This document shows positions 1-64,000 of a stretch of DNA of 64,000 nt, piece after piece; within the stretch, counting starts at the first letter, position 1; each line of letters begins with the position of its first letter. Source of the DNA: Blastopirellula marina DSM 3645 (GTDB taxonomy: Bacteria > Planctomycetota > Planctomycetia > Pirellulales > Pirellulaceae). The notes beneath the pieces were generated by a model, which was given only the letters and a program-made list of their open reading frames with translations, had not been told where the DNA came from and did not search any database. Position numbers and translations under genes: made by a program. The stretch covers positions 4,117,315 to 4,181,314 of the forward strand of contig NZ_CH672376.1 in the NCBI RefSeq assembly GCF_000153105.1. Reading direction: 5' to 3'.

Positions 1-701
1 TCTACGACAAGATCGATTTCAGCCAAAGTTGGAGCGAAGGGTCGGTTAGCGATGCGATGGGAACCGATGCTGGAAGTCCGGTATTCAAGATTTACGAATG
101 TCCTTCCGCTTCGTTGTCACTCGAAGTCAGCACGGACGACCGACATACGATGATCGCGGATTACATCTCGATCGCCGGCGTGGTGAATGACTTTGCGGGC
201 GTGACCGGTGCGACGGAGAATGAGACCACCGTCGGGAACGCTGCGATGAACGGCGTGCTGTATTACCACAGTCGCACAAATTTCGCCCATGTGACCGATG
301 GAAGCAGCAACACCATGGCGGTCAGCGAAGTTGGCGCATGGCTCAAAAACAACTCCGGCTCCAAGGTCGACTATCGCAGCACGCAGTACGGCTTCAATAT
401 GGGAACGACCGGTACGAATAACAACAAGACCGCGCTGCCGAACTCTACGGACTCGCGCTGCTTCAATACCACGTCGCTTCGCTACCCGATCAATCAGATC
501 GAGCCCTACACTAGCGATTGTGCAACGGACGGCGTTTGCGCCAATTATGGCAACAATGCTCCGCTCCGCTCCAATCACCCAGGCGGCGTCAGCGCGTTGT
601 TTGTTGACGGCTCGGTCCACTTCCTGCCGTCGACGATTGATTTGCTGACCTTCGGAAAGCTGGGCGTCCGCAATGACGGCTTGGTTGTCAGCTTGCCGTA
701 G
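1..701 (+). CDS. DUF1559 prepilin-like protein, C-terminal part (cut by window edge)
   Basis: The frame is open from base 3 to the stop at 699-701, so the gene begins before the window and its pilin-like N-terminal helix is not visible. The visible part has the usual marks of the planctomycete DUF1559 family: a [10 protein letters not shown] segment like the NLYDQIDF region, the VTDGSSNT motif, and a C-terminal [12 protein letters not shown] segment followed by an SVHFL strand. The family is thought to be exported through a type IV pilus/type II secretion-like route; the function of individual members is unknown. The next gene (854) is a small lipoprotein, a pairing that recurs twice more in this window. 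Confidence 0.85.
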
Positions 702-853
702 CACGGCCTTAGGATTCTCTTGTTCGCGAAGAGGACGCGCTGTGTGGCGGCGTCCTCTTGATGGAAGCATGCTCGAGCGGCATTTGTCGTGGAGGGTGTC
801 GCCGACGTATCTCTTTGCGCTCCAACGCTCATTTATTCTGACAGGAATTCACC

Positions 854-1249
854 ATGCGATACGTTTGTCTGGTCGTTTGCTTTCTGGTTTCATTGTCACT
901 GGGGTGTAGTGCGGAGGAACGCACCGTCGATCCGCGGCATCAGGTTTCGGGGACGGTGACGCTTGACGGAAAACCGCTGGCGGAAGGTCGAATCATGTTC
1001 AGCTCTACGGAGGACGCGGCTCGCGGAGTGCCGCCGGCGTCAGTAGAGATTCATGATGGTCAGTACTCGCTTATGGTGACCGTCGGTAAAAAAACGGTGA
1101 AGGTTTCGCACCTTGTCGAATCAGGGCGAGACGAAAGCACTGGCGAACCCATGATGAAAGAGTCCATTCCGGCGAAGTTCAACAAGGATTCCAAATTAGA
1201 GACGACCGTCACCGAAGGGGAGAATACGGCCGATTTCGATCTCAAGTAA
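854..1249 (+). CDS. Small lipoprotein with carboxypeptidase-regulatory/transthyretin-like fold
   Basis: This 131-residue protein starts with a hydrophobic signal ending in SLGC, a lipobox, so it is probably lipid-anchored and periplasmic. The mature part has the phrase VSGTVTLDGKPLAEGRIMF, typical of the beta-sandwich (transthyretin/carboxypeptidase regulatory-like) domains of small planctomycete lipoproteins, and ends in PAKFN...LETTVTEGENTADFDL, the usual C-terminal signature. It lies 152 bp downstream of a DUF1559 gene on the same strand and is probably co-expressed with it. Its biochemical role is unknown. The lipoproteins at 15050 and 52977 share the same framework and the same DUF1559 neighbour. 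Confidence 0.8.
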   Translation: MRYVCLVVCFLVSLSLGCSAEERTVDPRHQVSGTVTLDGKPLAEGRIMFSSTEDAARGVPPASVEIHDGQYSLMVTVGKKTVKVSHLVESGRDESTGEPMMKESIPAKFNKDSKLETTVTEGENTADFDLK

Positions 1250-1918
1250 AGCGAAGATTGCTTGGCCGTTCCGGATGATGACCGGCAATTCTTCAATGTC
1301 CATTGCGCCGCATCTCGCGCAGATGCGGCTGGCGGCATCGATCCAACGTGCTGCAGACGACGACTCAAGCCGACTCGAAGCAGCGAATCGCCAGCGAAAA
1401 GAGGTTGGTGAAGGCCTAGGCAAGAGAGCTCTGGTGAGACGTGCTCGCCGTCGTGGGACGACTTGCCGTTTGCGCCCGTTTTAGACCGATTAGAAGTCGA
1501 CACTGGAAGTCGCGCTGCTTGCGAGTCGTTCGACGTGCCGTTGGCTTTGCGGAGTCGGCCGGTCGATGCTTGCTCTCGGATTGAACCGGCCTTCTCACGG
1601 TTCTAAAACCACTCTGTGACCGATCCGCATGCGAGGTCGGAAAACTCTGGGAGCAGTGCAGCCCTAGGGCCTAGGTTCTCGACAAGTATATCCCTTCAGC
1701 GAACGTCTAAGGCGTTTCAGGCATGGCGGATACGCTGCAAAGGACCATTCGCAGCACAAGCGACGCGAAAGCCCGAACTCGCTGGTCGCAGGCCAGCAGT
1801 CGCGGGAAAGAAAATCAATGCATTTCGATTGGCGATGCTTTCAAAAATCGCCGTATTGTGCGAACATCTCGTTTGCTTTGTGCGTCTGAGATTGCCTTGC
1901 GACCGGCTATTTTCAATC
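1250..1918. other. Intergenic stretch, no gene recognised
   Basis: Several short open frames exist on both strands, but their translations are rich in Arg/Ser/Ala without any recognisable motif and look like chance frames. A longer frame reaches upstream of the bestrophin gene to about 1616, but its first 100 residues have no bestrophin character. No RNA gene or repeat was recognised. Confidence 0.5.
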
Positions 1919-2875
1919 ATGATTGTCAATCGAAATCTCAAATTTGGTCAGGTGCTCTTCTACACATGGAAGAGCATCCTCTACTACGCTGTGCTCTCGG
2001 TGTTGGTCTATTTTTTACATCACGAACTTGAAATCGACGACCTCAGCGTCCCTTTCAATGCGGTCGCGCTGCTGAGTACGGCTTTGGCGATCTTCCTAGG
2101 TTTCAAGAACAATAGCGCCTACGATCGATGGTGGGAGGCCCGCAAGATCTGGGGGCTGCTGGTCAACTATAGTCGCGCCTGGGGGCGTGAGATACTCACC
2201 CTAAGTTTCGCCGTAGAAGGAGATCCGAGTGGAGAACTCGACGCCTGGCGGCATCGCCTGATCTATCGGCATATTGCCTTCGTACATGCGTTGCGGGTCT
2301 TCTTGCGGGGGCGACATGAGTATAACAACATCGACGAACAGTGGATCGAAACGTCCAACACCTATGACGATATTCGTCCTTTTCTGTCTGCTGCCGAAGC
2401 GGAAGAGGTGTTGAGCAAAGAAAACCCGCCGAACTATCTGCTGATGATTCAAGGACGCGAACTTTTGGAGGCGCACCGCAGGGGTTGGCTTTCCGATTAC
2501 CGGTTCGTCCAGCTTTCTCAGACGCTGACCGAGTTCAACAATCATCAGGGGAAGAGCGAGAGAATCAAGAATACGCCGTTCCCCAGGGCCTATAGTTTCT
2601 TTTCCCGCGTGTTTGTCTTTTTGCACGGAACCTTGGTTCCGTTCGCATTTGTCGAAGTGCTCGGCATCTTCAATATACCGCTCGCATTGCTGATCAACTT
2701 TATCTTTTTAAGTCTCGATCAAATCGGCGAGCGAACGGAAGACCCGTTTGAGAATCGCCCCAGCGATACGCCGTTGACGTCGATCAGCGTCACGATCGAA
2801 CAGAATTTAAAGGAGATGCTTGACGAGACGGATCTTCCGCAAAAAACGGAAAAGATCCACGGCGTTATTTTCTAA
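1919..2875 (+). CDS. Bestrophin-family (UPF0187) ion channel protein
   Basis: The predicted 318-residue product matches bacterial bestrophins, which form pentameric anion- or cation-conducting channels in the inner membrane. Supporting features are the N-terminal NLKFGQVLFYTWKSILYYAV membrane segment, the family motif NNSAYDRWWEARKIWG, a central soluble helical region, and a second hydrophobic block around residues 225-265 followed by DPFENRPSDTPLTSI, which matches the conserved DPF...D..PL segment. The ATG at 1919 was chosen because similarity begins there; a longer frame starts upstream but is unlike the family, and no clear Shine-Dalgarno sequence is seen. The gene stands alone between unrelated neighbours. 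The ion carried cannot be told from sequence. Confidence 0.85.
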   Translation: MIVNRNLKFGQVLFYTWKSILYYAVLSVLVYFLHHELEIDDLSVPFNAVALLSTALAIFLGFKNNSAYDRWWEARKIWGLLVNYSRAWGREILTLSFAVEGDPSGELDAWRHRLIYRHIAFVHALRVFLRGRHEYNNIDEQWIETSNTYDDIRPFLSAAEAEEVLSKENPPNYLLMIQGRELLEAHRRGWLSDYRFVQLSQTLTEFNNHQGKSERIKNTPFPRAYSFFSRVFVFLHGTLVPFAFVEVLGIFNIPLALLINFIFLSLDQIGERTEDPFENRPSDTPLTSISVTIEQNLKEMLDETDLPQKTEKIHGVIF

Positions 2876-3022
2876 TTGCATATGGCGCCGTGATCGCCCA
2901 AAACGCCGAGAAAATACGGCATACGGCGGTGGAGCCAACGGTGATTGCTTGTTCGGTCGGCGCAGGGAAACTATAGTCGGCGAAGCCCCTCAGTTCTGAC
3001 GTTCCTTGGCGAGCCTCTGATC

Positions 3023-3998
3023 ATGCAATTCTCTCGACGCACGTTTCCCGTTTTGTCCTTGCTATGGCTGCTCCAATTTTCCGCCGCATCCGCCGCCGAA
3101 CCTACCGGCGACGCCAGCGTGGTCGAAAAGACGCCGGGTCTGATCGCGTTTTGGACGTTTGGTGAAGAGCCGGGCCAGCCGCGAGTTTCGACCGGCGGCG
3201 ACGCGAAGCATCCGCTGGCGGAAGAAGGGGGCGAAGTCGCGCGGGCCGCTGGTGGTCCTTACTCAGGCTACTCGGCGCATTTTCAAGGGAGGCAATATTT
3301 TCGCATTCCGCATGCGGAGCTAGGCGCGCTCGACATCCATGGCAATTATGCCCAAGTTTCGATGTTCGCCGTCGTGCGACTCGACGAGATGAAGAAGGGA
3401 GTCACCATCGCCGGGATTTGGAATGAAGGAGAAGGGAAGGGGGACGACAAAGGGGTCCGGCAGTACGCGATTTTGTTGAACATGCCGGCGTATGGCGGAA
3501 GTCGTCAGTTGGTTCCCCATATTTCAGCCGAAGGGGGCGTGACGCGCCGCGCCGATGGATCTCCTTTTCCTTGGTGCGCCGACTACGCCGCATCGGTCTC
3601 GCAAGTTCCAACCGCAGAGTGGGTAACGCTCGGCTTTACCTACGACGGCCAATACATCCGCGCTTACTACAACGGCGTGATGGAAGCGCGTGAACTCGAT
3701 CCGAAAAAAGACCGGCGCGAAGACCGCTACTTCACCAGCGAAGGCCCCGACGGCGGCTCACGCGGCATGAATCCCTATTATCATGGCCGCGGAATATTCA
3801 CTTACGAGGCCGAAAAACACGCGGAATCAAAGCCGAGCGGCCCGGCCGACTTTACCGTCGGCGCTCGCTACGCCGTCGGCAGCATCCTGAGCGAAACGCT
3901 CAAGGGACGCATGGGCGGGCTGGCCGTCTTCAACCGCGCGTTGACGGATGCCGAAATGAAACAGCTGCACGAGTCGGCCGGCGTCAGCAAGTTGTCTT

Positions 3999-4015
<17 letters not shown>
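3023..4015 (+). CDS. Secreted LamG/concanavalin A-like domain protein
   Basis: The product (330 residues from the ATG at 3023) begins with a clear signal peptide, a basic MQFSRR start then a hydrophobic core, with probable cleavage after SAASAA. The rest resembles LamG/concanavalin A-like jelly-roll domains common in planctomycete secreted proteins: PGLIAFWTFGE near the start, an ILNMPAYGG...PHISAEGG segment in the middle, WVTLGFTYDGQYIRAYYNG, and the closing GRMGGLAVFNRALTDAEMKQLH, the classic end of this fold. Such domains usually bind carbohydrates; no catalytic module is fused here. The start at 3023 is preferred over the frame opening at 2945 because the signal peptide begins there. The gene is convergent with topA and the 3' ends overlap by 17 bp. 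Confidence 0.75.
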
Positions 4016-6776
<2,761 letters not shown>

Positions 6777-7177
6777 GGGTGTCATTCTCAATGTGGGGGA
6801 AGGCTTTACGCGGCGCAAGGCGTCTGTCGTCATTACATATCTGACAGATTGCGTGGTCTTCCTAAGTTACGTATTCGGGAGTTGGTTATTCGTTAAAATC
6901 CGGGTATCCAAAATTCCCGGCACTTGGGGGGCGAATTACGAAAAAACAGCGTCGAGCCCGGCGAGAAGATTTGACTTCTCCCTTTGGCGCGACCGGTGGA
7001 TTCGGTTCAACTTGTGCATCGCTAGGCGAGACTGGGATTGAATTTAGGGCGCGTCCCCCTACAATCGGTCGAATTCGTCCGCGAGCAGATGCTGCTGCAA
7101 ACCAATAATGCGTCTTGTATCGCGATGTCAAGTGGTGACGCTGGCGCCAAATGCGTCAGTGTTAAGGATTGGAACCC
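6777..7177. other. Divergent intergenic region between topA and the PpiD-like gene
   Basis: About 400 bp separate two divergently read genes, so it should hold both promoters. No coding frame with recognisable character and no RNA gene was seen. The only clear element is the AAGGA ribosome binding site at 7164-7168, nine bases before the ATG at 7178. Confidence 0.5.
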
Positions 7178-9685
7178 ATGCGCAACCCGTTTCATTTCTT
7201 CCGTAAAAACCAAAAAGCCCTGCTGGCTGTCTTCGGCGTCTTGCTGATGATCGTCTTCACCGTCGGGGGTGTGGTTTCACAATTCTTCCCACAACGGGCC
7301 GCTTATGAAGCGGCTGATAAGGTCGTCGTCAAAATCGATGGCCAACCGCTAACCAAACCTGAAATTGACCGATTGAGCCAGGACGCCACACTGGTTTCGT
7401 TGGTGACCGGCATGGCGATGGCGCGAACGCAAGAAGCGGGAGGATTTCCGAATCCGCCGGCTCCGCCGATCGCTGGCTTGCGTTATCAACCCCCATCGGG
7501 ACCCAATTCGCCCGGCGGCGCGATGCGAGAAGAAATTTCGACGCAAGTTGTGATTTCGGACCATCTCTTTTCGCTTGAAGGCGAGCGATTGGGGGTCGCG
7601 ATCAGCGACGACATGGTTCGCGAATTCATGACTTCGGTGACCGGCGGAGTGATTTCGGACGTTCAATACGCCGAACTGCTCAATCAGGCCCAGGGCGCTG
7701 ATGGTCGCGTTACCTACGACCAGATGTTTGAGATGTTCCGGCGGACGCTGTTGGTTCAAAAGACCAAGCGACTGTTGCTGGAAGGGATTAGCACGGCGAC
7801 GCCTGCGTCGGCATGGATCAACTATCGCAACTTGAATCGTACGCTTGACGTGCAACTGTACCCGGTAAATACGGCCGATTACCTGGCGAAGGTAACGAAA
7901 AAACCGACCGAAGCCGAACTGAAAAAACTGTTCAATCAATATCGCGACCAGATCCGCAATCCGCTGACCGGCGAGCCCGGATTCTTGCAACTCGACAAAG
8001 CGGCGGTTGGTTTCGTGAAAGCCGATTACGAAAAATTCCTGGAAGCCGAACTGGCCAAGATCACCGACGAGCAAGTCGCCGCCGACTACGAGAAAAACAA
8101 AGACAGCAGCTACCGCAAACCGGTCGCGGACCCCGCCGCCGAAACGCCGCTGGGCGTGCCAGCGACTGAACCGGCGATGGAAGAGCAGCCGGCCGCTACC
8201 GAGCCGATGACGACCGAGCCGATGACGACGGAGCCGATGTCGACGGAGCCGATGAAAACCGAGCCTGCTGCCGAGAAACCGGCGGAAGACAAGCCGGCCG
8301 CGGAACCCGCCAAGATGGAAGAACCGGCGAAGGAAGCTCCCGCGGAAGAAAAAACGATGACCGAAACTCCCCCTGCGACCGAAAAATCGGCGGAGGAGAA
8401 ACCGGCGCCGGAAGCTCCGGCAGAAGAGAAACCCGCCGATGAAAAACCGGCTGCGGAAGAATCGAGCCTGCTAGGACGCGGTTCGGAAGTGATGCTGGTC
8501 GCCTTCCAAGAAGAAGGTGAGAAACCGGCGGAAGACAAACCGTCCGAAGAGAAGCCGGCGACTGAAAAGCCGGCAGACGACGCTGCTCCGGCGGCGGAAC
8601 CGATGAAAGAGACGCCGGCCGAAACGAAGCCGATGGAAGAGATGTCGGCTCCGATGGATGAGACGAAGCCGACGGACGAGTCGCCCATGGAAGAAGCGCC
8701 GGTCGAGTATCGTCCGCTGGAAGAAGTGAAAGATCAGATCAAAGCTTCGCTGGCTCGCCCGTTGGCTCAAGCCGCCGTGAAAGACGCGCTGCAAAAAGTC
8801 TCGGACGTTCTGCAGCGTGAGTACGACGACTACTTCTACGCCGACGAGCAAAACGGGAACCCGTTTGACGATCTCGATCTGAAGAAGCTCGCCCAAGAGC
8901 ACGGCGTCGAGTATGGCGAGATGCCGATGATGGACTACATCGCGGCGATGGAATCGCCGTACGGTGAGATCACGCACGCCGAGTTCAGCTACAACCCGCA
9001 ACAGGGCGGTCTGCAGCGTAACGATCGACGGTTCGTTGATTTCATCTTCGGCAACAAATCGCCGTTGTATCGTCCGCAAGAGTTCCCTGGCGCGTCGTCG
9101 TCCAGCATGTTCTCAATGCCGGCCGATCAGCAGTTCGTCTTTTGGAAGACCGACGAATCAAAAGGCTTTTTGCCGACCTTCGATCAGGTTCGCGACCAAG
9201 TGGTCGAAGCCTGGAAGTTGCAACAAGCGGCCAAGTTGGCCGAAGCCGAAGCGGAAAAGATCGCCGCCTCGGCCCAGGGAGACGCGCCGCTCAACGAAGT
9301 CGTGCCGGTCAAAGACGCGGTGCTTGTCGCGGACAACATCACCTACTACCAAGAGATTCGCCAGCCGGGCCAATACAACCCGGCTCAGATCCCTGGCGTC
9401 GAGAAGACCGGTCTCAAGACGCTCGACAAAATCTTCGCCACACCGGTTGGCGCCACGGTGGTGGCGCCCAACGCCGACGAAACGGTCTGGTATGTCGCTC
9501 GGGTCACCGGCGAACGAAAGACCGAAGCCGAACTTCGTGATCAACTGAAAGCGGAGATGAACGGCGACTTCCCGTTTAGCGTCGCGTACCTCGAAGGCAT
9601 GCGTTCGCAAGTTCGCTGGAATCAAGTCCAGGAAGACTTGTTTGAGCGGTTCAACGTTGAATGGCAATCGATCGCTGACGAATAG
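7178..9685 (+). CDS. PpiD/SurA-like membrane-anchored periplasmic chaperone with long acidic repeat insert
   Basis: The 835-residue product starts MRNPFHFFRKNQKALLAVFG, a short cytoplasmic piece and one membrane helix exactly as in PpiD-type proteins. An N-terminal SurA-like region follows (VVVKIDGQPLTKPEIDRL and the helical segment after it). Residues about 310-520 form a low-complexity insert of Pro/Glu/Ala/Lys/Thr repeats (TEPMTTEPM, EEKPA and similar). The C-terminal part is helical and charged. I see no convincing parvulin (PpiC) active site, so this may be chaperone-only. Family members help fold secreted outer membrane and periplasmic proteins. The ATG at 7178 is preferred over an in-frame TTG three codons upstream because of the well-placed AAGGA. 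A strong terminator follows at 9716. Confidence 0.75.
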   Translation: MRNPFHFFRKNQKALLAVFGVLLMIVFTVGGVVSQFFPQRAAYEAADKVVVKIDGQPLTKPEIDRLSQDATLVSLVTGMAMARTQEAGGFPNPPAPPIAGLRYQPPSGPNSPGGAMREEISTQVVISDHLFSLEGERLGVAISDDMVREFMTSVTGGVISDVQYAELLNQAQGADGRVTYDQMFEMFRRTLLVQKTKRLLLEGISTATPASAWINYRNLNRTLDVQLYPVNTADYLAKVTKKPTEAELKKLFNQYRDQIRNPLTGEPGFLQLDKAAVGFVKADYEKFLEAELAKITDEQVAADYEKNKDSSYRKPVADPAAETPLGVPATEPAMEEQPAATEPMTTEPMTTEPMSTEPMKTEPAAEKPAEDKPAAEPAKMEEPAKEAPAEEKTMTETPPATEKSAEEKPAPEAPAEEKPADEKPAAEESSLLGRGSEVMLVAFQEEGEKPAEDKPSEEKPATEKPADDAAPAAEPMKETPAETKPMEEMSAPMDETKPTDESPMEEAPVEYRPLEEVKDQIKASLARPLAQAAVKDALQKVSDVLQREYDDYFYADEQNGNPFDDLDLKKLAQEHGVEYGEMPMMDYIAAMESPYGEITHAEFSYNPQQGGLQRNDRRFVDFIFGNKSPLYRPQEFPGASSSSMFSMPADQQFVFWKTDESKGFLPTFDQVRDQVVEAWKLQQAAKLAEAEAEKIAASAQGDAPLNEVVPVKDAVLVADNITYYQEIRQPGQYNPAQIPGVEKTGLKTLDKIFATPVGATVVAPNADETVWYVARVTGERKTEAELRDQLKAEMNGDFPFSVAYLEGMRSQVRWNQVQEDLFERFNVEWQSIADE

Positions 9686-9715
9686 ATCGCCGATTCGCCA
9701 CATGAGTGAGAAGCA

Positions 9716-9747
9716 AGAGCCTGCGAGTGATCGCAGGCTCTTTTTTT
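9716..9747 (+). terminator. Rho-independent terminator of the PpiD-like gene
   Basis: An 11-bp perfect stem (AGAGCCTGCGA at 9716-9726 paired with TCGCAGGCTCT at 9731-9741), a four-base loop and a run of seven T at 9741-9747 lie about 30 bp after the stop codon. Confidence 0.9.
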
Positions 9748-9800
9748 GTTGCGCCGTAGTTGAAGGTGGCGCTATTGGAAGTCGCCTGTGAATATTCCTC

Positions 9801-10080
9801 TTCGTAGCCCGAAGCGCAAGTTTTGAAGTTGCGCTATTTTGCCAAACCACATCCGGTTGGCCCGGATAGCTCCGCTATCGGGGCCGACGAAGTCGGCAAG
9901 AAGCATTGGTCCGAGGTCGGGCGATCAGCGGCAGGCGTTTTCCTGTTTGATGTTGTGAAAGCTCCGCTAACTACTAGCCTGGCGCCAATGCCTCTTACGG
10001 CTGCGCCGCCCCGATAGCCGAGCTATCGCGGCCAACCGGGAAATGGCGCAACTTCAAAAAAGCGCGCTTCGGGCTACGAA
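9801..10080. repeat. Long imperfect inverted repeat element, copy 1
   Basis: The element is bounded by TTCGTAGCCC (9801-9810) and its exact complement GGGCTACGAA (10071-10080). Within the arms, GAAGCGC, GAAGTTGCGC, CGGTTGGCC and GATAGC...GCTATCGGGG are mirrored over about 80 bases on each side, leaving a unique centre of about 110 bp. There is no coding frame. A second copy sharing the GGTTGGCC...GATAGCT...GCTATCGG block and the GGGCTACGAA edge lies at 20698-20918, and a half-copy starts near 14557. It looks like a REP/MITE-type intergenic repeat sitting between two convergent terminators. Confidence 0.75.
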
Positions 10081-10100
10081 GAAATGACAACGGCGCGCAC

Positions 10101-10131
10101 AAAAAAAGAGCCAGTCGCAAGGACTGGCTCT
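10101..10131 (-). terminator. Rho-independent terminator of glgB
   Basis: Read on the minus strand, AGAGCCAGTC pairs with GACTGGCTCT (10-bp stem, 10107-10116 with 10122-10131, five-base loop), followed by a run of T (A at 10101-10107 on the plus strand). It lies about 30 bp after the glgB stop. Confidence 0.9.
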
Positions 10132-10162
10132 CTTTCGCATTTCTCATGGTCGCACGCGTCGC

Positions 10163-12370
10163 CTAGCAAGGCTTCAAGATCACGCAGCCTAGCGGCGGGA
10201 CGTTGAGCGAGATCGAGTTCTCGCGGCCGTTCCAGCCGATCGGAGCCGAATCGAGTTCGTCGACGTTGATCACGTTGCTGCCGGCGTAGCGCGAGTTGTC
10301 GGAGTTGAAGATCTCGCGATACGAGCCTGCCTTCGGCACGCCGATGCGGTAGTCGTGATAAACGACCGGCGTAAAGTTGCAGACCGCGATTGTGAAATCG
10401 TTGGGGTCTTTCGCTTTTCGCATGAAGGCGGCGACGCTGGCTTCCCAGTTGTCGCAGTCGATCCACTCAAAGCCTTCTCCCTTGAAGTCGACTTCGTAGA
10501 GGGACGCTTCGTGCTGATACATTGCGTTCAGGTCCGAGACCATTTGCTGCATCCCTTTGTGCGATTCCCACTCGAGGAGATCCCACTGCAGCTGACCGTC
10601 GGCGTTCCATTCGTTCCATTGACCGAAGTCGGCGCCCATGAACAGCAGCTTCTTGCCGGGATGGCTCCACATGTACGAATAGAGCAATCGCAGGTTGGCG
10701 AAGCGTTGCCACAAGTCGCCTGGCATCTGGTCCAGCAGCGAGCCTTTGCCGTGCACGACTTCGTCATGCGACAGCGGCAGCGAGAAGTTTTCGCTGAACG
10801 CATAGATCAAGCTAAACGTCAGTTCGCCGTGATGGAACTTGCGGTGGATCGGATCTTTCCGCATGTAGCGGAGCGTATCGTTCATCCAGCCCATGTTCCA
10901 CTTCAGGCTGAAGCCGAGACCGCCGACCGAGGTCGGGTGCGAAACGCCGCCGAAAGAGGTCGACTCTTCGGCGATGGTCAACACGCCTGGGTATTGCAGA
11001 TGCGACTGCTCGTTGAACTCGCGGAGGAACGAGATCGCTTCGATGTTCTCGCGTCCGCCATGTTCGTTCGGCACCCATTCGTCATGCTTGCGGCTGTAGT
11101 CGAGATACAGCATCGAAGCGACGGCGTCGACGCGCAGTCCGTCGATGTGGAACTTGTCAAACCAGAACAGCGCGTTCGAGGTCAGGAAGTTGCGGACCTC
11201 GTTGCGGCCATAGTTAAAGATCAGCGTTCCCCAGTCGGGATGCTCGCCCTTGCGGGGATCTTCGTGCTCGTACAGCGAAGTGCCGTCAAACTGACGCAGG
11301 CCGTGATCGTCTTTGGGGAAGTGAGCCGGCACCCAGTCGATCAGCACGCCCAGCCCATGCTGATGGCAATAGTCGACAAAGTACATGAAGTCTTCCGGCG
11401 TGCCGTAACGGCTGGTCGCGGCGAAGTAGCCGACCGCTTGATAGCCCCAACTGCCGGTGAACGGATGCTCAGAGATCGGCATCAGTTCGATGTGGGTGTA
11501 GTTCTGCTGTAGGCAATACTCGACCAATTGGTGAGCCAGATCGCGATAGTTGAACCAGCCGTTCTTAGAATCGGCGTTCCACTTCCAACTACCCAGATGG
11601 ACTTCGTAGACCGAAACGGGACGTTCCAGTTGGTTCTGCTCGCGACGCTTCTCCATGTAGTCGCCGTCATTCCACGTATAGGTCGACAGGTCGGTGACGA
11701 TGTTTGCAGTCCGTGGAGGAACTTCGGCGGCGAATGCGTAGGGATCGCATTTGTCGACGGTCCGATCATGTTGATTCACGCGGTACTTGTATTGCGCACC
11801 CGGCTGCAGATCGGGGATGAAGATCTCCCAGATGCCGCTCGAGGCCAGCTTGCGCATCGGATTGACGCGGCCATCCCATTTGTTGAACTGGCCGACGACG
11901 GCGACGCTTTTGGCGTTTGGCGCCCAGACGGCGAAGTTGACGCCGGTGACGCCGTTGACGGTGCGGATCTGCGCGCCCAGCTTGTCGTACGATTTCCAGT
12001 GCGCGCCTTCCCCCAGCAGGTAAAGGTCGTAGTCACTGAAATAAGATGGAAACGCGTAGGGATCATGGACTGAGTTCATCTGGCCGCTCTGGTCACTGGT
12101 GCGCAATTGATACTGTCCCGATTTCATGACGTCATCCTCTGGGCAAATCGCTTCGAACAAACCGCTCGGGTGAATCCGCCGCATCGGTAAAGAGTTATTA
12201 TGACCTGGATGGAAAACCCATGCTTGCTCCGACTCGGGCAAATATGCTCGAACGGCGATCGCAGGCTCACCCCGGTGATCAACTTTGTGCGGGCCGAGAA
12301 TGCGGAACGGATCCTCGGATCGGCATTCGATTAAAGCCCCCATGTTATCTAGTGTAACATTAGTCCGCAC
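10163..12370 (-). CDS. glgB: 1,4-alpha-glucan branching enzyme (GH13)
   Basis: The 735-residue product cuts alpha-1,4 glucan chains and re-attaches them by alpha-1,6 bonds, making branched glycogen. It has the N-terminal beta-sandwich region (FRILGPHKV), the CBM48 module (GVNFAVWAPNAKSVAVVGQFNKWDG, residues about 144-167), the GH13 barrel and a C-terminal beta domain. The catalytic residues are in place: Asp415 in GLRVDAV, Glu468 in TIAEEST and Asp536 in LSHDEVVHGK, each exactly ten positions later than in the E. coli enzyme. Length matches the family. No other glycogen gene is adjacent; the gene has its own terminator. Confidence 0.96.
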   Translation of the reverse strand: MRTNVTLDNMGALIECRSEDPFRILGPHKVDHRGEPAIAVRAYLPESEQAWVFHPGHNNSLPMRRIHPSGLFEAICPEDDVMKSGQYQLRTSDQSGQMNSVHDPYAFPSYFSDYDLYLLGEGAHWKSYDKLGAQIRTVNGVTGVNFAVWAPNAKSVAVVGQFNKWDGRVNPMRKLASSGIWEIFIPDLQPGAQYKYRVNQHDRTVDKCDPYAFAAEVPPRTANIVTDLSTYTWNDGDYMEKRREQNQLERPVSVYEVHLGSWKWNADSKNGWFNYRDLAHQLVEYCLQQNYTHIELMPISEHPFTGSWGYQAVGYFAATSRYGTPEDFMYFVDYCHQHGLGVLIDWVPAHFPKDDHGLRQFDGTSLYEHEDPRKGEHPDWGTLIFNYGRNEVRNFLTSNALFWFDKFHIDGLRVDAVASMLYLDYSRKHDEWVPNEHGGRENIEAISFLREFNEQSHLQYPGVLTIAEESTSFGGVSHPTSVGGLGFSLKWNMGWMNDTLRYMRKDPIHRKFHHGELTFSLIYAFSENFSLPLSHDEVVHGKGSLLDQMPGDLWQRFANLRLLYSYMWSHPGKKLLFMGADFGQWNEWNADGQLQWDLLEWESHKGMQQMVSDLNAMYQHEASLYEVDFKGEGFEWIDCDNWEASVAAFMRKAKDPNDFTIAVCNFTPVVYHDYRIGVPKAGSYREIFNSDNSRYAGSNVINVDELDSAPIGWNGRENSISLNVPPLGCVILKPC

Positions 12371-12429
12371 GCGCTTCTCCTCGTGATGTTGTGTTCAGTG
12401 GGGGGAATGATGTAAACCGCGAATAAAAA

Positions 12430-12954
12430 TCAGCCCGCGGCGGCTGTAAGTTCTTGTTCTTCAATGCGAATCGTGCGCCGTTTGCGATGCTGGCTAAAAT
12501 GAGTTCTGCTGGCTGGCTGATTGTTTTCCGCCGCTTCTTCGGCTTCGATCATCTCAAATCGCCAAGGGCGGCAATCCACCCGGTGAAATTGCATCGCTTG
12601 GGAAACTCGCTGCCAAAGGTCGGCGTCGCGGACGGGAGCCAAACGCCCAAATCGCTCCCAGCGGAAGCCTGACTCGCGCCAGACCGAGAGCCCATATCGA
12701 AATCCGCGACTGACATAGCGCGACGGAGTGAGCAGCGTCACGCGAGAGGGCTCTGGCAGCGCCTCTAGTCCGCGAACAACCGACAAGAGCGCCAGGCGAT
12801 CGCGATCGCGCCAGGTTTCTTCACCGGATGCGACCAGTCGCTCTTGTTGGCCGACGCCTTCCAGCACGAAACGCCAGGTGCCGCCGTAGGGGCTTTCGGC
12901 CGATTCGCAGAACAATAAGTAAAGGGGAGTTGATTCGTTCATCGCTGCATTCAA
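12430..12954 (-). CDS. RNase H1-like fold protein lacking the catalytic acids
   Basis: The 174-residue protein aligns by eye to RNase HI over most of its length: LFCESAESPYGGTWRFVLEG against the first strands, RDRLALLSVVRGLEAL against NRMELMAAIxALEAL, VTLLTPSRYVSRGF against VxLxTDSQYVxxGI, and VRDADLWQRVSQAM against VKNVDLWQRLDAAL. However, the metal-binding acids are altered: the Asp10 equivalent is Glu17, Glu48 becomes Ala55 and Asp70 becomes Pro77 (the 22-residue spacing is kept). The His/Asp-bearing GHxGxxxNExxD end is absent, replaced by a basic tail. It may bind nucleic acid or a partner rather than cut. Neighbours (glgB upstream on the strand) give no hint. Confidence 0.65.
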   Translation of the reverse strand: MNAAMNESTPLYLLFCESAESPYGGTWRFVLEGVGQQERLVASGEETWRDRDRLALLSVVRGLEALPEPSRVTLLTPSRYVSRGFRYGLSVWRESGFRWERFGRLAPVRDADLWQRVSQAMQFHRVDCRPWRFEMIEAEEAAENNQPASRTHFSQHRKRRTIRIEEQELTAAAG

Positions 12955-13256
12955 GTCGTGACCCGCAGGATTGTTTCATCCGCTCCGTCCCCGACAACCT
13001 GACGATTGCTCGTCAAATGCTAGCTTTCCATGCCCGCACGGTTTGCTTATCGGCAAGCCAGACCTAAACTCCCCAGTTTATCCCTTGTGAAAACTCAACC
13101 TTCTTGCCACTATTTTGGAATTGCCCCTCGGCAAGGCCGTAGAGAGATGCAAGATAGTGGCTGTCCGCGTCCTGGCGGCGCATGGCAATTCTATGCTTGG
13201 ATTGCTAGAATCTGGCCTGAATGAAGTCTTCAATAACCTCTCTAGGGTCAGTTTCG
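12955..13256. other. Intergenic region, probable divergent promoters
   Basis: About 300 bp lie between the minus-strand RNase H-like gene and the plus-strand small membrane ORF. No recognisable gene, RNA or repeat was seen, apart from AGGG near 13244 that could serve as ribosome binding site for the ORF at 13257. Confidence 0.4.
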
Positions 13257-13382
13257 ATGGAAGTTATCGCGCACATTACTCATACCGAGTTCCCCACGGT
13301 TTTGGTCGCTTTGGCCAGCGGCATCATGATCGGTACCGTGATGACTTGGGTGGCGATGCGATATTTAGGACGCGGTCGATAA
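13257..13382 (+). CDS. Small single-pass membrane peptide (41 residues)
   Basis: An ATG at 13257 opens a 41-codon frame ending in TAA at 13380-13382. After a short polar start (MEVIAHITHTEF) comes one hydrophobic segment (PTVLVALASGIMIGTVMTWV) and a basic end (RYLGRGR), a typical small inner-membrane peptide with the positive end in the cytoplasm. An AGGG motif lies about nine bases upstream of the start. It precedes the acyl carrier protein gene by 34 bp on the same strand, so the two may be co-transcribed. Function is unknown. It could be a chance frame, but the hydrophobic pattern with flanking charges argues for a real one. Confidence 0.5.
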   Translation: MEVIAHITHTEFPTVLVALASGIMIGTVMTWVAMRYLGRGR

Positions 13383-13416
13383 ACGTTTCTTTCGATTCAA
13401 AATGCGGGAGAGCCAT

Positions 13417-13674
13417 ATGGGGAGCGACTCAGACTCGCCAACGTCCGACGTGTTTGCTTGGCTGCGAAACCAAATTGCCGAGCGACGGCAAATTCGGGCC
13501 GAGTTAATTCAGCCCGAAAGCTCTTTGACGGAAGACTTGATGCCTGACTCGTTCGAGTTGATCGAATTGGCCACCGCGGTCGAACAAGAGTTCGGCGTGC
13601 AGATTGATTTTGAGGAGATCGCCGACATTGATACGCTGGGCGATTTCAGCAACTTGATCATCAGCAAGCGATAA
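13417..13674 (+). CDS. Stand-alone acyl carrier protein
   Basis: This 85-residue protein has the acyl carrier fold: a first helix (FAWLRNQIAERRQI), the acidic PDSFELIELATAVEQEFGVQI segment with the 4'-phosphopantetheine attachment serine Ser45 in the D-S-F motif, and a final helix (DFSNLIIS). The start at 13417 is favoured over the ATG at 13402 because GGGAGAG lies just before it. The normal housekeeping acpP sits with fab genes, which are absent here, so this is probably a specialised carrier. It lies between a small membrane ORF and a DJ-1 family gene. The acyl group carried is unknown. Confidence 0.8.
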   Translation: MGSDSDSPTSDVFAWLRNQIAERRQIRAELIQPESSLTEDLMPDSFELIELATAVEQEFGVQIDFEEIADIDTLGDFSNLIISKR

Positions 13675-13708
13675 CCCCTCCCCTCATACTCGCTAGAACA
13701 ACGTAAAC

Positions 13709-14296
13709 ATGCCTGCGAAAAAGATTTTGATGTTGGTCGGCGACTTCGTGGAAGATTACGAAGTCATGGTTCCCTTTCAAACGTTGTTGATGGTCGGACA
13801 CCAGGTCGACGCGGTTTGCCCCGGTAAGAAGTCAGGCGAGTCCATCAAGACCGCGATCCATGACTTTGAGGGGGATCAGACCTACACCGAGAAGCCGGGC
13901 CACAACTTCGCGCTCAACGCGACGTTTGATTCGATCGATTTCGCCTCGTATGACGCGCTGTTCATTCCCGGCGGACGTGCGCCGGAGTACCTGCGTCTGA
14001 ACGCCCAGGTGATCGAAATCGTCCAGCATTTCGCTACCGCCGAGAAGCCGATCGCCGCGCATTGCCATGGGCCGCAACTCTTGGCCGCGGCCGGCGTGCT
14101 GCAAGGTAAATCGTGCAGCTGTTACCCAGCCGTGGGACCCGAAGTGACGTTGGCCGGCGGCCAGTACGTCGCTGCGAGCGAAGGTTTCGACAACGCGCAT
14201 GTCGACGGCAACCTCGTGACGGCGCCTGCCTGGCCGGCGCATCCCGCGCTGATGCGAGCCTTTCTGGAAGTGCTCGGCACCAAGATTCAGCCGTAG
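13709..14296 (+). CDS. DJ-1/PfpI superfamily protein (class I glutamine amidotransferase-like)
   Basis: The 195-residue product has the PfpI/YhbO-type core: [21 protein letters not shown] at the start, [14 protein letters not shown], and the nucleophile elbow with cysteine in [16 protein letters not shown], followed by the ECYPA-like [10 protein letters not shown] and [18 protein letters not shown]. Family members include deglycase/glyoxalase-like and intracellular protease-like proteins, so the reaction is uncertain. It starts 34 bp after the acyl carrier gene on the same strand and could be its operon partner. Confidence 0.85.
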
Positions 14297-14381
14297 AGAC
14301 AGTGTCGATGTCGAATGACTACATCCTAATGTCTAAGGCAAATTAATCGAGAAATGCCCTCATCCGCCAATGGACAGGGTA

Positions 14382-14558
14382 GGACCGGACCGGATCGTTT
14401 TTTTTATGCGGGCGAATGGACTGGACCGCATCGTTTTTTAGGCGGCTCATGGGACTAGACCAGATCCACCCAAGGTTGATTTGCGCTTCCTTTGACGATC
14501 GGGTTCGACCTTCGTGATTCGTTTCACAATGTGGACCGGACCGCGACGTTTTTTTTGT
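14382..14558. repeat. Four degenerate direct units GGACYGGACCGxxTCGTTTTTT
   Basis: Units start at about 14382 (GGACCGGACCGGATCG then T8), 14418 (GGACTGGACCGCATCG then T6), 14452 (GGACTAGACCAGATC, no T run) and 14533 (GGACCGGACCGCGACG then T8). Spacing is about 36, 34 and 81 bp, and the intervening sequences differ. The regular spacing of the first three and the T runs are visible directly; no function is assigned. Confidence 0.6.
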
Positions 14559-14695
14559 AGCCCGTAACGCCCGTTTTGAAATGGCTCGCAAGAAGCCTGG
14601 AATACGGTCAGGCCGCGGAGGAAACATCGCGGGTCACCGTCTAAAAACGTGCGTCAGCATCAGGTTCTTAGACCCAGAGAGGCGTTCTAAGCGAG

Positions 14696-14730
14696 CCCGG
14701 GGTGGAGTCGCGAAGCGACGCAACCCCGGG
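14696..14730. repeat. Nested palindrome CCCGGGGT...GTCGC-gaa-GCGAC...ACCCCGGG
   Basis: CCCGGGGT (14696-14703) pairs with ACCCCGGG (14723-14730) and GTCGC (14707-14711) with GCGAC (14715-14719) across a GAA loop, separated by a 3-nt internal bulge on each side. No T run follows, so it is more like a dispersed palindromic repeat than a terminator. Confidence 0.7.
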
Positions 14731-15049
14731 GTTACTTCTCAAATGAATGACGAAAGTCAAAAATCTCGGGCAAGCGCGCAGCAAACCACCGCTTCGTCAG
14801 CAATCGTTGGCCAGCGAGATCTTGTGATCTGTGCGTTTATCCTCACCCTGTAATCGACCCGAACTCCGTGCGCTTCGTCAAGAGACAATCTTCGTCGGGG
14901 TTCGTGCGGCGGCTGCGGATACCAGCCGCTCCTTACTTCGGGCGCTGCAACTTGTCCGACGCGATGTCGATTCCTGCTGCGTTCGATTCTTCGCTTCTGA
15001 AGCGCCTCGGTACTTCAAAAAGGGAGCCGCCAGGGCTGCGAAGAAGAGA

Positions 15050-15505
15050 CTACTCTTCCAGCAAGAAGTCGGAGACGGTCACTTGCTGTTCGCGATCGAT
15101 GGTGAGCGTCAATTCAGAACGATCGTTGTATTTCGCGGGAAGGATCGATTTCACTTCGGGGATTTCCTGCGGCGCCATGCCGGGTTCCTCCAACCGAATC
15201 ATACGTCCCGTCGCTTGCAGTCCGGTCAGCTCGACGCGGTACTCGCCGGGAATTGGTCCTTGGTAGCGTGGTATCTCGTATCGCCCGTTTTCGATTTTGC
15301 CAGAGGCGACCATCCCTGCGTCTATTGGAAACAGCGTAATCGTTCCCTCCTGGACCGGTTTTCCCGAGTACGTCACCGCTCCGCGGACTTCGCGGCGATC
15401 GAGGTTATCGCCGCCGCTGCAACCGAGAACCCCGCCCAATAAAAGCAGGGCAATCCAATTGCGTCGAGCGGCGCCTAAATGAATTAACCTATTGATCGCA
15501 CGCAT
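15050..15505 (-). CDS. Small lipoprotein, carboxypeptidase-regulatory-like, partner of DUF1559
   Basis: The 151-residue product has a hydrophobic signal ending in LGGVLGC (lipobox), then VRGAVTYSGKPVQEGTITLFP, the beta-sandwich start typical of this family. It continues with NGRYEIP...PGEYRVELTG and ends in ILPAKYNDRSELTLTIDREQQVTVSDF. It lies 85 bp downstream of a DUF1559 gene on the same strand, probably one operon. Its function is unknown; it is predicted to be lipid-anchored and periplasmic. Confidence 0.8.
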   Translation of the reverse strand: MRAINRLIHLGAARRNWIALLLLGGVLGCSGGDNLDRREVRGAVTYSGKPVQEGTITLFPIDAGMVASGKIENGRYEIPRYQGPIPGEYRVELTGLQATGRMIRLEEPGMAPQEIPEVKSILPAKYNDRSELTLTIDREQQVTVSDFLLEE

Positions 15506-15590
15506 TGTTAGCGTCCTTGGCGGATATAGTCACTGTTCGTCTGCTTGCGTCCCGAGATGCAACGGAAAGTCCGAGCGAAAAAAGTCGGGA

Positions 15591-16541
15591 CTAATAGTCC
15601 TCCACGACTTCCCCATTCCATTGCGTACTCAGCGCCTGCCATGCGTTCAGGTCGATCGTCTCGCTAACGAACCGCGCCGAGCCATCGCAGAGGGCGACCT
15701 GAACGCCGCCGGCGTGCTGGCTGCGAGAGGCCAAAGACGCTTGCCCGCGGCCGGTCCCAGTCGCATTCGGCGGCGGCTGGTATGGTAAGTTGAATTCGGG
15801 ATGATCGATGCACTTGCCTGACTCACAATAGTCGGGAGCAGCCGAGTTCGGCGAGAGTCTGGTCATCACTTGATAGCAGTTAGAATCTTCATTCCAAATG
15901 CGTCCGCGTCGATCGACTCCCCCGGCGCCGATTCCCTTCAGCATCTCCATCATCGCCAGCGTATTGCTTGTCCCGTCCTGAATGTCCGCGATCCTAGCGC
16001 CGTAATTGTTGCCAAACGGCGACGCCAGGTTCGTCTGGCCGCCGGGCTCGTTCGTGCTGGGACCTTGGCCATCAATATCCAGAAACCGGTGCATTCCCCA
16101 GTTCAAGCCATAGTTGCCGAACGTTTCGTCAGGCAGCATCAGTTGCGGGCCAGACGTCGGATCGGTGGGGCACTGGTAGAGCGGAATGGGAGCTTCCAAC
16201 GCCGCAGCGTTCGAGCTATGCGACCAAGATTGCTTGAAATTGACGATGTCATAGATGTTGCCCTGCTCGATAAAGGACAAAATCTGCGCCACGAACGGCA
16301 TGCGATAGCTACTGCCGTTCTCGAAGCTGATTCGCACCGCGCCTGGAGGAAACTGGCGAAAGGTATTTTCATAATTGTGGATCGCCAGGCCCAACTGCTT
16401 CAGATTGTTGCGGCAGGCGCTGCGTCGCGCCGCTTCACGAGCCTGCTGAACTGCCGGAAGTAATAGGGCCACCAAGACGCCGATAATCGCGATGACGACC
16501 AGCAGTTCGACGAGGGTAAATGCATTTCGTTTCATGGACAT
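15591..16541 (-). CDS. DUF1559 prepilin-like protein
   Basis: The 316-residue product begins with a type IV prepilin-like leader and helix ([34 protein letters not shown]), where a prepilin peptidase would cut before the FTLVE segment. The DUF1559 marks follow: [44 protein letters not shown] and the C-terminal [17 protein letters not shown]. The ATG at 16541 or the one two codons later could be used. The lipoprotein at 15050 follows in the same operon. The protein is probably a surface or secretion-associated pseudopilin-like protein; its exact role is unknown. Confidence 0.92.
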
Positions 16542-16835
16542 CTATCTCGATAGGATGAGGAGATAATTGAACGAAAAGAATAGCGATGAGCTGCGAGACC
16601 TTGCCGTTCAAGTGGAGAGGAAAAATCCGATCGCCACTTTCGCTCCCTCGGCTTTCATTCAGGGGCGGATAGGAATGTGCGGAGAGTTCGTACAAAGAAA
16701 ATGGACGAAGCTCAACTCGTTGACTATCCAAGTAAATCCACGGGCAGTCAAGTGAATTATTTGAATTTCTACGCAAAGCCTGCCTGACGACAATGGCCGA
16801 AAGGTTGGCGCCCGAACTCGAAATCGAGAAGCGAT

Positions 16836-18053
16836 CTAGACCGCGTTGCGAAGCGGCATTTTTCCGCAGGGCGCCGTGGCGAGTTGTTCTAGACAATACT
16901 GCCAGTTGGCGGGACTTCCCGGCGTCGCTCTGCCGAGGACGCGGGCCGCTTTGGCGCCGGTCAGCGTGGTGACGTCGGCCGGAAAGCGTTCGAGAAATGC
17001 GAAGGCCAACAGCGCCGCGACGGCGGGGCCGATGATACGGGGATTCCAGCCCAGGTCCAGCGTCGTTTCGACCATCATATCCGTCCGCTGGCGGATCTTG
17101 TCAGCGATTTCCTCGACCCCAAGCGGCTCGCCCAGCAGGACGATTCGCTGCACGGCGGCCGATGTCGGCAGGTCGGCTTGGATCGCATGCGCGATCTGAT
17201 CTTGCCAGAAACGTCGCAAGAGCGCTTCGCCTTGGTCGGCGTCGATGCGCCCATTGGCGGCTTGGAAAAATGGCTCCATGTCAAACAGATCAGGTCGCCA
17301 AATTGGAGTTTGATAGAGCGAGTCAATTTCGCGCCAGGCTTTTAACACCGCTTCAAACTGGCTTTTACCTGGCGTCGCCGATTGCACTTGTTCGAGCTGA
17401 TCTTGCAGCAAGCGACCAGGCGCTACGGGAGACCAAAAGATCGGCGGAATTTCGGCGCCGACGCGGCGCGGCGGCACGAAATAGGCGTCGACCGTCTCGT
17501 CAAACGAAATCGCGATCGTCGGGCGACCTGCGCTGGACCACTGCGGCGGCGAAAAGAGGAGCCAGAGGGGAAGCGCGTCGAGCGGACCGCCGGTTCCGCC
17601 AGCGGCGATGTTGCGCTGGGCGAATGCGTCGATCACGGTCACGCCGGTCGCTTCGGCGACCAGTTCCGGCGCGCCGATCGTTTCGGGCGCCCAGGTTTCG
17701 CCGAGCCGTCGCCAGGCGGTAGGGCCGGACAGACCGACGGCGACTTGTCTTGGGTCGAGATCGACTTCGTGCAGCAGACGTTCGACGACGACGGTTTGCA
17801 ACTCGGCGATCTGGCGCGAGAGCTCAACCTTTTCGCCGATTGGGAGCGGTTCTCCCTGCAGATGTCGGCGCAGCGTGACGGCGATCGGTTTCGGCAGTTC
17901 GACAAAACCTTCACTGACGATCTCGACAGCCGCTTCTAGTCCGCGTCCGCGAGTTGCGATGACGACGCCGTCGACAGTCTCTGCGCGCAGGCCGACCGAA
18001 GCGCCCAGAAACCAGCGCCGACGTTCAAGCGAGATGGTTGCATCCGATCTCAC
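16836..18053 (-). CDS. AnmK-like protein (anhydro-N-acetylmuramic acid kinase family), degenerate active site
   Basis: The 405-residue product resembles AnmK, which recycles the cell wall sugar anhydroMurNAc: an N-terminal GLRAETVDGVVIAT at the place of GLMSGTSLDGVD, VAVGLSGPTAW where AnmK has its GQT segment, IDAFAQRNIAAGGTGGPLDALP for DFRxxDIAAGGQGAPLVP, and DALLKR-like GEALLRRFWQDQIAHAI with the C-terminal ATPase lobe. The phosphate-binding loop is altered and the Asp before IAAGG is Asn148. A GTG start at 18053, preceded by AAGGGA, is chosen; the frame extends 39 codons upstream without similarity. Kinase activity is doubtful. Confidence 0.65.
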   Translation of the reverse strand: MRSDATISLERRRWFLGASVGLRAETVDGVVIATRGRGLEAAVEIVSEGFVELPKPIAVTLRRHLQGEPLPIGEKVELSRQIAELQTVVVERLLHEVDLDPRQVAVGLSGPTAWRRLGETWAPETIGAPELVAEATGVTVIDAFAQRNIAAGGTGGPLDALPLWLLFSPPQWSSAGRPTIAISFDETVDAYFVPPRRVGAEIPPIFWSPVAPGRLLQDQLEQVQSATPGKSQFEAVLKAWREIDSLYQTPIWRPDLFDMEPFFQAANGRIDADQGEALLRRFWQDQIAHAIQADLPTSAAVQRIVLLGEPLGVEEIADKIRQRTDMMVETTLDLGWNPRIIGPAVAALLAFAFLERFPADVTTLTGAKAARVLGRATPGSPANWQYCLEQLATAPCGKMPLRNAV

Positions 18054-18245
18054 GGCCGTCCCTTCGCATCTAGGAATGGAACTGCAATCCGCCGTTTGAA
18101 AATCCGCTCTGAGGATTTTCCAAGTGATGAACCAGGGCGGCACTGCTGGACGAGCCAGCCAGTGGCGCACAAATTTGCCTCCAAAGGGTTGCGTCCCGCG
18201 ACCGATTGCGGGCTCGATCGCGGGACGCCCCAGCTTTGTGTGCGA

Positions 18246-19004
18246 CTAGACGCCGGCGGCGACCGCCGTGCGCGAAACGCCGTATTGGGCGTGGATGCCT
18301 TCGATGAATTCTTCGAAGATCCGCTGATCCAGGGCCGAGGCCGAGTCGGCTTCAGGGTGGAACTGCGTACCGATCGCAACCCAATCATCGCTCGCCCATT
18401 CGACCGCTTCGATCATGCCATCGGGGGCGCGAGCGGCGACTTGGAAACCGGGGGCGAGTTCATCGATCGCCATGTGGTGCATGCTGTTGACGCGGACTTC
18501 GCCGTCGCCGTAAATGCGGTCCATGATCGTGCCGGGAACTACTTCCAGGCCGTGACGATGACCAGCATCCAACGGATCTTTGTGAGGCAAAGCGGTCGGC
18601 ACGTCGGCCGGAATGTGGAAGAACAGGTTTCCACCCATCGTAATATTCAGTAGCTGCATGCCGACGCCGATACCGAATACCGGCAGGCGGCGACGGACGA
18701 CCAACGACATTAATTGGCGATCGAGATCTTCACGACGCGGTTCCATGGTGCGAACCGACGCATGACGCATGAAACCATCGCGATGCGGATCGAGATCGGG
18801 TCCACCGATAAACACGATTCCGTGCAGTCGATCGAGGATCGCATCCATATCAGCCGCTTCAGCAACCGGAGGAATTACTACGGGAATGCCGCCAGCAGCG
18901 ATAATCGAATCGTAGTAACCTGCCCCGACAAACGAATAGGCGGGACGGTCATGGGTGGCCGGGCGATAATTGGCGTTCAAGCCGATCAACGGTTTGGATT
19001 GCAT
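18246..19004 (-). CDS. Peptidase C26/PuuD-like class I amidotransferase without the catalytic Cys
   Basis: The 252-residue product has the fold of gamma-glutamyl-gamma-aminobutyrate hydrolases: KPLIGLNANYR, GIVFIGGPDLDP (oxyanion strand), PVFGIGVGMQLLNITMGGNLFFHIP (nucleophile elbow), HRHGLEV, NSMHHMAID and GTQFHPEAD with the His-Glu pair. At the elbow, where active members have GICRG, it has GIGVG: the nucleophile is Gly113 (codon GGC). It is therefore probably not a hydrolase. It lies 192 bp upstream of the AnmK-like gene on the same strand. Confidence 0.8.
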   Translation of the reverse strand: MQSKPLIGLNANYRPATHDRPAYSFVGAGYYDSIIAAGGIPVVIPPVAEAADMDAILDRLHGIVFIGGPDLDPHRDGFMRHASVRTMEPRREDLDRQLMSLVVRRRLPVFGIGVGMQLLNITMGGNLFFHIPADVPTALPHKDPLDAGHRHGLEVVPGTIMDRIYGDGEVRVNSMHHMAIDELAPGFQVAARAPDGMIEAVEWASDDWVAIGTQFHPEADSASALDQRIFEEFIEGIHAQYGVSRTAVAAGV

Positions 19005-19589
19005 CTGGGACTTTCCTGTGTGGGCACATCATGTGCCGGAAAAATGGTGACCTACCCAAGACCACGGATCATCGGTTAACGCACCACAGGTCAGATTTCA
19101 CCGATCCATCTCTAGAAGCAATTCCGGCGTGCACCAGCGTTGATCTTGTCCAAAGATCGCAACTTTGCTACACAGATTGCCCGCGAAAATTCGGTGCGTG
19201 GGCTGGCATGCCGCAGTCCTTCAGAATGCCTTCCCTGACCGAATTCGCACAGAGACGAATTGTTGTTGTGAAATCCTCTCTTGAGGCTTCGTTAACCACA
19301 GACCTCCATATCCGTAGTGTCTTGGGCAACGACCAGTCCAAGTCAGCCCAGATTGATAGCAAGACAGTCGAAGAGTTTAAGGATTGCGCGGACTTTAGCA
19401 ATTGCCTTCACGATTTTGGGGCAGGCAGTGAGTGCTTGCACAACATCTTGTGTTGACTTGGTTTTGTAGCTGTTCGCTCTCGGTGCAACGCAACACCGAT
19501 TCTGACCATGCCGACGGTTGCCGAAATGACCCTAAATCTATACATTGAGTAGGGTTAAAGCATTCTTTTCGCCTTCACTGGGCCGCTGC
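19005..19589. other. Intergenic region upstream of oleA
   Basis: About 580 bp hold no recognised gene. Short frames on both strands have no motif. The promoter of oleA and that of the minus-strand amidotransferase-like gene should lie here; a TATACA-like box near 19538 is a weak candidate -10 for oleA. Confidence 0.4.
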
Positions 19590-20741
19590 ATGAATTTTCA
19601 CAACGTCTGCCTAGAGTCGTTCGGATACGTTTTGCCGGCCGAAATTGTGACCTCCGATCAGTTGGAAGCTCGGCTGGCTCCGCTGTATGAGCGACTACGT
19701 TTGCCGGCTGGTCGGCTGGAACTGATGACCGGCATCCGCGAACGGCGATTTTGGTCGCCGGAGACGCTGCCGAGCGAGATCAGCATCGAGAGTGGCCGTC
19801 ACGCGATCGAAGCGGCCGGGATCGATGTTGGTGAGATTGGCGCGTTAGTTCATGGCTCGGTATGTCGCGATCACCTGGAGCCTGCGACCGCGTGTCGCGT
19901 CCATCATGAGCTTGGCCTACGACAAGACTGCGTGATCTACGACGTCTCCAACGCGTGCCTGGGGTTGCTGAGCGGCGCCTTGCAGGTCGCCAGCATGATT
20001 GAGTTGGGACAGATTCGCGCCGGTTTGGTGGTCGGAACCGAAAATGGTCGCCAACTGGTCGACAACACCATCCGCACGCTCAACGAAGACAAGACGCTGA
20101 CCCGCAACCAGATCAAGCTGGCGGTCGCGTCGCTGACGATCGGATCGGCCAGCTGCGCGATGTTGCTGTGCGATCGCGAGTTGAGTCAAACGCAAAACTT
20201 GTTGCATGCCGGCGCCGTCCGGGCGCATACGCAGCATCATCAGCTTTGCCACAGCATCGCCGGATCAGGCGAAACCGGCGTCGGCAGTCCGTTGATGCAA
20301 ACCGATTCGGAACGGTTGATGGTCGAAGGAATCGAAGTGGGAGGCGCAACCTTCGAGGACTTTCTGCAGAAGTCACGTTGGAGCCGCGAAGAAATTCAAC
20401 GCACGTTCAGCCATCAAGTCGGGCTGACGCATCGTCGGCTGGTGCTCGAGAAGTTGGGGCTGTCGGTCGACAATGATTTCGCCACCGTCCAGTGGCTCGG
20501 CAATACGGGCTCGGCCGCGCTGCCGGTCACGATGGCGATCGGCGCGCAGCATGGCCGCATCCAAGCTGGCGACAACGTTGCGATGCTGGGGATTGGTTCC
20601 GGCATCAATTGCGTGATGTTGGGCGTCGACTGGCAAGAGGCGCGCGTCAGCGGGGCAGGGGAGTTACCGGCGGAAGTTTTGGAGTTGCGATCGAACTCGG
20701 TTGGCCGCGATAGCTCTGCTATCGGAGCGGCGCAGCCGTAA
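19590..20741 (+). CDS. oleA: OleA: head-to-head acyl condensing enzyme (thiolase/KAS III-like)
   Basis: OleA joins two activated fatty acyl chains to a beta-keto acid, the first step of long-chain olefin synthesis. The 383-residue product matches OleA closely at LAPLYERLRLPAGRLELMTGIRERRFW and EPATACRVHHELGL. The catalytic set is intact: Cys123 in SNACLG, His275 in FSHQVG, Asn305 in WLGNTGSA, plus Glu97, placed 26 residues before the Cys exactly as the Glu117/Cys143 pair of Xanthomonas OleA. The ATG at 19590 is chosen; upstream codons lack similarity. The last 14 or so residues are encoded by a dispersed repeat. The gene converges on a minus-strand fatty acid synthesis operon that also holds oleD and oleC. 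Confidence 0.9.
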   Translation: MNFHNVCLESFGYVLPAEIVTSDQLEARLAPLYERLRLPAGRLELMTGIRERRFWSPETLPSEISIESGRHAIEAAGIDVGEIGALVHGSVCRDHLEPATACRVHHELGLRQDCVIYDVSNACLGLLSGALQVASMIELGQIRAGLVVGTENGRQLVDNTIRTLNEDKTLTRNQIKLAVASLTIGSASCAMLLCDRELSQTQNLLHAGAVRAHTQHHQLCHSIAGSGETGVGSPLMQTDSERLMVEGIEVGGATFEDFLQKSRWSREEIQRTFSHQVGLTHRRLVLEKLGLSVDNDFATVQWLGNTGSAALPVTMAIGAQHGRIQAGDNVAMLGIGSGINCVMLGVDWQEARVSGAGELPAEVLELRSNSVGRDSSAIGAAQP

Positions 20742-20918
20742 GCGGATTCTGTTCGCGGATTGCAGCGGATGATGATTTTCGATTTTGATCCGCCGGACCA
20801 ACTGCCGATGAGACGCCCACCGCGGATTAGGTCCGCTTACCGACTACGCAGGCCCAGATCGCGGAGCTATTCGGGCCAACCGGATGCCGTTATTGAAAAT
20901 AGCGAAACGGGCTACGAA
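20698..20918. repeat. Inverted repeat element, copy 2, overlapping the oleA stop
   Basis: CGGTTGGCC (20698-20706) with GCGATAGCTCTGCTATCGG is mirrored by GGCCAACCG (20874-20882) and ends in CGGGCTACGAA (to 20918), the same blocks as the element at 9801-10080. TTACGGCTGCGCCGC, also found in copy 1, is present here as its complement just before the oleA stop. The left arm runs through the last codons of oleA. Confidence 0.7.
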
Positions 20919-20937
20919 AAGAGTTGGGCGGCAGCAT

Positions 20938-21741
20938 CTACTTGTTCATCGTCCGCTCAATAATGTCGCGATCAAAGTAGTTGATCGACATGCCGGCGTC
21001 GACGACCAGGTTTTGGGCTTGGATGCCGCTGCTCCGCGGGCTGAGCAAAAAGATGGCGACGTTCGCCGCTTCGTCGGTTTGCAGCGCCTGCTTCCGCGGG
21101 ATCGCTTGTTCGGCGAACAGATAGGCGTCGACATAGCCGGGAATGCCGGCCGATGCGGATGTCTTGAGCAAGCTGGGTCCGACGGCGTTAAAGCGAACCT
21201 GCGAGAACTGGCTGAAGCTCTTCGCCAAGAACGCCAGCGACGAATCGAGCGCCGCTTTGATCGGCGCCATAAAACCGTAGTTCTCGCTGGCCATGCGGGT
21301 CGTCGAGATCGAGATCGTCACCACCGACGCATCGGGGGCGAACAGCTCTTTGAGCGCGTTGGAAAGCGCCGTTAGCGAGAAGCAGGAGATGTCGACCGCT
21401 TGCAGAAATTGCTTTTTGGTCGTCTCGTGAAACGGCCGCATGCCTTCGCTGTAATCGGCGAAGGCGATCGAGTGGACCAGTCCATGCACGACGCTATGCG
21501 TCGCGGCGATCTTGGCCGGCAGCGCGGCGATTTCAGCTTCGTGCTCGACATCGCAAACGTGGACTTCACGATTGGCCAGCAGTTTCGCCAGGCTTTCTTT
21601 GCGCGTCTCGCTGCGGACGACATAGACGACCGTCGCGCCTTCGCTTTCGAGCGATGCGGCGATCTTCCAGGCGATGCTTTTGCGGTTGGCGACGCCGCAG
21701 ACGACGAAGGTTTTGCCTGATAGCTGGAGGAAATCGCTCAC
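20938..21741 (-). CDS. FabI-like enoyl-ACP reductase (SDR family)
   Basis: Enoyl-ACP reductases reduce the trans-2 double bond of acyl-ACP with NAD(P)H. The 267-residue product has the FabI-type cofactor loop [13 protein letters not shown] at the N-terminus, [14 protein letters not shown], and the Y-x6-K active site (Tyr155, Lys162 in [13 protein letters not shown]). The first FabI tyrosine (Tyr146 of E. coli) is Ile145 here; InhA has Phe at that place, so activity is still plausible. A GTG start at 21741, four bases after the dehydratase stop, is chosen over the longer frame. It is last in the operon with the dehydratase, two CrtI-like flavoproteins, ACP and KAS. Substrate is probably an unusual or unsaturated acyl-ACP. 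Confidence 0.8.
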
Positions 21742-21745
21742 TCGA

Positions 21746-22177
21746 TTACGCTCCCGGGGCCGGCGCCAAAGTACACGCAAAATCGAACCGGACGGCGACT
21801 TTGCCGTCGCAGGTCGCTTTCCCCTGCATGAAGAAGGCGTCGGCCATGCGCTCGGTCAGTTTCACTTCGATCTCGATCGTGTCGCCGGGACGGATCATCT
21901 TTTTGAACTTCACGTCGCTCAAGCGGGTCGCGACCGGAACGCCTTTGCCTTCGGCGGCGAACTTCGACAGCAGGATCGCGCCGCACTGCATCGTCGCTTC
22001 GCACAGGATGACGCCGGGAACGAGCGGAAAGTCGGGATAGTGTCCCTGGAAAAAGTATTCGTCGGCGTTAAAGGTCTTGCGGCAAACGATCGTGTCGTCG
22101 TCTTGGCGCACGATTTCGTCGACCAGCAACATCGGCGGTCGGTGAGGAATCGCCGCGTAAATGGCTTCGCGTGTCAT
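21746..22177 (-). CDS. FabZ-like 3-hydroxyacyl-ACP dehydratase
   Basis: The 143-residue hot-dog-fold protein dehydrates 3-hydroxyacyl-ACP. It shows [14 protein letters not shown] at the start and [23 protein letters not shown], holding the catalytic pair His46 and Glu60 with the same 14-residue spacing as FabZ. The last third ([17 protein letters not shown]...[10 protein letters not shown]) also fits. It starts six bases after the upstream flavoprotein gene and ends four bases before the reductase, so all three are tightly co-translated. In a pathway making polyunsaturated chains it could introduce or isomerise double bonds, but that is inference. Confidence 0.88.
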
Positions 22178-22183
22178 GAATGC

Positions 22184-23635
<1,452 letters not shown>

Positions 23636-23723
23636 GCGTAAACTCGACCTGATCTCGTAATTCTAATGTTCGGAAGTAGCGTTGGCCGCTTGGGAGGGGG
23701 CAGAGCGGCGACGCGCCAAATGC

Positions 23724-25115
23724 TTAGCTGGCGGCTTGCAAGACGTGCCGATTGGCGATCGACAAACCGCTGACGATCGACCCTATGATACCGACAAAAC
23801 CTTGATCTGTCCCGCAGATGTAAAGGTCTTTCAGATGCGTTTCGCCGCTCAGCCGCTTTTCGGGCGCTCCATACACGGCGCCGTTGTCGTGCCAGGTGTA
23901 ACGATGGATCGTTTTCGGCGTAAACATGTCGGTCGCGACGATATGGCGGCGAAAATCAGGGATAAAGCGAACCGCCGATGCGACCGCCTGGTCGTACCAT
24001 TTCAGTTTCGCTTGTTGATAATCGGCGTCCGACATGGTGGTCCAGCGCTCAAAGTTGGCCAGCGTCGTGATCCGCATGAAACCTTCGTCGAGCTGCACGT
24101 CACCTGGGTAGACAAAATTGTTGGGCGAACAAATCACGCCGGTGCGCGTATCGCAAATCTCGTTGCGCGGCATTTCCCAGTGGAACTTATTGGAGTCGTT
24201 GTAAAAGACGATCGTCGGATCGAATCCGACGTCACGCGGCTGCTGATTGAGGACCGAGATGCTCTCGATAAAGCTCAGCACGCCAGGCGAGCCTTCCAGC
24301 TTCTCTTGAGGTTGCCCGCACATCCGCATCGTCTCGAACCAACCGGCCGAAGAGATGATCTTGCGCGCCTGCAACTCTTCGCCGCTGTCGAGCACCACGC
24401 CGACCGCTTTGTCGTCGTCATGCACGATGCGCTGCACGCCGTTGCGCAGACGAAGTTCGCCGCCAAGTTCGCGATATTTGCGAACCAGATTTTTCAGCAG
24501 CAATCGAACCCCTTTTAGCGGTCGGGCGAACCCTTCCAGGAAGATGCTGCGAAACATGATGCAGAACTGGCCCCAGTCCATGTCGGTTTCGCGAGCATTT
24601 CCGTACCACATCAGCGGACAGAGGAGCATCTCGACCAGCAGCGGATCGCCGAGCGTTTCGCCCAGGATGTCGCGTGCCGAGCCTGCGTAGTTGTCATCCG
24701 AGATATCGTCGTAGTCGATGATGCTGCCGAGCAGGCGCTCAAACGCGTCGCTCTTGCCGGGGAATTTGGCTGCGATTTCGCTTTTTAGCAGTTCGATATC
24801 GTTGTCGAACGCCAGCGAAACGTCGGGAAACGCGATCATCGATCCCCGTTGTTCGCACAGCGCGAACTCTTCCCACTTGAACCGCAGCTGCCGCAAGAGC
24901 CGACCGAGCGGCCCGCGACGATCCCCCTTGGGGGCATAGTTGGTGACCGCATGCAAGCCGACGTCAAAATCACGTCCGGCCATGCGATAGAACGAATTGA
25001 GCCCACCGATGGTGTAGTGGCGCTCCAGGATGCAAACGTTCTGGCCGTAGTAGGCGAGCCGGATTCCGGCCGCCAATCCCGACATCCCAGCGCCAATGAT
25101 GATCACGTCGTACAT
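23724..25115 (-). CDS. CrtI/phytoene desaturase-type FAD oxidoreductase B
   Basis: This 463-residue protein begins MYDVIIIGAGMSGLAAGIRLAYYG with the FAD-binding GxGxxG, then LERHYTIGGLNSFYRMAGRDFDVGLHAVTN, typical of the CrtI/RetSat group, and ends with LKDLYICGTDQGFVGIIGSIVSGLSIANRHVL, the C-terminal FAD motif. It follows the ACP gene by 74 bp and precedes flavoprotein A by 88 bp. Pairs of such flavoproteins next to FAS II genes are known from anammox clusters proposed for ladderane lipids. Substrate is unknown; desaturation or isomerisation of an ACP-bound chain is the best guess. Confidence 0.8.
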   Translation of the reverse strand: MYDVIIIGAGMSGLAAGIRLAYYGQNVCILERHYTIGGLNSFYRMAGRDFDVGLHAVTNYAPKGDRRGPLGRLLRQLRFKWEEFALCEQRGSMIAFPDVSLAFDNDIELLKSEIAAKFPGKSDAFERLLGSIIDYDDISDDNYAGSARDILGETLGDPLLVEMLLCPLMWYGNARETDMDWGQFCIMFRSIFLEGFARPLKGVRLLLKNLVRKYRELGGELRLRNGVQRIVHDDDKAVGVVLDSGEELQARKIISSAGWFETMRMCGQPQEKLEGSPGVLSFIESISVLNQQPRDVGFDPTIVFYNDSNKFHWEMPRNEICDTRTGVICSPNNFVYPGDVQLDEGFMRITTLANFERWTTMSDADYQQAKLKWYDQAVASAVRFIPDFRRHIVATDMFTPKTIHRYTWHDNGAVYGAPEKRLSGETHLKDLYICGTDQGFVGIIGSIVSGLSIANRHVLQAAS

Positions 25116-25189
25116 GGTGCTGCTGCTAGGAAATGCGAACGGTTACTGGGCGAGCGGCGTCAGCTGACGCCGCTTGCTGAGGGGCCTGA

Positions 25190-25441
25190 TTACAGGTCTT
25201 TCATCTTCGGCTCGAGATAGGCGACGGTGCTCGCCATCGAAGCGAGTTCCGTGTATTCCTCTTCCGGAATCTGCACGCGGTGACGCTTGCGGAGTTCCAT
25301 GACAATGTCCAGGAAGTCCATGCTGTCGAGCTCGAGTTGCTCGCGAAAGGGCTTCGCGTCGTCGATGTCGGAGATGTCGTCATCCGGGGCGATGTCGCGC
25401 AAGATGTCTAGAACTTCCTCACGAATTTCCGCTGGCGTCAC
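25190..25441 (-). CDS. Dedicated acyl carrier protein
   Basis: The 83-residue protein has an ACP-type helix 1 (PAEIREEVLDILRDIAP) and the phosphopantetheine site Ser40 in LELDSMDFLDIVMEL, followed by the usual acidic helix and IPEEEYTELASMASTVAYLE. Its gene lies 25 bp downstream of the KAS gene. It differs strongly from the ACP at 13417. It is probably the carrier on which the chain handled by this operon is built. Confidence 0.9.
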   Translation of the reverse strand: MTPAEIREEVLDILRDIAPDDDISDIDDAKPFREQLELDSMDFLDIVMELRKRHRVQIPEEEYTELASMASTVAYLEPKMKDL

Positions 25442-25466
25442 TGCGTTCTATCTCCTGCGTTGCCGC

Positions 25467-26720
25467 TTAAAGTTTGCGAATAATGGCCACTGAGTTGATC
25501 CCTAACATACCGAACGAATTGTTCAGGATGTAACGGACCGGCCCAATTTCTTTCGGTTCGTTGATCACCAGACCCGGCAGTTGGCAATCGGGATCAAGAT
25601 CATCGACATTGATGGTCGCATGCACGACGCCGTCTTCAAACGCCGGCAAGTTGCCTGACATTTCTAAGGCGCCGGCCGCTCCCATCGCATGACCGATGAA
25701 GCTCTTCGTATTGTTGATGTAGGTTTTGGTGCTCTTGCCGAACACGCGCCGCAGAGCGTCGCACTCTTGCGAATCCCCCAGCGTTGTACCGGTCGCATGC
25801 GTACTGACAATGTCAATTTGTTCGGCAACCAGTCCGGCTCGCTTCAGCGCTAGTTCGACGCATTGCGCTTGACGCTCGGGATTGGGGAGCACAAAGTCGG
25901 TCGCGTCGGTATTCATCGCGTAACCGGCCAGCTCACCGTAAATCTTAGCGCCGCGCTTTTTCGCGTCCGAAAGTCGCTCCAGCACGTAAACGCAGCCTCC
26001 TTCGGCCACCACGATGCCGTTGCGGGCCTTATCAAAGGGACGCGACGCTTGCGCTGGCACGTCGTGATGCGCTAGGGCGCCCTGACTTTTGAAGCCGGCG
26101 AAAATGCCAAACGTGTGGATACTTTCCGATACCCCCCCGGCCAGCGCTAGATCGCAGTCGCCCAGACGCAGCATTTGGGCGCCTTGGATGAGGCCGGCGT
26201 TTCCGGCGGCGCAAGCGGCGCCGATGGTGTAATGCGGTCCGGTGATCTCGCGGTTCAGGCAGATTTCGCCCGCCGGGTTGTTGGCCACGGTGCGGGGATT
26301 GTGGTGGTGCGACCAGCAACTTGTGTCGTAGTCGTACCCCTTCAGCTCGTAGACTTCGTTTTCGGTCTCGACGTTGCCGTGCTCGGTCACGCCGATGTAA
26401 ACGCCGACTTGGCTTTTATCGGTATTTTCCCAATCGATCCCCGAGTCGGCGATCGCTTCTGACGCGCAGTAGATGCCGATGCTGCCGGCTCGCGTACCGC
26501 GGCGAACTTCCCGTTTCGTCTGATGCCGGGTCGCTTCGTAGTCGCAGATTCCGGCGAGCGTGTCGCCGACATAGCGAATGTGGTAGTTCTGGACGCCGCT
26601 CTTGCCCGCCAACAGCGCAGACCGGTACTCAGCATACGAATTGCCATTCGGAGCGGTCAGGCCGATCCCCGTAATAACGATGCGTTGCGAATCCGGAAGT
26701 TGGTCGGGGCCCGCGATCAT
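25467..26720 (-). CDS. Beta-ketoacyl-ACP synthase II type (FabF-like)
   Basis: KAS enzymes extend acyl chains by two carbons using malonyl-ACP. The 417-residue product has the complete Cys-His-His triad: Cys170 in IGAACAAGNAG, His308 in STHATGTTLGD and His344 in KSFIGHAMGAAG. The fold markers VVITGIGLTAPNGN at the start and LNNSFGMLGINSVAIIRKL at the end fit the family, apart from a Gly-rich loop variant (FGMLGIN in place of FGFGGTN). It lies upstream of the ACP and 91 bp downstream of oleD. Presence of one KAS, one ACP, one dehydratase and one reductase implies iterative use. Confidence 0.9.
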   Translation of the reverse strand: MIAGPDQLPDSQRIVITGIGLTAPNGNSYAEYRSALLAGKSGVQNYHIRYVGDTLAGICDYEATRHQTKREVRRGTRAGSIGIYCASEAIADSGIDWENTDKSQVGVYIGVTEHGNVETENEVYELKGYDYDTSCWSHHHNPRTVANNPAGEICLNREITGPHYTIGAACAAGNAGLIQGAQMLRLGDCDLALAGGVSESIHTFGIFAGFKSQGALAHHDVPAQASRPFDKARNGIVVAEGGCVYVLERLSDAKKRGAKIYGELAGYAMNTDATDFVLPNPERQAQCVELALKRAGLVAEQIDIVSTHATGTTLGDSQECDALRRVFGKSTKTYINNTKSFIGHAMGAAGALEMSGNLPAFEDGVVHATINVDDLDPDCQLPGLVINEPKEIGPVRYILNNSFGMLGINSVAIIRKL

Positions 26721-26811
26721 GAACTGCTGCCGAAGGGTCGAGAGAAACAGTCCAAACTACCGACTCCCCTGCATGTTGACAAGATATGCAGGACGAATGA
26801 AGCGGCGTCGA

Positions 26812-27798
26812 TTAGAGGGTTTCGGCCAAACGCCGCATCCCCTCTTTCATGTTAATTTGCGGCTGATAGCCAAAATCGCGCCGCGCCGCCGAGAGGTCAA
26901 AATAATGATTGGTCGCCAGCTGAGCCGCCAAAAATCGGGTCATCCGCGGTTCGGTGTCATATTTTCGGGCAATTTTATACGCCGTCTCCAGCAACCGGCC
27001 GATCGCGAATGCGGCGCGATACGAGATTTTCCGCTCTAGCTTCGGAATTTTGGCCAATTCCAGCAGCTCGTTGATCCAATCCCAGCAGACGACCGGTTCC
27101 CCCTGGCTGAGGAAATACGCGTTGCCGCAAACGGCGCCGCCAGCGACCAGCGCAGCGGCGGCCTGCAGATGCGCGACGGCGGCGTTTTCGACATAGATCA
27201 TGTCGACCCTGTTTTTTCCGTCGCCGACGATCCGCAATTTCCCGCTCTTGGCTCGCTGGAGTAAACGGGGAATCAAATGTTGATCGCGCGGCCCCCAAAT
27301 CAGATGGGGACGCAGCGCACAGGTCAACAATTTTCCGGGCTGATTCGCGGCCAGCACTTGCTGTTCGGCGATCGCTTTGCTGCGGGGGTAATGTGCGAGC
27401 CAGCGGGTTGGATAGGGAACCGACTCGTCGACTCCGTTTTGATCGGTTCCGTCAAAGGTGACGCTCGGGCTGCTGGTGTAAACCAACTTGCCGACCCCGT
27501 GCTCTCGGCAGCCGGCCAGGATATTTTGCGTGCCGACGACGTTCGCTTGGTAAAAATCTTCCCAACGTCCCCAAATGCCGGCGATTGCGGCGGTGTGGAA
27601 GACGACGTCCTGATCGGCGCAGGCTTGCGAGACGATCTGCGCATCGGCGACATCGCCCCGCAGGCAGTTGACTCCGATCGCCGCCAGATCGGGATAGTCG
27701 CGCCGCCCGAGGACGCGTACTTGATCGCCGCGCGCAAGCAACTGCTCGACGATATATCGTCCCAAAAAACCGCCGCCGCCGGTGACAAGCGCTCGCAC
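26812..27798 (-). CDS. oleD: OleD-type NAD(P)-dependent 2-alkyl-3-oxoalkanoate reductase
   Basis: OleD reduces the beta-keto acid made by OleA to a beta-hydroxy acid. The 328-residue extended SDR has the cofactor motif TGGGGFLGRYIVEQL, DVVFHTAAIAGIWGRWEDFYQANVVGTQN, the serine strand KLVYTSSPSVTFDG and the active site Tyr/Lys in HYPRSKAIAEQ. The GIWG and SPSVTFDGTDQNGVDE segments are characteristic of the OleD/3-beta-HSD-like group. It lies between the KAS gene and a zinc-ribbon protein gene (39 bp gap) on the minus strand and shares the neighbourhood with oleA and oleC, which supports the assignment. Confidence 0.85.
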   Translation of the reverse strand: MRALVTGGGGFLGRYIVEQLLARGDQVRVLGRRDYPDLAAIGVNCLRGDVADAQIVSQACADQDVVFHTAAIAGIWGRWEDFYQANVVGTQNILAGCREHGVGKLVYTSSPSVTFDGTDQNGVDESVPYPTRWLAHYPRSKAIAEQQVLAANQPGKLLTCALRPHLIWGPRDQHLIPRLLQRAKSGKLRIVGDGKNRVDMIYVENAAVAHLQAAAALVAGGAVCGNAYFLSQGEPVVCWDWINELLELAKIPKLERKISYRAAFAIGRLLETAYKIARKYDTEPRMTRFLAAQLATNHYFDLSAARRDFGYQPQINMKEGMRRLAETL

Positions 27799-27836
27799 CA
27801 GATTCGCCTATTTACCAAGAGCCCTGTTGCCAAAAA

Positions 27837-28805
27837 TCAGTCGAGACCTTCGATCATCGATCGGGGGATCTTAAAGCGAAACGATCCACCGTCGCCGACT
27901 GCCTGGCCGGGTAAGTCGAGATAGAGATTTTGCACCGTCTGGGGATTAAAGTCTTCGCCGACGTCAAACACCACCGAATCGGTCCCTTCGTCCTTCGGCG
28001 CGAACGTTTTCTCCGGCGTGTTCCACTTCAGTTTGGCGATGTCGTCAAAGCGAAGCGGATAGTACGTGTTGCGCTGTTCGTCAGAAAGCTGCGCGGTGCG
28101 AAAGCCGGCCGGCGATTTGAATTCGGTGCCGTACCAGGTTTTAAAATCAATCGGACTCCCCGAACGGTTCGCCAGTTCGAGATAGACGACCATGAACGGG
28201 CGTCCCGACGTGACCAATTCGCCTTTCTCGTCTTGCCCGCGAACTTCGCCCCATTCGACATGATGGACCTTCACGCGTAGCCCGTCGATTCTCAGGTTTC
28301 TCTTCGACGCGTCGGCCCAATTGATGTAATAGTTGGGGTCGTTTTCCGATTTGTCGAGGACATCTTGAATTCGGTTGCCGACGTTGGTATTCGTTTCGGT
28401 GGCGACCACTTCGACTTCTTCGCCGCCGCCGCTGCTGCTGCCCATGATCAGATATTTCGCGACCGCGAAAACCAGAAAGAGCGCCACGGCGCCGAAACCG
28501 CCGGCGGCGATGTTGAAGATCAATTTCTCGTGCTGTTTAAAGAATGAGACGCCGGCCTCTCCGTCGGCGGGCTCTTCTCCTGCGCCGCCAGGCGGCGCCG
28601 ATTGCGGCTGCTTGGGAGGCGCTGGCGCAGATTTACGACCCGGTGATTTGGGGCGCGTTTGAATCACTGGCGGCGCAGCGGCCGCGGGCGCAGCCGGCAT
28701 GTCGGGAACCAAGAAGACGCCGCTGCAGGTCGGGCACTGCACCTGAGTTCCGGCAGCCGATTGAATTTCGAGCACGGTCGTACAGTGGGGACATCGCAGT
28801 TGCAT
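27837..28805 (-). CDS. Zinc-ribbon, single-pass membrane protein of unknown function
   Basis: The 322-residue product starts with a four-cysteine zinc ribbon (CPHC...CPTC, residues 5-26), a Pro/Ala-rich linker, one membrane helix (IFNIAAGGFGAVALFLVFAVAKYLIM, about residues 95-120) and an extracytoplasmic beta-rich domain with VKVHHVEWGEV and FMVVYLELANRSGSPIDFKTW, resembling DUF4352-type immunoglobulin-like domains. Such proteins are common in planctomycetes and uncharacterised. It sits between oleD and oleC in the same orientation, so it may be transcribed with the hydrocarbon genes, but nothing in it suggests an enzyme. Confidence 0.7.
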   Translation of the reverse strand: MQLRCPHCTTVLEIQSAAGTQVQCPTCSGVFLVPDMPAAPAAAAPPVIQTRPKSPGRKSAPAPPKQPQSAPPGGAGEEPADGEAGVSFFKQHEKLIFNIAAGGFGAVALFLVFAVAKYLIMGSSSGGGEEVEVVATETNTNVGNRIQDVLDKSENDPNYYINWADASKRNLRIDGLRVKVHHVEWGEVRGQDEKGELVTSGRPFMVVYLELANRSGSPIDFKTWYGTEFKSPAGFRTAQLSDEQRNTYYPLRFDDIAKLKWNTPEKTFAPKDEGTDSVVFDVGEDFNPQTVQNLYLDLPGQAVGDGGSFRFKIPRSMIEGLD

Positions 28806-29001
28806 TTTGACGTTGCGCTTTTCGAAAAAGTGAGGTGGCGCTGCGGGCTAGTGTGCTGATTCTCGGTTTGACTCCGACCGTGCTTTACCGTTCTTCATCC
28901 GTGGCTTTACCGTGTTCTATTTCTTAGCTTTTCGTACAGGTCGAATCACTTCACGATAGTTGCAACGGGCCAAGACTCTCCGATTTTGTGACCCATCTAT
29001 T

Positions 29002-30690
29002 TTAGTCTTGCGACGGTTCGTTGAGACGCTCCTCGGCCCAAACGGCGAGCTTTTCGCGAAAAATCTTGGCATTGTGACGGATATCGACCGGAAATGCAGG
29101 GTGCAGCAGAAAATCGTGTATCGTTTCGGTCAGCGGATGAGCGGCGCACAATTGACGCACTTCTTCTAGCAACGCGTCGATCGCTTCTCTGGACTGCGGG
29201 TACTTGTCGGACCAAGGCTCGACAATCATCACCGGAAATTGGTCACCCGGCTCGCCGACGCCGACCAGCGCACTGCGGAAGATGCTGGCGTGATTGTTGG
29301 CGATCGCTTCGCACGGAATCGTGAACATATCGCCGTCGATCGTCCGCACGCGATGCGCTTTGCGCCCGCAAAACCAAAAGCGATCTTCCGCATCGAGATA
29401 GCCGACGTCTCCCATTCGATGCCAGATTCGCTCGCCATCGGCGATCTTCGCCGCTTGGGTCGCCGCTTCGCTGGTGAAATAGCGGTGCGTCACCACCGGG
29501 CCGGTCACGATCAATTCGCCGATCTCTCCTTCGTCGACCGCTTCGCACTGGTCGAGCGTCGCGATGTCGGCGTCGGTGATGCGAATCACGCGCCATTGGA
29601 TGCCGCTGAAGCGCCGGCCGACGCAAGTTCCGGCGCCTTGGGCGGAAGCGAGCTCGGTTCCGTCGAGCACTTCGCTGGCGGCGATCGATGCGATCGGCAG
29701 CGCCTCGGTCGCTCCGTACGGCGTATAGATGTCTCCATCCGCGTGAATTGCGTTCTTCATCCGCCGCAGCACATGCGGCGGCACCGGCGCGCCGGCCGAG
29801 AGGACGCGTTTTAACGAGGGGAGACGAATCTCGTGCTGCTCGCAATAGAGACCGACTTTGTTCCAGACCGCCGGCGATGCGAACGACTGCGTGATTTGCC
29901 AGTCGTGGATCGGTTCGATGATGTTCAGCGGATTGACGGCGGCGGGGCGACTTGCGTCCATCTCGGGAATGACCGACGTCACGCCCATCGCGCTGTTGAA
30001 GAGGCCGAATAGCGGAAAGCCCGGCAAGTCGATCTCGCCTGGCTGAATGTCATAGCGATCGCGGATCTGCTGGACTTGTTCGTAGAAACCTTCATGCCGA
30101 AATAGCACGCCTTTGGGAGGCCCCGTGCTGCCGGTCGTGAAGATAATCGCCGCCGGATCATCCGCGGCGGCGGCCACCGGCTGAAAGTGGCTCGCGTCCG
30201 TTTTGCGCAAATCGTCGATCGTCGGACCACCCCAGAACCAGCGGCGGCCGACGGTGACGTTCATTTTGGCTTGTCCGTAGCGCCGCCCCATCAGAACGCG
30301 GACCGCTTGCACGATCGAAATTGCGACAAAGCCTTCCGGTTCGACCTGGTCGAGACAACGCAGCAAATTTTTCCGTCCCATTCCCGGATCGATCAGCACG
30401 CTGACCGCGCCAACCTTGAACAGCGCGAAGACCAGCGAGACAAAGTCGATGCTTGGTTTTACTAGCAACGCGAGTCGCGTGCCGGGGGTGACGCCGAGCG
30501 CGGCCAGACCGGCCGCCAGACGCGTGCTGTCGGCTTCTAGCTGGGCGAACGTGATCGTCTGATAGACGCGGCGACCATCGGCGTCACGTCGGCCAGGCGT
30601 CGCGATCGCAACAGCATCTCCTCGCTCCGCAGCGACTTGCGCCAGGAGAAGGCCGACGTTTTTTGAGGTGGACGAAGCGGCGGTCGTCAC
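29002..30690 (-). CDS. oleC: OleC-type AMP-dependent ligase (beta-lactone synthetase)
   Basis: OleC activates the beta-hydroxy acid from OleD with ATP and closes it to a cis-beta-lactone. The 562-residue ANL enzyme has the phosphate loop AIIFTTGSTGPPKGVLF, the YTPYGATEALP motif, GDVGYLDAEDRFWFCGRKAHRV (hinge region), and the OleC-like C-terminus DIRHNAKIFREKLAVWA, which carries the adenylation lysine. The segment SIVQAVRVLMGRR after the first domain also recalls OleC. It lies 46 bp after the ATP-grasp gene and upstream of the zinc-ribbon gene and oleD. A plain fatty acyl-CoA/AMP ligase is the alternative, but the oleA/oleD context favours OleC. Confidence 0.85.
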   Translation of the reverse strand: MTTAASSTSKNVGLLLAQVAAERGDAVAIATPGRRDADGRRVYQTITFAQLEADSTRLAAGLAALGVTPGTRLALLVKPSIDFVSLVFALFKVGAVSVLIDPGMGRKNLLRCLDQVEPEGFVAISIVQAVRVLMGRRYGQAKMNVTVGRRWFWGGPTIDDLRKTDASHFQPVAAAADDPAAIIFTTGSTGPPKGVLFRHEGFYEQVQQIRDRYDIQPGEIDLPGFPLFGLFNSAMGVTSVIPEMDASRPAAVNPLNIIEPIHDWQITQSFASPAVWNKVGLYCEQHEIRLPSLKRVLSAGAPVPPHVLRRMKNAIHADGDIYTPYGATEALPIASIAASEVLDGTELASAQGAGTCVGRRFSGIQWRVIRITDADIATLDQCEAVDEGEIGELIVTGPVVTHRYFTSEAATQAAKIADGERIWHRMGDVGYLDAEDRFWFCGRKAHRVRTIDGDMFTIPCEAIANNHASIFRSALVGVGEPGDQFPVMIVEPWSDKYPQSREAIDALLEEVRQLCAAHPLTETIHDFLLHPAFPVDIRHNAKIFREKLAVWAEERLNEPSQD

Positions 30691-30736
30691 AAGACTTACC
30701 GTTGAACGAGAGCGAAATGGATCAAAGCTCGGTAAT

Positions 30737-31645
30737 CTAGGCCGCCGAGCCGCTCTTCACAACCGCCCGAACGTGGGAAAGCAGTTCGAGAGCGATGTCG
30801 CACTCGCAAGCGGCGGCTAGCGCTTTCCAACCGGGAACGCCGTTTACCTCGAGCAAATAGAGATTCCCATCGCGCCCCGGCAGCAGATCAACGCCGGCCA
30901 TCTCGAGCCCGATCGCGTCGAGCGCCACATTCGCGATTTCCAATTGTTCCGTCGTCGGCGTATGCGATCGACTGACGGCGCCGCGCTGCACGTTGGTTCG
31001 CCAGTCGCTGACGCTATGCCGCGTCATTCCCCAGGTTTTGCCGCCGATGGACAGCACGCGAATGTCGTAGCCATCGTGGGGGATGAACTTCTGCAGGAAT
31101 AAGACCGAGTCGGTCCGGGCCAGCGTTTTAAAGACCCGCTCGGCCAAGTCGGGCGACTCGACGCGCATGATTCCGCGTCCTTCGCCCCCAAATAGGGGTT
31201 TGACGACGACGTCTCCTCCCAACGTTTCGTACGCGGCGAGCGCGTCTTCCCACGACTCACAAACATGCGTCGGGGGAACCAAAACGCCGCTGGCCGCCAG
31301 ACGGGAGAGCGTTAGGTACTTGTCGATCGCGATTTCAAGGCTCCGCGGCGAATTTAAAACGGCCGTTCCTTGCCGCTGCAACTCGGCCAGCCAGTTCATG
31401 CGATAGATGACTTGCTCGAGACTTCCCAGCGGCATCGTCCGGACTAGCAGTGCTGGCAAACCGTCGGCCTGGTGAAGATCGTCGTACGCAAAATGGAGCG
31501 CATCGCCGACGGTCGCTTGGAAGCGGCGGAAGTTGATCCACTGAATCTCGACATTCGCCATCTTTGCGGCGGCGCGGGCCAAGTCTTGGCCGTACCAGCT
31601 ATCAGCGGCTGCGAGCAATCCGACCAGCAGAGGGGAGTGGGACAT
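30737..31645 (-). CDS. RimK/MptN-like ATP-grasp ligase
   Basis: The 302-residue product has the ATP-grasp layout: an N-terminal Rossmann-like part, the DKYLTLSRLAASGVLVPPT linker, VVVKPLFGGEGRGIMRVES (nucleotide-binding lysine and Gly loop), FLQKFIPHDGYDIRVLSIGG, and GVDLLPGRDGNLYLLEVNGVPGWKAL with the Mg-binding Glu and Asn. RimK-like enzymes add amino acids, often glutamate, to acceptors. MptN/ORF9-type members are linked with H4MPT and F420 metabolism, and mch is only 3 kb away, so glutamylation of the H4MPT analogue is a fair guess. The ATG at 31645 was chosen over the frame opening at 31750. It precedes oleC by 46 bp. Confidence 0.75.
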   Translation of the reverse strand: MSHSPLLVGLLAAADSWYGQDLARAAAKMANVEIQWINFRRFQATVGDALHFAYDDLHQADGLPALLVRTMPLGSLEQVIYRMNWLAELQRQGTAVLNSPRSLEIAIDKYLTLSRLAASGVLVPPTHVCESWEDALAAYETLGGDVVVKPLFGGEGRGIMRVESPDLAERVFKTLARTDSVLFLQKFIPHDGYDIRVLSIGGKTWGMTRHSVSDWRTNVQRGAVSRSHTPTTEQLEIANVALDAIGLEMAGVDLLPGRDGNLYLLEVNGVPGWKALAAACECDIALELLSHVRAVVKSGSAA

Positions 31646-31822
31646 GAAATAGGGCCGAAAGCAGGTCCGGATCAGAATAATCGTGAAATCGCAAATAATC
31701 AGTTCAATCGTTACAGTCGAACTGCCGATCACCATAGTGACAGAATCCAATGCCCGCTAGCCGTGGCCGCAAACCCAAGGGCAGCATCGTAGAAGTCAAC
31801 GTTCAGGGTCGGGAACCGAAAT

Positions 31823-32191
31823 ATGCAAGTCAAAGTCTACGTACCGAAAACCGTCGAAATTCCGAGCGAATACTTGCCCGCACTCGTGCAACGCGCCAAC
31901 GAGAACTTGGGTGAAACCGGACGCGCCATCGCCGCATCACGCGGCCATCTGGTGCGTCAGGCCGTCCGTGACGGTCTGCTGCGCGAACTCGATCACTTGA
32001 TGAGTGAAGATGACGCGGTCGATCTCTACTGCGATCCCGGCAGTGAGATTCCGCTAGAAATCGAAAATCGCACCGTCACGCTAACCGAACTTCTCGAAGC
32101 TTTGCAAAACAAGAAAGCTTCGTGGGGGATCAAATCAGAAGATCTCGCTGACAAGCAGCCCGGCATCACTCCGCGACGCCGAGCGGCCTAG
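31823..32191 (+). CDS. Conserved-looking hypothetical protein (122 residues)
   Basis: I do not recognise the family. The product starts MQVKVYVPKTVEIPSEYLPALVQRANENLG, followed by a helical basic/acidic stretch with LVRQAVRDGLLRELDHLM, a LYCDPGSEIPLEIENRTVTLTELLEAL segment and a basic tail (TPRRRAA). It looks like a soluble cytosolic protein. It is divergent from the ATP-grasp gene and has its own terminator-like hairpin. A second short frame opens at 31750 (MPASRGRKPKGSIVEV) in another phase and overlaps its start; whether that is a leader peptide is open. Confidence 0.6.
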   Translation: MQVKVYVPKTVEIPSEYLPALVQRANENLGETGRAIAASRGHLVRQAVRDGLLRELDHLMSEDDAVDLYCDPGSEIPLEIENRTVTLTELLEALQNKKASWGIKSEDLADKQPGITPRRRAA

Positions 32192-32234
32192 TTCTCCCAG
32201 GATTGCGGCCGCAAATGGGGCAAGACGTCTCCCG

Positions 32235-32263
32235 GCAGGACGTGCTATCAACGCACGTCCTGC
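32235..32263 (+). terminator. Terminator-like hairpin after the 31823 gene
   Basis: GCAGGACGTGC (32235-32245) and GCACGTCCTGC (32253-32263) form a perfect 11-bp stem with a seven-base loop, 44 bp after the stop. The following TCTCGTTTC is only a weak U tract. Confidence 0.6.
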
Positions 32264-32473
32264 TCTCGTTTCTTGGCAATTTAGGCCGGCGGGGGGTGAC
32301 TCTTTCGGTCAGTCGAAATCTAGCGGCCAAGCTAGTTGTCCCATCCAAATTCGTTTCATGCCGCATGTTACGCGTCAAAACCCGATCATTTCCTACATCA
32401 GCAAACATTGTTATTTCGGCGGCATGGGTCGAGTGACATTTCAGGGTGCAGCGACGGGCAGGCGGAATCAAAA

Positions 32474-34306
32474 ATGCAAACGGAGCTAACGAGTCGCAGA
32501 GCCGATTGTCCGCTTTGCGGAACGGCTCTAAAACGCGACGAAGATAGCATCCGCGATCTGTGGAATTGCCACGGTTGCGGCATGTCGATCGAATTGGCGC
32601 AGCAGCGCGAACCGCTGGTCGAAGTTGCGCCTTCGCAACCGCTGCGAGCCGACCAAGACGAAGACCAACTGGATCGCTGGCTCTCTGGCAAGCCGATCGA
32701 ACAAAAGACGCCGCCGATCTCGCGGCGTTTGCATCGTTGGGCGCAAGAGAACTGGGGCGCCGTCACCTGTTTCCTGATCGCACTGCTCGGGATCTCTGGA
32801 TTGGCCGCACATGCGATGCAAAATAGCGTCGTTGCACAACGGCAGTTGGCCGATGAGCGGGACTCGCATGCCGCGACGCGCCGCCTGGCGGCTCAGCGAG
32901 ACGAAGAGTTGCGAATCTTGGTCGATTCGGCGCAGATCAAATCGCGTTCGATCGGCAAGCAGTTAGACCAGGCCCGCCTCGATGCACGCCGAGACCTTTC
33001 GCTTCGCTTGGCGGACGAGGCGACCCGGCTGGAATTGTCGGCCCCCCATCGTTCGCTGATGCTGGCCGCCGAATCGGTTGAAATCGCTCGCGCCACGAAG
33101 CAACATCCAGCCTCGGGCGCCGTGCAGGTGCTGTTTGATCAACTCCAAGATCAAGCCCAAATGCAGTCGTCAGGGCACGCTGAGACGATCCGCTCGATCG
33201 CATTTAGCGCCGATGGAGCGATGTGGGCCAGCGGCGGCGATGACAATCGCGCGATCCTGCACGCGATGCAAAGCCAACGTGCTGCGATTCCGCTGGAAGC
33301 GCATTGGAGCCGCGTCAGTCAGGTACGGTTTTCTCCTGATTCGCGCAAATTGGCGACCGCCAGTTTTGACGCGACAATTTGTCTCTGGGACGTGCGGGCC
33401 AACGACGTGGCGCAATCGCCGGTCGTGCTGTCTGGTCATGACGAACGCGTCCTCTCGATCGACTTCAGCGCTGATTCACGCTGGTTGCTTTCCGCCGCTC
33501 AAGCCGCGCCGGGCAGTCCCAGCGAAATCCTGCTTTGGGATCTGCAGGCCAAGGGGCATCCGCATGTCACGCAAACCTTGGGGCAACACTTCGGGCGCGT
33601 CCATGCGGCCAAGTTGAGCCCTGACTCGCGTTGGGCGTTCACCTCCTCGGCCGACGGATTTGTGCAACTATGGCGGCTGAATCCGAAAAGCGGCGATCGC
33701 TTGACCGTCGCGATGCGAGCGCGGCATGGACTGACCGATCGCGTCTTCTTTTCGCCCGATAGTTCGCAGTTGGTGACCGTGTCAGAGGGGAACAACGGCG
33801 AGTGCGTCGTCCGTCGCTGGAGTCTGGGCGAAATGATTCATCCTGAAGTTATCGCCACGCTGGAGATCGCGCCGTTGGCGGCCGATGTCGACTTCGCCCA
33901 GGGACGCGTCGCGATCGGCGGCGAGCAAGGCGCAATCAAAGTGATCGCTTGGAACAGCAATGTCGTGACGCCGGTCGTGGGTCATGAACAGCGAATTCAG
34001 CTTGTCCGATTCTTGCCCGGCGGTGCGCTCGCTTCGATTGACATGCAAGGCTGGATTCGCCGGACAAATTTGAGCGGCGAAGAAGAGGTCGCGCTCGGCG
34101 TTAAACTGCCGCAAATCGCAGGTCAAACCGAAACGGCGGCGATCTCCGCCGACGGCCAATGGGTCGCGGTGACCAATGACAAACAGGAGGTCATCATCCG
34201 TCAACTTGACCCCGCCGTACTGATGGGCGTCGCGTTTGAGCGGCTGCGATCGATCGGCGGCGGTGTCGAAGTGATCGCTACGAAGCCGACAAAAGAACGA
34301 CGTTAG
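32474..34306 (+). CDS. Zinc-ribbon membrane protein with WD40-repeat domain
   Basis: The 610-residue product starts with a four-cysteine zinc ribbon (CPLC...CHGC), a linker, one membrane helix (WGAVTCFLIALLGISGLAAHAM, about residues 98-119), a coiled-coil-like region (RRLAAQRDEELRIL...QLDQARLDARRDLSLRLADEA) and then WD40-type beta-propeller repeats (HAETIRSIAFSADGAMWASGGDDNRAILH, WSRVSQVRFSPDSRKLATASFDATICLWDV, HDERVLSIDFSADSRWLLSAA and further). Such proteins are common in planctomycetes, often as protein-protein scaffolds. The ATG at 32474 is chosen; the preceding codons lack similarity. It converges on mch, whose stop lies 12 bp away. Confidence 0.8.
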   Translation: MQTELTSRRADCPLCGTALKRDEDSIRDLWNCHGCGMSIELAQQREPLVEVAPSQPLRADQDEDQLDRWLSGKPIEQKTPPISRRLHRWAQENWGAVTCFLIALLGISGLAAHAMQNSVVAQRQLADERDSHAATRRLAAQRDEELRILVDSAQIKSRSIGKQLDQARLDARRDLSLRLADEATRLELSAPHRSLMLAAESVEIARATKQHPASGAVQVLFDQLQDQAQMQSSGHAETIRSIAFSADGAMWASGGDDNRAILHAMQSQRAAIPLEAHWSRVSQVRFSPDSRKLATASFDATICLWDVRANDVAQSPVVLSGHDERVLSIDFSADSRWLLSAAQAAPGSPSEILLWDLQAKGHPHVTQTLGQHFGRVHAAKLSPDSRWAFTSSADGFVQLWRLNPKSGDRLTVAMRARHGLTDRVFFSPDSSQLVTVSEGNNGECVVRRWSLGEMIHPEVIATLEIAPLAADVDFAQGRVAIGGEQGAIKVIAWNSNVVTPVVGHEQRIQLVRFLPGGALASIDMQGWIRRTNLSGEEEVALGVKLPQIAGQTETAAISADGQWVAVTNDKQEVIIRQLDPAVLMGVAFERLRSIGGGVEVIATKPTKERR

Positions 34307-34317
34307 AAAAAAGTTCT

Positions 34318-35259
34318 CTAGACGCCGAAGCTCTCGCGCAACAACTCCGGCGACGTTTCGCCAAAGACCTGCCGCTTGTTGGTCTTGACTGGGATGAAGG
34401 TCACCTGGGCCGGACTGAAGAGCATCGGGTCGATCTGGTAGAAGTCAAACTTGGCGTCGCGCAAAATCTTCTCAAACGGCGTTCCGTACGCCGACGAACT
34501 GCTGCTGGGAATTTGGGGGCCAATCTGGGCGATTTCGTCTTCATCGGCATCCACCCACAAGGTGACTTGGCCGCCGTACAGGATCGCGTCGTTCGTGCGG
34601 CCAATGCCTTGCACGTCGTTGGCTGAGAGCGGCGGCAGCGGCGCCGTGCCTTCGGCACGCACGATTTTCCGCAGATCAAAATGAAGTTCGTGTAATTTGT
34701 GCAGCGCGGTTTCGACGCTTCGCGCGACGATCTGCACATGGCCGGCTCGGCTCGCGGTTCGCGCGACCAACAGACGCAACTGTTGCGGTTCAACGCTGCA
34801 CTGTTTCGCCAAGTCGGCGCAAACCTCATCCGGCGGAATTTGCGCCGTTTCTAACACGCCGACGGCGACCTCGGCCGATTCGGCGAAGCCAAGTTCGGTG
34901 ATCAGCGGTTCTTTGTCGGCGCAGGCCCGCATCGCGCCCGAGGCCATCGCAAAGAAGTCCCCTTGCTGCACTTTCCAGCCGGCGTATTGCGAACCCATGC
35001 AAGCGAGGACCGGCTGATCGGTTTGGACCAGGACGTCCAGCGGAACTCCCGGCAGTTGGCCAGGCAGAAAACGAACTTCCCCCAATCCGGCCAGACAGAC
35101 TTCGGCCATCTTGATTCCTGCTTCGCCGCCGCCGGTCGCGTTGACTCCCAGGTCCAATATTTGCACGCCGCAACGGCTGTGACTGACGATTGCCTGAAAC
35201 TGCTCTGGCTGGTCGACGATCGCCTGCGCTGCGGCCCAAGCGCGTTGGTTCAGGTTCAA
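34318..35259 (-). CDS. mch: Methenyl-tetrahydromethanopterin cyclohydrolase
   Basis: Mch interconverts methenyl-H4MPT and formyl-H4MPT in the H4MPT-linked C1 pathway. The 313-residue product matches the family over its length: LNLNQRAWAAAQAIV, GVQILDLGVNATGGGEAGIKMAEVCLAGLGEV, CMGSQYAGWKVQ, FAMASGAMRA and PFEKILRDAKFDFYQIDPMLFSPA. I chose a TTG start at 35259 (TTGAACCTGAAC) because GGAG lies eight bases upstream and the family begins there; the frame reaches upstream to 35403 without similarity. It is divergent from the DtxR-type gene with 138 bp between. Planctomycetes are one of the few bacterial groups with these genes; other pathway members are not in the window. Confidence 0.9.
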   Translation of the reverse strand: MNLNQRAWAAAQAIVDQPEQFQAIVSHSRCGVQILDLGVNATGGGEAGIKMAEVCLAGLGEVRFLPGQLPGVPLDVLVQTDQPVLACMGSQYAGWKVQQGDFFAMASGAMRACADKEPLITELGFAESAEVAVGVLETAQIPPDEVCADLAKQCSVEPQQLRLLVARTASRAGHVQIVARSVETALHKLHELHFDLRKIVRAEGTAPLPPLSANDVQGIGRTNDAILYGGQVTLWVDADEDEIAQIGPQIPSSSSSAYGTPFEKILRDAKFDFYQIDPMLFSPAQVTFIPVKTNKRQVFGETSPELLRESFGV

Positions 35260-35397
35260 GAGGGGGGCTCCGTGAGTGAAGTTGCTAACCCATGTTGTTT
35301 CAGCAAAACGGGTTACTTGCAAGTCAGGCGCACAGGGTCGATTGTTCCCGAGGCTCGGTCTTCGTAGAATTGGCGTCGCCACCGGGAGGAGAACTGA

Positions 35398-36060
35398 GTG
35401 CACAATCTGACGATAGAAAATTACGTAAAAGCGATCTACCAGGTCTGCGCCCGCGCCGACAAAGACGCTGCGTCGACCGGAGAGTTAGCGACAGCGCTTT
35501 CCGTTTCGCCAGGCACGGTCACCAGCATGCTCAAAACATTGAGCGAAGCGGGACTTGCCGAGTACATGAAGTACGAAGGGGTGAGCCTAACGCAAGCGGG
35601 CCGAACATTGGCGCTGCGCGTGCTGCGCCGGCATCGCCTGATCGAACTCTTCCTGGTTCGTACGCTCGACTTGACCTGGGACGAAGTCCACGAAGAGGCC
35701 GAACACATGGAGCATGCGGTCAGCGACCTGCTGGTCGATCGGATCGATGAGTACCTGGGGTATCCCGACACCGACCCGCACGGCGATCCGATTCCCCGCG
35801 CTGACGGCACGATGGTAAGCGTCGACTCCAAAAAATTGACCAAATGGGACGCGGCCGAGCCGTTTCGTTTGATCCGCGTGATGGATCAAACGTCGGACTT
35901 TTTGCGCTATTTAACCGAAGAATCGCTCGCCCCCGGCTGCGAAGGCAAGATTATCGCATTCCGCGCCGAAGCCGGCGTCCTGACGATCGAAGTTGACGGG
36001 CGACAAACGACGCTCGGTTTGGACGCCGCCGACAAGCTGTTGGTCTCGGCCCTGACGTAG
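35398..36060 (+). CDS. DtxR/MntR-family metal-dependent transcriptional regulator
   Basis: The 220-residue product has an N-terminal winged helix (LTIENYVKAIYQVC...STGELATALSVSPGTVTSMLKTLSEAGLAEY), the metal-binding and dimerisation domain with HRLIELFLVRTLDLTWDEVHEEAEHMEHAVSDLLVDRID, the DtxR hallmark, and a C-terminal SH3-like FeoA domain (FRLIRVMDQTSDFLRYLTEESLAPGCEGKIIAF). It probably represses metal uptake genes when Fe or Mn is bound. The start is GTG at 35398, six bases after an excellent GGGAGGAG site. It faces mch divergently, so it might regulate the shared intergenic region. Confidence 0.9.
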   Translation: MHNLTIENYVKAIYQVCARADKDAASTGELATALSVSPGTVTSMLKTLSEAGLAEYMKYEGVSLTQAGRTLALRVLRRHRLIELFLVRTLDLTWDEVHEEAEHMEHAVSDLLVDRIDEYLGYPDTDPHGDPIPRADGTMVSVDSKKLTKWDAAEPFRLIRVMDQTSDFLRYLTEESLAPGCEGKIIAFRAEAGVLTIEVDGRQTTLGLDAADKLLVSALT

Positions 36061-36093
36061 AGGCCGCTGTGTGCGGAACAAAATCGGTTCGCG

Positions 36094-36609
36094 TTATGCT
36101 TGCGGCTGCGGTGCGTTGACCGGTTCGTGTCCCAGCGAGCGTCGCACGACCGACAACTGCCCGGTGTGCATGCCTTCGTGCCAGACGGCGGTTTCAAAGA
36201 CGGCGCCGATGTCGTTGAGAAAATCGGGCGATCCATCCGGAGTCGGTGTCGACATCGCTTCTTCATCCAGCGCGTCAAACGCCGCCAACAGCACGGCGCG
36301 GCGATCGCGCAGGTATTCGAGCACGGTCGCCGCTGCCGGATAGTGAGCCGGATCGGCCACCGGCTGAGAGCCGACGCCAAACAGCGTCTGATACTCGTCG
36401 CGGGGTTCCGCCAAATCGGGCGCGATCTGCGTCAAGAAGAAATTGTCGGTCAGCGCTAAGTGCCCAGCGATCCAGAGCGCATGGTTCGTCTGATCGCAGA
36501 CCTGCCGAGTCCATTCTTCGGGCGAGTGAAAATCTTCGAACAATCGCTCGGTAAAAGCACGAGCCGTCGTCAATCGCTTTCGTAGTCGTTCTTTCGGAGT
36601 CATCCGCAA
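36094..36609 (-). CDS. DinB-family protein
   Basis: The 171-residue product fits the DinB/YfiT-like four-helix bundle: RLTTARAFTERLFEDF, NHALWIAGHLALTDN with a metal-ligand histidine, and WHEGMHTGQLSVVRRSLG with the other two histidines. Members are metal-dependent, thiol-linked transferases or unknown. The ATG at 36609 or that at 36603 could be used. It lies 32 bp downstream of the MarR gene on the same strand and is probably regulated by it. Confidence 0.85.
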   Translation of the reverse strand: MRMTPKERLRKRLTTARAFTERLFEDFHSPEEWTRQVCDQTNHALWIAGHLALTDNFFLTQIAPDLAEPRDEYQTLFGVGSQPVADPAHYPAAATVLEYLRDRRAVLLAAFDALDEEAMSTPTPDGSPDFLNDIGAVFETAVWHEGMHTGQLSVVRRSLGHEPVNAPQPQA

Positions 36610-36641
36610 TTCCTGTGAATGTTGTCGTCGGCTTGGGCCAG

Positions 36642-37085
36642 CTAGTCGTCTTTTCCGATGCCGCGGAGCATTGTGAGAAACAAGTCGACCTGCTCGTCAT
36701 TGAATGGGGCCAGCAATTCGTCGCGAATGCGCTGGTTTAACGCTTCCACCGTTTCTGCGACCGTCGCTAGTCGCCGCCGCCCGAGGTCGGTCAAAAAGAT
36801 CTGCAGCGATCGACGATCGGCGGGATCGGCCTGGCGTTGGATCAGCCCCGCTTGTTCGCTGCGGTCCAACAGACTGGTGATGCTGCTAGCGTCGACGCAG
36901 ATCGAACGAGCGATTTCTCGCGGTTTGCACCCTGCGTTTTGTTCCAAGCAAGTCAGCAAATAGAGCTGCGGCGGCGTCAGTTGGAAGGGAGCGAGTTCTT
37001 CCGTATAGAGCCGCGCGACACGGCGCATTGCGACGCCTAGCTGAAACGAGAGCGAGTTGTCACGACAAAAAGGCATAGGCTGCAA
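36642..37085 (-). CDS. MarR-family transcriptional regulator
   Basis: The 147-residue product has the MarR layout: LGVAMRRVARLYTEELAPFQLTPPQLYLLTCLEQ, the winged helix (KPREIARSICVDASSITSLLDRSEQAGLIQRQADPADRRSLQIFLTDLGRR, with the DxRxxxxxLT wing), and a C-terminal dimer helix. It is the first gene of a two-gene unit with the DinB-like gene; auto-regulation and a small ligand are likely by family. Confidence 0.92.
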   Translation of the reverse strand: MQPMPFCRDNSLSFQLGVAMRRVARLYTEELAPFQLTPPQLYLLTCLEQNAGCKPREIARSICVDASSITSLLDRSEQAGLIQRQADPADRRSLQIFLTDLGRRRLATVAETVEALNQRIRDELLAPFNDEQVDLFLTMLRGIGKDD

Positions 37086-37250
37086 ATAATTGGTGTTCCA
37101 ATAAACGAAATTCTAGGTATCGTCGTCTCGCTGGGTCAAGCGTCTTGATTGATCGATCGCTTGCTCTCTACAATAGGCATTCCCGTTTTTTCACAAATCG
37201 TAACGGATTTTACCGCAACGGTTTAGGGCCTTTAGAACGCCTCCGCTCCC

Positions 37251-38195
37251 ATGCCAGAAGACCTCTACAAAACCTTAGGCGTCCCACGCACGTCCACCGC
37301 TGAAGAAATTCAGAAGGCCTATCGCAAGCTCGCCCAGAAGTATCACCCTGACCTCAATCCGGACGATAAGAAGGCGCACGAGCGGTTCAAAGAGATCCAG
37401 AACGCCTACGACGTGTTGGGAGATACCGAAAAGCGGACAAAGTACGACCAATTTGGTCACGGCTTTGAGCAGATGGGCGGAGGCCCGCAAGGGGGGGCAT
37501 GGCGACGCCCCGGTGGCGCCGGCGGCGCAGGGGAAGAGTTTGACTTCAGCGATATTTTTGGGGGCGGCGGAGAGGCGAGCGGCGGATTCTCCGATATTTT
37601 TCGCCAATTTACCGGCGGAGCAGGAGGGCGACGCGCTCGCTCGGCGCCGGTTCGCGGGTCGGATCTGCACCATGAAGTGACGGTTCCGTTTCGCACGGCT
37701 GTCGAAGGGGGAGAGGTCCTGCTCAGCGTTCGTCGCGGCAACAGTGTCGAAACAATCTCGGCCCAGATTCCTGCTGGGATCGAAGATGGCAAGAAAATCC
37801 GACTTCGCGGGCAAGGCGAGCCCGGTCCCGGCGGCGGACCTGCCGGCGACATTTTGATCAACGTCCATATCGAGCCGCATCGCTGCTTTGTTCGCAACGG
37901 CAAAAATCTGGAAGTGAAAGTCCCGATCACGCTCGAAGAAGCGGCGCTCGGCGGAAAGATCGATGTTCCGACCCCGCATGGGACGATCACGCTGACCGTG
38001 CCTCCGAACTCTTCCAGCGGCAAACGGCTGCGGATTCGCGGCCAAGGGGTCAAACCAAGGTCAGGCGAGCCCGGCGATCTGTACGCTGAACTGCAAATCA
38101 AAATGCCGCCGCAATTGGATGAGCAGGCGCAAGAGATGATTCGCGAGTTGGGCAAGCTGTACGCCGATAGCCCGCGTAAAGACCTGACCTGGTGA
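37251..38195 (+). CDS. DnaJ/CbpA-type Hsp40 co-chaperone without zinc finger
   Basis: The 314-residue product has an N-terminal J domain (LYKTLGVPRTSTAEEIQKAYRKLAQKYHPDLNP with HPD at residues 32-34), a Gly/Phe-rich linker (about residues 74-130, GGGPQGG and FGGGGEASGG) and two C-terminal substrate domains (VTVPFRTAVEGGEV, LEVKVPITLEEAALGGKIDVPTPHG). The cysteine-rich zinc region of DnaJ proper is absent, so it is of the DnaJB/CbpA class and works with DnaK. It stands just 4 bp upstream of rnpA on the same strand, an unusual partner. Confidence 0.93.
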   Translation: MPEDLYKTLGVPRTSTAEEIQKAYRKLAQKYHPDLNPDDKKAHERFKEIQNAYDVLGDTEKRTKYDQFGHGFEQMGGGPQGGAWRRPGGAGGAGEEFDFSDIFGGGGEASGGFSDIFRQFTGGAGGRRARSAPVRGSDLHHEVTVPFRTAVEGGEVLLSVRRGNSVETISAQIPAGIEDGKKIRLRGQGEPGPGGGPAGDILINVHIEPHRCFVRNGKNLEVKVPITLEEAALGGKIDVPTPHGTITLTVPPNSSSGKRLRIRGQGVKPRSGEPGDLYAELQIKMPPQLDEQAQEMIRELGKLYADSPRKDLTW

Positions 38196-38199
38196 TCTG

Positions 38200-38577
38200 A
38201 TGAGCAGCCGTGGAGATCATCAATTTGGCAAAGAAAAACGGCTGCTGCGAACCGCCCAGTTTGATCAGGTGTTCGCCGGCAAATGCTCTTCGGCCGACGG
38301 CATTTTGGTCGTCTACATCGCACCCAATGACCAACTCGGCCCGCGGATCGGCTTGGTCGTCTCAAAGAAAGTGGGGAACGCCGTCCGCCGCAATCGATGG
38401 AAGCGGCGGCTGCGCGAAGCGTTTCGCATTCAGCAGGCGCGTCTGCCGGAGAACTGCGATCTGATCGTGATTCCCCGCGCGGCGATCGAACCGCCGCTCG
38501 AACGACTTTGCCGCAGTCTGGTCGAGACGGCGCGGCGGGCACGCAAAAAATTAGGCCAGCGAGGCGCCAAGCAATGA
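38200..38577 (+). CDS. rnpA: Ribonuclease P protein component
   Basis: The 125-residue basic protein binds RNase P RNA and helps mature tRNA 5' ends. The hallmark VVSKKVGNAVRRNRWKRRLREAFR (RNR motif) is complete, preceded by KEKRLLRTAQFDQVF. It overlaps the yidD start by four bases (ATGA), a normal rnpA-yidD arrangement. The usual upstream rpmH and dnaA are missing; a DnaJ-type gene takes that place. Confidence 0.95.
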   Translation: MSSRGDHQFGKEKRLLRTAQFDQVFAGKCSSADGILVVYIAPNDQLGPRIGLVVSKKVGNAVRRNRWKRRLREAFRIQQARLPENCDLIVIPRAAIEPPLERLCRSLVETARRARKKLGQRGAKQ

Positions 38578-38822
38578 GCGGTTGGGCGTTCTTGTGGCAA
38601 GCGGCGGATGGACTGCTAGCGGAGTCGATGATCTTCGCGGTGCGGCTCTATCAGATCTTTCTTAGCCCGATCTTTGGTCGCCAATGCATTTACCAGCCTA
38701 CGTGTAGTCACTACTTTATCGGCGCCGTCCAAAAGTACGGGCCGCTCGTCGGCGCCGTGCGAGGAGCATGGCGGATCTGCCGCTGTCATCCATTTAGTCG
38801 CGGCGGGTACGATCCTCCTTAA
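38574..38822 (+). CDS. yidD: YidD-type membrane protein insertion efficiency factor
   Basis: The 82-residue product has the YidD core: FAVRLYQIFLSPIFGRQCIYQPTCSHYFIGAVQKYG...GAWRICRCHPFSRGGYDPP with the conserved cysteines and the CHPF-GG-DP end. YidD aids membrane insertion by YidC. The ATG at 38574 overlaps the rnpA stop. yidC does not follow; the next gene is 128 bp away and unrelated. Confidence 0.95.
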   Translation: MSGWAFLWQAADGLLAESMIFAVRLYQIFLSPIFGRQCIYQPTCSHYFIGAVQKYGPLVGAVRGAWRICRCHPFSRGGYDPP

Positions 38823-38949
38823 ATCATTACTCTAAATCGCTCTTGACCGTGCTATCAGATTGAAATAGCCTTCGCCCCGACACATCGACTGGAACGCGCC
38901 GCAAGGATTGCGAGCGCGGCCGCCAAGCCGACACGGAGCGTCGCACGCT

Positions 38950-40734
38950 ATGACTACTCGGGCAATACAATCTCGTTCTCGACCACTCACGATCTTACTG
39001 CTTGCCGGCGGTTTGCTCGTTTCGCCGGGGTGCGTTTCGTGGTTTCACGAAGAGGATGTGGCGATCGTCGACGAATCGCCCGCCGATTGGGAACTCTCGC
39101 GCGTGGTGGGGGATTTAACCGTCCCTGTCGGACTGCAGGTCGCCAAAATCCAAGGCGTGTCGATGGTGACCGGCCTTGATAATACCGGCAGCGATCCGGC
39201 GCCGTCTCCGCTGCAAGAAGCGCTGCTGAACGAGATGCGGATTCGCAAAATCGCCCAACCCAACACCGAACTTGCGTCGCCGCGAACTTCGCTGGTGATC
39301 GCCGAAGCGTATATCGTGCCTGGGGCGCGGGTGGGCCAGCGTGTCGATCTTCGCGTTCTGACTTCGCGCGATTCCGAGACGACCAGCCTGGTGGATGGCT
39401 GGATGCTGGAAACCTCGTTGTCTGAGTCGGCCGTGTTAGAGGGGCGCTTGCGGAAGGGCGAAACGTTCGTTCGCGGCCACGGCGCCATTTTGACGGATAA
39501 CATCCGCGAAGGCCGAGACGACTCTGAGATTCTGCTCAAACGCGGCGTGATCCTCGGCGGCGGCATCCTCAAGAAAGATCGTCCAATCGGACTGGCGATG
39601 CGCGCTGAAAATGTGTCGGTTCAGGCCAGTGCTCGGGTTGGGCAGTCGATCAACTCTCGTTTCTTCAGCTATCAAAACGGCGGCGGCAAGACCGGGGTCG
39701 CCAATCCGTTGGACGACAAAAAGATCGAGCTCCGCGTTCATCCCAAATACTTTGAGAATGTCCCCCGCTTCTTGCGCGTCGTTCGCTATATTCCGATCGG
39801 CGACACGACCGAAGAACGCTTGCAACGCATTCAAAACGCCGAAGCTGAGTTGATGATTCCCGAATCGGCGGAAGCCGGAGCGATGAAGTTGGAAGCGCTC
39901 GGCAAGGATTCGCTCGATTCGTTGAAGAAAGGGCTCGCGTCGAAAAGCCCGCTAGTCCGCTTCTGTGCGGCCGAAGCGCTGGCTTACCTAGATGATCCCG
40001 CCGCGATTCCCACGCTGACCGAAGCGGCGCGTAGTCAAAGCGAATTTCGCCATCGCGCCTATATCGCCTTCGGCACGCTGGACGATTTGACGGTGATCGA
40101 CGAATTGGAAGGGTTGCTCCACTGCGAAAGCGCCGAAGCTCGCTATGGCGCTTTCGACACGCTGCTCGAAAAAACCGGCAAGGCTCCGATCATCCGCGGC
40201 GTCGACATGAAAGGGAAGTTCGTCTTCCATCCGATCCGCTCGAAAGCTTCGCCGCTGGTTCACTTTCGCCTGAGCGAACGTCCCGAAGTGGTCGTCTTTG
40301 GCGACAATATTCCGGTCCGAACCGACGCGATCTTGCTGATGCCCAAGGGGTTGACCGTCACCGGTACGACCGACGGCAAGATCAAAGTGACCCGCGTCGT
40401 CGCCGGCCGCGAGAATCGCTCGTTTGTCTGCGAGCCGACGGTCACCGAATTGATCAAAGGGGTCGTCGACGCCGATGGCGATTATCCCGAGGTGATGAAA
40501 GTTATCTACAGCTTGAAGCAGCAGGGAGCGATCGACGCTCGCGTCGAGGCCGATTCGCTGGCTCATAACGATCGGGTCTATTTTCTGGAACGTGAGGAAG
40601 ATAGCGATTCCGACTACGCGGACGACGAAATGTTGGAAGAAGAAGCGGTTGCAGAGGATGCAGAAGCCGCTGAGTCGGAAGAAATTGCCGCCGGTGAGAA
40701 ATCAGGCGACAAAAGTTGGTGGCGGTTTTGGTAA
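38950..40734 (+). CDS. FlgI-like domain/HEAT-repeat lipoprotein
   Basis: The 594-residue product starts with a signal ending in LLVSPGC (weak lipobox). Residues about 50-250 resemble the flagellar P-ring protein FlgI: GVSMVTGLDNTGSDPAPS for the GxGLVxGLxGTGD motif, TSLVIAEAYIVPGARVGQRVDLRV for VMVTAxLPPFARxGxxIDVxV, then LEGRL...GHGAILTDN. HEAT-like repeats follow (LKKGLASKSPLVRFCAAEALAYLDDPAAIPTL and more), then a beta domain and a very acidic tail ending KSWWRFW. No flagellar gene is nearby, so a non-flagellar envelope role is likely. The ATG at 38950 is chosen over an upstream TTG. Confidence 0.7.
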   Translation: MTTRAIQSRSRPLTILLLAGGLLVSPGCVSWFHEEDVAIVDESPADWELSRVVGDLTVPVGLQVAKIQGVSMVTGLDNTGSDPAPSPLQEALLNEMRIRKIAQPNTELASPRTSLVIAEAYIVPGARVGQRVDLRVLTSRDSETTSLVDGWMLETSLSESAVLEGRLRKGETFVRGHGAILTDNIREGRDDSEILLKRGVILGGGILKKDRPIGLAMRAENVSVQASARVGQSINSRFFSYQNGGGKTGVANPLDDKKIELRVHPKYFENVPRFLRVVRYIPIGDTTEERLQRIQNAEAELMIPESAEAGAMKLEALGKDSLDSLKKGLASKSPLVRFCAAEALAYLDDPAAIPTLTEAARSQSEFRHRAYIAFGTLDDLTVIDELEGLLHCESAEARYGAFDTLLEKTGKAPIIRGVDMKGKFVFHPIRSKASPLVHFRLSERPEVVVFGDNIPVRTDAILLMPKGLTVTGTTDGKIKVTRVVAGRENRSFVCEPTVTELIKGVVDADGDYPEVMKVIYSLKQQGAIDARVEADSLAHNDRVYFLEREEDSDSDYADDEMLEEEAVAEDAEAAESEEIAAGEKSGDKSWWRFW

Positions 40735-40846
40735 ACTAAGAGACTCCCTGTGCGTATATTAGGGGGAATCTGTTTACTTATCTCGCTTGTCGCGCTTGCG
40801 CGACGAGGGACCGGTCCACCATCACCTCCGCGTATCGTTCGTTTCT

Positions 40847-43800
40847 ATGCTGAAGGCGCTCGAACTTGTCGGATTCAAAAGCTTCGCCGACAAAACGCGG
40901 TTCGAGTTCCCCCCCGGCATTACGGTGGTGGTTGGCCCCAATGGTTCTGGTAAGTCGAATATCGTCGATGCGATCAAGTGGGCTTTAGGCGAACAAAGCG
41001 CAAAAAGTCTCCGCGGCAAAGAGATGGCGGACGTCATCTTCAAAGGCGCCGCGTCCGGCGCTCGCAAAGCGATGAACTCGGCCGAAGCGACCATCGTCTT
41101 TGACAATAGCGAAGGCCAACTGGCGATCGATTCGCCCGAAGTCCATGTTTCTCGCCGCGTCTATCGCAGCGGTGAAGCCGAATATCTGATCAATCGTCAC
41201 CCTTGCCGTCTCCGCGATGTCCGCGATCTCTGCAGCGGCACGGGAGTTGGCGCCGACGCCTACGCAATCATCGAGCAAGGCAAGGTCGATACGCTGCTGC
41301 AAGCGTCGGCCCGCGATCGCCGCGCCATTTTTGAAGAAGCGGCCGGCATCAGTCGCTTCAAAGCGAAAAAGGTGGAAACGCAGCGTCGTTTAGAGCGTGT
41401 CGATCAAAACCTGTTGCGCCTGGCCGACATCGTGGACGAGGTCGAAGGACGCCTGAAAAGCGTTCGCGCCCAGGCCGGCAAGGCGCAGCGTTATCGTGAA
41501 TATAGTCAACGCCTGCAAGATTTGCGGGTTAGCGTCGGCCTGGTCGATTGGCGATCGTTGTCGGCGCGGTTGGAAGAATACGAAGTCGAACTCTCGCAAC
41601 TGCGTGACGAGTCCGCCTCGTTAACGCAAGCGGTGCAAGCATCGGAAGAGCGGAGTACGGCGCTGGAAGCGGAATCACGCACGCTCAGCGAAGGTATGGC
41701 CCAAGCCGAAGGGGATCTGTCGCGGGCCGAGCAACGCGTGGCGACCCTGTCCGCTGCATCCAACATGCAATATCGCCAATTGCATGAACTGACCAGCGAT
41801 GTTGCAAGTCGTCGCGAGAGAGTTTCGCGTCTGAAGTCGGCCGAAGCGTCGCTGACGATTGACGTCGCGTCGATCCGCGGCCTCTTGGACGCCGCTCGCT
41901 TGCAGTACGACACCGTGGTCGAAGAACTGCATAGCGTCGAGGAGACCGCCGCCGACTTGGAGTCAGGCGTCGAACAGCTTCGCAAAGATCGCGAAGTCCG
42001 TCGCCAGCGGCACGTCGAGTTGCTCAAAGAAGCTTCGAGCCTGGAGAACTCGATCGGCGCGATCGAAGCCGAAGTCGCCGCCGCCCAAAGACGATCCAGC
42101 GAAGTGGGTGAACAATACAGCGAAATTTGCGGCTTGATCGCCAGTCAGCAACAAGAGCTGGCCAATTTTGAAGAAGAAGGCGCCCGCGTCGCGATTGACC
42201 TGCAACGCAAGCAAGACCGTCTGGACGTCACGCAAGATCGCCTGAGCCGACAACGTGACGACCTGCGTGCGCGGCAAGAGGCGTTATCGACGCTGCAGCA
42301 TCGCCGCGCCGCGATTCATGAACGAGCCAAAGTGCTCGACGAGCTTGAGAAGCGGTACGAAGGGCTTAACGCCGGCGTCAAAGAAGTGCTATCACGCGCT
42401 CGCGACGAAAAGGAGTATCACTTCCGCTCGGTCGCCGGTCTGGTCGCCGATGTCTTTCAGGTCGACGTGCAGATCGCCACGTTGATCGAAATCGCACTGG
42501 GAGACGCCGCGCATTACGTCGTTCTGCGTGATAGCGGGCTCGTTGACGCGATTGAAGACGGAACCGTCCACTTTCCGGGGCGCGTCGGACTGATCGAGCT
42601 CGCGAGTTGTTTGCCGCGGGTAGGCGAAGAAGACGAAGAGAAACTGGCCGAAGAGGGCGATGTTCGTGGACGGGCCGATCGGTTCGTCGAGACGGCCGAA
42701 GAATTTACGCCGCTGGTGAATCAATTGCTCGGCGACGCATGGATTGTCAGCGATCTGGCGGCCGCTCGACGCTTGCAACGGCAATACCCACGTCGTCGCT
42801 TTGTCGCGGAAACCGGAGAAATGCTGGAGGCGGACGGACGCATCTACGTCGGGCCGCGGGCCAACGCTTCCGGGATTATTTCGCGTCGCAGCGAACTGCG
42901 ATCTCTGCGTGATCAACTAGCCGATCTAGATGAAGAGATCGCCGGCGGGCGCAGCGAAATCGCCGCTTTGCAGCATGAAATTGCCGAAGCCGACGACGAA
43001 TTGCGCAGCGCCATCGACGAACATCGGGAAGCGAGCCTGCTCCAGTCAGAGCATCGCGCTCGACTTGCTTCGGTGCAGCAGCAACTCGAGCATCTGGCCC
43101 GCGATCAGCAGCGCAGCGGCCAAGAGCAGGAAGCGATTCGTCGCCAAATCGAAGATGGGGACTCACGCTTGCAGGCGGTTCGTCATTCGCTGGCCGAAAA
43201 GCAGCGCGAAACCGCCAACTTGGAGAGAGCGGCCGATGACGATCACGCCAAAGCGGCGATGCTGGAGAGCGAGCGAGCCCAGGTCGGACAGCAAGCGACG
43301 AGCTTAAAGATCGAGTTGGCGAAAAGTGAGCAACAAGTCGGCTCGCTGGGACAGCAAGCGAATCAGACCGAGCAGGCGCTGATCGAAAAATCGCAAGCGA
43401 TTTCGGAAAACCGCGAGCGGCTGCTAGCCGAGCAGACGCAGTATCAGACGCTCGAACGCGAGATCCTGTCGGCCAACGGCGAACTGGCCCATTTGTTCCT
43501 GGTTCGCGAACAACGCTATCGCGAGGTCCACTCTGGCCGCGTTCGTCGTCGCACGATCGAAACGCAGCGCGCCGAGATCACCGCCGAAGCGCAACGGATG
43601 CGGCGTGAACTGGACGAAGTCGCCCAACGTGTCCATCGCAAAGAACTTGCCGGCGGCGATTTGCGTCACGAACGAGGGACGCTAGCAGCGCGACTGCTGG
43701 AAGATTACGGCATCGAGATCAGTAAGTTCGTCGACAAGCAAGACATCGAGCCGATCGAAGATCGCCAAGCGGTGGACGAAGAGATCGCCGAATTGCGCCG

Positions 43801-44476
43801 CAAGGTGACCAACATCGGCGCCGTCAACGTCGACGCATTGCAAGAACTGGATGAATTAGAGCAGCGGTTCGCCCATCTGTCCGGTCAGTTGACCGATTTA
43901 ACCGAAGCGAAACAGTCGCTTGAAAAGATCATCCACAAGATCAACGCCGACAGTCGCCGGTTGTTTGAAGAAACGCTGGCGACGGTGCGCGACAACTTCC
44001 GGCAACTCTTTCGCAAGGTGTTCGGCGGCGGCTCGGCGGACATCATTTTGGAAGAAGGGGTCGACGTGCTGGAAGCCGGCGTTGATATCGTCGTAACTCC
44101 GCCGGGTAAGAACACGCTGCATATCTCGCTGCTGAGCGGCGGCGAGCGCGCTTTGACGGCAGTGACGCTGTTGCTAGCCATCTTTCAGTTTCGCCCTAGT
44201 CCTTTCTGTATTTTGGACGAAGTGGACGGTCCGCTCGATGAAGCGAACATTGGACGCTTCGTTGACGTCCTGAAGGGGTTCTTGGACTGGACGCGGTTTG
44301 TGATCGTGACGCACTCCAAAGCGACGATGGCGGCGGCCTCGACGTTGTATGGGGTGACGATGCAAGAGTCGGGCGTGTCGAAACGAGTCTCGGTGCAATT
44401 TGATGACGTCAGCGAGGACGGCGAGATTTCGCAAGCTGCGGTCGAGCGCGACGGCGGCGATGCGCAAGTTGCGTAA
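40847..44476 (+). CDS. smc: Chromosome segregation protein SMC
   Basis: The 1209-residue ATPase compacts and separates chromosomes. Walker A is GPNGSGKSN (residues 30-38), the C-motif is LLSGGERALTAVTLLLAIF and Walker B FCILDEVDGPLDEAN. Two long coiled coils flank a hinge with SVAGLVADVFQVDV...LIEIALGDAAHYVV. The ATG at 40847 starts MLKALELVGFKSFADKTRF as in the family; the longer frame from 40787 is not conserved. scpA/scpB are not adjacent. It starts 112 bp after the FlgI-like gene. Confidence 0.97.
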   Translation: MLKALELVGFKSFADKTRFEFPPGITVVVGPNGSGKSNIVDAIKWALGEQSAKSLRGKEMADVIFKGAASGARKAMNSAEATIVFDNSEGQLAIDSPEVHVSRRVYRSGEAEYLINRHPCRLRDVRDLCSGTGVGADAYAIIEQGKVDTLLQASARDRRAIFEEAAGISRFKAKKVETQRRLERVDQNLLRLADIVDEVEGRLKSVRAQAGKAQRYREYSQRLQDLRVSVGLVDWRSLSARLEEYEVELSQLRDESASLTQAVQASEERSTALEAESRTLSEGMAQAEGDLSRAEQRVATLSAASNMQYRQLHELTSDVASRRERVSRLKSAEASLTIDVASIRGLLDAARLQYDTVVEELHSVEETAADLESGVEQLRKDREVRRQRHVELLKEASSLENSIGAIEAEVAAAQRRSSEVGEQYSEICGLIASQQQELANFEEEGARVAIDLQRKQDRLDVTQDRLSRQRDDLRARQEALSTLQHRRAAIHERAKVLDELEKRYEGLNAGVKEVLSRARDEKEYHFRSVAGLVADVFQVDVQIATLIEIALGDAAHYVVLRDSGLVDAIEDGTVHFPGRVGLIELASCLPRVGEEDEEKLAEEGDVRGRADRFVETAEEFTPLVNQLLGDAWIVSDLAAARRLQRQYPRRRFVAETGEMLEADGRIYVGPRANASGIISRRSELRSLRDQLADLDEEIAGGRSEIAALQHEIAEADDELRSAIDEHREASLLQSEHRARLASVQQQLEHLARDQQRSGQEQEAIRRQIEDGDSRLQAVRHSLAEKQRETANLERAADDDHAKAAMLESERAQVGQQATSLKIELAKSEQQVGSLGQQANQTEQALIEKSQAISENRERLLAEQTQYQTLEREILSANGELAHLFLVREQRYREVHSGRVRRRTIETQRAEITAEAQRMRRELDEVAQRVHRKELAGGDLRHERGTLAARLLEDYGIEISKFVDKQDIEPIEDRQAVDEEIAELRRKVTNIGAVNVDALQELDELEQRFAHLSGQLTDLTEAKQSLEKIIHKINADSRRLFEETLATVRDNFRQLFRKVFGGGSADIILEEGVDVLEAGVDIVVTPPGKNTLHISLLSGGERALTAVTLLLAIFQFRPSPFCILDEVDGPLDEANIGRFVDVLKGFLDWTRFVIVTHSKATMAAASTLYGVTMQESGVSKRVSVQFDDVSEDGEISQAAVERDGGDAQVA

Positions 44477-45212
44477 CTGCAGAAGCTCCCTAATCATTAC
44501 AATTGCTGCGACTCGCTCTATCTTCCGCGCATATAATTAAATGTTTGGCGAAGAAATCGTCTGCGGCGACATGCCTAGCGCTGTCCATTCTAACCCGGCT
44601 AATGAGAACGACTTGCATCGGTCGGGCTCGATAGGATTCGGATAGCGCCGGTCGCGCCGTGCGATACGATTTTGCTTGTTGGCGGCGTCTGCGCGGAAAG
44701 ATGCTAAAGAAAAACCCCCGATTGACTCGAAATTAAGCTTCGGAAGGTTTGTTCTGTCGAATTGCGTCCACAAGACGTCTCGCGGAATGGACCGGCAAGG
44801 GGGGTACATCTCAATCAGGGCGTAAGCCGCAACGTTTCGCAACGGACGGGAGCGAATCGTGGTGGAGTTACGTCTTCTATGAGGGGATCCCTTAAGCCGC
44901 CACCTCGCCGAATCATCGGATTCGAAGCGAAGCGAAGCGGTTGGGAAGCAATATCTCATCCTCTTCGCAGACATTCGCTTTCGGTGGTTAGACAGATGAG
45001 GCGCGGAGTCAGAAGGAACTGAACACGAGCCACAGAAGCGATGCATTTTTATCAGCCCTAACCCAGATGTTTGCGGTAGCCGGACAAGTCCCACTGTCGG
45101 CGCGAGGGAAGAAGCGTCAAGGCGACGCTGCAAGCAAGGGCTGGACGCGTGTTTCCGGTTTTCGGAAACGCGGTGGAGGTCAACTCAACTAGAGAGTAAC
45201 GGAGAGCCTGAG
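44477..45212. other. 736-bp intergenic region with a 5'-leader hairpin
   Basis: No gene is accepted. A 198-codon minus-strand frame (44537-45133) is Arg/Ser-rich without motifs. GTTTCCG (45151-45157) and CGGAAAC (45163-45169) form a perfect hairpin 44 bp before the next gene, possibly in its 5' leader. The AGCGAAGCGAAGCGG stretch near 44932 is a short tandem repeat. No known RNA family was recognised. Confidence 0.45.
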
Positions 45213-45785
45213 ATGAAGGTCTTCACAACAGGACAGGTCGCGAAGATCTGTAAAGTGGCCCCGCGCACGGTAAGCAAGTGGTTCGATTCGGGCCGTCTTA
45301 AAGGTTACCGGATTCCGGGGTCGCAAGACCGCAGAATTCCGCGGGAATACTTGATTAAGTTTTTGAAAGAGCACGGGATGCCCTTGGGTGACCTCGAAGA
45401 CGAGGCCATGGCCAAGTGTTTGATCGTCGCTCAAGATCAGGTCTTGGTCGAGAACTTGCGTCGTGAACTGCCGCCCGAAAAGTCATTCAAGGTCGCTGTG
45501 GCCGCGAGTGGTTTTGAAGCCGGTATTCAAGCCGAAGGTTTTCACCCCGACTGCATCATCGTCGATTTTTCGATCGGCCGCGTCGAAGCGTTGCAGATTT
45601 GCCAAAATCTGCGTCGCAACATCGATTTCGCCGAAACGATTCTCATCGCCTTGTTGCCCGATGACGGCAACCCGATGAGCTTCGATCGCTCGACGATCAA
45701 TGAAACCTTTAAGAAGCCGTTCGATGCCGCTTTGCTGGCTGAGCGCCTTCGCACGCTGATTGGCGCCAAGAAAGAATTGGTCTAG
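45213..45785 (+). CDS. Helix-turn-helix (excisionase/MerR-like) regulator with degenerate receiver domain
   Basis: The 190-residue product begins with a BldC/excisionase-type HTH: FTTGQVAKICKVAPRTVSKWFDSGRLKGYRIPGSQDRRIPREYLIKFLKEHG. Residues about 67-190 form a receiver-like domain: KCLIVAQDQVLVENLRREL, CIIVDFSIGRVEAL (Asp118 at the phosphoacceptor place), IALLPDD and FKKPFD (Lys168). The usual first acid is Gln74 (AQD instead of VDD) and the switch Thr/Ser is Leu, so phosphorylation may be lost or altered. HTH plus receiver in this order is common in planctomycetes. It has a good GGAGAG ribosome binding site and its own terminator. Confidence 0.75.
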   Translation: MKVFTTGQVAKICKVAPRTVSKWFDSGRLKGYRIPGSQDRRIPREYLIKFLKEHGMPLGDLEDEAMAKCLIVAQDQVLVENLRRELPPEKSFKVAVAASGFEAGIQAEGFHPDCIIVDFSIGRVEALQICQNLRRNIDFAETILIALLPDDGNPMSFDRSTINETFKKPFDAALLAERLRTLIGAKKELV

Positions 45786-45820
45786 TCAGCTAGTCGACAA
45801 TAAATCGCCGATACGATACT

Positions 45821-45850
45821 ACGCCGCGGACAGACCCCCGCGGCGTTTTT
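45821..45850 (+). terminator. Rho-independent terminator of the HTH-receiver gene
   Basis: ACGCCGCGG (45821-45829) pairs with CCGCGGCGT (45838-45846) across an eight-base loop, followed by five T. It is 35 bp after the stop. Confidence 0.85.
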
Positions 45851-46026
45851 ATTGCGCCTAGCGCAAACTTTCGATTCTCGCACCAATTGCGCGGTTATCG
45901 ACTGAGGACCCCCGCGGTTGTAAAACCACAGGGCGACGCCTTCGTTTGCCGCCAAAAGGCCTCTTTTCAAGGTTCGACGGCAGGTTACCATGGTGGGTTG
46001 TCCTCACTTCAACCTTGACGGGGAAT

Positions 46027-46545
46027 ATGGCCGGCGAACTAACCCATTTCGACGACTCCGGCGCCAGCCGCATGGTCGACGTCAGCGCCAAGCCGACGAC
46101 GACCAGAACGGCCAAGGCCGAAGCGTCCGTCGTGATGGCCGCCGCCACGGTTGCCCGCATCGCGCAGCGCGATCTGGGGAAGGGGGATGTGCTGGAAGTC
46201 GCTCGGTTGGCCGGCATCATGGCCGCCAAACGAACCGGCGAGTGGATACCGCTTTGTCACCCTATTCCGTTGGAAGGGGTGTCGATTGACTTTCGTTTTG
46301 TGGACGCGACAACCTTGGTGATTGAAGCGTCGACCCGAACCACCGGCAAAACCGGCGTCGAGATGGAAGCGCTGACCGCGGCTTCCGCGGCCGCGTTGAC
46401 CGTGTACGACATGTGTAAATCAATCGATCGGGAGATGGAGATTCGCGCGGTTCGTCTGTTAGAAAAAACAGGCGGACGTTCGGGTCACTTTGTCCGATCG
46501 GCCGATGGCGACCCTGCGGACTCCGCACCACAGCGGGAACGCTGA
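46027..46545 (+). CDS. moaC: Cyclic pyranopterin monophosphate synthase (MoaC)
   Basis: MoaC makes cyclic pyranopterin monophosphate in molybdenum cofactor synthesis. The 172-residue product shows THFDDSGASRMVDVSAKPTTTRTA at the start, AGIMAAKRTGEWIPLCHPIPLEGVSIDF and TGKTGVEMEALTAASAAALTVYDMCKSIDREMEI, all family hallmarks. The ATG at 46027 begins at conserved sequence. No other moa gene is nearby. It is followed after 31 bp by the polyprenyl synthase. Confidence 0.96.
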   Translation: MAGELTHFDDSGASRMVDVSAKPTTTRTAKAEASVVMAAATVARIAQRDLGKGDVLEVARLAGIMAAKRTGEWIPLCHPIPLEGVSIDFRFVDATTLVIEASTRTTGKTGVEMEALTAASAAALTVYDMCKSIDREMEIRAVRLLEKTGGRSGHFVRSADGDPADSAPQRER

Positions 46546-46576
46546 TTTTCGACCGACAGTATTAGGCGATTTTGTT

Positions 46577-47593
46577 GTGAGCCAAACAGCCAACGGCGCA
46601 TCCCGCTCTTTCCCAGCCGACGCCCAGTTTCTCTCGTCGGCATACGGCGGCATTGCGCCAGAGATGGCGGCCGTCGAAGAAATTCTGAATCGCGAGATGA
46701 GTTCGCGGTACGAGTCGGTCAACGAGGTCGTCTCGTATGGATGCATGCTCGGCGGTAAGCGAATGCGCCCGGCCCTCTTGCTGTTGGCCGCCAAAGCTTG
46801 CGGCCAAGTGACCGACGCTCACTACACGTTGGGCGCCGTGATCGAGATGATCCACACCGCGACTCTCGTCCATGACGATGTGCTGGACGAAGCCGATCAG
46901 CGCCGCCATTTGGCGACGGTCAACTCGCGCTGGAATAACGAGACCAGCGTGCTGCTGGGCGACTTCCTCTTCTCGCATGCGTTCTACTTGGCGACGATGC
47001 TGCCGACCACCTGCGCGGCCCGCATGATCGGTCGTTCAACCAACATCGTCTGCGAAGGCGAACTACGGCAGATCGCCAGTCGTCAGGCATTTGAAACCAC
47101 GGAAGAAGAGTACCTGGCGATCATCGACGCCAAGACGGCCGAACTGTGTGCGTGTGCTTGTGAACTCGGCGCTCGCTACGCGGAAGCGAGCGAAGAACAG
47201 ATCGCCGCGCTCGAGAAATTCGGCCGTGATCTCGGCATCGCCTTCCAGATCGCCGATGACCTGTTGGATGTCGAAGGAAACGAAGTCGAGACCGGTAAGT
47301 CGCTGGGGACCGATCTCGAAAAGCAAAAACCGACGCTGCCGCTGATTTACGCGCTGCATTACTTTCAAGGAGAACAGCGCGAACAAGTCTTGGCGATCGT
47401 CGAAGGTCCGGCTGAGAATCGCGGTCCCGGCTTGCGTCCTTGGCTGGCTCAGTGCGACGCGCTCGGTTACGCTCGCCGCCGCGCGAATGAATATATTCAA
47501 TCGGCGATCGCGGCGCTCTCGATCTTGCCCCACTCCGAATCGCGCACGACGCTGGAGCAACTCGCCAGCTTTGTGACGGCGCGGTCTTGCTAG
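46577..47593 (+). CDS. Trans-isoprenyl (long-chain polyprenyl) diphosphate synthase
   Basis: The 338-residue product condenses isopentenyl diphosphate units to a polyprenyl chain, probably the quinone side chain. The first aspartate-rich motif is HDDVLDEADQRR, the second FQIADDLLDVEGNE; GGKRMRPALLLLAAKA, EGELRQIASR and KTAELCACACELGA also match IspB/HepT-type enzymes. I chose GTG at 46577; the frame stays open back to 46490, inside moaC, so an overlapping start is also possible. Product chain length cannot be told with certainty. Confidence 0.9.
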   Translation: MSQTANGASRSFPADAQFLSSAYGGIAPEMAAVEEILNREMSSRYESVNEVVSYGCMLGGKRMRPALLLLAAKACGQVTDAHYTLGAVIEMIHTATLVHDDVLDEADQRRHLATVNSRWNNETSVLLGDFLFSHAFYLATMLPTTCAARMIGRSTNIVCEGELRQIASRQAFETTEEEYLAIIDAKTAELCACACELGARYAEASEEQIAALEKFGRDLGIAFQIADDLLDVEGNEVETGKSLGTDLEKQKPTLPLIYALHYFQGEQREQVLAIVEGPAENRGPGLRPWLAQCDALGYARRRANEYIQSAIAALSILPHSESRTTLEQLASFVTARSC

Positions 47594-47655
47594 GAATCGG
47601 TCGCTATCGCTCGTAGCGGACCAGAGGAAGCGTTTTTGGCCCGCACAAGCGGACC

Positions 47656-48129
47656 CTACGGCTGGGTTGGACTGCGCGGCGTGTTGAGCATCGGCTGTAG
47701 TTCGTCCACAAAGTCGTGAACATCTTTGAACTCGCGATAGACGCTGGCGAAGCGGACGTAGGCGACTTGATCGATCTTCTGCAGATGACGCATCACCAGC
47801 TCGCCGATGTAGTGGCTTTCGACTTCTCCTTCACATTCGACGTAGATGTCACTTTCGACGCCGGAGACGATACCCTCGATTTGGGATTCGCTGATCGGCC
47901 GTTTCCAGCAAGCGAGCGCCAATCCTTTTTTGATCTTCTCCGGCATGAACGGCTCGCGCACGTTGTCCTTTTTGATGATCTTGATCGACATCTCTTCGAC
48001 CCGCTCATAGGTCGTATAGCGACGCTTGCAGCCGAGACATTCGCGGCGACGACGGATCGAGAACCCGTCCTGACTAGCGCGCGAGTCAATCACTTTGTCG
48101 TTATCCGTACGGCAAAATGGGCAACGCAT
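47656..48129 (-). CDS. nrdR: NrdR transcriptional repressor
   Basis: NrdR represses ribonucleotide reductase genes in response to ATP/dATP. The 157-residue product has the N-terminal zinc ribbon MRCPFCRTDNDKVIDSRAS...RRRRECLGCKRRYTTYERVE (Cys3, Cys6, Cys31, Cys34) and the ATP-cone (IIKKDNVREPFMPEKIKKGLALACWKRPIS). Length and order fit. It stands alone, convergent with the polyprenyl synthase. Confidence 0.97.
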   Translation of the reverse strand: MRCPFCRTDNDKVIDSRASQDGFSIRRRRECLGCKRRYTTYERVEEMSIKIIKKDNVREPFMPEKIKKGLALACWKRPISESQIEGIVSGVESDIYVECEGEVESHYIGELVMRHLQKIDQVAYVRFASVYREFKDVHDFVDELQPMLNTPRSPTQP

Positions 48130-48370
48130 GCTAAAAAATTCCGCGAGGGGGAGAAGCTCGATAAACGAGCGATTTCTTCAATATACACGAACGGGTCGGC
48201 TCGCGTACGAAAATCCGTTGGTTTCAAATGGGAGATTATCCGGAGCGGCGTGCGCTGCAGCCCCATTTCTGAGCCGCTATAATGGCCCACTTGTGGCGGC
48301 CAAGAATTGGGCGGCCGTAACGAATACACTATCAAAAGTCCCCCTCTAGTCACTGCAACGAGGATGCGCA

Positions 48371-48916
48371 ATGGATAAAGACGACTTCACTGACAAGATG
48401 AAGCCCCAGGACGACCGTCGCCGCGACGACCCCGAAGAGCAACTGTGGGCCGGCAACTATTCGGTCAAAGATATGTATGGGACCTGGATCATTACCGCCG
48501 TGCTGTCGGTGACGGCTCTCGTGGTGGCTGGCGTCTTCTTTTTGGCGATGATTCCCGTCGTTCTAGGAGTAGTCGCCGTGGTCGCCGTGATCTGGATTTT
48601 TCTTCTGTGTCGCCTGGCTTGGCGCAAATGGAGCGTTCAATACGAACTGACGACGCAGCGCTTTGTTCACCAAAGCGGCATCCTGAGCCGGACGACCGAT
48701 CGGATCGAAGTGATCGATATCGACGACGTCACTTTCAATCAAAGCATTTTTGATCGCATGTTTGGGGTCGGCACGATCACCGTCACCTCCAGTGATCGTA
48801 CGCACCCCACATTGGTATTGGACGGGATCGAGGACGTCAAAAGGGTGGCGGACCTAATTGACGGCGCCCGACGAAAAGAGCGTATTCGCCGGGGAATTCA
48901 TATCGAAGCGGTGTGA
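48371..48916 (+). CDS. Bacterial PH-domain (YdbS/bPH2-type) membrane protein
   Basis: The 181-residue product has a charged cytoplasmic start (DKDDFTDKMKPQDDRRRDDPEEQLWAG), two membrane helices (WIITAVLSVTALVVAGVFFLAMIPVVLGVVAVVAVIWIFLLC, residues about 39-80) and a bacterial PH domain (YELTTQRFVHQSGILSRTTDRIEVIDIDDVTFNQSIFDRMFGVGTITVTSSD). Function is unknown. The TTQRF...GI...IEV..I....Q....R.....G.. pattern is characteristic of the family. Confidence 0.88.
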   Translation: MDKDDFTDKMKPQDDRRRDDPEEQLWAGNYSVKDMYGTWIITAVLSVTALVVAGVFFLAMIPVVLGVVAVVAVIWIFLLCRLAWRKWSVQYELTTQRFVHQSGILSRTTDRIEVIDIDDVTFNQSIFDRMFGVGTITVTSSDRTHPTLVLDGIEDVKRVADLIDGARRKERIRRGIHIEAV

Positions 48917-49126
48917 ATTGTAGGGCAGCTTACGCAATCCAAAGAGTCGCCGGTATCAACCGTTGTAAGCGTTGCTATCGGCGACTTTTCCGTTTCCAGC
49001 CACCTTACCGCGCCCTTAAAGAACTTTCATCCGGTCTTTTCGGAATGGTCGATATGTCAAGCAGTATCGGAACATGCGAACCGATGGTTAGCTTACGAAT
49101 CGATGATCGCTGGGGGCGGTTGACCC

Positions 49127-50752
49127 GTGATATGCAAACAAGTTTTCTCGACGCAACGAGTGCTCGCGATCGCCTGCCTGGCGGCCGCACTGGCAAGCAC
49201 TGGTTGTCTAATCGGACCCGATCATTGTGATCCTGGTGCGCCCTTCTTGCCGCATTGGAGTCGCCCTCTACCCGAGGGGCTGACCGACGAGCCAAACGAC
49301 TCGGTCGCGTGGTGGACCAAGTTTAATGACCCGGTTCTTTCCGAAATGATGGTTCGGACCGCTCAGCAAAACCTGACGCTGGGTCAGGCCTACGAACGGA
49401 TCGCCGAAGCGCGTGCTCAGCGGGCGATTGCTCGCGGCGGGTTGTTTCCCGATTTCTTTATGGACATGAGCTACAGCCGCATCAAGTCCAGCAACAACGG
49501 TAGCCCGATCGGTTTGACCTTCCAAACGCCGTCGTTCAACTATTGGAGCGCCTCGCTGGTCGACGCTTCTTGGGAAATCGACGTCTGGGGCGCCGTGCGG
49601 CGTAACTTGCAAGCCGCCAACGCTGATATCGACGTCGCGATCGAAGATCACAACGCGATCCTGGTGTCGCTGCAAGGTGATGTCGGCGCCAACTACGTGC
49701 AAGCTCGCACGCTGCAGCATCGTATCTTGATCGCCCAGCGCAACGTGCAGTTGCAACGGCAGTCATTGCAAATCGCGGAAACGAAGTTGGAAGCCGGTAC
49801 GGTCAGCAAGTTGGACGTTTATCAAGCTCGCTCTAACTTGTACTCGACCGAGTCGTTGATTCCGTCGCTTCGTCAGAATCTCGATATCGCCTACAACCGT
49901 CTGGCCGTGTTGCAGGGGATGCCGCCGCAAGACCTGACAAACGAAGTGATGGGCGCGCGACAGCTTTTCAAGATTCCTGACAATATCGCCGTCGGCTTGC
50001 CGATCGAAATCATCCGCCAGCGTCCTGATATTCGCATGGCCGAACGTCAGCTGGCTGCCCAAGCTTCGCGTATCGGCGTAGCGATGGCCGACATGTTGCC
50101 CCGCTTTACCTTGAACGGAACGCTAGGCGTCAACGCGACCAGTATCGATCAATGGTTCACCGGCGACAGTCTTGCTTACAACTTTGGCCCGACAGCGCGT
50201 TGGAACGTGTTGAGCTTTGGTCGCGTCTGGGGCAACATCGAATTCCAGCGAGCTCGCTGGCGTGAGCTGGTGAACAACTATCAGCAAACCGTGCTGGAAG
50301 CTTCGGAAGAAGTCGAGAACGCGATGATCTCGTATCGCTTCACCCAGGTTCGCGCCGACCAGCTCTATAAAGCGGTTGAAGCAGCCCAAGGCGCTTCGGC
50401 GATCTCGGAAGTTCAGTACGAGGGAGGCATCATCCCGTTCCAAACGCTCTTGGACGCTCAGCGGTTCCAGGCCGACTTGGAAGACCAGTATGTCGCGGCT
50501 CGCGGCGATACATATACATCGCTGGTAAACCTCTACAAGGCCCTGGGCGGCGGATGGCAAGAGCCGTTCGCATCTGGCAACCTGGGCGCCGACGAGAACC
50601 CGTTGGGTGAATTGCAGCTCGATCCGCAGACGATGCTGCCGGGGCCCGACGCAGCCGGAGCCAATCCGCTGGCCCCGGACAACCCGGTCCCGCCGATGGC
50701 GCCCGGCGAAGCGATCCCGCCGCCGATGATCATCCCGCAACCGATGAACTAG
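49127..50752 (+). CDS. NodT-type outer membrane efflux lipoprotein (TolC family)
   Basis: The 541-residue product has a signal with lipobox ASTGC (Cys27), then DSVAWWTKFNDPVLSEMMVRTAQQNLTLGQAYERIAEARAQRAIARGGLFP, typical of RND outer membrane lipoproteins, and the paired repeats of the TolC fold (NAILVSLQGDVGANYVQARTLQHRILIA; ASEEVENAMISYRFTQVRADQLYKAVEAAQGAS). It forms the outer channel of tripartite efflux pumps. The RND pump and membrane-fusion genes are not adjacent. The last about 60 residues are Pro/Ala-rich (PGEAIPPPMIIPQPMN), an unusual tail. A strong terminator follows. Confidence 0.93.
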   Translation: MICKQVFSTQRVLAIACLAAALASTGCLIGPDHCDPGAPFLPHWSRPLPEGLTDEPNDSVAWWTKFNDPVLSEMMVRTAQQNLTLGQAYERIAEARAQRAIARGGLFPDFFMDMSYSRIKSSNNGSPIGLTFQTPSFNYWSASLVDASWEIDVWGAVRRNLQAANADIDVAIEDHNAILVSLQGDVGANYVQARTLQHRILIAQRNVQLQRQSLQIAETKLEAGTVSKLDVYQARSNLYSTESLIPSLRQNLDIAYNRLAVLQGMPPQDLTNEVMGARQLFKIPDNIAVGLPIEIIRQRPDIRMAERQLAAQASRIGVAMADMLPRFTLNGTLGVNATSIDQWFTGDSLAYNFGPTARWNVLSFGRVWGNIEFQRARWRELVNNYQQTVLEASEEVENAMISYRFTQVRADQLYKAVEAAQGASAISEVQYEGGIIPFQTLLDAQRFQADLEDQYVAARGDTYTSLVNLYKALGGGWQEPFASGNLGADENPLGELQLDPQTMLPGPDAAGANPLAPDNPVPPMAPGEAIPPPMIIPQPMN

Positions 50753-50785
50753 GCGACCAAATTTTTCGCACCGATGCTTTGGTGA

Positions 50786-50819
50786 ACCGCGGGAGAGAAA
50801 TCTCCCGCGGTTTTTTTTT
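50786..50819 (+). terminator. Rho-independent terminator of the NodT-type gene
   Basis: ACCGCGGGAGA (50786-50796) and TCTCCCGCGGT (50801-50811) form an 11-bp stem closed by a GAAA tetraloop and followed by nine T. Confidence 0.93.
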
Positions 50820-50969
50820 GTGGCGAATCGCTTTTCCTGCGCTGCGCATCACGTGGGGCGCCGATCAGGCCAGAAAGCGTTGATCCGCACCCGTGGCGCG
50901 ATTTGTCTGATCTTTGTCATGGACGGAGCGTCCCTCCGTTTCTAAGCTTCATACGGAAGTCGTCACTAC

Positions 50970-51926
50970 TTGAATGCGAGAAAGACATTGAACCACAAGG
51001 ACAAAAGAAAGGTCCTGATCGTCGCGCCCCCGCAGGTTACGCTGATGGATGTGACGGGGCCGTGGGAGGTCTTCTGCCGCGCTGAGGCCATGTTTCCGGG
51101 AACCTATGATGTCGCCGTTGTCGCCGCCGAACCAGGGGCTCGGGTCAGCACCAAGTTTGGCCTCGATATCCGCTGCGAACACTCGGTTCATGAATTTCAG
51201 GGAGCGCTCGACACGGTGCTCGTCGCAGGTAGCCAGCAAGGCGTCGACGCCGCCGCCGATCCCGCTTTTCTCGCTTGGTTGCAAGATGCCGCCGCGCGCA
51301 CGCGTCGGATGGGCTCGGTCTGTACCGGCGTCTTTTATCTCGCCCAAGCGGGTCTGTTGGCCGGACGCAGGGTCACCAGTCATTGGCGTTACATCAACCA
51401 GCTCAAGACCCAATTTCCGGATCTGACGGTCGATCCCGAACCGATCTTCGTTGCTGATCGCGATATCTATACTTCCGCCGGCATTGCGGCAGGAATTGAT
51501 CTTGCTCTTGCGCTTGTCGAGCAAGACTGCGGACACGCGACGTCGCAGCAGATCGCGCAAGATCTCGTCATCTTCGTTCAGCGTCATGCGGATCAGACGC
51601 AACTCAGCTGGTCGCTGGCGCAGCGGATCGCCGATCACGATCCGATTCGTCAACTGCAGCGATGGGCGCCTGACAATCTGCAGTCGCTAACGACGGTCGA
51701 AGACATGGCGGCGCATGTCCACATGAGTCCGCGAAATTTCTCTCGACTCTTCAAACAGCAGACCGGCGTTAGTCCCGGCAGCTATCTGCGTCAACTGCGA
51801 GCCGAAGCTGGCGAGCGCCGCATGCAACAAGCGCCCGGCAAAACGAAAGAGCTTGCCGCCGAACTCGGTTTTGGCTGTGAAAAGTCGTTGCAACGCGCCA
51901 TCCAACAGAAAGGGAAAAAGTCTTAA
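50970..51926 (+). CDS. GlxA-family transcriptional regulator (DJ-1/PfpI plus AraC HTH)
   Basis: The 318-residue product has an N-terminal DJ-1/PfpI-like domain (KVLIVAPPQVTLMDVTGPWEVF, TVLVAGSQQGVDA, GSVCTGVFYLAQAGLLAGRRVTSHWRYINQL with the Cys elbow) and a C-terminal AraC-type DNA-binding domain (TTVEDMAAHVHMSPRNFSRLFKQQTGVSPGSYLRQLRAEAGERRM). Start is uncertain: TTG at 50970 or a TTG six codons later. It probably controls the adjacent isonitrile hydratase-like gene, 56 bp downstream. Confidence 0.9.
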   Translation: MNARKTLNHKDKRKVLIVAPPQVTLMDVTGPWEVFCRAEAMFPGTYDVAVVAAEPGARVSTKFGLDIRCEHSVHEFQGALDTVLVAGSQQGVDAAADPAFLAWLQDAAARTRRMGSVCTGVFYLAQAGLLAGRRVTSHWRYINQLKTQFPDLTVDPEPIFVADRDIYTSAGIAAGIDLALALVEQDCGHATSQQIAQDLVIFVQRHADQTQLSWSLAQRIADHDPIRQLQRWAPDNLQSLTTVEDMAAHVHMSPRNFSRLFKQQTGVSPGSYLRQLRAEAGERRMQQAPGKTKELAAELGFGCEKSLQRAIQQKGKKS

Positions 51927-51982
51927 ACGCAATCTCGATACGATTCTGCATTCTTGCTTAATTCCCGCCCCGTCCAACCATC

Positions 51983-52867
51983 GTGAAATCCGCCATGTCA
52001 ACGTATGATAACCATCGCCATGAATCCGCTTCCGACAAACTGCCGCTAACGCGCCGCCACCTGGTTCAACTTGCTACTTGGGGAATTGCCGCCGCTATGC
52101 TTCCTACTTCCAATGCATCTGCTCAAAGCCTAACCCAACAAGTCCCTGCCGCTTTCGGCAAGCTGCGAAACAAACCGGTGCTGGAGATCGGTGTCGTGAT
52201 CTTTCCCGGCATCGATCAGATTGACTTCACCGGACCGTTTGAAGTTTTGGTTAGAGTACCCGGCGCCAAAATTCGCATCATCGGCACGCAGGCCGATCCC
52301 GTTCGCGATTACAACGGGCTAGTGCTAACGCCAGAAATGACGCTCGCCGAAGCGCCGGAGTTGGATCTGCTCGTCGTTCCCGGCGGTCCCGGCCAACAGG
52401 CGTTGATGCAAAACGAACAACTACTGCAGTTCATCCGCCGCCATCACGCAACCGGCAAGCCGCTCTTCTCGGTCTGTACCGGTGCGCTGCTTTGCGGCGG
52501 CGCGGGCATTCTCGACGGACGTCGCGCTACTACGCATTGGTCGGCAATCGATTTGCTGCCTTATTTTGGCGCGATCGCCGTCGACCAGCGCGTCGTGATC
52601 GATGAAGAAATTGTCAGCGCCGCAGGCGTCACCGCAGGGATCGATGGCGCCCTGATCATCGCCGCGCTGCTGCGTGGCGATGTCGCAGCCCAACGAATCC
52701 AGTTGGGCATTCAATACGCGCCGGAACCGCCGTTCCAAGCGGGACTCCCTGCGACTGCGTCCGCCGACGTGCTTGATGATGTGACCGCCAAAATCAAATC
52801 ATTGACCGAATCACGCCTACAGACCGCAAAAGCTTTCGCGGCACAAATGAAGCGGCGCACCGACTAG
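51983..52867 (+). CDS. Exported isonitrile hydratase-like DJ-1/PfpI protein
   Basis: The 294-residue product starts with a twin-arginine-type signal (LTRRHLVQLATWGIAAAMLPTSNASA-QS), so it is probably exported folded. The rest matches isonitrile hydratase (InhA of Pseudomonas): GVVIFPGIDQIDFTGPFEVLVR, DLLVVPGGPGQQALM, LFSVCTGALLCGGAGILDGRRATTHWSAIDLL with the nucleophile Cys, and EEIVSAAGVTAGIDGALIIAALLRG. Known cytosolic members hydrate isonitriles to N-formamides. An exported version is unusual. It follows the GlxA-type regulator on the same strand. Confidence 0.85.
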   Translation: MKSAMSTYDNHRHESASDKLPLTRRHLVQLATWGIAAAMLPTSNASAQSLTQQVPAAFGKLRNKPVLEIGVVIFPGIDQIDFTGPFEVLVRVPGAKIRIIGTQADPVRDYNGLVLTPEMTLAEAPELDLLVVPGGPGQQALMQNEQLLQFIRRHHATGKPLFSVCTGALLCGGAGILDGRRATTHWSAIDLLPYFGAIAVDQRVVIDEEIVSAAGVTAGIDGALIIAALLRGDVAAQRIQLGIQYAPEPPFQAGLPATASADVLDDVTAKIKSLTESRLQTAKAFAAQMKRRTD

Positions 52868-52976
52868 AGCGGATGTCAGTTCTCGAGCCTTTTTGAGACG
52901 ACCGAACGCCAGCCTTTCATGGTTCTCGATTTGCTGCAGGCCCCATCGTCGCGATGTCGGGGGCCGCTTGGTATTG

Positions 52977-53393
52977 TTATTGGGTAGAATCCAAATCAAA
53001 GTCAAAGTTGTTTTCTCCCCGCTCGATCGTTCTCTTTAGTTCGGTCTCATCGTTGTATTTGGCGGGAACCTTCTCGGGTACGCCGGGATCTTGGACCTTG
53101 CCGTTGTCGGTCAGTACTCGGGCCTGAAACGTATGAATCCGAATCGAATGTTCACCCAGCAGCGCCCCTTCGGCGCCGGCGGCGAACTGCAGCTGAAAGT
53201 GTCCTTCCGCGTCGGTGGTCGCTTCCGACGTCCGTCCCCCGGCGACGGGATCAAACGCGACGGTAGCGCCGGCGAGCGGTTGTCCATCGAGAGTGACGGT
53301 TCCATGCACCTTACCCAATTGCGGACCACTCGAGCCAAAGCAGCCTGTCGTCAAGAGCAGCGCTAACCCCAAGAGGAATGCGTTCCGTTTCAT
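52977..53393 (-). CDS. Small lipoprotein, carboxypeptidase-regulatory-like, partner of DUF1559
   Basis: The 138-residue product has a lipobox (LLTTGC), then KVHGTVTLDGQPLAGATVAFDPV and TTDAEGHFQLQF, the classic carboxypeptidase-regulatory-like beta-sandwich, and ends VPAKYNDETELKRTIERGENNFDFDL. It is 82 bp downstream of a DUF1559 gene on the same strand and resembles the lipoproteins at 854 and 15050. Function is unknown. Confidence 0.82.
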   Translation of the reverse strand: MKRNAFLLGLALLLTTGCFGSSGPQLGKVHGTVTLDGQPLAGATVAFDPVAGGRTSEATTDAEGHFQLQFAAGAEGALLGEHSIRIHTFQARVLTDNGKVQDPGVPEKVPAKYNDETELKRTIERGENNFDFDLDSTQ

Positions 53394-53475
53394 CGTATTT
53401 TCCTGCAGGATGCCAACCCGATGTTCGCGCTTGCAGCGCGCGAGTCGGAGAGAAGGAGGGAGCGTAGGGCGTACG

Positions 53476-54438
53476 CTAGAAGTTGGAAACAGGATTCCCG
53501 TCGTCGCGACGAATCAGATACTCATAGGTGCTGTTCGTGGTGCTGTTGGTATTGTGGTCGATCGTTTCCGCGAGGAAATGAACGGACCCGTCGACAAACA
53601 GAAACAGGGCGCCGCCGGGATGGGTGCTGCTGAAACCTCGATCACATGCCGCATTGTTGGTGCAGTTCAGCGGCCAACGACCTGCGGCCGCAGGATAAGA
53701 ATATCCTTGGCGGCTATGGTCTTCGGTATCCCCATTGGCGATCAATTGCGTGGAGGCGCGTAGAGAAAAACCGGCCAGCATCCAGGCTCGCTCGCCGACC
53801 GCAATCGTATTGCTGCTGCCATCGGTGACGCGGGCAAAATTGACGTATTGTCCTTCCGAGTCTCTGCCCATGAAACCGTCCCAGTTAGCGCGTTCCAAGT
53901 TGTAGCTATCGTTCGATCCGACATAGCTGGACGTAGCGATCTGTAGGCACCCGGCGTCGGTGCAGTCGGTATTGCCGCCGGAGCCGGCGGGGACTTTGCG
54001 TTCGCTATTGAGTTCGGGCGCGGTGGACGAAGGACAGCGATAGCCATCGAATCCCGCTTCGGCCGATTTCAAGCGATCGGCGTCACCCAGAGAGAGCTCG
54101 CCAGCCAGCTTGCCGACTTGCAATTGATCGTACAGGTTGGATTGCTCGACAAACGGCAGAATAAATGCGCTCCAGGTCCAAGTGCCGCATTTCCCTTCAG
54201 GGCAGTTGCTCGCTAGAACCCGGGCCCTATCCAGCTGCAATGCCGGCGGAAATCGCTTTGCGACATCATGGTAATTGTGCAGCGCCAAGCCGATCTGTTT
54301 CAGATTGTTTGAGCATTGCATCCGGCGAGCAGCTTCGCGAGCTTGTTGAACCGCCGGTAATAGCAACGCGATCAGAACGCCGATGATCGCGATGACCACC
54401 AACAGTTCGACCAAGGTGAATCCTTTGGAGCGTGCCAT
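53476..54438 (-). CDS. DUF1559 prepilin-like protein
   Basis: The 320-residue product starts with the prepilin-like [37 protein letters not shown] helix, followed by [55 protein letters not shown] and the C-terminal [23 protein letters not shown], all DUF1559 marks. Several CxxxxC pairs in the middle could form disulfides. It is first in a two-gene unit with the lipoprotein at 52977. Confidence 0.93.
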   Translation of the reverse strand: MARSKGFTLVELLVVIAIIGVLIALLLPAVQQAREAARRMQCSNNLKQIGLALHNYHDVAKRFPPALQLDRARVLASNCPEGKCGTWTWSAFILPFVEQSNLYDQLQVGKLAGELSLGDADRLKSAEAGFDGYRCPSSTAPELNSERKVPAGSGGNTDCTDAGCLQIATSSYVGSNDSYNLERANWDGFMGRDSEGQYVNFARVTDGSSNTIAVGERAWMLAGFSLRASTQLIANGDTEDHSRQGYSYPAAAGRWPLNCTNNAACDRGFSSTHPGGALFLFVDGSVHFLAETIDHNTNSTTNSTYEYLIRRDDGNPVSNF

Positions 54439-54875
54439 CGGTAAAACTCCATCCAGTCAAGATACGGGATAAATTAATAGAAGTGCGAGACGCAATCCAT
54501 TCAATTGGCTTTAAGGGGTGGATAAGCATTGTAGTGATCCTGCGATTCTTTGGGAATAAAAATATCAATGTAAAGGAGTTTTTTTCTGCCGGCCCGCGGG
54601 GGAGGGGCTCGCCTGGGTGGTTTGTGAGGCGGTCCCTGTTCTTTACTTGGGCAGACGGCGGACGGAAAACGGCGCGGTTAAGAGAGGTCTCCGATATCGT
54701 GGAAACTTTGAGTCGGTAAGCGAAGCTTTTTGAGAAGACGCAGTGAGGGCATCGGGGACCGCAGAGCGCGGAAAGACTTGCGATGTCATGCTGCTTTTTG
54801 AGCGAAATGGTTCGCAAAAATAGCAACCAGTCGTCGCTGGAATCAAGGCCCTTGGTAAGGTACGCGAAATCAACT
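54439..54875. other. Intergenic region between DUF1559 and the M42-like gene
   Basis: About 440 bp without a recognised gene. The promoter of the minus-strand DUF1559 unit should lie here. Short frames have no motif. Confidence 0.4.
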
Positions 54876-55973
54876 TTACAAATAGGTCGACAACAAGCGA
54901 ATCGCCGCGGCGACCGATTCCAGCGATGCGGTTTCTTCCGCCGTGTGATAGCCGGTGGTCGGAATCTGCAGCGTGGTCCCGTTAATTTCTCCGCAGGTCG
55001 CTGCGGCCAAGCGCCCCAGTTCGGTCCTGCCGAGCGAGAGCGGTTTGCAGCGGTCTACGTTTTGCGATTCGATGTAGGCGTCTTTGAACATCGTGGTGAT
55101 CCCCAGGTCATTGCAGCGATTCTGCAATTCGTCGGTGATCCCCCCGGCGAACTCTCCACTGGCGTCTTTCCGCCGCAGCACCAGTTGCTGGGCCGTCGCC
55201 GTCGGCGTGCAGGGGAAGGGACTCGTGTCGACCACGATCAGCTTTTGCGTCGTCAAATGCTGCCGTTTGAACCACTCCAGCGCGTATCGCCAACTGCGGC
55301 CTGCTTCTTCCTGGGCCGTAAATAGGCACGTCCCCCGAAAACCTTTGCGAAACAGGTGGACCAGCATCGCGACCGACAACACGTTATCCAACTGGGCCGA
55401 GAGAAAACCATTCTCGATCTTCAACCGATCCAAAAACGAAATCGGCGTCCCCGGCTGTAGAAACTCGAGCCCGTTCAGTTCAAAGATCAAATTGTGTCGT
55501 TGCGGGCAGACATACGACCGCGTAATCGCCGCTTGTCCTAAATAGGTTCCGGCGTACGGCAGATGCGCCTGCACTCGCTGCCCGGCAAAGCGATCGCCGA
55601 TGTTGTACATCATCTGTTCTGAGACTGAGTCACCGGTCAAATCGCAACGATTGCTCGCGATAAACGCCGCATATTGAAACTCATTCGGCCCGGTGCAGAG
55701 TAGTCCATGCCGGTCGATATGGGCCGACAGGATCAGATCATACGGTCGCGGTCCCTGGGCGACCAAAACTCCTTGGTAATACTGAACCCGGGCGCCCACT
55801 TCTTCCAACTCGCGCCGCAAAACCCGAAAGAACGAATCCTCGGCGCCGACCACGCTTGGCTCGCGGATCAGCAACTGCAGGATGTCCAAAAAGTCGGCCA
55901 GGTCCGCGTCGATCAAAGGGGAACCGCTCAGATTTTCGGCGCCGGCAATCCGAGAAAAGGTCGCAATGCTCAT
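54876..55973 (-). CDS. M42/M20-type metallopeptidase
   Basis: The 365-residue product has the di-zinc peptidase ligands: SAHIDRHG (His-x-Asp), AQLDNVLSVAML (bridging Asp), TAQEEAGRSW (Glu-Glu general base and ligand), VVDTSPF (Asp) and the final PTTGYHTAEETAS (His). The order LDN...QEE...D...TxGYHTxEE fits M42 aminopeptidases. The ATG at 55973 (MSIATFSR) is chosen; the frame runs upstream to 56096 without similarity. Substrate is unknown. It is monocistronic on the minus strand. Confidence 0.8.
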   Translation of the reverse strand: MSIATFSRIAGAENLSGSPLIDADLADFLDILQLLIREPSVVGAEDSFFRVLRRELEEVGARVQYYQGVLVAQGPRPYDLILSAHIDRHGLLCTGPNEFQYAAFIASNRCDLTGDSVSEQMMYNIGDRFAGQRVQAHLPYAGTYLGQAAITRSYVCPQRHNLIFELNGLEFLQPGTPISFLDRLKIENGFLSAQLDNVLSVAMLVHLFRKGFRGTCLFTAQEEAGRSWRYALEWFKRQHLTTQKLIVVDTSPFPCTPTATAQQLVLRRKDASGEFAGGITDELQNRCNDLGITTMFKDAYIESQNVDRCKPLSLGRTELGRLAAATCGEINGTTLQIPTTGYHTAEETASLESVAAAIRLLSTYL

Positions 55974-56302
55974 GGAATCAGCACTCCGCAGGTTGCAAAA
56001 ACCGCCCGGCCGAATCAATGCATTTTGCGAGCCAAATCGGCTCCCTGGCATAGCGAAATCCGCAGTCCCCATCCCCCAGGTCGGACGAATGTTCAAGCGG
56101 TTTTAGGATCCGCGAGCCATTCAATATTGGTGATTTTACCCCCCATTTCATGGGTCATCGGACGGTTCAACATCGGCGGAAGCCGGAAAAACAATCACCA
56201 CTGATGGGGTTAATCGCGGAACTCCGGGGGGAAGTCTTGACCTTAGGGAGGGGCAGAAAGGATGATAGAAGCGATCACTTATTCGTTTCAAGGTAATTCG
56301 TT
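55974..56302. other. Intergenic region between the peptidase and the ECF sigma gene
   Basis: About 330 bp between divergent genes; no gene, repeat or known RNA was recognised. AAGG near 56290 is the likely ribosome binding site for the GTG start at 56303. Confidence 0.4.
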
Positions 56303-56896
56303 GTGTCCGATTCCGATTCCGTTTCCGAGTGGCTTCGCGGCCTGGAAGATGGAGATGCCGATGCCGCTCAAAAGCTTTGGGACCGCTTTTTTAAGAGATT
56401 GATGCTGCACGCAGATAATCGAATTGGGCGAGCGTTGGGGGGACGCGTCGAAGCGGAAGATATTGCCGCTTCAGTGTTTGAAAGTCTCTATATTGGAGCA
56501 CAACAGGGCCGATTCCAGTCGGTGAAAAATCGGGATGAACTTTGGTGGTTGCTGATGAAATTGGCCCATCGGAAGTTGATCAACGCCGTCCGATTTGAAA
56601 CAGCCGAGAAGCGAGGAGGGCGTAATCGCCCTATTTCTTTGAATAATGATCGGAGTTGTGGTTTTTTTGCGATTGTATCTAGAGAGCCCACTCCGGACGA
56701 CGTGATCGTTCTCGGTGAAGAATTGGAACGTGTCCTGACTCTCCTTCCCGAGGAGAGACTGAAAAAGATCGCGCAGCTGACTCTCGAAGGACTTACGGTG
56801 ATCGAAATCAGTCAGCAACTAGGGATTGCGACGGTGACAGTGACTCGTAAGAGGAAGTTGATCCGCAGTATCTGGCTACGTGATTTGCAAGAATAA
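56303..56896 (+). CDS. ECF-type RNA polymerase sigma factor (planctomycete group)
   Basis: The 197-residue product has sigma region 2 (LWDRFFKRLMLHADNRIG...VEAEDIAASVFESLYIGAQQGRF...ELWWLLMKLAHRKLINAVRFETAEKRGG) and region 4 (LLPEERLKKIAQLTLEGLTVIEISQQLGIATVTVTRKRKLIRSIW). Start is GTG at 56303. No anti-sigma gene is adjacent; instead a Ser/Thr kinase gene follows after 20 bp, the typical planctomycete pair in which the kinase is thought to control sigma activity. Confidence 0.9.
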   Translation: MSDSDSVSEWLRGLEDGDADAAQKLWDRFFKRLMLHADNRIGRALGGRVEAEDIAASVFESLYIGAQQGRFQSVKNRDELWWLLMKLAHRKLINAVRFETAEKRGGRNRPISLNNDRSCGFFAIVSREPTPDDVIVLGEELERVLTLLPEERLKKIAQLTLEGLTVIEISQQLGIATVTVTRKRKLIRSIWLRDLQE

Positions 56897-56916
56897 CGCC
56901 TGACAATCGCAAGAAG

Positions 56917-59247
56917 ATGACCACTGACAAAATCGCGATCGAATGTGAATTGGACGCGATTTGCGACGATTTCGAATCGCATTGGCAGCAAGCCGAGCGG
57001 CCGGTCATATCGCAGTATGCGACTCGTGTCGATCCATCGTTGCGAGATACGCTGCTTGTGGAGCTGATCCGTGTGGATGTCGCGTATCGCCTGCAAACGG
57101 GCGAAGATTGTTCGATTGAGGACTACCGGACGCTGATCGCCCATAGCGTCCCCCTGATCGATACGCTGTCGGCGGAGTTTTCTGGGCTCCGCGAGGAAGC
57201 ATCGCTTCCAGAACGCTTGGGACGTTTTGAATTGCTGAAGCGCGTCGGGGAAGGAAGCTTTGGGACCGTCTGGAAGGCGATCGATACCCGCTTGGACCGT
57301 GTCGTCGCCGTCAAACTGCTGCGCAACCATCTCGCTGGTTCGGCGGAGCAAGCGATGTTTGCGCGAGAAGCTCGTTCCTTGGCCAGACTAAAGCATCCCA
57401 ATGTCGTGGCCGTTCATGAATATGGAGAAATTGACGGTCGACCTTATATCGTGTCGGAGTTTATGGATGGCGAAACCTTACGGACTCGAATTTCCGCCGG
57501 ACCGCTAGCGCCGAAATCGGCCGCCAAGTTTACCGTAGACCTCGCAGATGCGCTGCAGCATTTTCATAGCAAAGGCATCGTTCACCGCGATTTGAAACCG
57601 AGCAACATCTTGTTCGATCAGTTCGGCGAGCCGTCGATCGCGGACTTTGGTTTGGCGAAATACTTGGATGGCCAAACGACGATCGCAAAAGACGGAGATC
57701 TGATCGGTACGCTCGCCTACATGAGCCCCGAACAAGCCGATGGCCGAGCGTCCGAGGTAGAACCCTCGTCTGATATTTATGCGTTAGGCGTCATCTTGTA
57801 TGAAATGTTGACCGGCGTCGCGCCGTTCAACGGCAAGGGAAAAGCGATCATTCACCAGATTCTGCGCGAAGAGCCGGAAGCCCCGCGAAAACGGAACCCA
57901 GCCATTCCCGTCGATTTAGATACCATCTGCCTAAAATGCATGGCGAAAGAAAAACGGGATCGTTACCCTTCGGCGGCTGTGTTGCTTGTCGATCTGCAGC
58001 GGTATCTTGCCGGACAACCGATCCTGGCGCGCCCGATCTCGCGACCCGTTCAGCTTTGGCGCTGGGTTCGTAAAAATCCGCTCTTTACCGGAGCGATCGG
58101 CTTCAGCGGCGTGGCGACAGCGTTGGCCGTCACGATGACCGCTTTGGCGTTCAGTCAACCTTGGGCGCCGGAGACCGGCGATCAGCGGGTCGCGTTGTCC
58201 ACAGTTCCCGCTGGGGCGACGGTCTCGTTTATTCCGCTGGACGAGCAAACCACCGAACCAGTGCCTGAGAGGATCATTCATGCGCGGCAGAAAACCCCGT
58301 TCACGCAAACGCTTCCGCCAGGCAACTATTTAGTCGTTGCGCGTTTGGAAGACGAGAATCGCTTTCACGAGGTTTACCGATTTGTTCCTAGCAAAGACCA
58401 GCAATCAGGCGCCTCCGGCGGCCCCTATGCCCATCGACGATGGAAAGTGCTTGCGGACGGTCGCATCGAATTGCCGAGAATCAAGATTCCTACCGCGGAT
58501 GGGATCACGCACGGTATGGCGCTGATCGTAGGGAGCGACGACTTTTTGATGGGCAGCGAAGGTTCGACGATGGTCCCGCCGCACCATCGCAGCGTGCCAT
58601 CCTTCTTCATAGACACGCAGGAGGTGACGGTCGCCGAGTATCGTAAATTGAATGCTAGTCATCTTGACCCGCCCAGTTTGCACTACCACGCGGTGCCTGA
58701 GGATTGGGCGATTTGCGTTTGTTGGGACGAAGCGGTCCAGCGTGCCGAACAAATTGGCAAGCGGCTTCCTGAAGAGACCGAATTTGAATATGCGGCGACC
58801 GACGGCGGACGCCTGAATCATTCGTGGGAGAGCGCGGCTACGGCGGCGGATTTGGAGCAACTCTTTCAACCACGCGACAAATTTGGTCCGGTAGGTGCGC
58901 CGGCGCAGGATCGTCTGTTAACAGAGCCTCCGGTATACGGACTTTGTTCGAATATGGCCGAATGGACGATGACTTCGGCGTCCGCCTTTTACCCCTACGG
59001 TGATTTAGCGGCAGGCGAGCTACAGAAAGCGTTACCTCACGATCTTTTCCGACATCGTATCGTACGCGGCGGCGATCGAACCGTCGGTAAAGAGGGAAAT
59101 GCGACGGTCAATGAGAGCGTGCGCAATCCGCGAAATCGGTATCCCTATCCACCGTACTTTGTCGGACGGGGAGTCAGTTTTCGTTGCGTACGCAGCGCAA
59201 AGCCGCGTCTGTTGCCGAGCGACTTTGTGCGTACCATCGACCAATAG
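56917..59247 (+). CDS. Membrane Ser/Thr protein kinase fused to a formylglycine-generating enzyme-like domain
   Basis: The 776-residue product has a short N-terminal helical region, a kinase domain (GRFELLKRVGEGSFGTVWKAI, Lys133 in VAVKLLRN, catalytic Asp225 in HRDLKPSN, DFG Asp243, GTLAYMSPEQ), one membrane helix (about residues 388-413), a PEGA-like segment (VALSTVPAGATVSFIP) and an extracytoplasmic FGE-sulfatase/SUMF1-like domain (FLMGSEGSTMVPPHHRSVPSFFIDTQEVTVAEYRKL, KRLPEETEFEYAATDGGR, SNMAEWTM, RIVRGGD, GVSFRCVRSAK). The FGE domain probably senses rather than oxidises cysteines. It is co-transcribed with the ECF sigma gene. Confidence 0.92.
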   Translation: MTTDKIAIECELDAICDDFESHWQQAERPVISQYATRVDPSLRDTLLVELIRVDVAYRLQTGEDCSIEDYRTLIAHSVPLIDTLSAEFSGLREEASLPERLGRFELLKRVGEGSFGTVWKAIDTRLDRVVAVKLLRNHLAGSAEQAMFAREARSLARLKHPNVVAVHEYGEIDGRPYIVSEFMDGETLRTRISAGPLAPKSAAKFTVDLADALQHFHSKGIVHRDLKPSNILFDQFGEPSIADFGLAKYLDGQTTIAKDGDLIGTLAYMSPEQADGRASEVEPSSDIYALGVILYEMLTGVAPFNGKGKAIIHQILREEPEAPRKRNPAIPVDLDTICLKCMAKEKRDRYPSAAVLLVDLQRYLAGQPILARPISRPVQLWRWVRKNPLFTGAIGFSGVATALAVTMTALAFSQPWAPETGDQRVALSTVPAGATVSFIPLDEQTTEPVPERIIHARQKTPFTQTLPPGNYLVVARLEDENRFHEVYRFVPSKDQQSGASGGPYAHRRWKVLADGRIELPRIKIPTADGITHGMALIVGSDDFLMGSEGSTMVPPHHRSVPSFFIDTQEVTVAEYRKLNASHLDPPSLHYHAVPEDWAICVCWDEAVQRAEQIGKRLPEETEFEYAATDGGRLNHSWESAATAADLEQLFQPRDKFGPVGAPAQDRLLTEPPVYGLCSNMAEWTMTSASAFYPYGDLAAGELQKALPHDLFRHRIVRGGDRTVGKEGNATVNESVRNPRNRYPYPPYFVGRGVSFRCVRSAKPRLLPSDFVRTIDQ

Positions 59248-59306
59248 GGCGATCTGCCTACAAAGCGAAAAGCAAATCGCGTTTCGCCAAAAGTCGTATG
59301 GTTCGT

Positions 59307-60320
59307 CTATTGCTGAAGATCGACGACCTGACCATCATCGCGAGAAGCGAGTCGCTTGAGTGCGGTTCTACTGATGGTATCAGCGATAAATTGACTTGAG
59401 CCATCGGTCAGCAAGACATTGACGCCGCCGGGATGGGCGGACGAGAGCGGGTTGTTGGCGCCATGGCCGCTGCTGACGCCCGGCTGATCGAAGGAACTGT
59501 TCGGAGCATGTCGAATAGTGGTCAGATTGAAAGCCTCCGGCGGCGCCTTCGACGGATCCAATGCGAAATGCATCATCGGTGGCGAACCGCTGGCGGCGGT
59601 CCCGGAGATCCAGCTAACGGGAAAAGCGCCGTCGGTACGATGGGGTTTCCCTTGTGAATCGTAGGCGTAATTCGACGCCTCGCCGACGCAAACGGTATTG
59701 CTGAGGCCATCGACAACATCCCGAAACTTCACTCCGTCGTTGGGCACCAGTATTCCATCTGCGGAAATCTCTCCAGTAGTGTCGGAGATGCAACATTCAT
59801 TGACACGCGCTGCCGGAAAGCCGTTGTCAGAACTAGCGCCCGAAATGCCGACATAGGATGGCTGCATATGCTCTGCAGGACTGACCGAACCCATTTTCTG
59901 CAATTCTGGCAATGGAGTCGAGGGACAGCGATAGTCAGAAATGACGATCTTGTGAAGGGTGGCGCCGTTTGACGTGCCCCAAGGGGGAGGCAGACCAATC
60001 ATTCCATTGTTCGTGGATTTCATGTCGATCAGGTCAAACAGATTCGCTTGCTCCAGATAAGGAAGCGGTCCCACCAGCCAGCTCAAGCCAATTCCATTCT
60101 GTCGTTGTGCACCAACGGGGAACTGGATGAAAGTGTCGTGATAATTGTGCAGCGCCAAGCCAAGTTGCTTGAGATTGTTCTTACATTGCATGTGGCGCGA
60201 CGCCTCACGCGCTTGTTGCACGGCAGAAAGTAACAACGCGATGAGCAATGCAATAATTGCAATCACAACAAGCAACTCGACCAGCGTAAAGCCGTTCCGT
60301 TTCGCCGAAGAACCTGACAC
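59307..60320 (-). CDS. DUF1559 prepilin-like protein
   Basis: The 337-residue product begins with [40 protein letters not shown], then [49 protein letters not shown] and the C-terminal AHPGGVNVLLTDGSSQFIADTI. A GTG at 60320 with GGGAG seven bases before it is the likely start. Unlike the other three DUF1559 genes here, no small lipoprotein follows; the gene is convergent with the kinase gene. Confidence 0.92.
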   Translation of the reverse strand: MSGSSAKRNGFTLVELLVVIAIIALLIALLLSAVQQAREASRHMQCKNNLKQLGLALHNYHDTFIQFPVGAQRQNGIGLSWLVGPLPYLEQANLFDLIDMKSTNNGMIGLPPPWGTSNGATLHKIVISDYRCPSTPLPELQKMGSVSPAEHMQPSYVGISGASSDNGFPAARVNECCISDTTGEISADGILVPNDGVKFRDVVDGLSNTVCVGEASNYAYDSQGKPHRTDGAFPVSWISGTAASGSPPMMHFALDPSKAPPEAFNLTTIRHAPNSSFDQPGVSSGHGANNPLSSAHPGGVNVLLTDGSSQFIADTISRTALKRLASRDDGQVVDLQQ

Positions 60321-60524
60321 TTGATGCTCCCGCAACTTTGGCTGACCACAAAAGGCCAAACGTATGATGATTTACCGTTACGGTATTTGATCCGCTAATT
60401 CAAACAATCACCGGCTTGGGGATGATTTAGTCACCATAATGACTAGGCGCCGATTTCCCGGGGCGAAGAAAGCTCGGTAACGCCGAGTTCGACATATTTC
60501 GCCCAATGGCGCAGACGAGGTAAG

Positions 60525-60704
60525 GTAGGCCCGGTCGGGCTCGAAGCTGGGACAGATTCTTCGGGGAAAACGCCAGTCGGCGCAGAATCCGGCGCAGTTG
60601 GTGCGCCCCCTTCTGAACTCGCCGCAGATCTGGCGTAGGTGATTGCCGTTTGGAGCGGTCTCGATACACGAACGAAGGTGCGGATTTTGGGGCTAATTGG
60701 CTGA
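60525..60704 (+). pseudogene. Decayed protein remnant A, left of the GIY-YIG gene
   Basis: Read on the plus strand from 60525, the frame gives VGPVGLEAGTDSSGKTPVGAESGAVG...DLA, one in-frame stop, then VIAVWSGLDTRTKVRILGLIG and a stop at 60702-60704. Remnant B at 61842 has the same layout without the internal stop. A 27-bp block (60579-60605) and a 16-bp block (60553-60568, CAGATTCTTCGGGGAA) are identical in both. The AGLEPxTD-like start and the final ...AWPxL...TKxxIxxLxG helix recall tails found beside planctomycete tyrosine recombinases, but I cannot confirm that. Confidence 0.55.
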
Positions 60705-60717
60705 AAATCATCACGGA

Positions 60718-61578
60718 TTAGGCGTCGCCATCCGCTCGGTAAACTTCATCTAGCGAGCGCCCCAAAGCATCTTTCCATTCGGTCCAGCCATTTGCTCGGC
60801 GTCCAAGTACGACGATTGCCGCCCGACTGGGAGAATTGAATAGGTAGTCTTGTGTAAACCGTAGATTCGCCCCCTGGTCGATGAGGACGCCGCTTTCGAT
60901 GAGCAGCGTACGAACCGGCTCAATGAGATCGATGCCGGAAGGAGTAATCTCCTTACGAGCTATCGCACCGGCTCGGACAACAAACCCATCTTCGACAAAG
61001 TTGCCTTCTGCGTCACATTCATTCGTTTTAAGGAAGAAAGACTCCGTATTCGTGCTCTTGCTAACGAGCGGTTCAAATACTGGGTAGCCTACGGTCGACA
61101 CCAGAACGTTCAGCGTATCGAAAATGTCGAGCAGATCGGCCTCCATCGGCTCAGTTACAAACGGCTTGCCAGGCTGCACGTCATTATCAATTGCGAAACG
61201 TCCTGTTTCCTTCGCCATCCGCAGGCAGTGCCATTCCAAGTATCGGATGTGTGCCTGAGTAAACGTCTGTATTCGAGAGACGACCAAGACCGCAGTCTTC
61301 CAGAAATGCTTCTTTGAATTGTGATTGTCCAGCCGTTTTCGCACATCCTCAGTCTGACCGATATAAACGATCGGCTTGGCGGATTCTTCGGACTCGCCAA
61401 ACAGAAAATAGACGGCGATATGGCCCAACTCGGCTCGCAGCTTCGCCTCCGCCAAGTCCGACCGAGGGACGACGATTGCCTGGACAGTCCGATTGGTAAA
61501 CTCAGCGATCCGTACGCCGCGTGGTTCGCCTGATGGTAGAAAGATTTGGATGGTCTTAGCGGCTGGATTGGTCATCAT
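60718..61578 (-). CDS. GIY-YIG nuclease with C-terminal DUF4357
   Basis: The 286-residue product has a GIY-YIG-like core: GHIAVYFLFGESE...PIVYIGQTEDVRKRLDNHNSKKHFWKTAVLVVS, with the arginine and asparagine positions of the family, then EWHCLRMAKETGRFAIDN (metal-binding Glu region) and a C-terminal DUF4357-like domain (LLIESGVLIDQGANLRFTQDYLFNSPSRAAIVVLGRRANGWTEWKDALGRSLDE). DUF4357 GIY-YIG proteins are usually encoded in accessory islands and are of unknown function. The ATG at 61578 is chosen; the longer frame from 61776 runs through decayed DNA. Remnants A and B flank the gene. Confidence 0.85.
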   Translation of the reverse strand: MMTNPAAKTIQIFLPSGEPRGVRIAEFTNRTVQAIVVPRSDLAEAKLRAELGHIAVYFLFGESEESAKPIVYIGQTEDVRKRLDNHNSKKHFWKTAVLVVSRIQTFTQAHIRYLEWHCLRMAKETGRFAIDNDVQPGKPFVTEPMEADLLDIFDTLNVLVSTVGYPVFEPLVSKSTNTESFFLKTNECDAEGNFVEDGFVVRAGAIARKEITPSGIDLIEPVRTLLIESGVLIDQGANLRFTQDYLFNSPSRAAIVVLGRRANGWTEWKDALGRSLDEVYRADGDA

Positions 61579-62305
61579 CAGGCGATCTTGCTTTTCGGCA
61601 TCCTGGAATTGCCCACGAAAAGTTGACAGTGGATCGGGAATTGCGTGAAGGTGGCCCGCTAGCATTAAAGGCAGGTCACCGACGATCCCTTTACGACGTC
61701 CCCAAAAAGGGAAGCGAAATCCGGCGCAGTCCGAACACGCCGCGACTCGCGACGATTTGCCGAAGATACGACCCAAGGGAGTGAAAAGCCTCTGAAATAC
61801 GAGGCAGAACCAAAATAGGCGAAGCTGCGAAAAATAAATAAGTAGGCCAGGCAGGACTCGAACGGGAAGCAGATTCTTCGGGGAAGACGGGGGTTGAGGG
61901 CGAAGGCGGCGCAGAATCCGGCGCAGTTGGTGCGCTGGATGGCGAATTTGATGAGGATCTGGCTAAGGTGATCGCCGCTTGGCCGACATTGTCCGAGACT
62001 GCCAAGACGAAGATAGTAAAGGCTCTGGGGGGGCCTAGGAAGCCAGAATAGATTCGCAGGCACCGCGAAGGTCAAATCGCACTCGAAAAAGTGCTTCCCT
62101 TAACAAAAGAGGGCGTGGGTGGGGGCGACCGCTTGAACCACGTAACCACGCTTGGGATAACGATGTTGGATCTTCGCTCGACGTTCATGCTAGGACGCTT
62201 CGTCTAGTTCTTGGGGGTTCCAAGTTGATTTACTACTGGTCGTTAGTCGAAAGCTATCGCGAGGTTTGTCAGCGAATCAAATGTTTGACCTTTCCGTTTT
62301 GGGAA
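61579..62305. other. Decayed accessory spacer (727 bp)
   Basis: It holds remnant B (61842-62051) and otherwise no accepted gene. Frames elsewhere are short or lack character. The stretch from 62052 to 62305 shows nothing recognisable. Confidence 0.5.
61842..62051 (+). pseudogene. Decayed protein remnant B, right of the GIY-YIG gene
   Basis: The plus-strand frame after a TAA at 61839-61841 reads VGQAGLEREADSSGKTGVEG...AESGAVGALDGEFDEDLAKVIAAWPTLSETAKTKIVKALGG and stops at 62049-62051; no start codon precedes it. It matches remnant A position by position. Its 5' edge, read on the minus strand, contains TTCGAGTCCTGCCTGG, like the T-loop and 3' acceptor of a tRNA, although no full tRNA can be folded here. 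This fits a remnant of an integrase tail with an attachment-site-like sequence. Confidence 0.5.
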
Positions 62306-62827
62306 TCACGTCGCTATTTTGGGTTGGGTTTCATCGCCGCAGTTGATGAAGGTGTAGGTCAGGAAGTTGATTTCCTGACGGTTTGGAACCTTTGCAAGGG
62401 TGAACTCAAATACGCGTCGTACTTCATCGGTTGATGTCGCATGAATTTCGCCACCAAGCTTCCCAGGATCGATTAGCTGAAGCTCACATCCGTGTTGTCG
62501 CGCTGCGAAGATATGCCAAAAAGTGTTGTCCTTGTCTCGTCCTGTTAATAGTGACACCAAAGGAAACCTGCCGGATTTTGTCTCGGAAGTTATTTTGTTG
62601 ATTGCGTCTTCCAGGGGCATCCACGTATCCTTGCCTTCAATTCGGTATGCCAAGAGCAAATGAATCTTTTCGAATCCTATGGGCTCGTTTTGGAATTTGT
62701 TTTGATACGGAAATGCATCAGGATCTATTAGTCCGTGCAGCTTGAGTACCGCTTCCATGCCGGATGGCGCACAAGATACGCTAAATAGTTGTCTGTGTTG
62801 CCCGAGTCCCGAGATTGTTGAATTCAT
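62306..62827 (-). CDS. Hypothetical protein (accessory region)
   Basis: I do not recognise the 173-residue product. From the ATG at 62827 it reads MNSTISGLGQHRQLFSVSC, then GMEAVLKLHGLIDPDAFPYQNKFQNEPIGFEKIHLLLAYRIEGKDTWMPLEDAINKITSE, SLLTGRDKDNTFWHIFAARQHGCELQLIDPGKLGG and ends in FINCGDETQPKIAT. It looks like a soluble mixed alpha/beta protein. The frame continues upstream into the IS200 end, so that extension was not accepted. Base composition is poorer in GC than the core genes, which suits acquired DNA. Confidence 0.5.
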   Translation of the reverse strand: MNSTISGLGQHRQLFSVSCAPSGMEAVLKLHGLIDPDAFPYQNKFQNEPIGFEKIHLLLAYRIEGKDTWMPLEDAINKITSETKSGRFPLVSLLTGRDKDNTFWHIFAARQHGCELQLIDPGKLGGEIHATSTDEVRRVFEFTLAKVPNRQEINFLTYTFINCGDETQPKIAT

Positions 62828-63000
62828 GTTTCTTTGTGCGAAAGTGGTTGACAGTACAACATCCGCTGAATGGACGTAGTTTTGTTCGGATAGTTCTCGT
62901 TGGAATCGGATCTGAGTAGAGCGTTGAAAATGGTTGATAGATTGTGTTGTATATACCGGTCGCCGAAGTAGCAATAAGGTTGGCTCTGAACTAAACAACT

Positions 63001-63570
63001 TCCGGCTGGAAGCCGGCAGGTTTAAAGATATTCGTGAGATTCGGACTGAAGTCCTCAACTCACGAAGGAGTAATTTGAAATTGGTCGCCGCCATCGCTGG
63101 GCTCGGTCCCGTCTTGGTGGCGGATATATTCCTGAATCACCTCGTCGGTCACGTTGCCGCTGGTCGCCACAAAGTACCCGCGTGCCCACAGATGCCGACC
63201 CCAATACTGTTTTTGCAAATGCCGAAACTCCATCAACAGCTTCCGTGAACTCTTCCCCTTGATGTACTGCATGATTTTGCTGGGCGCAAGATTCGGCGGG
63301 CACGACAGCAACACGTGAACATGATCTCGCGAGACCGCCCCTTCCAAGATCTCAATCTCGTTGGTGCGACAAACCTCGCGAACCAGTTCCCGCAATCGAA
63401 CGCCGACTTCCCCTGCGAGAATAGGCTTTCGATATTTGGTCACCCAGACAAAGTGGTACTTGATGTCAAAACGACTATGCGAACTGGTGCGGTATCCTTC
63501 CATTCCCCGATTTTAGCCGGAAACGGAAGAACCGAAAGGTTTCGCCTGAAGGCGAGGGTTTTAGACCCAT
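63001..63570 (-). mobile_element. IS200/IS605-type insertion sequence (tnpA only)
   Basis: The element holds one Y1 transposase gene on the minus strand and has subterminal hairpins at both ends, as expected for this family, which has no inverted repeats. At the tnpA 3' side, CCGGCT/AGCCGG (63002-63016) and a nested hairpin with outer TTCGTGAG/CTCACGAA (63031-63066) and inner GGACT/AGTCC are seen; at the 5' side TCGCCT/AGGCGA (63542-63555). No tnpB accessory gene is present. Exact ends are uncertain by some tens of bases. Confidence 0.8.
63060..63503 (-). CDS. tnpA: IS200/IS605 family transposase TnpA (Y1 HUH)
   Basis: The 147-residue enzyme cuts and joins single-stranded DNA. It carries FDIKYHFVWVTKYRKPIL at the start, the HUH metal site His61-Val-His63 in SRDHVHVLLSCPP, YIKGKSSRKLL and the catalytic tyrosine Tyr126 in TDEVIQEYIRHQ. 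Length and motifs are complete, so it may be active. The stop codon lies inside the end hairpin of the element. Confidence 0.95.
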   Translation of the reverse strand: MEGYRTSSHSRFDIKYHFVWVTKYRKPILAGEVGVRLRELVREVCRTNEIEILEGAVSRDHVHVLLSCPPNLAPSKIMQYIKGKSSRKLLMEFRHLQKQYWGRHLWARGYFVATSGNVTDEVIQEYIRHQDGTEPSDGGDQFQITPS

Positions 63571-63724
63571 CGCTTGGAAAATAAAACTGGCGTTGTCGTG
63601 TTTACACGAGTTGAATCGGGAGCTACGGGAGTGGCGAACGGAGAGAGAGCCGGTTAGAAATTTGTTAGTGGCTTGGGGGCGGAACGAGACGATCTGTTTA
63701 TTTTTGGTTTTCTAGGAGAGAGCG

Positions 63725-64000
63725 TTGCCGGCGTTGAATTGGGGCTTGATACAGGATGGCGGTGTATTGGAATCGCTGATGCACGCGATTCTTTACGCTG
63801 AGAATCCCCAGACGATATTGTTCGGTCGTCCGGGTAAGGATGCCGGACAGGATGCCCGCACGGCTGATGGGAAAATCGTCTATCAATCCAAGTATCGAGA
63901 CGGCATGGACATGAGTGAGGCCATCAAGGTGGCGCTCAAAGAACTCGAGTTTATCACGAAGTATCGTGAAAAGGACCATGCGAACTACCAGCACTGGGAA
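63725..64000 (+). CDS. Restriction-endonuclease-like N-terminus of a truncated protein, possible defence gene
   Basis: A TTG at 63725, five bases after AGGAGAG (63713-63719), opens a frame that is uninterrupted for 92 codons to the window end. The product has a PD-(D/E)xK-like pattern: Glu16 in the first helix (GGVLESLMHAILY), then LFGRPGKDAGQDAR with Asp43, and VYQSKY with the Gln54-x-Lys56 pair, followed by a helical region (SEAIKVALKELEFITKYREKDH). Such nuclease-like domains are found at the N-terminus of large NTPase-containing anti-phage proteins and of Mrr-type enzymes. What follows is outside the window, so the protein type is unknown. Confidence 0.7.
   Translation, partial: MPALNWGLIQDGGVLESLMHAILYAENPQTILFGRPGKDAGQDARTADGKIVYQSKYRDGMDMSEAIKVALKELEFITKYREKDHANYQHWE

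Follow-up and report, generated by a model that had tools for sequence, protein, structure and literature searches.

Together, the sequence comparisons, structural models and genomic context described here suggest that the open reading frame running off the right edge of the window (the whole 64,000-nucleotide stretch analysed, G000:C2:4117315-4181314 of Blastopirellula marina DSM 3645, on a contig that continues beyond the window edge) belongs to a pair of overlapping genes that is probably a new Avs-like phage sensor, in which a STAND protein with a predicted Mrr-like nuclease head is joined by a coupled second component that is itself probably an RNase. An earlier note, made from the first 92 residues, had proposed that this edge fragment begins a large defence protein, and we confirm that it is the start of a large immune-type STAND sensor protein; the reading of it as an anti-phage or restriction protein of the large NTPase kind likewise gains support from the predicted nuclease head and the STAND NTPase behind it. 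What appears to be new is a Mrr-headed STAND family which the catalogues consulted lack and whose gene is overlapped by that of a partner, the Avs-like kind that it resembles being already known. The features on which this account draws are collected in Table 1.

Table 1. Features of the STAND gene, its partner and the surrounding island. Plain numbers are window positions; locus L002 is C2 4178001-4198000, and a window position equals the L002 position + 60686.
Feature	Position	Strand	Basis or remark
In-window part of the STAND gene (gene 1), residues 1-92, inside the predicted N-terminal Mrr-like PD-(D/E)XK domain	63725..64000	+	ORF, alignment, profile comparison
E16 codon, predicted active-site glutamate	63770..63772	+	Invariant in 4/4 aligned STAND sequences; kept in L020
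D43 to K56 codons (GQDAR...VYQxK); D43, Q54 and K56 predicted to bind metal and act in catalysis	63851..63892	+	Invariant 4/4; aligned to Mrr_cat D, QxK
Partner gene (gene 2), 284 aa, RNWLVH at residues 179-184	L002 6970-7824		Overlap with gene 1 stop; ORF
IS200/IS605-type transposase gene, between attL and STAND gene	63060..63503	-	Pfam Y1_Tnp, E 1e-44
attL: 22-bp copy of tRNA-Met 3' end, in 234-bp repeat (61630-61863) of integrase/tRNA end	61842..61863	.	Left border of island
attR, within tRNA-Met	C2 4204577-4204598		Right border of island
Tyrosine integrase, overlaps tRNA-Met end	L003 5290-6618; tRNA-Met L003 6576-6651		
428-aa gene between hsdM and hsdS	L002 11726-13012		Weak PDDEXK_4 match, E 0.031
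PDC-S11 candidate defence gene, DUF4268	L002 14668-15702		Between hsdS and hsdR; E 9e-119
Cytidine-deaminase domain fused to HATPase_c_4 (RecG-like)	L002 15783-17258 (C2 4193783-4195258)		Between hsdS and hsdR

Gene 1 is open for 92 codons from its TTG to the window edge, with no stop, and an early closure just beyond position 64000, which the earlier note had named as the outcome that would count against it, is not what the contig shows: no stop comes before 1312 codons have been read (L002 3039-6977, 1312 aa, end at C2 4184977). The start signals claimed for it are also borne out, with AGGAGAGAG 5' of the TTG. In the relatives L010 and L009 the start (GTG and ATG, respectively) aligns at the same residue with clear GGAGG-type sites upstream, and in the distant relative L008/L011 an ATG aligns with the gene 1 start, with no evident ribosome site. 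Comparison with a 62%-identical relative over 1311 aligned codons found 349, 266 and 721 differences at codon positions 1, 2 and 3 (27, 20 and 55%, respectively), and by this pattern gene 1 looks like a maintained gene.

Residues 1 to about 150 form a predicted Mrr-like PD-(D/E)XK nuclease head. Glu16, Asp43, Gln54 and Lys56, which had been picked out as an E...D...QxK series, were all found where the earlier note placed them, and together with D39 they are invariant in the four aligned STAND sequences, E16 being replaced by G in a decayed relic from Nostoc azollae. For the L010 relative (residues 1-475), AlphaFold2 with an input of five sequences produced a model of modest quality (mean pLDDT 63.3, pTM 0.39) with a predicted helix at 12-26, strands at 31-34, 42-45 and 51-56, a helix at 63-80 and a strand at 96-101, that is, an alpha-beta-beta-beta-alpha-beta block at residues 12-101 whose pLDDT is 56-93. 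We take this order of helices and strands to be that of the PD-(D/E)XK core, and the E...D...QxK site lies within it, as expected of a Mrr-like member of the superfamily. The 92 residues in the window match no Pfam family at E<=1, so that the verdict on the head rests on the full gene and its relatives. In these, the Pfam family Mrr_cat was matched in one of four aligned members (best E 0.047, short of the curated cut-off), the other three staying unmatched by it up to E<=10, and it is absent from the five Pfam families found at E<=1 in the whole gene 1 protein. The head profile was then compared by hhalign with a Mrr_cat reference set, for which the best 10 of 18 domains from 40 related genomes were aligned and the eight weaker ones left out. 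The resulting alignment scored 20.8 over 80 columns (E 0.01, probability only 4%) and placed E16, D43 and Q54xK56 in register with the Mrr E, D and QxK; its score was reached by none of 200 column shuffles (mean 12.1, maximum 17.7), the reversed profile scored 15.2, and an unrelated control, the partner profile against the same Mrr_cat set, scored 14.8 over 11 columns. A sequence search of the PDB with the head gave a best E of 0.063 to protein kinase chains, which is not useful. The nuclease similarity, for which the earlier note had proposed a profile search, is weaker than the case for the NTPase behind the head; it shows in the register with Mrr_cat and in fold matches to Avs4 and a restriction enzyme (see below), against a blank Pfam result on 92 residues and a low hhalign probability.

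Behind the head, gene 1 residues ~180-350 are a STAND NTPase. In Pfam, nSTAND_NTPase5 matched residues 183-316 with E 2.4e-8 and 34.4 bits, just over its cut-off of 34, and AAA_16, ATPase_2, nSTAND3 and nSTAND1 also matched, each below its own cut-off. We recognise the usual STAND landmarks: Walker A as GPGGIGKS at residue 208 (GPGGIGKSR corresponding to L002 3660-3686), Walker B as VALDDP at 258, the arginine strand as SCR at 289 and GxP as GVPGWL at 347; L010 has VALDAP at the Walker B place, and R291, G347 and P349 are invariant in 4/4 aligned STAND sequences. The P-loop, the arginine and GxP residues and a NB-ARC/NACHT-like fold all agree with membership of the superfamily, and the NACHT/STAND domain that the earlier note had suggested seeking after residue 150 is present as a STAND P-loop NTPase after residue 180. 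The C-terminal region that follows, of ~950 residues, is defined by length only and would be the sensor. No PDB sequence matched the gene 1 protein at E<=1, and the best match of the whole profile was to ArsA (E 0.082 over the P-loop).

When Foldseek's top 1000 matches were re-aligned by VIA-align, the first was Avs4 in complex with a phage portal (8dgf_B, Z 12.0, 256 residues, model 2-311), at a rmsd of 17.2, so large that agreement can at best be that of single domains. Plant NLR chains came next, at Z about 9-10 and rmsd about 3-4 and in most cases over the NTPase alone (model 160-310), and further matches included Avs5 (Z 9.0 and 8.9), other AAA+ proteins (Z about 7-8) and, over model 6-161, the EcoT38I restriction endonuclease (Z 7.7); since a Z under 8 may reflect a common arrangement, we regard EcoT38I as supportive only. 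The 50 matches listed by Foldseek against the PDB begin with NLR resistosomes, Sec18/NSF and clamp loaders, have an AVAST5 filament in 48th place and do not include Avs4. Gene 1 shares with Avs4 (AVAST type 4, 8dgf) the order of nuclease head, STAND NTPase and long C-terminal region, the domain order of Avs4 being nuclease head, STAND NTPase and C-terminal sensor. However, gene 1 matches no PADLOC model at E<=0.1 and nothing in the PDB at E<=1, Avs chains included, and to our knowledge an overlapping partner gene is not part of Avs4. PADLOC 2023 contains Avs4 models, and because gene 1 matches no sequence model we do not claim Avs4 membership; judged by domain order and modelled fold, gene 1 would nonetheless work like an Avs protein. 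When the four relatives were searched against PADLOC, only PDC-S73 and an Aga model were matched, each in one member. PDC-S73, a PADLOC candidate with no description in the library, matches residues 15-215 of the L008 relative (E 2.5e-5, 21.3 bits) but not the B. marina protein at E<=0.1. With the Mrr restriction endonuclease (Pfam Mrr_cat) the head shares E...D...QxK, but in gene 1 it is fused to a STAND NTPase and stays below the Pfam cut-off. In PMC12931631, STAND proteins are described as having an N-terminal effector, a central NTPase and a C-terminal sensor. Avs proteins are seen there as the bacterial equivalents of NLR immune sensors, and Avs1-4 as effectors of the nuclease type, which detect terminase, portal or a different phage protein and then cleave the genomes of both phage and host.

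The start of gene 2 overlaps the end of gene 1 by 8 nt in all three loci with both genes, the overlap reading ATGGCTGA in B. marina and L009 and ATGAGTAA in L010. The partners of B. marina, L010 and L009 are 284, 276 and 319 aa long, and that of B. marina is 64% identical to L010's and 41% to L009's; a distant partner at a contig end in G289 (L016) is 27% identical to it, and there the preceding frame, which has an acidic tail, overlaps by ATGA. We found R-N-x-x-x-H in 4/4 partners including the 27%-identical one (RNWLVH, RNLFLH), a pattern that arises in 45 of 5000 shuffles of the B. marina partner before its conservation is counted. Anantharaman et al. 2013 (PMC3710099) place the HEPN motif, Rx4-6H, at the end of helix 3, note that the R is followed by a polar residue, in most cases N, D or H, and also report HEPN domains fused to STAND ATPases; all four partners carry Rx4-6H and a polar residue next to the R. 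The partner has this motif in common with the HEPN RNases of that paper, but here the genes are separate and overlapping, and a nuclease head is already present on the STAND protein itself. In a model of the partner the motif sits at the end of a helix, at a poor pLDDT of 50.7, so that the fold search made with it says nothing (among the 50 entries listed none was titled HEPN, most being helical bundles, megabodies and rhodopsins). DUF4145, tried by hhalign as a HEPN relative of the partner, was rejected, its best alignment (15 columns over the motif) scoring 15.8, which is inside the range of 100 shuffles (maximum 18.0); of 16 DUF4145 matches 11 went into this comparison, one being set aside for in-frame stops and four for want of a stored locus. 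HEPN_Apea was not used as a reference, having one match in 79 genomes. As the partner also matched no HEPN family in Pfam and no PDB chain, we call gene 2 HEPN-like by motif only, with a probable role as an RNase or RNA-binding protein.

The system is rare. Among sampled genomes of the phylum, the STAND protein was found in 3 of 343 (that of B. marina, G004 and G022), a search with its head gave 3 of 337 (the same genomes) and one with the partner 3 of 337 (B. marina, G004 and G289); within the class the head search gave 2 of 347 (B. marina and G664, which is the genome of L010 and belongs to the same order). A scan of contigs, which was seeded with two short N-terminal peptides and therefore sees close relatives only, confirmed three loci (L010, L011 and L012) among 45 candidate stretches, the STAND genes of L011 and L012 being identical to those of G022 and G004. 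The STAND gene of G022/L011 is 25-26% identical and has no partner in the 12-16.7 kb around it (L008/L011); a search of the G022 genome gave no partner match either, an empty result which alone shows little. IMG/VR yielded one contig (L020), which ends inside the head and on which recombinase-like and ParB-like frames were recognised by reading. An AbiEi antitoxin-like (AbiEi_4) gene overlaps the STAND start on this contig (L020 7306-8013). The plasmid records hold one relative, a decayed piece with many stops from Nostoc azollae (L013 5001-6884, NC_014249.1), from which it follows that the family has reached Cyanobacteria; no STAND relative was found in phage records, and no partner match in plasmids or IMG/VR. 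In L009 an integrase-like frame, recognised by reading only, lies 1.9 kb beyond the pair, and in L010, a Planctomycetota MAG, a group II intron reverse transcriptase/maturase with HNH is encoded downstream of the pair (L010 7830-9818).

From the Avs-like domain order we infer C-terminal sensing, NTPase assembly and head activation, and by the same analogy the pair may have anti-phage activity. In the resting cell the STAND protein would be held off by its NTPase; upon infection a conserved phage protein would bind the C-terminal region, the NTPase would oligomerise, and the nuclease heads would meet and cut DNA. The partner, kept at a fixed ratio by coupled translation, might cut RNA or gate the head, and the cell would stop or die before phage release. 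A more specific version, which we offer tentatively as a possibility that falls short of being probable, is a dual-nuclease STAND immune system, so far undescribed, in which one sensing event activates the Mrr-like head to cut DNA in cis and a HEPN partner to cut RNA in trans, the overlapping genes giving the fixed ratio; if this were true, single-gene relatives would represent a DNase-only form.

The lone STAND gene of L008/L011 could also be read to mean that defence is the work of a single component and that gene 2 encodes an immunity or regulatory protein which keeps the head inactive or tunes it. Both the empty genome search, weak alone, and the unproven fold of the partner would agree with this, but the keeping of RNxxxH in every partner down to 27% identity, together with its frequency in shuffles, fits a catalytic role, and we consider a purely regulatory gene 2 unlikely. 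Mrr is a type IV enzyme, and with a head nearest to Mrr_cat and a type I RM system near the pair it might be proposed that the head cuts foreign modified DNA in a modification-dependent (type IV-like) restriction, with the STAND portion as a NTP-driven assembly motor and the partner as an accessory. Against this, STAND proteins are described with an effector-NTPase-sensor order in PMC12931631. Moreover, the five Pfam families of gene 1 are all NTPase families, so that no DNA- or methyl-binding domain is seen, and we judge restriction of this type to be rather improbable. An addiction module of the toxin-antitoxin kind, serving the mobile island and not sensing phage, would suit overlapping genes in such an element and the overlap with the AbiEi antitoxin-like gene in L020, but a STAND gene stands without a nearby partner in L008/L011, and we know of no usual antitoxin that is a 1312-aa NTPase with a nuclease head. 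Even though HEPN proteins are common toxins according to PMC3710099, we give this explanation very little credence.

As an Avs-like sensor with a coupled partner, the pair would represent an uncatalogued family with the nuclease-STAND-sensor order and without detectable sequence kinship to catalogued types, and would widen the set of known sensors and effectors. Neither B. marina gene has a match in PADLOC (E<=0.1), NCBIfam (E<=1) or PHROGs (E<=0.01), and with both unmatched in PADLOC and NCBIfam the family would be missed by present annotation. Our literature searches found no paper joining STAND NTPase, HEPN, anti-phage and Avs, which does not establish absence from the literature at large, and none that links planctomycetes with AVAST, defence systems and phage; our impression is that the Planctomycetota have been little explored for this type of defence.

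The STAND gene and its partner sit in an island at tRNA-Met which reaches from window 61842 to C2 4204598, the recurrence of the 22-bp tRNA end at the left border giving it a length of about 25.4 kb; the 234-bp repeat has 82.5% identity (E 6e-68). The suspicion that the window ends at the border of a defence island therefore proved sound, the island being real and continuing rightward with a type I RM system, PDC-S11 and an integrase. To the right of the pair are a PLD-like gene, a 134-aa frame, hsdM, the 428-aa gene, hsdS, PDC-S11 (DUF4268), the deaminase-HATPase_c_4 fusion, hsdR with its C-terminal part, a 364-aa frame, a primase/DUF3987 gene and the tyrosine integrase. By its PDDEXK_4 match the 428-aa gene is perhaps another nuclease, and the deaminase-HATPase_c_4 fusion matches HTH families below their cut-offs and, weakly, the Aga SIR2 and dCTPase models of PADLOC. 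The PLD-like gene (L002 7802-9028, PLDc_2 E 2.2e-15, DrmC-like in PADLOC) was considered as a third component and dropped, tblastn finding no copy in the seven stretches from relatives (L008-L012, L016 and L020). G+C is 0.507 in the STAND gene and 0.492 in the partner, against 0.552-0.595 in 4-kb blocks of the window's first 60 kb. Also within the island, a 262-aa frame on the minus strand (window 62306-63094) overlaps the IS200 transposase gene and has no match in Pfam (E<=1) or PHROGs (E<=0.01). An empty att site was sought in the sister genome G339, where three left neighbours are kept; the 18 kb read there contained no att string and no tRNA gene, the genes right of the island were unmatched apart from a paralogue, and no empty site was seen. 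The mobile element and GIY-YIG gene cited in the earlier note as neighbours are both present, but the GIY-YIG/DUF4357 gene (60718-61776) lies to the left of attL and outside the island, in an apparent older remnant. Att-like repeats flank this gene, and the stretch 60525-60653 repeats 61842-61982 at 71%, which points to an older insertion at the same site; with the copy of the integrase end at 61630-61863, the repeats over 60525-61982 are probably what is left of an earlier element that had entered this tRNA-Met site.
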